Assembly (NCBI GenBank): GCA_022562295.1
Contig: JADFPO010000017.1
Location: forward strand, 1 to 45,142
From: Gemmatimonadota bacterium
GTDB lineage: Bacteria > Gemmatimonadota > Gemmatimonadetes > Gemmatimonadales > GWC2-71-9
Direction of reading: 5' to 3'
DNA: 45,142 nt
Both the position numbers and the translations under genes were made by a program. Below, piece by piece: positions 1 to 45,142 of the stretch. The notes beneath the pieces were generated by a model. The model saw only the letters and a list, made by a program, of their open reading frames with translations. It was not told the DNA's origin and did not search any database. Position 1 is the first letter of the stretch; every line of letters begins with the position of its first letter.

Positions 1-169
1 AATACCCGCGGTCCAACGTCCGGAACATGATGTACCACATCACAAAGAACGGCGTGGCGGTGTTGACCAGCTGGTACACGCTGCGCCACAAGCTCGGCTC
101 CTTGTAGGGAGCCAGCATGGCATTCCAGTCGACGTCGGCCGCGGCCGTGGTGCTCGGTGTCGGATTCAT
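1..169 (-). CDS. Fatty acid desaturase, N-terminal fragment (runs off the left edge)
   Basis: Not in the ORF track (truncated). Manual minus-strand translation from ATG at 169: MNPTPSTTAAADVDWNAMLAPYKEPSLWRSVYQLVNTATPFFVMWYIMFRTLDRGY; the 'PYKEPSLWRSVYQLVNT..PF..W..M' pattern resembles the N-terminus of membrane fatty acid desaturases. Confidence 0.65.
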   Translation of the reverse strand, partial: MNPTPSTTAAADVDWNAMLAPYKEPSLWRSVYQLVNTATPFFVMWYIMFRTLDRGY

Positions 170-249
170 CCTCGTAGATGCGTCTAACACTCGCCACCCC
201 CAGCCCAGAATGCCAGCCCTGATCCCGCTGCCGCCCCACCCACCGCTGC

Positions 250-525
250 CAGCTGCCAGCGACCAGCGGTCAGCCATCAGCTCTCAGCCATCACCTTTCA
301 GCGTCCGGCGCTCCACATCCGAACAGCCATTGGGAAACCGCGGATGACGCTGACTGGGGCGGACAACAGCGGATCCCACCCCCACACCCCAACAAGACAA
401 TTGTTTGATCCGCGTTCACCCGCGTCTTCCGCGTTATCCGCGGTCTTCTGAAAACGGCTGGACCCACGGCGGCCGGAGCTGAAGGTGAATATCGCAGCCG
501 CAAGCCGGCCGCTGGTCGCTGGCCG
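250..525. repeat. Two diverged inverted copies of an intergenic repeat (copy A about 255-375 on +, copy B about 400-524 on -)
   Basis: GCCAGCGACCAGCG (256-269) is the exact reverse complement of CGCTGGTCGCTGGC (510-523). ACCGCGGATGACGC (about 338-351) versus the reverse complement of GCGTTATCCGCGGT (about 430-444) differs at one base. Intervening blocks (TCACCTTTCAGCGTCCGGC versus TTCACCTTCAGCTCCGGC) also align. Confidence 0.7.
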
Positions 526-551
526 CCGACGGCTGTACCTTCCGCCCCGAC

Positions 552-2354
552 ATGCCTCATTCCTCGCGGTTCCGCGCCTGGCTCAGGGCCATCGGCGCCC
601 AGTTGAGCGATCGCGGCCAGAAACTCATCCGAAGAATCCCGGGCCTCGGCATCGACGAGAGCACGCTGCTGATTGGGTTCGCCGTGGTCATCGGCGGAGC
701 CGTGGGGCTCGCCGTGATCGTGTTCTACAGCCTCATCGACCTGTCGCAGAAAGTCGCGCTATCGGCGGCTGGGACCCTCACGGGATTTGGCAGCCTTTCC
801 CTCGCGCTGGTGGTGCTCGCCGGGCTCGCCCTGGCGCGCGGGATCGTCGTTTTCGGCGCCCGCGACTCCGATGGCGAGAACATCCCCGACGTCGCGCTCG
901 CCGTGGTGAAGCGGGGTGGCATCATCCACTCGTTCCCCGTGGCCGCGAAGACCGCCAGCGCCGCCGTCGCGATCGGAGCGGGCGGCAGCGTTGGCGCAGA
1001 GGGACCGGTCGCCGTAGCCGGTGCCGCACTCGGGTCGCGCATCGGCCGGCTCTTTCGCTCGGGCCCGGGACGGCTGAAGGTGCTCGTGGCATGCGGCGCG
1101 GCAGCGGGCATTTCCGCGGCGTTCAACGCGCCCATCGCCGGCGTGTTCTTCTCACTGGAAAAGGTCCTCGGCACGTTCGGCGTCAGCGCGTTTCCTCCCA
1201 TCCTCGTGGCCAGCGTGATTGCCGCGGCCGTGACACGCGCGGCGTTCGGGAACACCCCGGTCATCGAGATCCCCGAGCAGTACGGCATCGGATCGGCCGG
1301 GGAGTTGGTGCTGTACGCGATTCTCGGCATCATCATGGGCCTCGTGGCCGTGTTCTACACCAAGAGCGTCCACGGCACGCAGCGCGCCTTCGCCCGGCTC
1401 GGTACCCCCTGGGCGCAGGTTGTCATCGCCGCCGTGGTGGTGGCGACGCTCAACATCGTCTTTCGCGCGGACCTGTGGGGAAAGGGACACGAGACGCTCA
1501 ACATGACCATCATCGGAACGCGACCGGCGTATTTCCTCGTCGGGCTCGCGTTCGCCAAGCTGGCGGCCACATCGGTGACGCTGGCCGCCACCCGCGCGGG
1601 AGGGGTCTTCACCCCGGCACTGTTCATCGGGGCTACGCTTGGCGGCGGCTTGGCGGCGGCAGCCTCGGGCGTGTTGCCCGGCTTTACCATCGTACCCGAG
1701 GCGTTTGCCCTGGTCGGCATGGCGGCGTTCGTGGGTGGCGCGACCCACGCCCCCCTCACCGCGATCATGATCGTGTTCGAGATGACAAATGACTACGACC
1801 TCATCCTACCGCTCATGCTGGCCGTCGCCATCGCCCATATCACCGCCAAACGCGTTCACCCACACTCGGTGTACTCCGAGTGGTTGGCACGCAAGGGTGA
1901 GAAAATCGCCTATGGGCAGGACACCGCGTTACTGGAGCGGCTCAACGTAGCGAGCTGCTACAACCGCGACCCGCATGTCATCGGCGAAACGGCAACGGTG
2001 CCCCAAATCATCAAGGCCATAGGCGCCAGCACGCAAACGGAATTCCCCGTGCTCGATGGAGAGCTTCGGTTCATCGGCATGTTGACTTATACCGATCTCC
2101 GCATGGTGGTCACGGAGGCACAGTCACTTGGCGTGCTGGTGGTGGCGAGTGACCTCGCGAGCGAGGAGTACGAGAGTGTGACGCCGCACGATTCCCTCCG
2201 TACCGCGCTCCAACGGCTAGGGGTGCGGGGGAGCCATCACATCCCGGTCGTGGATCCCGACAACAGCGAGCGGCTCGTCGGGCTCATCAGTCGACAAGAG
2301 ATCTTTGCGACGTACGACCAGGCCCTGCTGACGGAAACCGGCACGCCGTTATAG
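552..2354 (+). CDS. ClC-family chloride channel/antiporter with C-terminal CBS domains
   Basis: 600 aa; ClC motifs GAGGSVGAEGP, GISAAFNAPIAGVFFSLE and ATRAGGVFTPALFIGATLGG; C-terminal CBS-like region. Confidence 0.93.
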   Translation: MPHSSRFRAWLRAIGAQLSDRGQKLIRRIPGLGIDESTLLIGFAVVIGGAVGLAVIVFYSLIDLSQKVALSAAGTLTGFGSLSLALVVLAGLALARGIVVFGARDSDGENIPDVALAVVKRGGIIHSFPVAAKTASAAVAIGAGGSVGAEGPVAVAGAALGSRIGRLFRSGPGRLKVLVACGAAAGISAAFNAPIAGVFFSLEKVLGTFGVSAFPPILVASVIAAAVTRAAFGNTPVIEIPEQYGIGSAGELVLYAILGIIMGLVAVFYTKSVHGTQRAFARLGTPWAQVVIAAVVVATLNIVFRADLWGKGHETLNMTIIGTRPAYFLVGLAFAKLAATSVTLAATRAGGVFTPALFIGATLGGGLAAAASGVLPGFTIVPEAFALVGMAAFVGGATHAPLTAIMIVFEMTNDYDLILPLMLAVAIAHITAKRVHPHSVYSEWLARKGEKIAYGQDTALLERLNVASCYNRDPHVIGETATVPQIIKAIGASTQTEFPVLDGELRFIGMLTYTDLRMVVTEAQSLGVLVVASDLASEEYESVTPHDSLRTALQRLGVRGSHHIPVVDPDNSERLVGLISRQEIFATYDQALLTETGTPL

Positions 2355-2452
2355 CTTGGTGATGCTTTCCGGTCCCCTTAGATTCCCCCGCTCATGATTC
2401 TCATCCTTCGCCGGCTCTCAGACGTGTGGCCCCTCACCTGGCCGGGGTGGGC

Positions 2453-4054
2453 ATGAGAGTGGGGGTGGGGGTGGCATCGCTCGCGCTCTTGGCCGTGATA
2501 GGCCCGCGTCCCGCGGAGGCGCAGTACATCGATGCGCGGCTGATTCGGAAAGGCGCCTTGCGGATCGATTTCTCCCCACATTACACCAACTACGACACGC
2601 GTTTCGCATTCGGAACGGCGGGCGTCACCGACGGGATAGCGGAACCCCTCGGCACCGATCTCACGGCCGACACTGTGGGCAGCAACCTCTTCCCTACCCT
2701 GGCACCGGCTGAAGAGGCGATTCGTGCCATCACGGGAGATGCGACCTACCGGATCAACGTGGGTGCGTTCAATACCGTGCGCGACGCCGACGTGCGGCAC
2801 TTCCCGTTCGGTTTCGCCCTCGGTCTTACCGACCGCATTACCGTGCGGGCCAACCTCCCTATCGTTACGACGCGATCCCAAGTCACGTTCACCACCGACA
2901 CCACCGAGGCCAACGTCGGGTTCAACCTGGCCGCCCCCGAGTTGGGAAACGCCACAACGGTGCCCGTCGCAATGAACCTCATCGACGAACTCGGCACGGC
3001 CATCGCCGACGTGGAGGCGGCAATCGCAGCCGGGAACTTTGGATGTCCCACTGGCGCCGCGTGCGTTCAAGCGCAGGCGACCGTGGCTCGCGCTATGGCC
3101 TTGCGCGACAACCTGCTCGCACTAACGGGCATCGGTGCCGGCCGGGAGTTCGTTCCGTTCGCCCCGCTGGCGAGTTCCACAGCCGGCGCAGCCATCACGG
3201 CGGAGATCGCCGCTGTCGCCGCCGCATTACAGGCGCTCGGCGCCACGCCCGTCAACTCCGTGCTGGCGCTGCCGGATGCGCGTGTGGGCCCCGATGAACT
3301 GAACGCCTTGTTCACGACTCCCGGGTTGGGTTTCGAGACGGAGCCCATTGCCTTCAACCGCCAAACGAAGTTCGGCGATATCGAGATCGGAGCGCGGTTC
3401 GGCCTGGTGACCAACCCATCCGCCCGAGTCGTGCTGACCTCGACGATTTGGCTGCCCACGGGCAAGCCATCGAGTGCCGACAACTTCGTCGACATCGGCA
3501 CGGGCGACGGACAGATGGACGTCGAATTGGGCATCGAGGCGGCCCTCCAGCCGGGCAGCTCGGTGGGAGTGTCCTTCGGTGCGTCGTACACGATGCAACT
3601 GCCGCACGACCTCACCCGCCGGATCACGTCGCCCGACGCTCCCTTGGCACCCCTCTCGCGGCGGGGCGTGGTGACCCGCGATCCTGGAGACGTGATTCGG
3701 GCCAGCGCGTTCCCCACGATCCGACTCACCAGCGAGTTTCGGGTGTTCGCCTCGGTCAGCTACTACCACAAATCGGCCGACTCGTTCGAGATCGTGTCGT
3801 TGGACAATCAAGTGGGCCAGGGGCCGGCGGCGGAACTGCTGGAGCGCGAAACGATGATGACGGCCTGGCATTTCGGCGGCGGTATCGCCTATCGCTCCGA
3901 CCTGACGGGTCGAGTGCTCCCGATCGAGGCTGGGCTCAACTATCGCGCGGCATTCTCCGGGTCGGGAGGGCTGACGCCGAAGACCAACAGCATGCAGCTC
4001 TACCTGCGGCTGTTCTACGACCTATTTTTGGACACGCCACCTTCGGGGCGGTAA
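2453..4054 (+). CDS. Predicted secreted/outer-membrane beta-rich protein of unknown function
   Basis: Signal peptide MRVGVGVASLALLAVIGPRPAEAQ; alternating beta-strand-like C-terminal half ending in YLRLFYDLFLDTPPSGR. ORF opens at 2426; ATG at 2453 fits the signal peptide best. Confidence 0.75.
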   Translation: MRVGVGVASLALLAVIGPRPAEAQYIDARLIRKGALRIDFSPHYTNYDTRFAFGTAGVTDGIAEPLGTDLTADTVGSNLFPTLAPAEEAIRAITGDATYRINVGAFNTVRDADVRHFPFGFALGLTDRITVRANLPIVTTRSQVTFTTDTTEANVGFNLAAPELGNATTVPVAMNLIDELGTAIADVEAAIAAGNFGCPTGAACVQAQATVARAMALRDNLLALTGIGAGREFVPFAPLASSTAGAAITAEIAAVAAALQALGATPVNSVLALPDARVGPDELNALFTTPGLGFETEPIAFNRQTKFGDIEIGARFGLVTNPSARVVLTSTIWLPTGKPSSADNFVDIGTGDGQMDVELGIEAALQPGSSVGVSFGASYTMQLPHDLTRRITSPDAPLAPLSRRGVVTRDPGDVIRASAFPTIRLTSEFRVFASVSYYHKSADSFEIVSLDNQVGQGPAAELLERETMMTAWHFGGGIAYRSDLTGRVLPIEAGLNYRAAFSGSGGLTPKTNSMQLYLRLFYDLFLDTPPSGR

Positions 4055-4071
4055 TAACCCCGATCGCACGA

Positions 4072-5763
4072 TCAACCCCGTCCCACCTTGGTAGTACGTC
4101 CCTCGGTCAGGCCGAGCAACTCCTGCGAGTGCTGTCGGAGCACCGGGTCGTCCGGATCGCCCAGCATCCGCGCGATCTCAATCACCCTCTCTTCCCCGGT
4201 GAGCACCTCGACATCCGCGGTGGCGAGGGGTCCGTCTTCCGTCTTGGTGATTCGGATGTGATGTGCCGCGCGCGCCGCAATCTGTGGGAGGTGGGTGATC
4301 ACGAGCACCTGACGCGTGCGCGCCACCTTGGCCAACGCATCGGCGACTTGCGCGCCCGTTTCGGCACCGATGCCCTGATCGATCTCGTCGAACACCAAGG
4401 TCGGGATGGCATCGTGACTCGCGAGGATCACCTTGAGCGCGAGCATGATGCGCGATAGCTCGCCCCCACTCGCCACCTGTGCCACCGGCCGAGGCTCGAT
4501 TCCCTTGTTGAGCTGCACCATGAACGTGACGCCCTCGCGCCCGCTGGGCCCTGTTTGGTCGAGGGGGTCGAGCCGCGGGCGCATCGTCGCTCCCGGCATG
4601 CCCAACGAGGGCAGGAGCGCGCTGACCGTCGCCGCCAGCCGCTCGGCGGCCGCGGTCCGCAGCGCCGTCAGGTTCGCCGCAAAGCCCTCGAGTTTCTCCT
4701 CCGCTGCGGCTCGCCGTTCGGCGATCTGTTCGAGATCGAGATGTGCGGTGTCCAGCACGTCCAGCTCGTCCCGAGCCTCTTGGCCCGTTTGCAGCACCGC
4801 TTCGATGGTCGACCCGTACTTCTGCAGCATTCGGTACAGACGGTCGCGCCGCTGCTCGATATCGGCGAGCCGGCCGGGATCTACCTCGATGGATGACGCG
4901 TACTCGCGCACCTCGCGCGCCAGATCGGCCACCCCCACCGACAGCGATTCGAGAAGATCTTCCCACTTTGCTACACTCCGGTCCACCCGGGTGAGCTGAT
5001 CCAGGGTTCGCGCAACCGCGCCCAGGATCGACGCGGCACTGCCTTCGGTCTCGCCATCCAGCAGCTCAGCCAGTTGGTCGGAGAGCCGGGTCAGATCTTC
5101 GACGTTCGCGAGCCGGCGGGCCTCGGTAGCGAGCGACTCGTCCTCCCCGGGCTTGGGATCCGTCTCGTCGATTTCCTTGACGACGTGGCGCAGGTAGTCG
5201 GCCCGTCGCAACACGTCGTCCCGCTTTTGATTGAGCTCCGCCTCCTGCGCTCGCAAATCCGCGAGCATCCGATGCGTTTCCTTCACGCGGCGGCATTCTT
5301 CGCCCGCACCACCAAAAGCGTCCAGAATGTCCCGCTGTGTCGCGGCGCGGAGCAGGGATTGCGCCTCATGTTGGCCGTGAAGATCGACCAGCGATCGACC
5401 CAACGACGAGAGCACTCCCACCGTGGTCGGACTACCGTTGGCCCAGGCGCGGTTCCGACCCTCGGCGTTGATGTCCCGCCGAACGACCAACATCTCGTCT
5501 TCGATGTCCACTCCGGCCTCATCGGCGGCGATGCCGACGCCGTTCGAACGCCGCAGATCGAAGGCGGCCTCGACAACAGCTTTCTCTGCGCCGGGCCGCA
5601 CCAGGTCCGAACTCGCTCGCTCGCCCAGCAGAAGCGACAGCGCATCGATCAAGATAGATTTTCCGGCGCCTGTTTCGCCGGTGAGGACATTGAGACCGGG
5701 CTCGAGCGGAATAGTGGCGTCGGAGATCACCACCAAATTGCGTACGCGGAGTTCTGTTAGCAC
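4072..5763 (-). CDS. recN: DNA repair protein RecN
   Basis: 563 aa; MLTELRVRNLVVISDATIPLEPGLNVLTGETGAGKSILIDALSLLLGERA and VASGGELSRIMLALKVILA...VFDEIDQGIG. Confidence 0.96.
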   Translation of the reverse strand: MLTELRVRNLVVISDATIPLEPGLNVLTGETGAGKSILIDALSLLLGERASSDLVRPGAEKAVVEAAFDLRRSNGVGIAADEAGVDIEDEMLVVRRDINAEGRNRAWANGSPTTVGVLSSLGRSLVDLHGQHEAQSLLRAATQRDILDAFGGAGEECRRVKETHRMLADLRAQEAELNQKRDDVLRRADYLRHVVKEIDETDPKPGEDESLATEARRLANVEDLTRLSDQLAELLDGETEGSAASILGAVARTLDQLTRVDRSVAKWEDLLESLSVGVADLAREVREYASSIEVDPGRLADIEQRRDRLYRMLQKYGSTIEAVLQTGQEARDELDVLDTAHLDLEQIAERRAAAEEKLEGFAANLTALRTAAAERLAATVSALLPSLGMPGATMRPRLDPLDQTGPSGREGVTFMVQLNKGIEPRPVAQVASGGELSRIMLALKVILASHDAIPTLVFDEIDQGIGAETGAQVADALAKVARTRQVLVITHLPQIAARAAHHIRITKTEDGPLATADVEVLTGEERVIEIARMLGDPDDPVLRQHSQELLGLTEGRTTKVGRG

Positions 5764-5764
5764 A

Positions 5765-6634
5765 TCACACTTTTTCCCGGTCGCTCAAGTCACCCCATTG
5801 TAACTTGGAGCGTACGCGATCGAAGAACCCTTCTGTCCCGAGCCGTATCAATTTTACGGGTGACGCAGCCTGCCGAATGCAGACGACGCTCCCGGGATCC
5901 AGCTCGAGGTCCGACTGCCCGTCGTACGACACCAAGACGGTATCCGTGTAGGGTGAGAGATATTCCACACGAATTTCCGCGCTTCCCGATACGACGATCG
6001 GACGCACCGCAAGCGTGTGGGGACAAATCGCGGTGATGACTAGGGCATCGACACCGGGTACCACCACCGGACCGCCGGCGCTCATCGAGTACGCGGTAGA
6101 CCCGGTAGGAGTCGCGACGATTATCCCATCGGCGCTGTACTGCCCGACCACCTCGCCGTCCACTTTTACCCGAAAACGAACGACACGGGCAACGCCTGCC
6201 TTGTGCACCACGACGTCGTTCAGCGCAAACTCGGCCACCCCGTCCGAAGCCTGTCCCTCGATCGATGTGGCGAGCGCCCGTCTGGATTCGATCTCGTACT
6301 TTCCGCTTGCCAACGCCTCCAGGGCATCTTCCATCGCCTCGTCAGGCGCCGTGGTGAGGAACCCCACCCTTCCCAGATTGATGCCCATGATCGGCACGTC
6401 GCGACCCGCCACCATGCGCGCGCCGCGTAACAGCGTACCGTCGCCGCCGAACGTGATGAGGGCATCGAGAGATGCGGACGGTTCCAACAGCGGCGGTGCC
6501 GCGTCGGGCCACACATCGGACAGATCTGGTTCCGTGAGGAGCGAGATGTCGTGCGTTGGGGCGGCGGCAGAGAGCCGACGGAGTACACCATGGAGGTCGC
6601 CGTATGCCGAATTCCCGACAACCCCCACCTTCAT
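5765..6634 (-). CDS. nadK: NAD kinase
   Basis: ALITFGGDGTLLRGARM, GVATPTGSTAYSMSAGGPVV-like motifs (IIVATPTGSTAYSMSAGGPVV); start set at MKVGVVGNSAYGD (6634) rather than the upstream ORF limit 6709. Confidence 0.93.
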   Translation of the reverse strand: MKVGVVGNSAYGDLHGVLRRLSAAAPTHDISLLTEPDLSDVWPDAAPPLLEPSASLDALITFGGDGTLLRGARMVAGRDVPIMGINLGRVGFLTTAPDEAMEDALEALASGKYEIESRRALATSIEGQASDGVAEFALNDVVVHKAGVARVVRFRVKVDGEVVGQYSADGIIVATPTGSTAYSMSAGGPVVVPGVDALVITAICPHTLAVRPIVVSGSAEIRVEYLSPYTDTVLVSYDGQSDLELDPGSVVCIRQAASPVKLIRLGTEGFFDRVRSKLQWGDLSDREKV

Positions 6635-8532
6635 GCGGTCGAAAGGCTCTTTTCGGCGGCGCGGGCCCTGACCGTGGCGGCGATCCCTTCCGACGTCAGG
6701 CCGGCCCACTCCAACTGCCGTCCGCGCGCCGCGTGTTCGTAGGTCCGGTCGGGGGCACCCATGACATCGACCCGCAAGTCGCCCGTCATGCCGCTGACGA
6801 TCGACGCGACGTAGGCGCCGAAGCCATTTACTTTCGTGCCGTCTTCGACGGTCACGAAGAGCCGATGGCTCTCAACCAATACAGACAGCATGTCGCGATC
6901 GATGGGCTTGATAAAGCGGCAGTTGACGACCGAAACGTCGAATCCGTCGGCCTCGAGCAATTCGGCCGCCCCCATCGCCGGCTCGCACATCACGCCAACC
7001 GCCAGGATGGCGCAGTCCTTGCCCTCGCGCAGCATTTCCCAAGTGCCGTATTCAATGGTTCCGACCTCGGCGGCAGGGGGAGCCGCCGACGGTGCGTTGT
7101 CTCGCGGATACCTCAGCGTAAACGGACCGTCTTTGTGCGCCAACGCGCAACGCAATAAGCCCACCAACTCCTTGCCGTCCTTCGGCTGCGTGATCGTCAT
7201 GTTGGGAACCGCAAGCAGATACGCAATGTCGTACAACCCCATGTGCGTTTGCCCGTCGGCTCCGACCATGCCCGCTCGATCCATGCAAAACACGACGGGC
7301 AGTTTCTGAATCGCCACGTCGTGAATGATGCTGTCGTATGCCCGCTGCAGAAACGTCGAGTAGATCGCCACGATCGGACGGATGCCCTGTGTGGCGAGCC
7401 CAGCCGCGAACGTCGTCCCATGCCCTTCCGCGATGCCAACATCGAAGAAACGGTCGGGCCACCGCTTTTGAAACGCATCCGTTCCCGTGCCCGATGGCAT
7501 GGCGGCCGTGATCACGACGATCTCGGGATGCTCCGCCGCCAGCTCGGTTATCGCGGTGCCGAATATCTTGGTCCAAGCCGGGTGGCCTCCTTTGGACGGC
7601 TTCACCGCTCCGGTGACCGGATTGTATGGCTTGCGGGCGTGGAACTTCTCCAGGTCCGGTTCCTCCAGCGGGAACCCTCGACCCTTTTCCGTCAGGATGT
7701 GCAGCACCCGCGGTCCCTCGACTTGCTTCAGGGTCCTGAGCGTACTCAGTAGGGTGGGAATGTCGTGCCCGTCGATGGGACCAAAATACCGAAACCCGAG
7801 TTCTTCGAACAACATCCCCGGAGACCAGAGGTTCTTCACGCTCTCTTCGATGTTCTTCGCAAAATCGACCATCCGTTTGCCGCCCACGAACTTGGACGTC
7901 CGCGTAATGATCTGTTTGGCGATGCCTCTCATCTTGTTCGTCATCGGCGCCGCTTCGATGGAAGCGAAGTATTTGCTTATGGCACCCACGTTCGGGGCGA
8001 TCGACATCCCGTTGTCGTTGACGATCATGATGATGTCGCGTTCGGAATGTCCCGCGTTATTCATCCCTTCATACGGCATGCCGCACGTGAGGGCCCCGTC
8101 CCCCACCACCGCGACCACATGAAATGACTCACCCTTCACATCGCGTGCAGCCGCTATGCCGAGGGCTGCCGACATCGCTGTTCCCGCGTGTCCCGCGCCA
8201 AAATGGTCGTGCTCGCTCTCGACGCGCCGCAGAAATCCCGAGAGGCCACCCTCCTGTCGGAGCGTGGGGAGGGCGTGGTTCCGACCGGTGAGGATCTTCC
8301 ACGGGTACCCCTGATGTCCAACATCCCAAAGGATCTTGTCGCGTGGCGAGTCGAAAGTGTAGATGAGCGCTACGGTGAGTTCGACCACGCCGAGACCTGC
8401 GCCGATGTGGCCACCCGTCTTGGAGACGACCTCGATCAGACGCTGCCTGATCTCGCTGGCCAACTGCGGAAGCTGGTCGCGGTCGAGCTTTTTGACGTCT
8501 TCAACGCCGGTTATGCCTTCGAGCAGCGACAT
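6631..8532 (-). CDS. dxs: 1-deoxy-D-xylulose-5-phosphate synthase
   Basis: 633 aa; GHIGAGLGVVELTVALIYTFDSPRDKILWDVGHQGYPWKILTGR and GDGALTCGMPYEGMNNAG. Overlaps nadK by 4 nt. Confidence 0.96.
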   Translation of the reverse strand: MSLLEGITGVEDVKKLDRDQLPQLASEIRQRLIEVVSKTGGHIGAGLGVVELTVALIYTFDSPRDKILWDVGHQGYPWKILTGRNHALPTLRQEGGLSGFLRRVESEHDHFGAGHAGTAMSAALGIAAARDVKGESFHVVAVVGDGALTCGMPYEGMNNAGHSERDIIMIVNDNGMSIAPNVGAISKYFASIEAAPMTNKMRGIAKQIITRTSKFVGGKRMVDFAKNIEESVKNLWSPGMLFEELGFRYFGPIDGHDIPTLLSTLRTLKQVEGPRVLHILTEKGRGFPLEEPDLEKFHARKPYNPVTGAVKPSKGGHPAWTKIFGTAITELAAEHPEIVVITAAMPSGTGTDAFQKRWPDRFFDVGIAEGHGTTFAAGLATQGIRPIVAIYSTFLQRAYDSIIHDVAIQKLPVVFCMDRAGMVGADGQTHMGLYDIAYLLAVPNMTITQPKDGKELVGLLRCALAHKDGPFTLRYPRDNAPSAAPPAAEVGTIEYGTWEMLREGKDCAILAVGVMCEPAMGAAELLEADGFDVSVVNCRFIKPIDRDMLSVLVESHRLFVTVEDGTKVNGFGAYVASIVSGMTGDLRVDVMGAPDRTYEHAARGRQLEWAGLTSEGIAATVRARAAEKSLSTA

Positions 8533-8553
8533 AGAATGGCCGGAAGCCTTCCC

Positions 8554-9480
8554 TCAGGAGCGACGTGTCACGATAAAGTTAGCAAGCCCGGTGAGAAGTG
8601 GCGAATCTATCCCGCCCACCCTCAAATGGGCTATGGCCCTGCGTGCGCTCGCGGCCGCCTCGTCCATGGCCGCTTCGGCTCCGAGAAGCGTCACATAGGT
8701 GGTCTTTTGCTGGAGGGCATCCTTTCCGGCTGTTTTTCCCAGTTCCTGCGATGTGGCCGTGGCATCCAACACATCGTCGGCGATTTGGAACGCCATTCCC
8801 ACCTCCCCACCGTAACCGCGGATGGCCGCCAGATCGGGCTCGGCGGCCCCCGCCGCGCGCGCCCCCATCACCGCACTCGCCGTCATCAGCGCGCCGGTCT
8901 TTCGCGAGTGGATGTCTCGAAGCTCGTCCAGCGACGGGGGCCTCGCCACGGCCTCGAGATCGAGCACCTGTCCGCCGATCATTCCCGCGGCTCCGGCCGC
9001 CTGAAATAGTTCCGTCCCGAGCTGCCGCAAGACATCCTGCGATACGCCGAGGCGCCGGCACCCTGCGGCAAGCACTCTCCCCGCAAGCGGCACCATGTCA
9101 ATGCCCGCTTCCACGGCCGTTGCCACGTCGAACTTCCGATGAGTGGTGGGCCGCCCGCGACGCAGGTCGTCGTTGTCCATGCACGGGAGGTCGTCGTGCA
9201 CCAGCGAGTACGTGTGCACGACCTCAACCGCGGCGCCGATCTCGGCCACATCCTGCATCGTACCGCTGCCGAGTTCCCGGTACACGGCCATCAACAGCGC
9301 GGGACGAATCCGTTTGCCCGGAGCCGAGAGACTGTAGGCGATCGCCTCGCCGACCGGTCCGGGGATCTCCTCTTGCACGCGACGGCACCAGAGCCCCAAG
9401 ACCTCGTTGGTCAGGTCCCTCGCCTCGGCCAGGAACGCGCGGACGTCAGTCCTCGACGTCGTCACCACTTGATGCGTCAT
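8554..9480 (-). CDS. ispA: Polyprenyl (farnesyl/geranylgeranyl) diphosphate synthase
   Basis: LVHDDLPCMDNDDLRRGRPTTHRKF (first Asp-rich motif) and FQIADDVLD (second Asp-rich motif). Start uncertain (9495/9480/9468 all possible; overlaps xseB). Confidence 0.92.
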   Translation of the reverse strand: MTHQVVTTSRTDVRAFLAEARDLTNEVLGLWCRRVQEEIPGPVGEAIAYSLSAPGKRIRPALLMAVYRELGSGTMQDVAEIGAAVEVVHTYSLVHDDLPCMDNDDLRRGRPTTHRKFDVATAVEAGIDMVPLAGRVLAAGCRRLGVSQDVLRQLGTELFQAAGAAGMIGGQVLDLEAVARPPSLDELRDIHSRKTGALMTASAVMGARAAGAAEPDLAAIRGYGGEVGMAFQIADDVLDATATSQELGKTAGKDALQQKTTYVTLLGAEAAMDEAAASARRAIAHLRVGGIDSPLLTGLANFIVTRRS

Positions 9481-9679
9481 CGGCGGCTTCGGCAACCTGC
9501 CTAAGGGTGAGTTCGGTGTCTTGGAGGAGTTGCCTCGCCGCCTTCAGCCGCTCCACGCCCTCTTGGAACAACGCAAGCGCCTCATCCAAGTCCACATCGG
9601 AGTCTTCCAGCGAGCGGACGATCGTCTCGAGTCGCTCGACTTCGGTGCGGAACGAGGGGGGGGGGAGCTTTTCACTCAT
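9446..9679 (-). CDS. xseB: Exodeoxyribonuclease VII small subunit
   Basis: 77 aa; RLETIVRSLEDSDVDLDEALALFQEGVERLKAARQLLQDTE; adjacent to xseA with ATGA overlap. Confidence 0.93.
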   Translation of the reverse strand: MSEKLPPPSFRTEVERLETIVRSLEDSDVDLDEALALFQEGVERLKAARQLLQDTELTLRQVAEAADDASSGDDVED

Positions 9680-10845
9680 TGGCGGATTCCCACGACGCGT
9701 GCGTCAACATCTCCGTCCGTCACCGTGACGCGCAAGTCCATGTCGGGTTGGAAACTCCCGACGGATTTGAGGACACGCCCGCTCTCATCCCGCACGACCG
9801 CGTAGCCCCGCTGCAATACCTTGAGGGGACTGAGGGCATCCAATTTCGCCGTGAGGGTCGTGAGACGTCCGGCACATCGTTCGATCTGCCCTTGCATCGC
9901 CCCGTGCAACCGGTCGGCGGTTCGCTCGAGGCGCTCGGCGCCGATCTGGGTTCGGTTGGTCAGCGACTGACCCAGCCGCCGGGCCAACGCGTCGACAGCA
10001 CGCGACACCTCCCGCCGATCCGGTACCACGGCCTCGGCTGCCGCCGACGGCGTCGGCGCTCTCAGGTCGGCGACCAGATCGGTAAGCGTCACGTCTTGCT
10101 CATGCCCGACGGCCGACACGATGGGGACACGCACCGCCGCCACCGCGCGCGCCACGCGCTCGCTGTTGAACGCCCACAGATCCTCCCGCGACCCACCACC
10201 ACGGCCGATGATCGCCACGTCCGCACCGACGGCGTCGACGCGCCGCAACGCGCGGCACAACTCCCGTTCCGCTGCGTCTCCCTGGACTCGCGTTGAAAGT
10301 AATAGCACTTCCACGACAGGCCATCGCCGTTCGAGTACGGTGAGAATGTCGCGCAGGGCCGCGCCGTCGGGACTCGTGATCACGGCGATTCGCGAGGGAA
10401 ACTCCGGTAGGGGTTGCCGGCGCGCCGGATCGAGTAAGCCGTCGCGCTCCAGCGCCGCTTTCGCTGCCCGCAACCGTTGCTCCCACATCCCATCGGCATC
10501 GGTCGGGATGATACGTTTGACGGTGATGCGGAACTCCCCCCGCTCCTCCCACACCGTCGGCCGGCCTTCGAGAAACACCTGCTGCCCATCCTCCAGCTTC
10601 GCCGACGTGCGGAGGTTGTCGGTGCGCCACATCACGCAGCGCACCTGAGCCTCGGCGTCACGCAGCGAGAAATACCAATGACCACTGCGGTAGATCTTGA
10701 GACCCGACACCTCTCCCTTGATCCATACAGCGCGCAGCCCGGCTTCGACCAGCTGCCTCGCGTGCCGATTGAGCTGGGCAACGGTCCACGCGCCGTCCGA
10801 CGACGCGGGGGCGGTCGAAGCGAAGAGGTCTAGTTCTCCGCCCAA
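9676..10845 (-). CDS. xseA: Exodeoxyribonuclease VII large subunit
   Basis: WIKGEVSGLKIYRSGHWYFSLRDAEAQVRCVMWR; FPSRIAVITSPDGAALRDIL; IIGRGGGSREDLWAFNSE. Confidence 0.95.
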   Translation of the reverse strand: MGGELDLFASTAPASSDGAWTVAQLNRHARQLVEAGLRAVWIKGEVSGLKIYRSGHWYFSLRDAEAQVRCVMWRTDNLRTSAKLEDGQQVFLEGRPTVWEERGEFRITVKRIIPTDADGMWEQRLRAAKAALERDGLLDPARRQPLPEFPSRIAVITSPDGAALRDILTVLERRWPVVEVLLLSTRVQGDAAERELCRALRRVDAVGADVAIIGRGGGSREDLWAFNSERVARAVAAVRVPIVSAVGHEQDVTLTDLVADLRAPTPSAAAEAVVPDRREVSRAVDALARRLGQSLTNRTQIGAERLERTADRLHGAMQGQIERCAGRLTTLTAKLDALSPLKVLQRGYAVVRDESGRVLKSVGSFQPDMDLRVTVTDGDVDARVVGIRQ

Positions 10846-11717
10846 CGGCGTGCGGCTTGAAGAGTGTTGTACAACAACATCGTGATCGTCATGGGACCCA
10901 CTCCACCCGGAACCGGTGTGATGGCCGACGCCACCTGCTGCGCGGCCTCGAAGTCCACATCACCGACGAGGCGGTACCCCTTTTCGCTTGCGGGGTCGTC
11001 CACCCTGTTGGTCCCGACATCGATCACCACGGCGCCGGGCCGAATCATATCGCCGGTGACAAAGTTCGCTTTCCCTATCGCCACGATCAGGATATCCCCG
11101 AGACGGGTCACGTCGGGAAGGTTCTTGGTATGGGAGTGACACACGGTGACCGTCGCGTTGCCCCCCTTTCTCCGTTGGAGCAATAGCGACGCCATCGGCC
11201 GTCCTACGATATTCGACCGGCCCACGATCACCACATGTGACCCATCGATCTGGACACCGCTGCGCATCAGCAGGTGCTGCACGCCGAATGGCGTTGCGGG
11301 CGGAAAAGCCGTCGGATCTCCTACGGCCACTCTCCCGACGTTCTCCGGATGAAAGCCATCGACATCCTTTGTCGGCAGGATCCGCAAGAGTACCCGTTCT
11401 GAATCGATATGGTCGGGCAGCGGCAGCTGCACGAGAAACCCGTGGATGGCCGGGTTGGCATTGAGCCGATCGACGGTTGCCAACAACTCATCTTCCGTCG
11501 TCGCCTCGGGTAACGTGATCGTTTCGCTGTGCATACCAAGCTTTTCACACGCCTTCGCTTTCATGCGTACATATACCTGGCTCGCAGGGTCCTCACCAAC
11601 CAGGACAACCGCCAACCCCGGGGTGATACCCCGTTGCTTCAGCTCCACCACCTGTGGCTCCAATTCAGCACGCATCTCCGCCGCGATGTCTTTGCCGCTG
11701 ATGATCCTAGCGGGCAT
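10830..11717 (-). CDS. folD: Bifunctional methylenetetrahydrofolate dehydrogenase/cyclohydrolase
   Basis: VGEDPASQVYVRMKAKACEKLG, GFLVQLPLPDHID, VVIVGRSNIVGRPMASLLL, TPVPGGVGPMTITMLLYNT. Confidence 0.96.
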   Translation of the reverse strand: MPARIISGKDIAAEMRAELEPQVVELKQRGITPGLAVVLVGEDPASQVYVRMKAKACEKLGMHSETITLPEATTEDELLATVDRLNANPAIHGFLVQLPLPDHIDSERVLLRILPTKDVDGFHPENVGRVAVGDPTAFPPATPFGVQHLLMRSGVQIDGSHVVIVGRSNIVGRPMASLLLQRRKGGNATVTVCHSHTKNLPDVTRLGDILIVAIGKANFVTGDMIRPGAVVIDVGTNRVDDPASEKGYRLVGDVDFEAAQQVASAITPVPGGVGPMTITMLLYNTLQAARRWAEN

Positions 11718-13287
11718 AATCCACCGCCCGAGTCTCGCGAATCACAACCACCTTGATCTGGCCGGGGTACTGTAGCTCTTCTTCAACCTTGCGGGCGATT
11801 TTCTCCGACATCTCTAGCGCTTGTTCGTCGCCCACTTCCTCCGGCGAAACCACGATGCGGATCTCCCTTCCGGCTTGAATGGCAAACGTCTTCTCCACGC
11901 CTGGGAAACCATTGGCAATCTCTTCCAGACGCGTCAGCCGTTTCACATAGGTCTCGACCGCCTCACGGCGCGCACCAGGACGCGCTCCGCTGGCCGCATC
12001 CGCCGCCTGCACGATGACCGAGATCGGCGACTCGTGCGGCACGTCGTCGTGGTGCGCCGCGATGCAGTTGATGACCACCGGGTGTTCGCCGTACTTCTCC
12101 GCCACCTCGACGCCCAGCTCGACGTGGGTACCCTCATGCTGGTGGGTGAGAACCTTCCCGATGTCGTGTAGCAATGCGCCGCGCTTGGCCAAGTGCACGT
12201 CCAGCTTCAGTTCGCTCGCCATGATACCGGCGAGCCAGGCGACTTCTTTGGAGTGGTGGTACATGTTCTGACCATACGATGTGCGGTACTTCATCCGTCC
12301 GATGAGCTTAATCAGTTCTGCGTGCATCCCGTGAATACCAAGCTCGTACGTCGCTTGCTCGCCCGCCTCCACCAACTGCTGGTCGACCTGCTCGCGGACC
12401 TTGTTGACCACTTCCTCGATGCGGCCGGGATGAATGCGGCCATCCGAAATGAGCTGCTCCAACGCGAGTCGTGCCACTTCGCGCCGAATCGGCTCGAAAC
12501 ACGACACCACAACGGTATCCGGCGTGTCGTCGATGATCACATCGACTCCCGTTGCCGTCTCGAACGCTCGGATGTTGCGCCCCTCGCGACCGATGATGCG
12601 ACCCTTCATTTCGTCGTTGGGCAGGGCCACCGCAGACACCGAGATCTCAGACGTGTACTCGGAAGCAATGCGTTGCACGGCCATCGCGATGATCTTCTTG
12701 GCCTCCTTGTCCCCATTCCGCACCGCCTCTTCCTTCATATCACGGATGATCGCCGCCGCCTCACTGCGCGCCTTTTCCTCGGCCTGGCGCAGCACCTCCT
12801 CCTTCGCTTCTTCGGCCGACATATCCGCCAGTTGCTCCAACCGTCGCTGGTGCTGCTCCAACGCCCGCGTCACCTCGTCTTCTTTTCCTTGAAGGGATTT
12901 TTCCTTGTCCTTGATCGACTGCGCTTGCCGCTTCGACTCCACTTCGCGCTCTTCCAACTGGGAAGTCTTGCGCTCGAGGTGAGTCTCCCGCTCCTCGAGA
13001 CGCCGGTCGGCGCGGGCGATTTCTTTGCGTCGCTGCTTCTCATCGCGCTCCCAATCCTCCCGCGACCGCATCACCTCTTCTTTGCCAGCCAAAATCGCCG
13101 CTGCCTTGGCCGCTTCGGCCTCTCGCAGGGCGTCGGCCTTGGACCGCTCGGCCAGTTGGCTCGCCGATCGTCCCGCCGCCTCCGCCAATCGTCTTTCACC
13201 ACGGCGTCCCAACAAGTAAAAAGCCGCCCCCGTGAGACCGATGGCCCCGAGTGCGGCTATCACGTACACAGCCACGATTGTGGACAT
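11707..13287 (-). CDS. rny: Ribonuclease Y
   Basis: N-terminal TM segment, coiled coil, KH region (GREGRNIRAFETATGVDVIIDDTPDTVVVSCFEPIRREVARLALE) and HD motif (LLHDIGKVLTHQHEGTHVELG). Confidence 0.95.
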   Translation of the reverse strand: MSTIVAVYVIAALGAIGLTGAAFYLLGRRGERRLAEAAGRSASQLAERSKADALREAEAAKAAAILAGKEEVMRSREDWERDEKQRRKEIARADRRLEERETHLERKTSQLEEREVESKRQAQSIKDKEKSLQGKEDEVTRALEQHQRRLEQLADMSAEEAKEEVLRQAEEKARSEAAAIIRDMKEEAVRNGDKEAKKIIAMAVQRIASEYTSEISVSAVALPNDEMKGRIIGREGRNIRAFETATGVDVIIDDTPDTVVVSCFEPIRREVARLALEQLISDGRIHPGRIEEVVNKVREQVDQQLVEAGEQATYELGIHGMHAELIKLIGRMKYRTSYGQNMYHHSKEVAWLAGIMASELKLDVHLAKRGALLHDIGKVLTHQHEGTHVELGVEVAEKYGEHPVVINCIAAHHDDVPHESPISVIVQAADAASGARPGARREAVETYVKRLTRLEEIANGFPGVEKTFAIQAGREIRIVVSPEEVGDEQALEMSEKIARKVEEELQYPGQIKVVVIRETRAVDYAR

Positions 13288-13386
13288 AATCTATCTCCAG
13301 CAACGGCTCTGCCTAGGCCACCGGCGTGCCGCGTCTAGCTGTGGGTTCCCGCCTGGCGCAACCTACGACGCCGAAGCTGAGTGAAA

Positions 13387-13722
13387 CTAGCTGTCGTCTG
13401 CGGTCGAGGCAAACGTAGCCGACGCCCGCGAGGGACGCTTCTTGGGAGGTAACAGACGCACGATTTCATCCGTGAGCGCCGTCAGCCTCTGCTCCATCTC
13501 GTGCTCCGCGAGGCGCGACTGGAACAAATCATCCGTGATCGCCAGCGCGGCCAGGATCGCCGCCTTATGGATCTCAACGATCTTGCCCGAGGCCCGTACT
13601 TCCTTCAGTGCACGGTCCACATGGTCCGCAACCGTTCGGGTGTAGTCATCCGGCCGGTCGGAGCGAAGACTGTATTCATCACCGCCGATGGTAACCTTTA
13701 CGAGCGTCTTCTTCACGGTCAC
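13387..13722 (-). CDS. zapA: Cell division protein ZapA
   Basis: VKVTIGGDEYSLRSDRPDDYTRTVADHVDRALKEV; located upstream of rny. Confidence 0.85.
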   Translation of the reverse strand: MTVKKTLVKVTIGGDEYSLRSDRPDDYTRTVADHVDRALKEVRASGKIVEIHKAAILAALAITDDLFQSRLAEHEMEQRLTALTDEIVRLLPPKKRPSRASATFASTADDS

Positions 13723-14015
13723 CGCCGGCCACCCTGGATAGCGGTGGCTGTCTGTTCCTCGAGGAACCGCAGCCGGGTAAGCAAACCCGTCACGCGTGTC
13801 CGGGCTTGCTGGATGAGGTGGCGCAGATTCTCATTCTCACTTTCCAATTCGACGACTCGCTCGTGCGCACTCACGATATCGCCGTCTCCGCCAGCGCTCC
13901 CCTCGGCCCTGTGAGCGCGCTTGCGCCATCCCGCCAACTCTTCAGAGACTTGACGGACTGCTTCTTCGAGTTCCTCCAACGCCCTGAATTCAGGTCTCTC
14001 GCCGTTCGACTCCAA
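13719..14015 (-). CDS. Small coiled-coil protein of unknown function between pheT and zapA
   Basis: 98 aa, heptad-rich (VVELESENENLRHLIQQARTRVTGLLTRLRFLEEQ); overlaps zapA start by 4 nt and the pheT 3' end. Confidence 0.65.
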   Translation of the reverse strand: MESNGERPEFRALEELEEAVRQVSEELAGWRKRAHRAEGSAGGDGDIVSAHERVVELESENENLRHLIQQARTRVTGLLTRLRFLEEQTATAIQGGRR

Positions 14016-16347
14016 GTTGCTTTCTCAATGCTCCCAGTATGTTGGTTACCGCCGCGTCCACCTCTTTGTCGCGCAGGGTCCGTGTCGCGGCACGAAAAAC
14101 AAGCCGCCACGCAACGCTCCGTCCGCCAATCTCCGCCCCGCGGTACTCGTCGAAGATGTCCGCCGACTCCAGCAACTTGCCACCGCACCGAACCACCACT
14201 TCGCCGACCTGCGCGGCGGTCACACCATCCGGCAACAGAAGGGCAAGATCCCGAGTCACCGGCGGCGTGCTCGGGAGCGTCGCGAACCGAGTCGTCACCG
14301 CGTCGCGGTTCGTGAGCCGGACCTCGAAGCCGAACACCCCAGCCGCCCAACTGGGACCGTCAACCTCCAGTGGGCCAGCCCAGCCAAGCTCCTCGCCGGA
14401 TGGGCCGCCAAGCACCCACCGGCCGCCCGAATCCGTCATGACGGCTTTCGAGCCAGCGGCCCGCGCGACCTCCTCCAACAAAGATTTCACATCCCAGCCG
14501 TCAAAATCAACGGAAACACCCGATTCCGACCAATGTGCCGGCATCCGGCTTCCGGTGATCACGCCCGCCACCATACGGTCTTCCTGAGGCCTTTCTCCCT
14601 CTGCGGCCGCATGAAACACCGTTCCGATCTCGAACAGCCGGATGTCGCGCTCCCTGACCGACCAGTTGTGCTCGACGGCCCGAACCAGGCCAGCGGTCAA
14701 GTCGGTGCGTAAATATGCCTCTTCTGCCGAGAGTGGATTGAGCACGGCCTGTGCGCTGTCGCCCGACTTGGGGCCCAACGAAATCCCTCGCGCCTCGTGC
14801 AGCCCACGCCCGGTCAGGATACGACGCATCCGCGCTTCCAGCCTGTAGCCTGGGTCGTCCGGAACACTACTCGGCCTCAGCGGACCCATCTCGCTGGGGA
14901 ACGTGTCGTACCCACGCAGACGCGCGAGTTCTTCGATCAAATCCTCCTCGCCCGTGACGTCGGGCCGCCAGCCCGGCACGTGCACGGCGATCCGCCCATC
15001 CTTTGGCGCGACCGTGAAGCCCAGGCTCGTGAGGTAGCCTTCGATCTCGGCACGCGGCAGCTCGACCCCAAGCACCTGAGTCACCCGCTCGGGGCGGAGA
15101 AATATCGTCACCGCCTTCGTGGGTGACGGGTACACGTCGACCGGTGGACCCGCCTCGGACCCACCCGCCACTGCGATGACCATCCCCACCGCACGCCGCA
15201 ACGCGTCTGGCATTCCCTGGAGGTCGGTGCCCCGCTCGAACCGATACGACGCTTCGGTGCTTATTCTCAAGGTCCTGCGTGTCGCTCTGATGCGTTTGGG
15301 ATCGAAATAGGCGCACTCGAGCACCACGTCCGTGGTTTGTTCCGAAACCTCGCTGGATTGGCCACCCATCACCCCACCAACCGCCACTGGGCCTCGTGCG
15401 TCGCAGATGGCAGTCATGGCCGAATTCAGGCGGCGCCGTTCGCCGTCCAGCGTAGTGATCGGTTCGTTGTCGAGCGCGCGCCGAACGACAATCTTAGGTC
15501 CGGCCAGCTTTGCAAGGTCGAACGCGTGGAGCGGCTGGTTGAGCTCGAAGAGGATGTGGTTGGTGGCATCCACCACGTTGTTGATCGGACGTTGCCCGAT
15601 GCTGGCGAGCCGCCGTTGTAGCCAATCCGGGGACGGTCGCACCTCGATTCCCCGAATCACCGCAGCCATGTATCGCGGACATCCCGACACATCCTCCACC
15701 GACACCTCGACTCCCCCCACAGACCCCATCGTCGCACTCCGTACGGGCGTTTCGGTGTGCGGTGGCGCTCCCGGAATCGTGGTCAGCTTGACGGGTTTGC
15801 CGAGCACGGCCCCGAGGTCGCGGGCGACCCCCCGGTGACACAGCAAGTCGGGACGGTTGGGCGTCACCTCGACATCCAGGCGATAGTCGCCCACCGCCAA
15901 CACATCGAGGAGCGGCGTCCCCGCCGGCGCGTCGGTATCCAACAAGAGGATCCCCGATTCATCCGTGCCCAACGCCAGCTCGTGCTCCGAGCACAGCATG
16001 CCGTTCGACTTGACCCCCCGGATCTTCCGCCCCTTGAGCTTGGCCCCACCGGGCAGTGTGGATCCGACGGCCGCATATGGGTACTTGCCTCCGGTTTCCA
16101 CCGTGGGGGCACCGCACACCACGTCCAGCACCTCCACCCCGTTGTTGACGGCACAGAGCCATAGCCGATCCGCGTTGGGGTGCCGCGCCACCCGCTCGAC
16201 CACGCCAACGACGATGCCGGTGAGATCTTGGTGCACCGGCTCGACTCGCTCCACGGGCTCCCCGAGCATGGCAAGTCGTTCCGCCACCTCGGCGGGCGTG
16301 AGGTCGACACCAAGCAGTGCCGACAACCAGTTCAGAGAAACGATCAT
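13990..16347 (-). CDS. pheT: Phenylalanine--tRNA ligase beta subunit
   Basis: MIVSLNWLSALLGVDLTPAEVAERL start at 16347, 2 nt after pheS; EMAP/B3-B4/B5/FDX-like regions, e.g. RPDVTGEEDLIEELARLRGYD. Confidence 0.95.
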   Translation of the reverse strand: MIVSLNWLSALLGVDLTPAEVAERLAMLGEPVERVEPVHQDLTGIVVGVVERVARHPNADRLWLCAVNNGVEVLDVVCGAPTVETGGKYPYAAVGSTLPGGAKLKGRKIRGVKSNGMLCSEHELALGTDESGILLLDTDAPAGTPLLDVLAVGDYRLDVEVTPNRPDLLCHRGVARDLGAVLGKPVKLTTIPGAPPHTETPVRSATMGSVGGVEVSVEDVSGCPRYMAAVIRGIEVRPSPDWLQRRLASIGQRPINNVVDATNHILFELNQPLHAFDLAKLAGPKIVVRRALDNEPITTLDGERRRLNSAMTAICDARGPVAVGGVMGGQSSEVSEQTTDVVLECAYFDPKRIRATRRTLRISTEASYRFERGTDLQGMPDALRRAVGMVIAVAGGSEAGPPVDVYPSPTKAVTIFLRPERVTQVLGVELPRAEIEGYLTSLGFTVAPKDGRIAVHVPGWRPDVTGEEDLIEELARLRGYDTFPSEMGPLRPSSVPDDPGYRLEARMRRILTGRGLHEARGISLGPKSGDSAQAVLNPLSAEEAYLRTDLTAGLVRAVEHNWSVRERDIRLFEIGTVFHAAAEGERPQEDRMVAGVITGSRMPAHWSESGVSVDFDGWDVKSLLEEVARAAGSKAVMTDSGGRWVLGGPSGEELGWAGPLEVDGPSWAAGVFGFEVRLTNRDAVTTRFATLPSTPPVTRDLALLLPDGVTAAQVGEVVVRCGGKLLESADIFDEYRGAEIGGRSVAWRLVFRAATRTLRDKEVDAAVTNILGALRKQLGVERRET

Positions 16348-16349
16348 CG

Positions 16350-17339
16350 CTATTCCACGAATTGCCCGAGAAACCGCATGTCGTTCTGAAACAGCAACCG
16401 GATATCGGGAATGCCGTGTCGCAGCATCGTGATACGGTGCGGGCCCATGCCGAACGCGTATCCCGTATACCGCTCCGAATCGATACCGCAGTTCTCCAAC
16501 ACCGCCGGATGCACCATGCCCGCCCCCATGATTTCCAGCCATCCATCTCCCCACTTCACATCTACCTCGGCCGAAGGCTCCGTGAACGGGAAGAACGAAG
16601 GCCGAAAGCGGACGGCGGTCGTCTTGGAGAAGAACCGCTTCACGAAAAAGTCGATGGCGGCCTTGAAGTCGACGAAGCTGACCCCCTCGTCAACCACGAG
16701 TCCCTCGATCTGCTCGAAAACCGGAGCGTGGGATGCGTCGAAGGCGTCGCGCCTGTAAACCAGCCCCGGCACGACGATGCGGATGGGAGGCTCGTATTGC
16801 TCCATCGTGCGCGCCTGCACCGGCGACGTGTGGGTGCGCATGACGATCCCGGGCGACAGGAACATGGTGTCCTGCATGTCGGCCGCCGGGTGGTCCAGCG
16901 AGATGTTCAACTTGGTGAAGTTGTATTCTTGGGTCTCGGCCTCAGGCCCCGACACTCGGGTGAAGCCGAGGTCACGGAAGATCTCGCAGATCTCGTCGAC
17001 AACGGCCGTCACCGGATGGATGGCGCCGCGCCATGCGGAGCGTCCCGGCATGGTCAGATCGGCCACCTGCTTCGAGGCTTTGCGGGAGGCTACCTCGGAC
17101 TCCCGGGACGCCAGGGCCGATTCGATTTCGCGCTTCAAGTCGTTGGCTCGGAGCCCCACCACCCGTCGCTCTTCGGACGGAAGCGACGATAGACTACGTA
17201 GGATCTGGGTCAGACGGCCGGCCTTGCGGCCCAACAGATCGACTCGTAACTCCGCCAGCCGAGCACCGTCGGCATGCTGGATTTCGCCTATCGTGCGTTC
17301 AACGGCCAGGAATTGGTCGTTGGGGGATTGCTCTGACAT
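16350..17339 (-). CDS. pheS: Phenylalanine--tRNA ligase alpha subunit
   Basis: HPVTAVVDEICEIFRDLGFTRVSGPEAETQEYNFTKLNISLDHPAADMQDTMFL; GAGMVHPAVLENCGID; AFGMGPHRITMLRHGIPDIRLLFQNDMRFLGQF. Confidence 0.96.
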   Translation of the reverse strand: MSEQSPNDQFLAVERTIGEIQHADGARLAELRVDLLGRKAGRLTQILRSLSSLPSEERRVVGLRANDLKREIESALASRESEVASRKASKQVADLTMPGRSAWRGAIHPVTAVVDEICEIFRDLGFTRVSGPEAETQEYNFTKLNISLDHPAADMQDTMFLSPGIVMRTHTSPVQARTMEQYEPPIRIVVPGLVYRRDAFDASHAPVFEQIEGLVVDEGVSFVDFKAAIDFFVKRFFSKTTAVRFRPSFFPFTEPSAEVDVKWGDGWLEIMGAGMVHPAVLENCGIDSERYTGYAFGMGPHRITMLRHGIPDIRLLFQNDMRFLGQFVE

Positions 17340-17375
17340 GAGTTGTCCGTGGACAAGTACCGCAACTGGCGCCGA

Positions 17376-17729
17376 TTACAGACTCTTTTTCGCAACCTCA
17401 ACCAGTGCACCGAAAGCAATGGGGTCTCGCACGGCCAGATCGGCGAGGAGCTTTCGATTGATCGCCACGCCGGCCCCCTTGAGACCCGCCATAAATCGGC
17501 TATAGGACAAGTCGTGCTGCCTGGCCCCGGCGTTGATGCGGACAATCCACAGACGGCGGAAATCGCGTTTCTTGCGTCGGCGATCGCGATACGCGTAACG
17601 GAGTCCGCGCTCGACGTTTTCCTTTGCCGACTTGTACAGCTTGCTGCGACCGCCACGCGCTCCCTTGGCAGCGCGCATGATTTTTTTCTTACGCTTCAGG
17701 TGGGCAACATGGCCTTTGACGCGTGGCAT
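17376..17729 (-). CDS. rplT: 50S ribosomal protein L20
   Basis: [84 protein letters not shown]. Confidence 0.97.
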
Positions 17730-17738
17730 GTTCCCCTC

Positions 17739-17933
17739 CTACTTCCCGAGAAGCTTGCGAATGCGAGGCGCGTCTGCGGCAGACATGACGGTGCCCTTCC
17801 GCAGATGGCGTTTCCGCTTGGGATGCTTCTTGGTGAGAATGTGGCTCTTGAACGCCTTGCGACGGGTAACCTTGCCGGTTCCTGTCAACTTGAAGCGCTT
17901 CCGAGCCGCTCGTTTGGTTTTTTGCTTGGGCAT
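17739..17933 (-). CDS. rpmI: 50S ribosomal protein L35
   Basis: [64 protein letters not shown]. Confidence 0.97.
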
Positions 17934-18071
17934 CGTTATCCCCTTCTCCTCCCCCTACCTGTCGGCCCACCCATCCACACCACCTCCGCCGGCGATCCGA
18001 CTGTCCCCACGCCACCAAGAAGGATTCCTATCGTTAGGATCGTACAGCCACCCGACTGCCGATCGGCTAGT

Positions 18072-18605
18072 CTATTTTTGCGCCAGCACCATGGTCATGT
18101 TGCGGCCCTCGAGCTTGGGTTGGGCCTCCACCTTAGCGAGGTCCTGCAACCGCTCTAGTGCGCGAGCCAAAACCTCCTGCCCTAACTCGGGATGTGTAAT
18201 CTGGCGCCCCCTAAACATCATTGTGAGCTTGACCTTGTTGCCGTCCTCCAAGAAACTCCGCGCGTGCCGCACCTTGAAGTCGAAATCGTGCTGGCTGATC
18301 CCAGGCCGGAACTTCACCTCTTTCATGTGGATCACGTGCTGCTTTTTCTTCGCCGCCTTTGCCGCTTTGTCCTGCTCGTAACGGAACTTCCCGTAATCCA
18401 TGATCTTCACGACGGGAGGGCGAGCCAGCGGAGCAACCTCGACGAGGTCCAGTCCGCGATCTACCGCCGCCGCCAGCGCCTCTTCGACCGGCATCACCCC
18501 GAGCTGATCTCCATTATCCGCGATGACCCTCACGGGGCTCATGCGAATTTGACTGTTCACCCGGGTACGGTTTTCCCGCTGCGGGATCTTGTTGTTGTAG
18601 GCCAG
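18072..18605 (-). CDS. infC: Translation initiation factor IF-3 (proposed CTG start at 18605; TTG 18626 or ATG 18620 are alternatives)
   Basis: RVNSQIRMSPVRVIADNGDQLGVMPVEEALAAAVDRGLDLVEVAPLARPPVVKIMDYGKFRYEQ...; upstream of rpmI-rplT. Start discussed in findings. Confidence 0.93.
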   Translation of the reverse strand: MAYNNKIPQRENRTRVNSQIRMSPVRVIADNGDQLGVMPVEEALAAAVDRGLDLVEVAPLARPPVVKIMDYGKFRYEQDKAAKAAKKKQHVIHMKEVKFRPGISQHDFDFKVRHARSFLEDGNKVKLTMMFRGRQITHPELGQEVLARALERLQDLAKVEAQPKLEGRNMTMVLAQK

Positions 18606-18612
18606 TGAGGCC

Positions 18613-18618
18613 ACCTCC
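18613..18618 (-). promoter_or_regulatory. Shine-Dalgarno GGAGGT of infC
   Basis: GGAGGT on the minus strand, 7 nt upstream of CTG at 18605-18603. Confidence 0.5.
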
Positions 18619-18630
18619 ATCCTCAAGGTG

Positions 18631-18662
18631 AAAAAAAGCGGACCCCTATGTGCAGAGTCCGC
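18631..18662 (-). terminator. Intrinsic terminator / attenuator in the infC leader
   Basis: Minus strand GCGGAC-TCTGCACATAGGG-GTCCGC followed by T7; lies immediately upstream of infC. Confidence 0.8.
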
Positions 18663-18774
18663 CGTCCCGCCGAGCAGGTGCTCGGCAACGGTATTTAGAA
18701 CCCTGTGCGCTCGCCTCAGCGGCGGCTAGGTAGGGGAAGCGTCTCGACGCTTGCTTCGCGTGTTGTCGATTCGA

Positions 18775-18803
18775 AGGGTATCCCACGCCGCCTGAGGTGT
18801 CAA
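18775..18803 (-). promoter_or_regulatory. Predicted sigma70-type promoter of the infC-rpmI-rplT-pheST operon
   Basis: TTGACA (18803-18798), 17-nt spacer, TACCCT (18780-18775). The -35 overlaps the TGA stop of the upstream gene. Confidence 0.6.
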
Positions 18804-19684
18804 CCGGCAAGTGCCTGAAATCCAAAGGACTTACCCTTCCTCACCACCCGACCCAGTGCATGCTCTGGATCGTGCTCGAAAACCAGCAGCCAGGACTCCT
18901 CTTCAGCCTGGGTGAGGAGCCGGCGCTTGGACTCGAGCGTCACGAGCGGCTCCAGATCGTACCCCATGATCCACGGCAGCGAAAGATGCGCCGTCGTCGG
19001 CACCAAGTCAGCCAAGAAACACGCCTTCTCGCCTCCGTCTTCGATGAGAATGGATTGGTGATGAGGGACGTGCCCCGGGGTCAGAATCGCTCGAACCCCA
19101 GGTAATATCTCTGCATCGCCACTCACCAGCTTCCACCGGTCGGCGTCTGTCACCGGCGCAAAGTTCTTGGGGAAATAGCTTCCAGCCGTACGCTCGTTGG
19201 TCCGGAGCCCGAACGCGAGATCTCCCTCCTGGACGACGTAGGTTGCTTCGGGAAATGCCACACACGGCTCGTCCTCGGGGCCGCCACCCGGCGGCACCAC
19301 CGTATTGCCTCCGGCATGATCGAAATGGAGATGCGTGTTCACGACCCAGCGCACGTCGCGAGCCGTGAGTCCGACTTCGTTCAGGGCGTCATCGAGCCGA
19401 GTGGGGCCGTGGACTCCCTCGTTGTCGATCCCGTAGAGATCACAGAATTTTTCCGATTCCTTGTTCCCGATGCCCGTATCGACCAGCACGGGGCCGTCGG
19501 GGTGCTCAATCAAGAGGCAGCGCAACGCGAGAGGTATGCGGTTCCGCCCATCCGCCTCGATCCGGCGGTTCCAGAGTTCCTTGGGCACCACGCCGAACAT
19601 GGCTCCGCCATCCAATCGCTGCACGCCACCTTCGAGGGCGTGGCAGGTCAAGTTGCCAACCCGGAAGGTCGTGACCAGACTCAT
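18800..19684 (-). CDS. MBL-fold metallo-hydrolase
   Basis: VNTHLHFDHAGGNTVV (HxHxDH), ILTPGHVPHHQSILIEDGGEKACFLADLVP. Confidence 0.9.
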   Translation of the reverse strand: MSLVTTFRVGNLTCHALEGGVQRLDGGAMFGVVPKELWNRRIEADGRNRIPLALRCLLIEHPDGPVLVDTGIGNKESEKFCDLYGIDNEGVHGPTRLDDALNEVGLTARDVRWVVNTHLHFDHAGGNTVVPPGGGPEDEPCVAFPEATYVVQEGDLAFGLRTNERTAGSYFPKNFAPVTDADRWKLVSGDAEILPGVRAILTPGHVPHHQSILIEDGGEKACFLADLVPTTAHLSLPWIMGYDLEPLVTLESKRRLLTQAEEESWLLVFEHDPEHALGRVVRKGKSFGFQALAG

Positions 19685-20571
19685 CCCTCCTCCATCGGCG
19701 TCGGTAGCACCGCCCGCTTCTTACGCTTTTTCCGGTTGCGCCGCCGCTGCAGGTCCTCCAACCCACACAGGGTATCGACGCCGCGTTCTCCGGCAAGGTT
19801 CAGCATCTGCTGTAACACCAACGCCGTGGCCATCGCATCACCACCCGCCCGATGGCGATTCTCGATCGCGATATCGAGATACCGCGCCACACTGTCAAGA
19901 CTGCGTGAGCGAAGACCCGGAATCAAACGCTTCGCAAGCCGTACCGTGCATAGGCGCGGTCCATCGAGTGTGATATCGAGAGCGCGGCGCGTCTCTAGCG
20001 ACACGAACGACCAGTCGAATCGAAGGTTATGGGCGACGAAGATGCGACCGGCCAGCGCGCCCACCACGTCACTCGCGATTTCCGTGAAGCACGGCTTGCC
20101 CCGAATCTTCTCCTGCGTAATACGGGTCACGCGGGTGATGACCGATGGGATTGGGCGTTCGGGATCGATCAACGTGTCGATCGCCATCTTCACCGCACCT
20201 CCGTAAAGAACGGCTATCGCGATCTCGATTATCCGATCACCTTTTCCAGGGCTCGAGCCCGTGGTTTCGACGTCGACAACGGCAAACGTGCACTCGGTAA
20301 GTTTGGGGGATCCCACCGTTTGCCGCACCAGTTCCCACCGTGCGTCGAAGCGGCGCCGCACCCTCGGATCTGACGCGAGCAAGGCGCTGGCCAGCCGCTC
20401 CGCGACTGGTGACGACGTGGACGCGATGCCGAGAACCTCGTGAACCAACGCGGTACTATTGGCGGGTCCGGCCTCGAGGTAGTCGAGCGCTTTATCCACC
20501 AACTTGCCGGCGGGCCGTGCCTGCACGCCGCCGGTCACAACGCATCCCGTAACAGTGGCAGTGACATGCAC
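19681..20571 (-). CDS. DnaQ-like 3'-5' exonuclease (start approximate, 20538-20571)
   Basis: FAVVDVETTGSSPGKGDRIIEIAIAVL, FVAHNLRFDWSFV, RHRAGGDAMATALVL. The upstream ORF extension overlaps arcA and is non-protein-like. Confidence 0.88.
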   Translation of the reverse strand: MHVTATVTGCVVTGGVQARPAGKLVDKALDYLEAGPANSTALVHEVLGIASTSSPVAERLASALLASDPRVRRRFDARWELVRQTVGSPKLTECTFAVVDVETTGSSPGKGDRIIEIAIAVLYGGAVKMAIDTLIDPERPIPSVITRVTRITQEKIRGKPCFTEIASDVVGALAGRIFVAHNLRFDWSFVSLETRRALDITLDGPRLCTVRLAKRLIPGLRSRSLDSVARYLDIAIENRHRAGGDAMATALVLQQMLNLAGERGVDTLCGLEDLQRRRNRKKRKKRAVLPTPMEEG

Positions 20572-21764
20572 CGCGGCCCGCCACCGCCTCGGACCAACTC
20601 GCTTCCCCGAATCGTCAAGATCGTGCGCTCTTCGTCGTTGACTTGGTCGTCGCCCGACAGGAAATCCTCGAACCCGACGATGCGAAATCCGGCTTTTTCG
20701 AGTTCTCCGAGCGTCGCCTCGTTTCTCTTGTACGCCAGAGCCAGGCCAGGGCGGAGTGCCAGCAGGTTGCAGCCGGAGGCCCACTGCTCTCGCTCCTGCA
20801 GGGCCCGATCCGAACCGCCACACAATATCGGCTCGAGGGCAAAATCCACTTCCTTGAGCGCGGCGAAGAAATCGGGCATCTCACGGACCCCGGCCTTGCC
20901 CTTTCTCCGGTGCAACACCGCCAACCGTTGCGGTCCGATGAACTGCGGTGGCGACACCACACACAAACCGTGGTCGATCTGAGTGAATAGCATGTCGAGA
21001 TGCACCGCGGTGGGCTCACCTGGCATGACGACGACGATCACGTCCGAGATGCCGCACCGCGCCATCGCAATGTCGCACAAGTGATCCAGGGCCATTGCAC
21101 TCGTGCGGTCGCTGAAGCCAACGATGAGCAGATCCTCACGCACCGGATGCACATCGCCCCCCTCGAGCGTGTAGCCCAGTCGCCGCTCCTCCGACCCATC
21201 GTAAATAATGCCGTCATTCTCCAACACCGGATGACATGCAAAAAGCGCCTTGATGAGCAACTCTTCGGACCACCGCGCCTCATGGCGCATCGAGCCTATC
21301 ACCGCGTGGCTGCCAATCACGATGCCCACGTCGCGCGTGAAGAACAGGTTGGGCAGTGGAGGAAGGGCGTATCCCCCTTGGTTGAGCGTTCTGGCAATGG
21401 GCCCCGCAACGTCTTCGGCACCTTGGATCAACATCGTGACCAAGTCGTCCGCGGGCCGGTCGGCAAGGAGCTTGGAAACGTTGCCCGCATAGGCGATATG
21501 CTCCGTCTGCGCCGCGAGCAGCTTCCTCGCGTCCTCACTCTCGGCAATATGCCGCAGTAGGTCGCCCACTTCGTATACCTCGGCGAACCGTTGCAACACC
21601 GCCACCATCGAGCGATGCTCGGTGCGGGCCGTGTCTAACTCGATAATATCGTCGTAAAGAAAATCCCGGCGCGTTCCCGGGGTTACCGCCAGAACCTCGT
21701 TTCCAGGCTCATGAACCAAGACGGCCCGCAACGGGCCGATCTCGGAGGAAACATGTATGGGCAT
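20535..21764 (-). CDS. arcA: Arginine deiminase
   Basis: PLPNLFFTRDVGIVIG, TLEGGDVHPVREDLLIVGFSDRTSA, TAVHLDMLFTQIDHGLCVV, catalytic Cys region RGGGGPRCMSLPLLRDAL. Confidence 0.93.
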   Translation of the reverse strand: MPIHVSSEIGPLRAVLVHEPGNEVLAVTPGTRRDFLYDDIIELDTARTEHRSMVAVLQRFAEVYEVGDLLRHIAESEDARKLLAAQTEHIAYAGNVSKLLADRPADDLVTMLIQGAEDVAGPIARTLNQGGYALPPLPNLFFTRDVGIVIGSHAVIGSMRHEARWSEELLIKALFACHPVLENDGIIYDGSEERRLGYTLEGGDVHPVREDLLIVGFSDRTSAMALDHLCDIAMARCGISDVIVVVMPGEPTAVHLDMLFTQIDHGLCVVSPPQFIGPQRLAVLHRRKGKAGVREMPDFFAALKEVDFALEPILCGGSDRALQEREQWASGCNLLALRPGLALAYKRNEATLGELEKAGFRIVGFEDFLSGDDQVNDEERTILTIRGSELVRGGGGPRCMSLPLLRDAL

Positions 21765-21772
21765 GGCGCAAT

Positions 21773-22393
21773 CTAGCGATTCCTCAGCCCGTAACTCAAC
21801 GCCTCCAATTCCAACACCAAGCTCACGTTTTTCACGATCACATCGTCGGGAACGCGGAGTTGGATCGGTGCGAAATTGAGGAGTGCCTTCACACCGGCTT
21901 TGACCAACCGATCCACGATTTCCTGTGCCGCTCCGGCCGGTGTGACCACGATGGCCATGTCCACGAGTTCCTTCGCCAAGTCCGCTTCCAGCCGCCTTTG
22001 ATCGCGGATTGGAATCGAGTTTCGTTTCTGCCCGATTTTCTTCGGGTCGCAGTCGTACAGCGAGACGACGTGGAAGCCGTGCTGCTCGAACCCCCGAAAA
22101 TGCGCCAAGGCCGCACCGATGTTGCCGGCCCCAACCACCACGATGCGGTAGGTTCGCTCCAACCCGAGAATGTCTCGTAGTCGGCCCGCCAATTCGGGCA
22201 CCGAGTATCCGAACCCACGCTTGCCAAACGACCCAAAGAACGAAAGATCCTTGCGAACCTGTGCTGACGTGGTCCCCCCGCGTGTAGCGAGCGCTTCCGA
22301 ACTCACCGTCTCGGTGCCCTGCCGCTCGAAGTCTTCGAGGAACCGCAGGTAGAGGGAGAGGCGGCGTACTGTGGATTCGGCGATCTTTCGCAT
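21773..22393 (-). CDS. rex: Redox-sensing transcriptional repressor Rex
   Basis: TVRRLSLYLRFLEDFERQGTETVSSEALATRGGTTSAQVRKDLSFFGSFGKRGFGYSV (winged helix) and IVVVGAGNIGAALAHFRGFEQHGFHVVSLYDCDPKKIGQ (Rossmann). Confidence 0.96.
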   Translation of the reverse strand: MRKIAESTVRRLSLYLRFLEDFERQGTETVSSEALATRGGTTSAQVRKDLSFFGSFGKRGFGYSVPELAGRLRDILGLERTYRIVVVGAGNIGAALAHFRGFEQHGFHVVSLYDCDPKKIGQKRNSIPIRDQRRLEADLAKELVDMAIVVTPAGAAQEIVDRLVKAGVKALLNFAPIQLRVPDDVIVKNVSLVLELEALSYGLRNR

Positions 22394-22397
22394 GGTA

Positions 22398-22415
22398 TTG
22401 TGAAATTTTTCACAA
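22398..22415. promoter_or_regulatory. Rex operator
   Basis: TTGTGAAATTTTTCACAA, a perfect match to the TTGTGAA-N4-TTCACAA Rex consensus, 4 nt upstream of the rex ATG. Confidence 0.92.
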
Positions 22416-22442
22416 CATAGCCGCTGCGAAAGTGAACGTCAA
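22414..22442 (-). promoter_or_regulatory. Predicted rex promoter
   Basis: TTGACG (22442-22437), 17-nt spacer, TATGTT (22419-22414). The -10 overlaps the Rex operator; the -35 overlaps the rsmA stop codon. Confidence 0.6.
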
Positions 22443-23233
22443 CGAGACATCGCCCTAAACAACTTCACAAATTCTTGGGGCGTCAGCACTTCCGGGCGCG
22501 AGGTCGAGGCGATTTCGAGCGACTCCAACGTCGCCGCCACCGAGGCAGCGGTGCGGCCGGAGATGGTTCGCAGGCCTCGGGCGACCTGCTTGCGCCGCTG
22601 GCCGAACAGGCCGGTCACGAACCGGCGGAACGGGATGCGCTCGCCGGGATCCACCATCGGCACGGACCGAGGCCGGATGCGCACGAGAGCCGAATCGACG
22701 CGCGGTGGTGGCCTGAACGAGCCGGCCTTGACCACCTGGAGCCGCTCGACCGAGGCGGCTGCCTGCACGCCGACGGTGAGCGCACCGTACGCCGACGTCC
22801 CAGGAGCCGCCTCCAGCCGATCGGCCACCTCGCGCTGCACGAGGAAAACGACTACGACCGGTGTCTGCTCGGCAAGGGCCTTGTCGATCAGCGGCGTGGT
22901 AATGGAGAACGGAACGTTGCCGACCACCTTGAACGGGCGCACCTTCGCGCCCGCAGCGGCCGCCGCCACACTGGCCCCCCAGTCGACATCGAGCGCGTCG
23001 GCGTGGATGACCGTACAATGCTTCACGTGAGCTTGTTGCAGCTCGCGAGCCAACGCTGCGTCCTTCTCGATGGCAACCACTGTCCGCACCCTCGGTGCGA
23101 GCCGACGGGTCAACGATCCCTTCCCAGGGCCGATTTCCACCACATCATCATCGTCTCGGGGATCGAGAGCATCGACGATGCGATCGAGGATGGCCGGATC
23201 GAAAAGGAAGTGCTGGCCGAGGCGGCGCGACAC
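22439..23233 (-). CDS. rsmA: 16S rRNA (adenine(1518)-N(6)/adenine(1519)-N(6))-dimethyltransferase
   Basis: RLGQHFLFDPAILDRIVDAL, VVEIGPGKGSLTRRLA, VVGNVPFSITTPLIDKAL, SFRPPPRVDSALVRI. Confidence 0.95.
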   Translation of the reverse strand: MSRRLGQHFLFDPAILDRIVDALDPRDDDDVVEIGPGKGSLTRRLAPRVRTVVAIEKDAALARELQQAHVKHCTVIHADALDVDWGASVAAAAAGAKVRPFKVVGNVPFSITTPLIDKALAEQTPVVVVFLVQREVADRLEAAPGTSAYGALTVGVQAAASVERLQVVKAGSFRPPPRVDSALVRIRPRSVPMVDPGERIPFRRFVTGLFGQRRKQVARGLRTISGRTAASVAATLESLEIASTSRPEVLTPQEFVKLFRAMSR

Positions 23234-24729
23234 TACGCCTTGAGCACCACCACGGTGCGATCGTCCGTCGCAACGTCGGCAAACGAACTCACCGCGTTGA
23301 ACACCGCCTCCACGATTTCTACCGCAGGGTTGTTTCGGGTTTGGCGCACGATATCCAGCACCCGTGCTTCCCCGAAAAGTTCGTCAGACCGGTTTCTTGT
23401 TTCGGTTATTCCGTCGGAGACCAATACCAGCAGGTCCGAGTCGGGGGCCCACTCTACCGAACTCCCCTCGATGGCGCCCGGCTCACCCAAACCGAGCGGC
23501 GGAGCGGTGGCCGCGAGGCGTTTCGCCGAGCCGTCACCAGACATACGCCAGGCATGCGGATGCCCGGCGTTGGCGTAGCGGAGGATGCCGTGCTCCGCAT
23601 CGACAATCCCGTAGAACAGCGACAAGTACATCTCGGTCTCGGCCAGTTCCGAGTTCACCGACGCCAACAACTGATCGAGTGCGGCTTCCGGAGACTCCGC
23701 CGCGACAGCATGGATGCCCGCTGCCGAGAGCACCAGTGCCATGATGAGCGCCGCGGCAAGTCCATGAGTGGACACGTCACCGAGCATGACACCGACTTGC
23801 GAGCCGGGCAGCCGGACGAACTGGTAGAAGTCACCACCCACGTCCTCCGCCGGTCGGCATATCGCGGCCACGTCAATTTGTGGCCCCAACAGCGTCGGTG
23901 AAGGCAGCAATCGAAGCTGCAGGTCGTGCGCCAACTGCAGTTCTTGCCGCACGCGTTGACGCTCACGGTCGAGTTCGACGAGGCGGGCGTTCTCGATGGC
24001 AGCACCAATCTGATGCGCAATCGCCGTCACGAGCTTGGCGTGCCCGTGACCGAACGCGTCTTCGCTCATCCGGTCTGTCAGGTTGATCACACCGACGGGA
24101 CGGGCCACCCCATCCGGGTCAGGATACACGATCGGGACGGAAAGAAATGCTTTCCCGCGGTACGGACGCGTCATGGCATCGGGATCTTTCCACATTCCGT
24201 CATCGGACGCGTTGCGCAGCACAGTGTCGCATTCACGAAATACTCGCGCGGCCACCGACATCTCGTCGTCGACCGGGATCGGTGTAAAATCGCTGACGTC
24301 GACTCCCCACCCCGCCACCGGACGGAGTGTGCGATGCTCGGCGTCGTACACGAGAATGGATGCCCGTCGGGCTCCGACGACCTTACTCACTTCTCGAACG
24401 ATGACGCTGGCCGCCTCTTCCAACCCGATCGTCCGTCCAAGTACGGCGCTGATGGTATAGAGTAGGTCGATCTCCTCGTAATGGCGTGTCAGTTCCTCCG
24501 CCACGTGCAGCGTCTCGCCCTCGGTTTCCACCAGCCGCGTCAGTAGCGGGCCCAATGCGAGTTCGTGGTCTGGATGGTTGCACTGGTAGTAGTAGTCAGA
24601 GATGCCAGACAGGGGTTGGAGCCTGTCCGCACCCGAGCCGTCCACGTCCGGTACCGTCGGGACCTTCTGATCGGACCTCAGCGATGGGCCGGCAACGAGC
24701 TGCATCGTACGCTCGCTTGCACGCCACAC
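23233..24729 (-). CDS. GAF-domain PP2C/SpoIIE-type serine phosphatase (RsbU-like)
   Basis: GAF region (TISAVLGRTIGLEEAASVIVREVSKVVGARRASILVYD) and SpoIIE region (ICRPAEDVGGDFYQFVRLPGSQVGVMLGDVSTHGLAAALIMAL; DLLVLVSDGITETRN). Confidence 0.92.
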   Translation of the reverse strand: MWRASERTMQLVAGPSLRSDQKVPTVPDVDGSGADRLQPLSGISDYYYQCNHPDHELALGPLLTRLVETEGETLHVAEELTRHYEEIDLLYTISAVLGRTIGLEEAASVIVREVSKVVGARRASILVYDAEHRTLRPVAGWGVDVSDFTPIPVDDEMSVAARVFRECDTVLRNASDDGMWKDPDAMTRPYRGKAFLSVPIVYPDPDGVARPVGVINLTDRMSEDAFGHGHAKLVTAIAHQIGAAIENARLVELDRERQRVRQELQLAHDLQLRLLPSPTLLGPQIDVAAICRPAEDVGGDFYQFVRLPGSQVGVMLGDVSTHGLAAALIMALVLSAAGIHAVAAESPEAALDQLLASVNSELAETEMYLSLFYGIVDAEHGILRYANAGHPHAWRMSGDGSAKRLAATAPPLGLGEPGAIEGSSVEWAPDSDLLVLVSDGITETRNRSDELFGEARVLDIVRQTRNNPAVEIVEAVFNAVSSFADVATDDRTVVVLKA

Positions 24730-24785
24730 CCGAATTTCGTCACCCAGCAGCTGGCCAAGCGCGTGCAGCGTCGCATCGAGACGGG

Positions 24786-25250
24786 TCAGGCGCGGTGTAG
24801 CGTCATGCAGAGGGAGTTACCTCGGTCGTTGAATTCGAGCTCGTCCACGAGCTCTTTGATGAGAAAGAGACCCCGACCAGCTACCCGCTCGATGCAATCC
24901 CGCGACCGGGGATCGGGTATACAGTTGGGATCGAACCCTTCGCCCTGGTCACGAACGTGGACCTGTACCGATTGTCCGACGAGACATATCGCGATATGGA
25001 CCTGCTTACCCGGATCGAGTCGGTTCCCGTACACGATGGCGTTGGCCAAGGCTTCGGACAGTGCGACCCTGAGATTGAAGCGCACGGCCTTGACGGACAG
25101 CCCGCACGCCAGGCAATGCCGGGCCACGAGGTCCACGGTGTGCTCGACGAATTCGAGTTCGCTCGGCACTGCCACCGTCATGCGGAGACCACGATCGGGA
25201 GCATCGTGGTCGGACCGGCCCGGACGCCGGACGCACAGTCGCAGCGGTAC
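24786..25250 (-). CDS. RsbW-like anti-sigma serine kinase (HATPase_c); start approximate (25250 or 25181)
   Basis: NLRVALSEALANAIVYGN (N-box), VRDQGEGFDP, GRGLFLIKELVDELEF. Confidence 0.88.
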   Translation of the reverse strand, partial: VPLRLCVRRPGRSDHDAPDRGLRMTVAVPSELEFVEHTVDLVARHCLACGLSVKAVRFNLRVALSEALANAIVYGNRLDPGKQVHIAICLVGQSVQVHVRDQGEGFDPNCIPDPRSRDCIERVAGRGLFLIKELVDELEFNDRGNSLCMTLHRA

Positions 25251-25260
25251 GGTCTCGATG

Positions 25261-25596
25261 CTAGAAGCCCTTTTCGGCTGTTTCTTTTGTATCACAAATC
25301 TTGAACAGCGTGTCCAGCTTCGTGAGTTCGAACAGCATACCCAGGTCTTCATTCAAGCCGGCGAGCCTGAGGGCTCCCCCAGCCTCTCGGATTTTCTTGG
25401 AGATGGAAACGAGCACACCAAGCCCAGACGAATCGATGTAACCGGTGGCCGTGAAATCGAACACGAACTTCAGGTCGCCGGCTTCGAGCGACGTGAGCAC
25501 TGTTTCTTTGAGTTCATTTCGATTCGCCACAATCAGCTGGCCGTCTACTGCCACGATCGTCACGCCGCTCGGTGTGCTGCTCACAGTTGTTGCCAT
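25261..25596 (-). CDS. STAS-domain anti-sigma factor antagonist
   Basis: VTIVAVDGQLIVANRNELKETVL...FDFTATGYIDSSGLGVLVSISKKIREAGGALRLAGL, with the phosphorylatable Ser in IDSSGLG. Confidence 0.93.
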   Translation of the reverse strand: MATTVSSTPSGVTIVAVDGQLIVANRNELKETVLTSLEAGDLKFVFDFTATGYIDSSGLGVLVSISKKIREAGGALRLAGLNEDLGMLFELTKLDTLFKICDTKETAEKGF

Positions 25597-26565
25597 TTAC
25601 CTGCCCTCCGCTTTCCTGGATACTCTATCAGCTTGCAACACAGCGACCGCCGCGACATCAACGATTTCGTCCGCCGTCGCCCCACGTGAGAGGTCGGCCA
25701 CTGGTTTGGCGAGACCTTGAAGGATCGGCCCGACCGCTGCCGCACCCGCGAGACGTTGTACCAGTTTGTATGCAATGTTCCCACTGTCAAGGTCGGGAAA
25801 GACCAGGACGTTGGCGCGGCCGGCCACGGGGGATTCGGGCGCCTTGCGATTGGCGATCGCCGGGACCAGCGCCGCATCTCCCTGCAACTCCCCATCGCAC
25901 GCGATATCGGGTGCCCGCTGGCGGAATAGCTTCGTTGCCTCCCGCACCTTGTCAACCTTGGGTCCGTCGGCGCTGCCCTTGGTCGAATACGAGAGAAAAG
26001 CCACCACGGGCTCGTCTCCGACGATGCGCCGGCGGTCGCGTGCCGCCGAGAGTGCGATATCGGCAAGCTGTTGCGCTGTCGGATCCGGCACCACGGCCGC
26101 GTCCGTAAAGGTGAGCACCCTCCCTCCCAGCCCACTCCCCACCTCCGGGGCAGGCCAAGTGTCGAGCACCATGTAGAACGCGCTGCTGATTGTCTCGATA
26201 CCGTCAGCCGGCCCGATCAACCACAGCGCGGCCCGAACCACGTCAGCCGTGGGACAAGTGGCACCGGCCACCGCGGCGTCGGCTTCTCCCAGCGCGACGA
26301 GCCCGACGCCGAGTACGATGGGGTTGGAGGCAAGTTCCATAGCGGCCGCATCGCTCGCGATTCGATCCGGCCGCCGCTGCCGCAACAGCGCGGCGACCTC
26401 GGCGACCCGCGGAAGGTCAGTCCCCTCGAGTACCAGCGGGGTGGCGATGCCCTGCTCGGCGATCTTTTGAGCAGCCGCGGCGACCCGATCGTCCCCCCCG
26501 TCTGCCAGTACAACCGTCCCTCGCACCTGCGTGGCACGATCGCGCAGGTCATCGCGAAAGGTCAT
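25597..26565 (-). CDS. pta: Phosphate acetyltransferase
   Basis: [117 protein letters not shown]. Confidence 0.93.
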
Positions 26566-27045
26566 CTACCCAAACTTGCCCTCCAGGGCCCGCAACACCG
26601 TGGGATGAACGAGATCGGCGACGTCACCGCCTAGACTCGCAACCTCGCGAACGATGCTCGAACTCAAGAATGTGAGATGCCGTGCGGGAACCAGAAACAC
26701 CGTTTCGAGATCGTCGCGAAGCTTTCGATTCATGAGGGCCATCTGGAACTCGTACTCGAAATCACTTACCGCCCGCAGACCACGCACCACTATAGCGGCG
26801 CCCATCTCGTGGGCAAAATCCGCGAGTAATCCGTGGAACGGACGGATCTCGACTCGATCGTCATCGCCGACAATCTCGTTGAGAAGCTCGATCCGCTCCT
26901 GCAACGAAAACAAGGATGTCTTCGTGGTGTTCTCGGCGACCGCCACGATCAGCCGGTCCACGAAGTGCAAGCTCCGGTTTATGATGTCTTCGTGACCCTT
27001 GGTCGCTGGATCGAAGGCCCCTGGGTAGACGGCAATTCGGTTCAT
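26566..27045 (-). CDS. coaD: Phosphopantetheine adenylyltransferase
   Basis: MNRIAVYPGAFDPATKGHEDIINRSL; AAIVVRGLRAVSDFEYEFQMALMNRKL. Start at MNRIAV (27045) is more likely than 27057. Confidence 0.96.
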   Translation of the reverse strand: MNRIAVYPGAFDPATKGHEDIINRSLHFVDRLIVAVAENTTKTSLFSLQERIELLNEIVGDDDRVEIRPFHGLLADFAHEMGAAIVVRGLRAVSDFEYEFQMALMNRKLRDDLETVFLVPARHLTFLSSSIVREVASLGGDVADLVHPTVLRALEGKFG

Positions 27046-27557
27046 GGCGCGTAACAAAATGTTAAGGCCGTATCACCGTACCGGCGCGTTTCATCGCCGC
27101 CGATGTCTTCCGCTGCACGATGCTCGATCCCGAGTACGCGTGCAAACGGGCGAGCCTCGAAGGCGCCGACCAGCTGTTTGGCGCCCTCCCCCTTGTATGG
27201 CGGATCGGCCAGGGCTATGTCGAACGCGATCGCCTCGAGACGCTCGACGAAACGGCCCGCGTGGGCGCGGTGAACGGTTACCCGCTCCTCCGCGTCCAGC
27301 GCCGCGACGTTCGCACGCAGGGCGTTCAGCGCGGTCTTCCCCACTTCGACGAACTCCACCCGTTTCGCTCCACGCGACAGCGCTTCCAGACCGAGCGCTC
27401 CCGACCCCGCGTAGAGGTCCAAGACGTGCGCACCCGCGAGTTGGCCGGCCAGGATGCTGAACCATGCTTCGCGCACCCGATCGGCCGTGGGCCGGGTGGC
27501 GCGGTCACCGGGAACCCGCAAACGGCGTCCGCGAAATTCCCCGGCTATGATCCGCAT
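27042..27557 (-). CDS. rsmD: 16S rRNA (guanine(966)-N(2))-methyltransferase
   Basis: MRIIAGEFRGRRLRVPGDRATRPTADRVREAWFSIL; VLDLYAGSGALGLEALSRGA; LADPPY. Confidence 0.95.
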   Translation of the reverse strand: MRIIAGEFRGRRLRVPGDRATRPTADRVREAWFSILAGQLAGAHVLDLYAGSGALGLEALSRGAKRVEFVEVGKTALNALRANVAALDAEERVTVHRAHAGRFVERLEAIAFDIALADPPYKGEGAKQLVGAFEARPFARVLGIEHRAAEDIGGDETRRYGDTALTFCYAP

Positions 27558-29272
27558 CCGTTGGCCGGGCGCAGGGCGAGCACACGCGCTTGCAGGCTCA
27601 CCTTACCCCCATACTCGTTTTCCTCGAGACGAAACGCGACGTCGACTTCCGAATCGAGCCAACCGCCCGGAATTCGGTCGGCCAGGTTGAACCCAATCGC
27701 CCCCAGTTTGCCGGTATTGTCCGACAGGACGAACTTGAGGTGGTTTTGCCCCACCGTTCGGGCGTCGGCGGCCCGCGCGCCGGTCACCACGAACACCGGA
27801 ACCGGGTTGCCGAATCCGCACGGCTCCATGTGACGCAACAGGTGCTCGAGCCTGATGTCGAACTGTTCGACGGACTTCTTCGCATCAACCCTCTGGGTAT
27901 TGACGAGATCGTCCTTCGTGAGCTGCGAGGTCGCCACGTCGTTGAACGCTTCGCGAAACGCCACGATGTTCTTTTTCTCGATGGTCAGACCCGCCGCCAT
28001 CGGGTGGCCTCCATATCGCACGAGATGACCGCTACACGCAGACAACGCCGCATGGAGGTCGAATCCCGGAATACTGCGGCCCGATCCTTTACCCTCATTC
28101 CCCTCAACAGCGATGAGGAACGTCGGCCTAGCGTAGCGTTCCACCACCCGTGACGCGACGATACCGATCACCCCTGCGTGCCATTCTGCGTTGTCCAGCA
28201 CCAGTCCGAACGTACGATCCAAATCGATCGCCCCCGCCTCATCGATCTCTTCCACGACACCGCGAAGAATTTCCTGATCCATGGCCTGCCTGCGCGTGTT
28301 CATGGCTTCCAGTGTATGTGCCAGCTCGTACGCCACCGACTCATCGTCGGTGAGAAGCAGTCGCAGACCATCTTTGGCGTCGCCGATGCGTCCGACCGCA
28401 TTGAGTCTCGGTGCGAGCATAAAACCGACGTGCCCGGCTCGGATCGGCTTGCCGGCGAGGCCCGCTGCGGCGACGAGCGCCCGCAACCCCGGCCACCGCG
28501 ATCGCGCGAGGGTCTTGAGGCCAAAGCTAACCAGCGTACGGTTTTCGCCGGTCAGGGGCACGATGTCGGCGACCGTGGCCAGCGCAACCAGATCCAAGAG
28601 ATGCAGCGGCAGATTCTCGGGCAGATCGAGTTCGGCCACCAACGCCTGCGCGAGCTTGAAGGCCACTCCTGTGCCACAAAGCCCTTTTGACACCGACGGA
28701 CAGTCTGGTCGGTTGGGGTTGACCACAGCGTCGGCGGGTGGCAGGACGCCGGGCACATGGTGATCGGTCACGACCACCGCGATGCCTCGGCCCTTAGCGT
28801 CCGCCACAGCGTCGTGGGCATTGATACCGCAATCGCAGGTGACGATCAACGAGGCCCCACACCGCTCGGCAAACGAAACGCCGGCCGGCCCAAGATCGTA
28901 GCCATCCTGCACGCGGTGCGGGACGAAGGGGTGGACGTCGGCGCCCGCCGCCCGCAGCACGCGCGTCAACAACGCCGTGGCTGCTTGCCCGTCGACATCG
29001 TAATCACCGTGAATCACGATCACCTTGCCCGCACGCACCGTGTCCGCGATGAGCGACGTTGCCTTCGGCAAATCCCGGAACTGGTTGGGATCGGTCAGCG
29101 AACTCAGGGTTGGACGAAGGAACATCTTGGCGTCCTCTACTGAGGAGTGCCCTCGCTGCACCAAGAGTTCGGCCAGGGTCTCCGGGATGTTGAGGGTGTC
29201 CACCAGGTTGCGGCTAACGGCCCGATCGGGGGGGTCGCTGAATTTCCAACGAGTCGCGGCGATCGACATCAT
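27545..29272 (-). CDS. recJ: Single-stranded-DNA-specific exonuclease RecJ
   Basis: VIHGDYDVDGQAATALLTRVL, VTCDCGINAHDAV, VVTDHHVPG, YGGHPMAAGLTIE. Start set at MMSIAATRWKF (29272). Confidence 0.95.
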   Translation of the reverse strand: MMSIAATRWKFSDPPDRAVSRNLVDTLNIPETLAELLVQRGHSSVEDAKMFLRPTLSSLTDPNQFRDLPKATSLIADTVRAGKVIVIHGDYDVDGQAATALLTRVLRAAGADVHPFVPHRVQDGYDLGPAGVSFAERCGASLIVTCDCGINAHDAVADAKGRGIAVVVTDHHVPGVLPPADAVVNPNRPDCPSVSKGLCGTGVAFKLAQALVAELDLPENLPLHLLDLVALATVADIVPLTGENRTLVSFGLKTLARSRWPGLRALVAAAGLAGKPIRAGHVGFMLAPRLNAVGRIGDAKDGLRLLLTDDESVAYELAHTLEAMNTRRQAMDQEILRGVVEEIDEAGAIDLDRTFGLVLDNAEWHAGVIGIVASRVVERYARPTFLIAVEGNEGKGSGRSIPGFDLHAALSACSGHLVRYGGHPMAAGLTIEKKNIVAFREAFNDVATSQLTKDDLVNTQRVDAKKSVEQFDIRLEHLLRHMEPCGFGNPVPVFVVTGARAADARTVGQNHLKFVLSDNTGKLGAIGFNLADRIPGGWLDSEVDVAFRLEENEYGGKVSLQARVLALRPANGCGS

Positions 29273-29973
29273 TCCGACACGTACATGATGACCCCACACG
29301 CCTCGCAGGTGGCGATGGTATCGCCCCGCTGGATCTGCTGCCGCAGATGCATGGGCACTGCGGTAAAACAGTGACCGCACGCTCCGTCATGAAGCTCATA
29401 CATCGCATACGGGGCACGCCCCGTAAGAATTCGTCCGTACTTCTTCAGAAGGTTGGGGTTGATTCCCTTGGCGGTTTCTGCGCGCTTCGCCTGCGCTTCT
29501 TTCAGCCGGGCGCGACACTCGTCTTGAACACTGGCAATTTCGGCGCGGCGCGGGGCCTGCTCCGCTTTCTCCGTGGCAACCCGCTCCTCGGCTTCGGCCG
29601 CCCGCGTCTTGATCGCCTGCGCCTCCTCGGCGGAGCGAATCCACTCCGTCTCCTCCTGGGCCAGCACGCCCCTGGCCAAATCGATCTCCGCCATGAGCGC
29701 TGACGCCTCTTTGGCACCCCGCACCCACTCTAATTTTTGTCGCCGCCGTTCCTGCATCACTCGATACGTTTCAATTTTTCCTTCCAGTTCCTCTCCTCTC
29801 CCATCAGCCGCACTAAGCTCCGCATGGGCACGGGCCAACGCCTCTTCCAACTGGGCCACGAGTTCGTCGAGTTTGGCAAGCTCCGGCTTGAGCGCCCCGA
29901 GCTCCTCGTCGATCGCCATGATGGCGCGGTCGTCTTCCTGCAGACCCAACAAGCTCTTCAAATCAGACTGCAC
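29269..29973 (-). CDS. Coiled-coil zinc-ribbon protein (C4 type, zf-RING_7/DUF164-like)
   Basis: Long coiled coil followed by CGHCFTAVPMHLRQQIQRGDTIATCEACGVIMYV. Confidence 0.85.
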   Translation of the reverse strand: MQSDLKSLLGLQEDDRAIMAIDEELGALKPELAKLDELVAQLEEALARAHAELSAADGRGEELEGKIETYRVMQERRRQKLEWVRGAKEASALMAEIDLARGVLAQEETEWIRSAEEAQAIKTRAAEAEERVATEKAEQAPRRAEIASVQDECRARLKEAQAKRAETAKGINPNLLKKYGRILTGRAPYAMYELHDGACGHCFTAVPMHLRQQIQRGDTIATCEACGVIMYVSE

Positions 29974-31753
29974 TACTCCTCCCGGTTCGAATGACGTTCC
30001 AACGTCCTGGCTTGAGTTCGGCCAACCGCCGGCTCAGGGAATCGATTTGTCGTGTCAGGGTTACCTTCTCATCCGTAGGCGCCACGGCAAGCTGCCTCTG
30101 TACCTGCTCCAGCGTCGCTTCTACGCTTCGGCTATCGAGATCGTTGATCGCGCCCGCGACGAGGGCGTCCACGTCCAAGTCGCCCCATGCCTCTTCGAGC
30201 AACTGGGCGAGGACTGCCCGCACCTCTCCATCGACCTCGCGGAGCATTTGGGGCCCGGTCGCCTCATCGGGCTGAATTGCCAGATATTCGAACAACTCGC
30301 GGTCGGGGCCGCCGAGAATCGATGTGTCTGGCACGAGCTCGGCGATGCGCGATCGCCATTGGGGCTCGTGTACCATGACACGCGTCAGGTTCCGTTCCGC
30401 CGACCCGCCCCCACCACCCAGGCGCCCTCCATCAGGCCCGGTCGCCGCTGGGCGCTCTCGCCAAACGGACCGACGAGGGACGCCAGAATCAATCTCTCTC
30501 CGAACGGAATTCGCGTGGATCCCCAACGTCTCCGCGACACGATTCACATACAGATCTCGGGTGACCGGATCGCCCGCCGCACGCAGTGTTGGCAACAAGC
30601 GATCGAGAGCACGTCGCCTCCCAGCAATGCTCCCCATCCAACCCTTGCGGTCCAGCAGCTGGAGTTCGCGCTCGAACACGTCCACCGCATCATCGATAAT
30701 GTGCACGAGCGCCTCCGCCCCATCTTGCACCACGAGGGAATCAGGATCTTGTCCGGGAGGCAGTGTGGCGATCATTCCACGGATGGACGCCCGCAGTATC
30801 TCATCGGCGGCCCGAAAACTCGCTCTCATACCCGAGGGATCGTTGTCGTACAGTAACACGACCTCGCGGGTGTAGCGTTTGAGCAACGCCGTCTGCTCGG
30901 ACGTGAGGGCCGTGCCGAGCGGCGCGACGACGTGCTCTATCCCCGCTTCGACCGCCCGCAGCACATCGAAATATCCTTCGACCACGACGGCCTTCTCGTT
31001 CCGCCGGATCGCCGCGCGTGCGTTATGCAGATTGTAGAGCAATTGCCCCTTGTGAAAGATCCTCGAATCCGGCGAGTTGAGATACTTCGGCTCTGCGTCA
31101 CCGAGCGCCCTGCCCCCGAAGCCCACCACTCGGCCGCGCAAGTCATGAATGGGGAAAAGCAATCGTCCCCAGAAACGAGGCCGCAACGAGCCGTCCTCAC
31201 GCCGAACCACCAGTCCGGCCTCGAGCAGGCTATCCTCCGACACGCCCAACCTACCCATCGCCTCCAGGAACACGCCGCCTTTGGGGGCGAACCCCAATCC
31301 CAACACATCGAGTCCTTCGCCGGAAAACCCCCGCTTGGCAAGGTACGCACGCGCCTCCCCGCCGTCGGGTGATTCCCGCAGCCGCTTGGCATACCACTCC
31401 GCGGCAACGGCAACCGCCGAGAACAGGGGTTCTCTCGGGTCCGGGCCGCCGGTCGGCCGGTCGGGAATGATGACGCCGACCTTCGCCGCCACCTCCCGCA
31501 CGGCCGTGGGATAATCCATCCCGAGATGCTTCATGTAGAATGCGAACACGTCGCCACCCTCGTGACACACGAAGCAATAGAACATCTGTTTTTTCGCGAT
31601 CACCGCGAGGTTTCGCTTGGTGCCGCCGTGAAACGGACACGGCCCCCGAAAATCCGCGCCGGTGCGCCTGAGATCGACATGTTCACCTATGATGTGTACG
31701 ACGTCGGCGGAATCGCGAACCTGCTCGATCACTTCGTCGGGAATCGCGGTCAC
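29963..31753 (-). CDS. dnaG: DNA primase
   Basis: IPDEVIEQVRDSADVVHIIGEHVDLRRTGADFRGPCPFHGGTKRNLAV...FYCFVCHEGGDVFAFYM; Toprim VVVEGYFDVL. GTG start at 31753 overlaps the mutS2 stop. Confidence 0.95.
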   Translation of the reverse strand: MTAIPDEVIEQVRDSADVVHIIGEHVDLRRTGADFRGPCPFHGGTKRNLAVIAKKQMFYCFVCHEGGDVFAFYMKHLGMDYPTAVREVAAKVGVIIPDRPTGGPDPREPLFSAVAVAAEWYAKRLRESPDGGEARAYLAKRGFSGEGLDVLGLGFAPKGGVFLEAMGRLGVSEDSLLEAGLVVRREDGSLRPRFWGRLLFPIHDLRGRVVGFGGRALGDAEPKYLNSPDSRIFHKGQLLYNLHNARAAIRRNEKAVVVEGYFDVLRAVEAGIEHVVAPLGTALTSEQTALLKRYTREVVLLYDNDPSGMRASFRAADEILRASIRGMIATLPPGQDPDSLVVQDGAEALVHIIDDAVDVFERELQLLDRKGWMGSIAGRRRALDRLLPTLRAAGDPVTRDLYVNRVAETLGIHANSVRREIDSGVPRRSVWRERPAATGPDGGRLGGGGGSAERNLTRVMVHEPQWRSRIAELVPDTSILGGPDRELFEYLAIQPDEATGPQMLREVDGEVRAVLAQLLEEAWGDLDVDALVAGAINDLDSRSVEATLEQVQRQLAVAPTDEKVTLTRQIDSLSRRLAELKPGRWNVIRTGRSSAV

Positions 31754-34095
31754 GACTGCAACTCCGCGACGGTGACGCCCCAACCACCTTGATGCGCCGG
31801 CGGCGACGAGAACGACGCCACGCGGCGATCGCGTCGCAGCACATCGCACACTCGGTGACGGAGTGCTCCGGTGCCCTTGCCGTGGATGATGCGCAGCGAC
31901 GCGAGGTCGGCGACTACGGCTTCGTCGAGCGCACGCACGACGGCATCTTCGGCGTCCTCCCCCAACATTCCGCGGAGATCGATTTCGCTTGCGGCCGCCG
32001 ACTCGGTCAGAGTGGATGGCGGCGCTGGGCGCTCGACCATGGGTGGACTCGTCGCGGCACCGGCCGGCGTCTCCGTCCCGCGACGCCCCCGCATTTTCCA
32101 CCCTTTTTTGCGCGCCGCGACCTCCAATTTTTGTAGCGCAGATGCTTCCACCCGCACTCCGTCTTCCACGAGCTTTCTCGCCTGCTTGGCCGTCGTCTCG
32201 TCCGTGGCCAGCCGAGCCAACGCCATAGCATCTTCCACGCGCTTACGCGCCTCCAGCAAGAATCGACGCGCCTCGGCCCGTCCCGACGTCTCCATCTGGC
32301 GCGCCGTCTCCTCGAGCGACCGTCCCCGCTCGGCCAGATCGGCGCGGAGCTGTGAGAGTCTGTCTTCGACTGCATCCAGCCGTGCGGCGTCGGCCCGGAC
32401 GGATTCCTCGCGTTGCAGTAGCGATTTTTCCCGCTCCTCGAGGTCGCCGAGCAGCGACTCGAACGATCGCTCCGCGTCAGGTTGTAATTGTTCTGCGAGC
32501 TGCAGCACTTCGGGTGGAAATCCAAGCCGGCGCGCAATGGCCAATCCGTACGAACGTCCGGGAATACCTTTCACGACGCGATACGTCGGCTCGAGTTGTT
32601 CGGCATCGAACTGCAGCGATGCGTTCACGGCCCCGGCCGTCTCCGAGGCCAACCGTTTGAGCTGATTCAAGTGCGTAGTCGCGATGGTGGTGCAGCCGCG
32701 GTCGCACAACGTCTTGAGCACCGCCCCGGCCAGCGCCGCTCCTTCCGACGGATCCGTGCCCGTGCCGAACTCGTCGAGCAACACGAGCGATCGGGCATCG
32801 GCAGCTTCCAACACCCCCTTTAGGGCTTCGAGATGACCGCTGAATGTGCTCAAGCTCGCCGCGATAGACTGGTGATCGCCGATATCCGCATAGATCCCAC
32901 CGAACACGGGTAACGTCGTGCCCTCACCCACCGGTGGGATGATGCCCGATTGCGCCATGGCATGGATCAGGCCCACTGCCTTCAGTAACACGGTCTTGCC
33001 ACCGGTGTTCGGTCCGCTCACGACCACCACCGGTTCCCCGTCTTCGGTATCGAGATCGAAGGGTACAACCGTGGCCAGCTCGGCAAGCAAGAGTGGATGG
33101 CGACCCTGGCGAACGACCATCGCTGCCGGCGCCGGCACCACGGTTGGAACCTTGGCTCCCACATCGTTCGCATATCGCGCGCGGGCGTAGAGGTCGTCTA
33201 CCGCGACGCACATCCGCCACCCATCCTCTATCCGGTCCACGTGGGCGCGCACGAGTTCCGTCAACTCCCGCAACACCTTTATCACGACCCGGCTCTCGAG
33301 CGCTTCGCAGGCGTTCAAGTCGTTGCCGAGTTGGACTGCTTCGTGCGGCTCGACGAAAAGCGTGGCTCCAGAACTCGACTCGCCGTGCACAATCCCCTTT
33401 ACCTTCGAGCGCGCCTCGCGGCGCACGGGAATCACATACCGGGAACTGCGCAGGGTGACGCCGCCGCCGGCAGCGGCGGACGACAGGTCCTGCATCAGGT
33501 CCTCCAACCGGCTGACGAGCCGACTTCGTGTCGCGCGCAAGTCACGGCGCGCATCCGCGAGTTCCGATGACGCGCCATCCTGGACGCCGCCATCCGGCCC
33601 GATTGCCACCGAGAGGCGTCGTAGGAGATGTTCCGGCGGCGGCTCCACGGCGAGACCACCGACGCGGGGCGCCTCTGAGCCAACGCGCCGTAATTGGGCC
33701 GCCACATTGCGAGCCGCCGCAACCACCTGCCCGACCTCCGAGAGTTGCTTACCCTCCAACACCGACCCGGACACGGCGAGTCGCTCGAGAATCGGCCTCG
33801 CGTCGGGGATGTTCTCTGGCACGAACGCATCGCCGCGGTCGAGTAGCGCGCACAGCTCGCCCACGGCCGCGAGTTCATCTTGCACGGCGTCGGCCGCGGC
33901 CCCCGGAAAACGACGACGCACGCTATGCCCCCCGACCTGGGACACCGCGCGTTGCGCGACGAGCTCGAGCACTTGCCCGAACTCGATCTGCTCCGCAGCC
34001 TCAGCAGAGAGGACCGGCGCAAATGAAGAGGGGGTGCCGCTGAAACGAGTCATCGGCACCCCAATACCGTCGCCAGATTCCCGAGTGTGAATCAT
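31750..34095 (-). CDS. mutS2: Endonuclease MutS2 (start 34095 or 34053)
   Basis: VVVSGPNTGGKTVLLKAVGL, VLLDEFGTGTDPSEGAALAGAVL, C-terminal Smr domain EIDLRGMLGEDAEDAVVRALDEAVVADLASLRIIHGKGTGALRHRV. Confidence 0.95.
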   Translation of the reverse strand: MIHTRESGDGIGVPMTRFSGTPSSFAPVLSAEAAEQIEFGQVLELVAQRAVSQVGGHSVRRRFPGAAADAVQDELAAVGELCALLDRGDAFVPENIPDARPILERLAVSGSVLEGKQLSEVGQVVAAARNVAAQLRRVGSEAPRVGGLAVEPPPEHLLRRLSVAIGPDGGVQDGASSELADARRDLRATRSRLVSRLEDLMQDLSSAAAGGGVTLRSSRYVIPVRREARSKVKGIVHGESSSGATLFVEPHEAVQLGNDLNACEALESRVVIKVLRELTELVRAHVDRIEDGWRMCVAVDDLYARARYANDVGAKVPTVVPAPAAMVVRQGRHPLLLAELATVVPFDLDTEDGEPVVVVSGPNTGGKTVLLKAVGLIHAMAQSGIIPPVGEGTTLPVFGGIYADIGDHQSIAASLSTFSGHLEALKGVLEAADARSLVLLDEFGTGTDPSEGAALAGAVLKTLCDRGCTTIATTHLNQLKRLASETAGAVNASLQFDAEQLEPTYRVVKGIPGRSYGLAIARRLGFPPEVLQLAEQLQPDAERSFESLLGDLEEREKSLLQREESVRADAARLDAVEDRLSQLRADLAERGRSLEETARQMETSGRAEARRFLLEARKRVEDAMALARLATDETTAKQARKLVEDGVRVEASALQKLEVAARKKGWKMRGRRGTETPAGAATSPPMVERPAPPSTLTESAAASEIDLRGMLGEDAEDAVVRALDEAVVADLASLRIIHGKGTGALRHRVCDVLRRDRRVASFSSPPAHQGGWGVTVAELQS

Positions 34096-34287
34096 AGGGA
34101 TTGGAGATCGCTCCAACCCGAACCGTGGGCGTGAACCGGGTACTCGCCGCAACCGTGAATCGTCGAGGAGCAGATGTCGGCATCCGCCAGGTGTGGCTGG
34201 TGGGGCGTCAAACCTGTGATGGCGCGGAGTAAAGCCTGTGTGAATGAACTCACGAATGTCGTTTCGAGCCCGGGTCAAGAGAAGTGC

Positions 34288-34316
34288 AAGCTAGATATGG
34301 CTTCAGATTTCCTCAA
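34288..34316 (-). promoter_or_regulatory. Weak candidate promoter upstream of mutS2
   Basis: TTGAGG (34316-34311), 17 nt, TAGCTT (34293-34288); same -10 hexamer as the csp promoter candidate. Confidence 0.35.
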
Positions 34317-34325
34317 GGGCCGCGG

Positions 34326-35492
34326 TCAGCCGTTGAATGTCTCCCTTACGCGGTTCCAGAACCGGCGTCCCAAGCTCTCGTCGCCCGGCGGATCGCCCTC
34401 TAATTCAGCGAGCGAACGAAACAGCTCCTGTTGTTCGACGCTGAGGTTCGTTGGGGTCCACACCTGGAGGCGAATGTGCAGATCGCCCAGCCCCCCACGC
34501 GACAGACTGGGCAATCCCTTCCCCCGCACCGTCAACACCGAACCGGTCTGCGATCCGGCCGGTACCCGTACGTGCACATCCCCGAGTGGGGTCGGGATGT
34601 CGAACTCCTCAGACAAGGCGGCTTGACTGAACGATATCTGGAGATCGTAAACCAAATCGTCTCCGTGTCGTTCGAATTTGGGATCATCCTCGAGTTCCAG
34701 CCCAACGATCAGGTCACCCGATGCCCCTCCTCGCACCCCCGCACCTCCCTGACCCCTCAGCGTGAGATAGTTATTCTCGGCCACACCTGCCGGTACTTCG
34801 ATCTCGACGAGTTTCTCACCACGCTTGCGACCCTCACCCAAACAAGCAGTGCACGGGTGGTCGATCACTTTGCCCGATCCGTCACAAGCCGGACACCCGG
34901 TGACCGAAACGAAATTCCCAAAAAACGACTCAGTGGCCTGCCGCACTTCCCCCACGCCACCGCAGGTGGAGCATGTGACGGTAGAACCTCCCACCGCTAC
35001 CCCCGTGCCATCGCACACGTCGCAACGTTCCAGCGTGCGGAGCTTGACCTTGCGCTTGATTCCCTTCGCGATATCGGCCAGGGTCAGTCGAAGCGAGATG
35101 CGAACGTCCTGGCCGCGAAGTTTCTGTTGCTTTGCGCGACCTCTGCCACCGAAGATGGCCTCGAATCCGCCGGCTCCGCCGAAGTCGCGCATGAAGATAT
35201 TGAGTGCTTCGGACAGGTCGAACGACTGGAATCCACCAAAACCCCCGCCCCCGCCCCCGCCCGCAGCCGAACGGAGGCCAGCGTGACCGAAACGGTCGTA
35301 CTGCTGCCGCTGCGCGGGATCGCACAGCACCTCGTACGCCTCGGCCGCCTCCTTGAATTTTTCCTCCGCCCCCTTCGATCCGTTGTTCCGGTCGGGGTGG
35401 AATTCCATCGCTTTTCGCCGGTACGCCTTCTTTATCTCTGCTACCGGTGCGTCCTGCGAAACACCCAGGACGTCGTAGTAATCACGCGGCAT
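34326..35492 (-). CDS. dnaJ: Chaperone protein DnaJ
   Basis: J domain (DYYDVLGVSQDAPVAEIKKAYRRKAMEFHPDRN), G/F region, four CxxCxGxG-type zinc motifs (CDVCDGTG, CSTCGGVG, CPACDGSG, CTACLGEG). Confidence 0.96.
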   Translation of the reverse strand: MPRDYYDVLGVSQDAPVAEIKKAYRRKAMEFHPDRNNGSKGAEEKFKEAAEAYEVLCDPAQRQQYDRFGHAGLRSAAGGGGGGGFGGFQSFDLSEALNIFMRDFGGAGGFEAIFGGRGRAKQQKLRGQDVRISLRLTLADIAKGIKRKVKLRTLERCDVCDGTGVAVGGSTVTCSTCGGVGEVRQATESFFGNFVSVTGCPACDGSGKVIDHPCTACLGEGRKRGEKLVEIEVPAGVAENNYLTLRGQGGAGVRGGASGDLIVGLELEDDPKFERHGDDLVYDLQISFSQAALSEEFDIPTPLGDVHVRVPAGSQTGSVLTVRGKGLPSLSRGGLGDLHIRLQVWTPTNLSVEQQELFRSLAELEGDPPGDESLGRRFWNRVRETFNG

Positions 35493-35519
35493 TGCTACTT
35501 GATAGACCCTCTCCCCAAC

Positions 35520-36557
35520 TCATCGATGTAGTTCTCCAATGAGACGGCTGGTATGCTCCACAATCGCGACGATCTTTTCGTATGGCATGCGGGTCGGCCC
35601 CATCACTCCCAGGACACCGCTGAGACCGTTTCGCTCGTAGGTGGAGGTCACGAGCGTCAGCGAACTCAGTTTGGGATCCAGGTGTTCCCCACCGATGGTC
35701 ACGGTGACGCCGCTCTTGTGCCTCGCGCGAAGTGCGCGCGTGAGCACGTCGCGCCGCTCCGTGAGTTCCAGCAAGTCACGCATTTTCTCTTGCGAGTGGA
35801 ACTCGGGTTGTTCGGCCAGCATCTGCGCGCTGCCCAGCATGACGTTGGGCTCGGCCTGCCCCGTGATGTCGAAGATCTGATCGGCCTCTTCCACGAAAAT
35901 GTTCAGCAGCTCGCTGCCTTCCTCCGTGGCCTCGTAATCGCGCAACCGTTCTCGCACCGTGGCTCGAATCTCTCGCAGCGACAAACCCGTGAGCCGCTCG
36001 TTGAGGACGGACGCAATCTTGTCGATCGCTTCCGACGGTAGGTTGGTCGCCACCTCGATGAAAATCGTTCGCGCGGCACCGTTCCTGAGCACCAACACCA
36101 TGAGGATCCGATCGCTGGAAACCGACAACAGCTGCAACTGCTCGACTACCGCATCCTCGAACGACGGAGTGATGGCGAAGCCGAGTTCCTGGGTGAGGAC
36201 GCCCAAAACCTTGGCGGCGTTGTACAGTATGGTCTCGATGGCCGTGACCTTCTTGCGTAACTCGCGATCGAGCGTTTCCTGCTGCGTCTGCGTGAGCAGG
36301 GAGGGTTCCATCAACCGGTCGACGTACACCCGGTACGCGAGGTCGGTGGGGATCCGCCCAGCCGACGTGTGCGGATGGTATAGGTAGCCCCGGTCCTCGA
36401 GATCGCTCATGGTGTTGCGAATCGTCGCCGCCGAGATGCCGAGACGGTAATTCTTGGCAATCGAGCGAGAGCCCGCCGGCTCGGCCGTCTTCACGTAGGA
36501 TCGTATGACGGCTTCGAGAACCTGGCGCTCCCGCTCCGTTAGGCTGTGGTCTTGCAT
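35520..36557 (-). CDS. hrcA: Heat-inducible transcription repressor HrcA
   Basis: LTERERQVLEAVIRSYVKTAEPAGSRSIAKNYRLGISAATIRNTMSDLEDRGYLYHPHTSAGRIPTDLAYRVYVDRLM. Confidence 0.96.
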   Translation of the reverse strand: MQDHSLTERERQVLEAVIRSYVKTAEPAGSRSIAKNYRLGISAATIRNTMSDLEDRGYLYHPHTSAGRIPTDLAYRVYVDRLMEPSLLTQTQQETLDRELRKKVTAIETILYNAAKVLGVLTQELGFAITPSFEDAVVEQLQLLSVSSDRILMVLVLRNGAARTIFIEVATNLPSEAIDKIASVLNERLTGLSLREIRATVRERLRDYEATEEGSELLNIFVEEADQIFDITGQAEPNVMLGSAQMLAEQPEFHSQEKMRDLLELTERRDVLTRALRARHKSGVTVTIGGEHLDPKLSSLTLVTSTYERNGLSGVLGVMGPTRMPYEKIVAIVEHTSRLIGELHR

Positions 36558-36584
36558 ACCCTCAAGTCTTTTAGTTTCAGCAAA

Positions 36585-37724
36585 TTAGCCACCTTCGACG
36601 GAGGTGGTCAAGGCAGCTACCAATGAGTCTAGCCTCAGCCAACCCTCAAGGGTAGCGCGGGCCTTGTGCCCGGCCAGCGTAAGCCATCCCTGCTCCACCA
36701 TCGAGTGCAGCGAGGAGGGGGGATGCGCACCCAGTTGTTCGGTGAGATCGGCACCCTCTGACGTGCGCAGCCCGAGGTAGAGTCGCTCGAGCCGATCTTG
36801 GTCTTCCGACAATCGCTCCTCACCGGCACGCGGATCCTGTTCTGCCAGCACCGCTCGGTCGTACTTGGCCCAATCCCGAATGTTCCAACGCCGCACACCG
36901 GCGACGAAACTGTGGGCCGACGGCCCTAAACCGAGATACGCCTTACGCTTCCAGTAGGCTTGGTTGTGGCGGCTGCGGCGTCCGGCAAGGGCGTAGTTGG
37001 AGATCTCGTAGTGTTCGAATCCTTCGCGGTCGAGAAGGTCGTGCAGTTGCAGGAATTCGTCGGCGTAGCCGGATTCGTCGGGTGCCTCGACGGCACCGCG
37101 ATTGATCCAACGTGACAGCGGAGTCCGCGGTTCCACCGTCAGTCCATAAGCCGAAACGTGGTCGGGACCGTGCTCCAGGAGCCGCTGCACGTCGCCCACG
37201 GGATCGCTGCCGAGCGAACGCGGCAACCCGAAGATCACATCGACCGAGACCGACGGCATGCCGGCATCCTTGAGAACGCGGACGGCGCTGGGCCCGTCTT
37301 CCGCCCTGTGCGGCCGGTGCATCCACTGGAGAACCGCCGGATTCAGCGACTGCACACCGAGCGAAACCCTATTGATACCCAGTGCCAACCAGTCGTCGAC
37401 GGCCGTCGGCGACACATCATCCGGATTCGCTTCAATAGTCACTTCCGGCTCTGCGGTCGCGAACCTCAACTCTGCGCGAAACAACCCAATCAACTGATCT
37501 AGCTGGTTGCGAGACAGGAGTGACGGGGTCCCGCCACCGAGATACAACGTCTCCAAGCGCTGGACGGCGTGATTCGTTTGTCGCAGCTCGAATTCCGTCT
37601 CGATCGCGCGCACGAAACGGTCCCCTGGTATGTCTTTCCGTACCGCGATGGCAAAATCGCAATACGAACACCGCCGCTTGCAGAAGGGAACGTGTACATA
37701 GACGTGGGTAGGGGGGGGGCACAT
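36585..37724 (-). CDS. hemW: HemW-type radical SAM protein (coproporphyrinogen III oxidase-like)
   Basis: THVYVHVPFCKRRCSYCDFAIAV, LYLGGGTPSLL, VTIEANPDDV, GINRVSLGVQSLNPAVLQWMHRPH. Confidence 0.94.
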   Translation of the reverse strand: MCPPPTHVYVHVPFCKRRCSYCDFAIAVRKDIPGDRFVRAIETEFELRQTNHAVQRLETLYLGGGTPSLLSRNQLDQLIGLFRAELRFATAEPEVTIEANPDDVSPTAVDDWLALGINRVSLGVQSLNPAVLQWMHRPHRAEDGPSAVRVLKDAGMPSVSVDVIFGLPRSLGSDPVGDVQRLLEHGPDHVSAYGLTVEPRTPLSRWINRGAVEAPDESGYADEFLQLHDLLDREGFEHYEISNYALAGRRSRHNQAYWKRKAYLGLGPSAHSFVAGVRRWNIRDWAKYDRAVLAEQDPRAGEERLSEDQDRLERLYLGLRTSEGADLTEQLGAHPPSSLHSMVEQGWLTLAGHKARATLEGWLRLDSLVAALTTSVEGG

Positions 37725-37759
37725 GAGGTGAAGATAGGGCACGCGACGGGTCGATGGTG

Positions 37760-38860
37760 TCAATAAGCGGCCGACGCGCGAAGAGAACGGTGGAATATCT
37801 TGCCGGGATCCTGCACCACCAGTCCCCGAATCTCTAACGACGTCAACGCGGCGAGGGCGTCGGCAGGTGCGCACCGCAACTGCGCGGTAACGTCATCGAT
37901 CTGTTCGGCGCCCTCAGACAAGGCATCCAGGGTGCGGCGCTCCACCTCGGAGAGATCCGCCGGTAGCGACACTTGCGGCACCGTGGCCACCACCCCGTAC
38001 TCTTCCAGTACATCGCGCAACTCCAACGCCGGCTTGGCCCCGAGTTGCAGCAGACGGTTGGTGCCCGTCGAGACCTGGCTGGTTATGGGTCCGGGAATCG
38101 CCATCACCTCTCGCCCTTGGGTCAGGGCGCAATCAGCGGTAATGAGCGCCCCAGACCCCGCCCCCGCTTCGGCGATCAACGTCACCCTCGAAAGCCCGCT
38201 GATGATGCGGTTGCGGCGCGGAAAACTCCCGGCGTTAGGGCGTTCGCCGGGCGGGTATTCTGTTACCAGACAACCCTCTCGGGCCATCCGCTCGTACAGT
38301 CCACGATTCGCCGCCGGATACACGACGCCCAACCCATTTCCAAGCACGCCAACCGACCCGCCGCCCTTACCCCCTGCGTCGAGCGCCGCCTGGTGTGCTA
38401 ATGCGTCCAACCCCCGTGCCATGCCACTCACCACCGTCAAACCGGCCCGGGCCAGGCCACCGGCGAAAAGCGATGTCACTTCCGCGCCGTACCGGCTGTG
38501 ATCGCGGCTCCCGACGATCGCCACGCACGGCGACCGCAGCAGATCGAGATTGCCCAAGGCAAACAACAGCGTGGGAGCCTCGGGAATCTCCCGCAACCGG
38601 ATGGGAAACACCTCTTGTTCCGGCTGTAAGACCATACCACCCAACCGCCGCATCGATTCGATCACCCGCGCCCCCGCATCCGCGGATGTGTTGTGAATGG
38701 CCGTGGCAGCCGCCCGGGAGACGGTCGGAACTCGTCGGATTCGTTGCAACGGCGCGGCGAGCACCTCCTCCGCCGACCCAAAGACGCGCAAGAGCTGCTC
38801 GAGACGGACTCTGCCGACACCCGGTACGAGCGAAAGGGCTACATACGCCGCGCTCGGCAT
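37760..38860 (-). CDS. dprA: DNA processing protein DprA
   Basis: PCVAIVGSRDHSRYGAEVTSLFAGGLARAGLTVVSGMARGLDALAHQAALDAGG; SVGVLGNGLGVVYPAANRGLYERMA. Start set at MPSAAYVALSLVPGVG. Confidence 0.94.
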   Translation of the reverse strand: MPSAAYVALSLVPGVGRVRLEQLLRVFGSAEEVLAAPLQRIRRVPTVSRAAATAIHNTSADAGARVIESMRRLGGMVLQPEQEVFPIRLREIPEAPTLLFALGNLDLLRSPCVAIVGSRDHSRYGAEVTSLFAGGLARAGLTVVSGMARGLDALAHQAALDAGGKGGGSVGVLGNGLGVVYPAANRGLYERMAREGCLVTEYPPGERPNAGSFPRRNRIISGLSRVTLIAEAGAGSGALITADCALTQGREVMAIPGPITSQVSTGTNRLLQLGAKPALELRDVLEEYGVVATVPQVSLPADLSEVERRTLDALSEGAEQIDDVTAQLRCAPADALAALTSLEIRGLVVQDPGKIFHRSLRASAAY

Positions 38861-38865
38861 GCCAG

Positions 38866-39894
38866 CTACCGAACTACCGCCTGGGCCTGCGCCTCCCCCC
38901 CCTCTCCCGCTCCCGAGGCATGGACCGACCGCCATAGTGTTTCTTTCAACTCGTCGAGTCCGCGGTGCGCCACCGATGAGATCGCGACGACGGCCCGCGC
39001 GGCGGGCGCTTCAATCGAAGGAGTCGCGGATTCCTCCGGCAGGAGATCGGTCTTGGTGAGCACGACGATGTGCGGCTTGTTGGCGAGTTCCTCGCCGTAT
39101 TGACGCGCCTCCGATCGAAGCAGCTCGTACACGGCCTGCGGGTCCGGGGCGTCGACGGGAACGAGGTACGCGATCATCCTCGTTCGCTCGACATGTTGCA
39201 GGAACCGATCCCCCAGGCCCTTGCCGGCGTGCGCCCCCTCGATGATTCCCGGAATGTCCGCCACCACCAGTGTGCGAGACTGTGAGAGCGACGCAACGCC
39301 CAGGTGCGGCACCAAAGTGGTGAACGGATAGTCCGCAATCTTGGGTCGCGCTTCGGAGATCACTGCCAGCAGAGTGCTCTTGCCGGCGTTGGGCTCGCCG
39401 AGGAGCCCAACGTCCGCGATCAGCTTGAGAACCAGCTCGACGCGTCGATGCTCTCCACGCTCGCCGGGTTGCCATTCGCGAGGTGCTTGGTGCGTTGCCG
39501 TCGCAAACCGGGCATTGCCACGACCACCGCGCCCACCCTGTGCGATGATGAGCTCATCCCCGACGACCAAGACCTCCCCAAGCTGGTCTCCGGTGGCAGC
39601 ATCAGAGACGATGGTGCCGGGCGGAACCGGCAGCCAGAGATCTTCACCCGACTTTCCCGTCTTGTTGCTGCCCTGGCCGTGGCGGCCGACCTCCGCTTTC
39701 CACTGCGCGCGATATGTATAATCGAGCAATGTCGAGAGGTGCGGAGACACTTTGACGTAGACGCTCCCCCCACGCCCGCCGTCTCCCCCATCCGGCCCGC
39801 CCTTCGGAACGAACTTCTCGCGCCGAAACGACATGGCTCCAGATCCGCCCGCGCCGGCGGTTACCTCAATGACTGCGCGGTCGATGAAGCTCAT
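38866..39894 (-). CDS. obg: GTPase Obg/CgtA
   Basis: MSFIDRAVIEVTAGAGGSGAMSFRREKFVPKGGPDGGDGGRGGSVYV; GLLGEPNAGKSTLLAVIS; VVADIPGIIEGAHAGKGLGDRFLQHVERT. Confidence 0.97.
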   Translation of the reverse strand: MSFIDRAVIEVTAGAGGSGAMSFRREKFVPKGGPDGGDGGRGGSVYVKVSPHLSTLLDYTYRAQWKAEVGRHGQGSNKTGKSGEDLWLPVPPGTIVSDAATGDQLGEVLVVGDELIIAQGGRGGRGNARFATATHQAPREWQPGERGEHRRVELVLKLIADVGLLGEPNAGKSTLLAVISEARPKIADYPFTTLVPHLGVASLSQSRTLVVADIPGIIEGAHAGKGLGDRFLQHVERTRMIAYLVPVDAPDPQAVYELLRSEARQYGEELANKPHIVVLTKTDLLPEESATPSIEAPAARAVVAISSVAHRGLDELKETLWRSVHASGAGEGGEAQAQAVVR

Positions 39895-39992
39895 GTTGCC
39901 CTAGTTCCATGCCCGAATCTAGCACGCTGGCAGTCAGCATCGATCATCTTTTTATTGCGGTGCGTGGCAAATGCATGCCGCGCGCGGCGCAC

Positions 39993-41009
39993 TCAATGCG
40001 ACTTGGAGGAGGTAAACGTGATCGAGCCTCTCGGCTCGTACCTGCCCACAACCTCCCCGTTGGTATTCAGGATCACCGGCCTCGCAAATTCGGGCAGGCG
40101 TGACGCCGGAGCGGCTGCCAAGCCGAACTGGTGCAGCACCTCGACCAGCGCAACGGCAGCGGCCCGGTGGTCGCCATCGATGGCCTTGATCGCGATCCCC
40201 AGACCGGCCTCTATCGACGCCGCGCAATACACCCCGCCCGCACCGACCTTGGCAAGCATCTCGCCCGGATACGCGCGCATGAGGGCCGTGCAGAGTCTCC
40301 GTTTCCCTGCAACGAGATCTGCGTGTTTGGTAATCGCGGCAACGACTTGCCGCATGGCGCCGGACGAACGCGCACAGCGCGCGTAGCCCGTCGCCATCGC
40401 GCGGAGTGGCAGAGCCCAGGACACCACACCGCAGCCGTCGCCCGCAGCGCCGAGGGTGCTGCTCGGTACTCCGCACAAGGTGGCGATGGCCGAGCGACAA
40501 CGCTCCTGAACCGGGTGGCCCTCGATCGCGTAGTTCTCTGAATCCCAGCCGCAATGCTTTGCCAGCACCAACATCCCGGTGTGTTTGCCGGAGCAATTGC
40601 TGGCCACGCGAGAAAGCGGCGCCAGATCGACCTCATCCCACGTCCCATCTTCGCGCCGGAACCCGAGTTCCTTGGCGAGCGGGCGATGGGAACCACACAC
40701 CAACTGATCCTCGGTCAATCCCATGCGAGTCATCCACTCCTGGACGATCTGTACCTGGTACCGTTCCGAGTTGTGCGAGGCGCAAGCGAGAGCCAGCTCC
40801 CGTTCGCCGATCTCGAAACGTTCGGCCGCTCCGTCTTCGACGAGGGGGAGGGCTTGAAAAGGCTTTGCCGCTGAACGCATCGGCGTGACGAGGTCGGGGT
40901 CTCCATTCGACGCCAGCAGTTTGCCAGCGCCGTCGACGACGGCCACGGCCACTTCATGGCGCGTTTCCGTGACCTTTCCTCGAAGCGAGACAACATGTAA
41001 CCCGGTCAT
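39993..41009 (-). CDS. Asparaginase (L-asparaginase II family, PF06089-like)
   Basis: PMRSAAKPFQALPLVEDGA, ELALACASHNSERYQVQIVQEWMTRMGL, NCSGKHTGMLVLAKHCGWD. Confidence 0.9.
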   Translation of the reverse strand: MTGLHVVSLRGKVTETRHEVAVAVVDGAGKLLASNGDPDLVTPMRSAAKPFQALPLVEDGAAERFEIGERELALACASHNSERYQVQIVQEWMTRMGLTEDQLVCGSHRPLAKELGFRREDGTWDEVDLAPLSRVASNCSGKHTGMLVLAKHCGWDSENYAIEGHPVQERCRSAIATLCGVPSSTLGAAGDGCGVVSWALPLRAMATGYARCARSSGAMRQVVAAITKHADLVAGKRRLCTALMRAYPGEMLAKVGAGGVYCAASIEAGLGIAIKAIDGDHRAAAVALVEVLHQFGLAAAPASRLPEFARPVILNTNGEVVGRYEPRGSITFTSSKSH

Positions 41010-41300
41010 TCGATTTCGTGTGTTCCGCGGCTTGGTCGACGAGGCAATTGAGATGAGAAGCAGTTATAGTATGGCCACAGGCGAGGCGGCGGCAGCCTTT
41101 CGGCCCGCCACGGCGCACCGGGATTTTCAAACCGAGCGTGCCGGGCGCCTGCTTCACACAACAAAACGTGCTGTTCCACGACGAGCGAGTGGGCCCACCA
41201 TCGCTGCCCGACCTCCAGGACATCCTCAAGTGGGCATGGTCGAATACCCGCAATTCATCGCGGTGAAACAGCTAGCGGCACGGCTCCGACTGTCTCCCTG

Positions 41301-41329
41301 TTGACGAACCGTCAGATGGCCTCTAGCTT
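41301..41329 (+). promoter_or_regulatory. Predicted csp promoter
   Basis: TTGACG (41301-41306), 17-nt spacer, TAGCTT (41324-41329), about 130 nt upstream of the csp ATG. Confidence 0.5.
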
Positions 41330-41366
41330 CGTGTCAACCACCAAAGTACGAGGTTTCGATGGGTTC

Positions 41367-41382
41367 GCCCGCTCTGGCGGGC
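41367..41382 (+). promoter_or_regulatory. Hairpin in the csp 5' leader
   Basis: GCCCGC-TCTG-GCGGGC, 6-bp stem and tetraloop. Confidence 0.5.
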
Positions 41383-41462
41383 GGCCCAATGCAGTTCCGT
41401 AAAATCAGGTCGGTAGGTACGGCAACCCCGGAACTCCGACACAACCGCAAAGGGAGTACCGA

Positions 41463-41675
41463 ATGCGTACCACCGGAAAAGTGAAGTGGTTCAACGACGC
41501 GAAGGGGTTTGGCTTCATAACCCCCGAAGACGGACAGAAGGACTGTTTCGTACATCACTCTGCCATACAGGGAGAGGGCTTCAAGTCACTCGCCGAAGGC
41601 GAACGCGTCGAGTTCGACATTGTTCAGGGCGAAAAGGGGCCGGCAGCAGAAAACGTTACCAAGATCGGCGACTGA
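41463..41675 (+). CDS. Cold-shock-domain protein
   Basis: [65 protein letters not shown]1 KGFGFI and RNP2-like CFVHH motifs. Confidence 0.96.
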
Positions 41676-41694
41676 GCAAACAGCCGTCAGCGTG

Positions 41695-41725
41695 GGGCCA
41701 CTCTGGAGGTATCCCGGAGTGGCCC
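41695..41725 (+). terminator. Strong hairpin between csp and rpsU (terminator or processing site)
   Basis: GGGCCACTCTGG-AGGTAT-CCCGGAGTGGCCC; no clear T-tract follows. Confidence 0.5.
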
Positions 41726-41764
41726 TTCAGCTTTCAGTAGGCACTTGAGTAGAACGGACGGAAC

Positions 41765-41968
41765 ATGACTGAAGTCAGGTTAGCCGAGGGTGATCGACTC
41801 GAGTGGGCCATCAAGACGTTCAAACGCAAGGTCCAGCGATCGGGAATCCTCAAGGATTTGCGTAAGAAGCGATTCTACCTAAAACCGAGCACGGCAAAGC
41901 GGCTGAAAGCCGCTGCGGCGCGCCGTCGCCGTAGGGCCGATCTCCGCCGGCGGGCCAGGTACACCTGA
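41765..41968 (+). CDS. rpsU: 30S ribosomal protein S21
   Basis: MTEVRLAEGDRLEWAIKTFKRKVQRSGILKDLRKKRFYLKPSTAKRLKAAAARRRRR. Confidence 0.93.
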   Translation: MTEVRLAEGDRLEWAIKTFKRKVQRSGILKDLRKKRFYLKPSTAKRLKAAAARRRRRADLRRRARYT

Positions 41969-42089
41969 CCAACATGGTGTCCTGAGCCCGGCCACCCCGC
42001 CAAATCCGGGCGTCGCTCCCCTCCCCTTCCGGTGGCTGACAGCAGCACCGGTGAACTTATGGTTCCCTAGCAGCGTTTATCGTTACATG

Positions 42090-43352
42090 AAACGATGGCT
42101 TGCTGCGCCCGTGTTGGCGGGCATGTGCACGATGGCGCTGGCCTGCGGCGACGACCCGACCAATCCGGGAACCCCTGCCGATACGACATTGGCCGGGCTG
42201 CGGGTTGCTGGCGACAGCCAAGTCCAATTCCTCGAGACCGAATTGATCAACAAGCTGTCGGTACAACTCGTCGACCGGGCGGGCAATCCGGTCGCGCAAA
42301 CCGGTGTGCCCGTCGGGTGGACCGTGTTGGCAGGCGGCGGGGTGCTTGCCACCGATGGTAGCGTGACCACCACCGGCGGCGTGGCCACCGCGCGATGGAC
42401 TATGGGGCCCGAACCCGGGACCAATCGGGCGCGAGTCACGGTCGGTAACCTGCAGCCGGTCGAGTTTACGGCACGCGCCGCGCGGCAAGGCCCAATCGTG
42501 TTCGTGTCGAGTCGGCACGCGGGGTTTCGCGGCGACGACTTCGAAGGTTACCCTGGCGATCTCTTCGCGATGAACGAGGACGGCAGCGATGTGATCCGTA
42601 TTGTGACGCCGAGGCCGGAGATCAACTACTCTGCCAACCCCGCGTGGGCTCCCAACGGAGAGATCTTGCTGTTCAGTCTCATCGACCCGCGGCCGGCCGG
42701 CGGCATCCCAGGGCCTGTTTCACTTGGCGTGTTTTGGGTTTCGGCGACCGGGTTCAAGGAAGAACAGGTGCCTAGAACCGGCTTTCCCCCCGAGGTCGAT
42801 TTCCTCGAGGATCCCGCATGGGCACCGGACAACGAGCGCATCGTCGCCCACTCGACGCTCGATCGACAGCTCTACACGATGAATTTCGAGAGCACGACGA
42901 ACCTGACGAAACTCATTGGTTTCGGAGAATCGGCCCACTCCCCGAGTTGGTCGCCCGATGGTTCGAGAATCGCCTTTGCCTGTTCTTCAGGCGGGAAGAC
43001 TGACATCTGCCTCGTGGATTCCGACGGCGGTGGCCTGGAGAACCTCACCAACGGACCGGCGATCGACGGCGAACCGGATTGGGCCCCGGACGGGAGTCAG
43101 ATACTCTTCTCGCGCGACTCGCTCCTCGATGGAGGCATCTGGGTGACGAATGCCGATGGCAGCGGAGAGCGGCAGCTCTTCGCAGGGCGAGCAACTGCCC
43201 CGTCGTGGGCGCCAGACGGCACCAGGTTCCTCATGACCTGGACCCCTGCGGCCGGTCGGACGGACATCTACATGGTGGACGTAACCACGCTGGAGACGAT
43301 CAACCTCACCAACGCCGGCAGTCTCGACCGCCAGGCGATCTGGCGCAGGTAG
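42090..43352 (+). CDS. TolB/PD40 beta-propeller lipoprotein with N-terminal Ig-like domain
   Basis: MKRWLAAPVLAGMCTMALACGDD (lipobox LACG), Ig-like region, then repeated SPSWSPDGSRIAF / GEPDWAPDGSQILFSRD / APSWAPDGTRFLM blades. Confidence 0.85.
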   Translation, partial: KRWLAAPVLAGMCTMALACGDDPTNPGTPADTTLAGLRVAGDSQVQFLETELINKLSVQLVDRAGNPVAQTGVPVGWTVLAGGGVLATDGSVTTTGGVATARWTMGPEPGTNRARVTVGNLQPVEFTARAARQGPIVFVSSRHAGFRGDDFEGYPGDLFAMNEDGSDVIRIVTPRPEINYSANPAWAPNGEILLFSLIDPRPAGGIPGPVSLGVFWVSATGFKEEQVPRTGFPPEVDFLEDPAWAPDNERIVAHSTLDRQLYTMNFESTTNLTKLIGFGESAHSPSWSPDGSRIAFACSSGGKTDICLVDSDGGGLENLTNGPAIDGEPDWAPDGSQILFSRDSLLDGGIWVTNADGSGERQLFAGRATAPSWAPDGTRFLMTWTPAAGRTDIYMVDVTTLETINLTNAGSLDRQAIWRR

Positions 43353-43353
43353 A

Positions 43354-43382
43354 TGAGCTACGAGCTACGGGCTACGAGCCGG
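43354..43382. repeat. Short degenerate tandem GAGCTACG/GGGCTACG repeat
   Basis: GAGCTACGAGCTACGGGCTACGAGC between the convergent lipoprotein and rocD genes. Confidence 0.6.
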
Positions 43383-43454
43383 TGGCGCGTTCGTTAAGGC
43401 GCACCGCACAACGCCGGCAAGCATTTATTAGCGCTCGAACCGACCAGCGGCCTG

Positions 43455-44672
43455 CTAGGAATGGGCCGGCACGCGGGCACCCAACACCTCCGCAATCTGC
43501 TCCAACGCCCACTCCAGATCTGCTTTCTCAACCACCAGCGGGGGCGCGAATCGCACGACCTGTTCGTGCGTCTCCTTGGCCAAGATGCCACGCTGCATGA
43601 GCTGCTCGCAGTATGGGCGTGCGGTTCCGCTCTCGGGTTTGATCACGACCCCGACCATGAGACCTCGTCCGCGTACTTCGGCGACGTGGGGCGAGTCCAT
43701 CTGCCGTAACGAGTTCATGAACCAATCCCCGAGTTCGAGCGCGCGTTCGGCGAGGTTCTCGTCCACGAGCACCTTCATCGCGGCCCGAGCAATCGCGGCT
43801 CCGAGCGGGTTGCCGCCGAACGTCGACCCGTGATCTCCCGGCTTGAACACGTCCATGACCTCATGGTCGGCCAACATCGCTGACACAGGGTAAAAACCTC
43901 CGCTCAACGCCTTGCCAACCACCATGACATCGGGCCTCACCCCGTCCCACTCGCAACAGAACATTTTGCCGGTGCGGCCAAGCCCGGTCTGGATCTCGTC
44001 CGCGATCAACAACACCCTGTTGCTACGGCAGATCTCGGCGGCCTGTGCGAGATAGCCCTCAGGGGGAATGATCACACCCCCTTCGCCCTGCAGAGGCTCG
44101 ACGAGGAAGGCCGCCGTGTTGGGTGTAATCGCGTCCTCGAGAGCTTTCGTGTCACCGTACGGGATGATCTTGAATCCGGGCGTGAACGGACCGAAATCCG
44201 TGTTGTACGAATGTTCGGTAGAGAACGAGATGACCGTCGTGGTGCGCCCATGGAAGTTGTTCTCGCACACGATGATCTCGGCCTGGTCCGCAGCAATGCC
44301 CTTCACCTGGTACCCCCACCGGCGTACCGCCTTGATGGCGGTTTCCACCGCTTCCGCACCCGTGTTCATCGGGAGCGCCTTTTCGTACCCAGTGAGATCG
44401 CACAACTCGTGAAGGAACGGACCCATCTGGTCGTTGTGGAACGCGCGCGAAGTCAAGGTCAGCCGGTCGAGTTGGTCTTTGGCGGCCTGGACGATGGCGG
44501 GATGGCGATGCCCCTGGTTGACGGCCGAGTACGCCGCAAGGCAATCGAGATACTTGTTGCCCTCGACATCCCATACCCACGCGCCCTCGCCACGCGTCAG
44601 GACGACGGGCAGCGGGTGATAGTTGTGGGCGCTGTACTGATCCACTTCTGCCAGGAAATCGCTCTTGCTCAT
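43455..44672 (-). CDS. rocD: Ornithine--oxo-acid transaminase
   Basis: DVEGNKYLDCLAAYSAVNQGHRHP, NTGAEAVETAIKAVRRWGY, ENNFHGRTTTVISFSTE, LIADEIQTGLGRTGKMFCCEWDGVRPDVMVVGKALSGGFYPVSAMLAD. Start MSKSDFLAEVDQYSAHNYHPLPVVL at 44672. Confidence 0.93.
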   Translation of the reverse strand: MSKSDFLAEVDQYSAHNYHPLPVVLTRGEGAWVWDVEGNKYLDCLAAYSAVNQGHRHPAIVQAAKDQLDRLTLTSRAFHNDQMGPFLHELCDLTGYEKALPMNTGAEAVETAIKAVRRWGYQVKGIAADQAEIIVCENNFHGRTTTVISFSTEHSYNTDFGPFTPGFKIIPYGDTKALEDAITPNTAAFLVEPLQGEGGVIIPPEGYLAQAAEICRSNRVLLIADEIQTGLGRTGKMFCCEWDGVRPDVMVVGKALSGGFYPVSAMLADHEVMDVFKPGDHGSTFGGNPLGAAIARAAMKVLVDENLAERALELGDWFMNSLRQMDSPHVAEVRGRGLMVGVVIKPESGTARPYCEQLMQRGILAKETHEQVVRFAPPLVVEKADLEWALEQIAEVLGARVPAHS

Positions 44673-44779
44673 CTCACACGTCCTCGGTGGTCTGGCCCCT
44701 TCCCTGTTCCAATCTAGGGCTGGTTCAGGCTCGTTCCCCAACCCAGGACACCTGAGACGGCGTACGGGCATCGGGCTGC

Positions 44780-44817
44780 AATGGATAAATATCCATTTGA
44801 ATGGATAATTATACCAT
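44780..44817. promoter_or_regulatory. Tandem ARG-box-like operator upstream of rocD
   Basis: AATGGATAAATATCCATT (44780-44797, perfect dyad), 2-bp spacer, AATGGATAATTATACCAT (44800-44817, imperfect dyad). Confidence 0.65.
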
Positions 44818-44836
44818 CTAGCATCCCTGCCCGCAA
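44808..44836 (-). promoter_or_regulatory. Predicted rocD promoter
   Basis: TTGCGG (44836-44831), 17-nt spacer, TATAAT (44813-44808); the -10 lies inside the second dyad. Confidence 0.6.
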
Positions 44837-44878
44837 CTCATCATGGAATTTTTAACTGAACCGGCGTGGGGAAATCCT

Positions 44879-44920
44879 ACAAAGCCCACAGCGACGTAAG
44901 ACACAGTGGGGCTTTGTTTT
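44879..44920. terminator. Hairpin downstream of tRNA-Val
   Basis: ACAAAGCCC...GGGCTTTGT with TTTT on the + strand side only. Confidence 0.4.
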
Positions 44921-44925
44921 ATGCA

Positions 44926-44999
44926 TGGGCGGTACTGGATTCGAACCAGTGACTTCCGGTATGTGAAACCGGCACTCTAACCAACTGAGCTAACCGCCC
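44926..44999 (-). tRNA. tRNA-Val (anticodon CAC), CCA not encoded
   Basis: GGGCGGTTAGCTCAGTTGGTTAGAGTGCCGGTTTCACATACCGGAAGTCACTGGTTCGAATCCAGTACCGCCCA; the cloverleaf folds by eye with anticodon stem CCGGT/ACCGG and loop TTCACAT. Confidence 0.93.
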
Positions 45000-45068
45000 G
45001 ATGACAGAGCGAGAAGGTTAACGAGCCCCGTGGCCGGCTGCAATGCGATCCCCGCTGAGGGGAACGGA

Positions 45069-45142
45069 TTAGCGGTCCGGCTTTTTCCCGGCCAAGAGAA
45101 TGTTGTCCGACAGCGCTCGCGGAAACAGGCGCTGCATCGTAC
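45069..45142 (-). CDS. C-terminal fragment of an unidentified protein (runs off the right edge)
   Basis: Minus-strand open frame ...TMQRLFPRALSDNILLAGKKPDR* with TAA at 45071-45069; not in the ORF track because truncated. Confidence 0.4.
   Translation of the reverse strand, partial: TMQRLFPRALSDNILLAGKKPDR

Follow-up and report, generated by a model that had tools for sequence, protein, structure and literature searches.

A Rex-type palindrome on the predicted rex promoter of a Gemmatimonadota bacterium points to NADH-responsive autoregulation

The Gemmatimonadota bacterium analyzed here very probably switches off its own rex gene at low NADH, via a palindrome embedded in the rex promoter. 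Rex binding, the response to NADH, repression, and the transcription start site are inferred from the DNA sequence. We consider it highly probable that the account holds as a whole, with a Rex operator in an internal promoter, autorepression that responds to NADH, and further targets among the genes for ATP synthase and electron transport. Gemmatimonadota are abundant yet poorly studied bacteria, and a single palindrome here leads to a testable class-wide regulon.

Results

The palindrome TTGTGAAATTTTTCACAA, at positions 22398 to 22415 of the window (the 45,142-nt stretch of DNA that was analyzed), agrees with the Rex consensus TTGTGAAN4TTCACAA in 14/14 arm positions. Because rex is encoded on the minus strand, the operator reads TTGTGAAAAATTTCACAA on the rex strand. 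Between it and the rex ATG (22393) lie only the 4 nt TACC. Given the base composition, chance alone would yield 0.0017 perfect sites and 0.09 sites with at least 13/14 matches in a genome of 3.79 Mb, while 2 perfect sites and 3 with one mismatch were observed, and a reversed control pattern had no match in the source genome.

A sigma-70-type promoter, TTGACG-N17-TATGTT, is predicted on the minus strand between 22442 and 22414 and is the sole promoter-like match in the region from 20400 to 23400 (shuffle mean, 0.5). Its -35 hexamer, TTGACG (22437 to 22442, minus strand), overlaps the stop codon TGA (22441 to 22439) of the upstream gene rsmA, and its -10 hexamer, TATGTT (22414 to 22419, minus strand), has its last two bases within the operator. 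The initial annotation, which had described a perfect Rex palindrome 4 nt from the rex start codon and overlapping the -10, is thus borne out to the nucleotide. Since these two bases are shared, transcription is predicted to start inside the operator, near 22407 on the minus strand and 7 nt past the -10, judging from the hexamers. The predicted rex transcript would then carry a leader of about 14 nt. No Shine-Dalgarno-like motif was found before rex, as had been noted initially, and of 15 window genes checked, the majority likewise lack one. The further suggestion that the transcript is leaderless or nearly so does not follow and was abandoned, because the promoter geometry predicts the leader of about 14 nt and genes without a Shine-Dalgarno sequence are common in this genome.

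The upstream neighbor of rex is rsmA/ksgA, encoding the 16S rRNA dimethyltransferase (22439 to 23233, minus strand). The two genes lie on the same strand, and no terminator-like site was found in the 45-nt gap between them, so that read-through from rsmA may also transcribe rex. Such transcription may be affected by Rex only if the bound protein acts as a roadblock. Possibly, rex is transcribed mainly in this way and the palindrome serves mostly as a roadblock or as an RNA hairpin at the start codon, consistent with the strong fold predicted around the rex AUG in the read-through RNA (22380 to 22442, minus strand; -20.9 kcal/mol, z -3.5). We regard this explanation as improbable, however, given that the outer stem shows no conservation of its spacer bases, that the palindrome arms are fixed in sequence without covariation, and that the same palindrome is found at divergent promoters, those of the F0 atp operon and a MoxR gene. 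An RNA element as such was ruled out because the outer stem is not conserved and the region has no Rfam match.

The rex gene itself (21773 to 22393, minus strand) encodes a redox-sensing repressor of 206 amino acids, with a winged helix-turn-helix domain and a Rossmann domain identified from domain and family matches. The N-terminal winged helix matches PF06971 over residues 3 to 51 (69.6 bits; cut-off, 27), and the C-terminal NAD(H)-binding Rossmann domain matches PF02629 (74.8 bits), its GxGxxG signature being present as GAGNIG in the translation. Scores for the NCBIfam Rex models also exceed their cut-offs (NF003995, 248.7 versus 126; NF003993, 245.1 versus 217), every PDB match is Rex under that name or its synonym, and one related locus (L055) stands at 80% identity. 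Rex of Thermotoga maritima reads DNA with Arg48, Lys49, Arg60, and Gly61 (PMC8836258), and in an alignment these residues are kept in the window protein as R47, K48, R59, and G60. Judged by these features, the product is a genuine Rex protein.

An arginine deiminase-family gene (20535 to 21764, minus strand) follows 8 nt after rex, with the same gene order in 26 of 34 related loci. It is probably cotranscribed with rex and would therefore also be under the operator. The gene scores far under the NCBIfam arcA cut-off, and the substrate of its product may differ.

Across the class, Rex-type sites accompany rex. The gene was detected in 129 of 149 genomes, and sites with at most one mismatch occurred in 125 of these 129, versus 3 of the 20 genomes without rex. 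The association is strong by Fisher's test (p 7e-16, kinship ignored), a value that serves as a guide only because relatedness makes the genomes nonindependent. In G008 and G009, two genomes of the same family that lack rex, atpA is present without a site, whereas the rex-containing relatives examined carry sites with 13/14 matches before this gene. Another genome in which rex went undetected (G148) keeps five sites, one of them before atpA, and we believe that its lack of rex is probably an assembly gap. Four genomes (G089, G098, G123, and G144) have rex yet lack any site within one mismatch of the consensus; in these, the Rex motif may have changed.

This distribution also bears on the identity of the regulator. 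The palindrome contains a perfect CRP half-site pair, TGTGA-N6-TCACA, about five regulators with cNMP-binding domains are encoded in the source genome, and in Staphylococcus aureus the Crp/Fnr-family protein ArcR shares targets with Rex (PMC2883068). Conceivably, then, the palindrome is a CRP/FNR-family operator through which a cNMP-type regulator controls rex. Yet the inner bases A7 and T12, which are dispensable for CRP, are invariant in 37 rex-upstream sites, with a modest bias toward such invariance as the sites were chosen at a threshold of at least 12/14. Moreover, the sites are lost together with rex, and the operator adjoins rex itself. Judged from the sites and from rex, neither their distribution nor their inner bases are independent of Rex, and control by a CRP/FNR-family protein is very unlikely.

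The position of the Rex operator is preserved among relatives. In almost all genomes of the same genus, family, and order, the palindrome is found immediately before rex and ends between -2 and +15 nt from the start codon. Alignment of rex upstream regions in related genomes, a check named in the initial annotation, agreed with its reading: the operator arms and the promoter are conserved, while the surroundings have diverged. In seven related loci the invariant columns comprise CGTTGAC, the TA of the -10 (within a pattern TA..(T)T), the operator arms, and the ATG, and across related loci the arms were kept while the spacer and the operator center diverged.

Of 34 loci, 24 have TTGAC at a distance of 26 to 29 nt upstream of the operator, with all three rsmA reading phases represented. 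In the window it shares bases with the stop codon of rsmA (CG TTGA C), whereas elsewhere it is read in another phase, as Val-Asp codons, and in three loci of the survey (L031, L046, and L049) rsmA ends far off or is absent. Since TTGAC is kept whatever the phase or adjacency of rsmA, coding constraint is not its explanation and a true -35 is supported; its conservation as a by-product of rsmA codons was rejected because the phase differs between genomes. Taken by their sequence conservation, the operator and TTGAC look like real promoter elements. A chance palindrome, or conservation due to rsmA coding sequence alone, can be dismissed: rsmA codons or the stop codon do overlap with the -35 and, in some of the relatives, with the -10, but a site with at least 13/14 matches within 60 nt of rex has a chance expectation of 1.5e-6, the operator is intergenic in the window, and TTGAC persists in three phases as well as at loci where rsmA is not the neighbor. 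One subclade (L059 and L061 to L063) lacks TTGAC, and there the operator itself supplies the rsmA stop TGA. A TTGCGC/TTGCGT motif conserved in a subclade and taken as a -35 turned out to be rsmA coding sequence (LLRW).

Beyond rex, sites stand before atpA (F1 operon) and before the F0 atp operon (first gene PF09527), the latter site lying between this operon and the divergent gene for a MoxR-type ATPase. A site with 2 mismatches in the source genome (L009) precedes a gene for a plastocyanin/azurin-type cupredoxin, and a further site (contig C155, source genome) precedes a probable alternative complex III operon that begins with a cytochrome c7-type gene. In relatives, sites are also present before an isocitrate lyase/PEP mutase-type gene, nuoA, and a gene for a NiFe-hydrogenase-type small subunit, the alternative complex III, isocitrate lyase, and hydrogenase assignments being made partly by reading of the sequences. 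This set of candidate sites suggests a coherent respiratory Rex regulon.

The F1 sites (L003/L138 and the atpA loci of relatives) mostly read TTGTGA[T/C]..TTCACAA and the F0 sites (L004/L139 and the F0 loci of relatives) TTGCGAA..TTCACAA. Most species share the same deviating base in these sites, whereas a perfect match is the rule at rex.

The second perfect palindrome of the source genome (G000) is at positions 31129 to 31146 of contig C105 (L001, L141), where it directly precedes a small DUF5678-like open reading frame and a putative aspartyl-protease-like open reading frame. No site of this type before such reading frames was seen in the relatives examined.

Discussion

The proposal of direct autoregulation made in the initial annotation gains support from the conservation of the operator and promoter, the presence of a genuine Rex, the co-occurrence of rex and its sites, and the respiratory nature of the candidate regulon. 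In the mechanism that we propose, the internal promoter would drive rex together with the arginine deiminase-family gene. At low NADH, a Rex dimer, NAD+ bound or free, would bind the operator and cover the -10 and the start site, thereby blocking RNA polymerase, and a rise in NADH would release Rex and derepress rex. Such negative feedback would set the level of Rex by the redox state. In addition, Rex may repress two ATP synthase operons and other electron-transport genes via sites that are mostly imperfect.

This circuit is not new in kind, as Streptomyces already provides a precedent for both autoregulation and Rex control of ATP synthase. In Streptomyces avermitilis, EMSA, ChIP, and footprinting have identified rex, ATP synthase, and complex I genes as direct targets of Rex (PMC5355995), and Streptomyces Rex autoregulates rex-hem and has atpIBEFHAGDC, nuo, and cyd among its targets (PMC5355995). 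Streptomyces and Gemmatimonadota share the same 18-mer motif, TTGTGAAN4TTCACAA, and the mismatch in the S. avermitilis atpI site (TTGTGAT...) falls where the Gemmatimonadota atpA sites also depart from this motif. The arrangements differ, however. The Streptomyces rex site covers the -35, whereas here the operator is predicted to lie over the -10 and the transcription start; the genes joined to rex are hem genes there and an arginine deiminase-family gene here; and, unlike in Streptomyces, the F0 and F1 genes are apart, each with its own site.

Rex of S. aureus recognizes the consensus TTGTGAAW4TTCACAA and binds upstream of arcA, encoding arginine deiminase (PMC2883068). There, arcA has a Rex site to itself and forms a separate target, whereas in the window the arginine deiminase-family gene follows rex. 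Likewise, the S. aureus regulon consists mainly of fermentation and nitrate genes, in contrast to the respiratory candidate targets in Gemmatimonadota.

Thus, while Rex autoregulation is a textbook circuit, here it appears to have been kept throughout a little-studied group and to extend to the genes for ATP synthase and respiration. We found no paper joining Rex with Gemmatimonadota within a literature coverage that was incomplete. If the account is true, the NADH/NAD+ state would control the genes for ATP synthase, alternative complex III, cupredoxin, and complex I.

Given the differences between the sites, a graded response to Rex is plausible. A more far-reaching view, in which Rex of the Gemmatimonadota governs oxidative phosphorylation as a graded master switch, with the imperfect ATP synthase sites ordering derepression as NADH rises and with sites in genus g59 acting beyond promoter repression, is a tentative idea that we hold to be doubtful.

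The genus in question (g59 of family f7, e.g., G065; L146 to L174 and L185 to L200) has 14 to 30 Rex-type palindromes per genome, versus 0 to 7 in all other genera of the class. These may possibly represent an expanded Rex regulon or serve another role. An origin from repeat elements was considered and rejected, as there are no long shared flanks and no inverted repeats around the two sites checked. When 16 loci from two other species were sampled, about ten G065 loci had an orthologous site-bearing locus among them. Some of the sites fall within open reading frames and are kept at the same genes between species.
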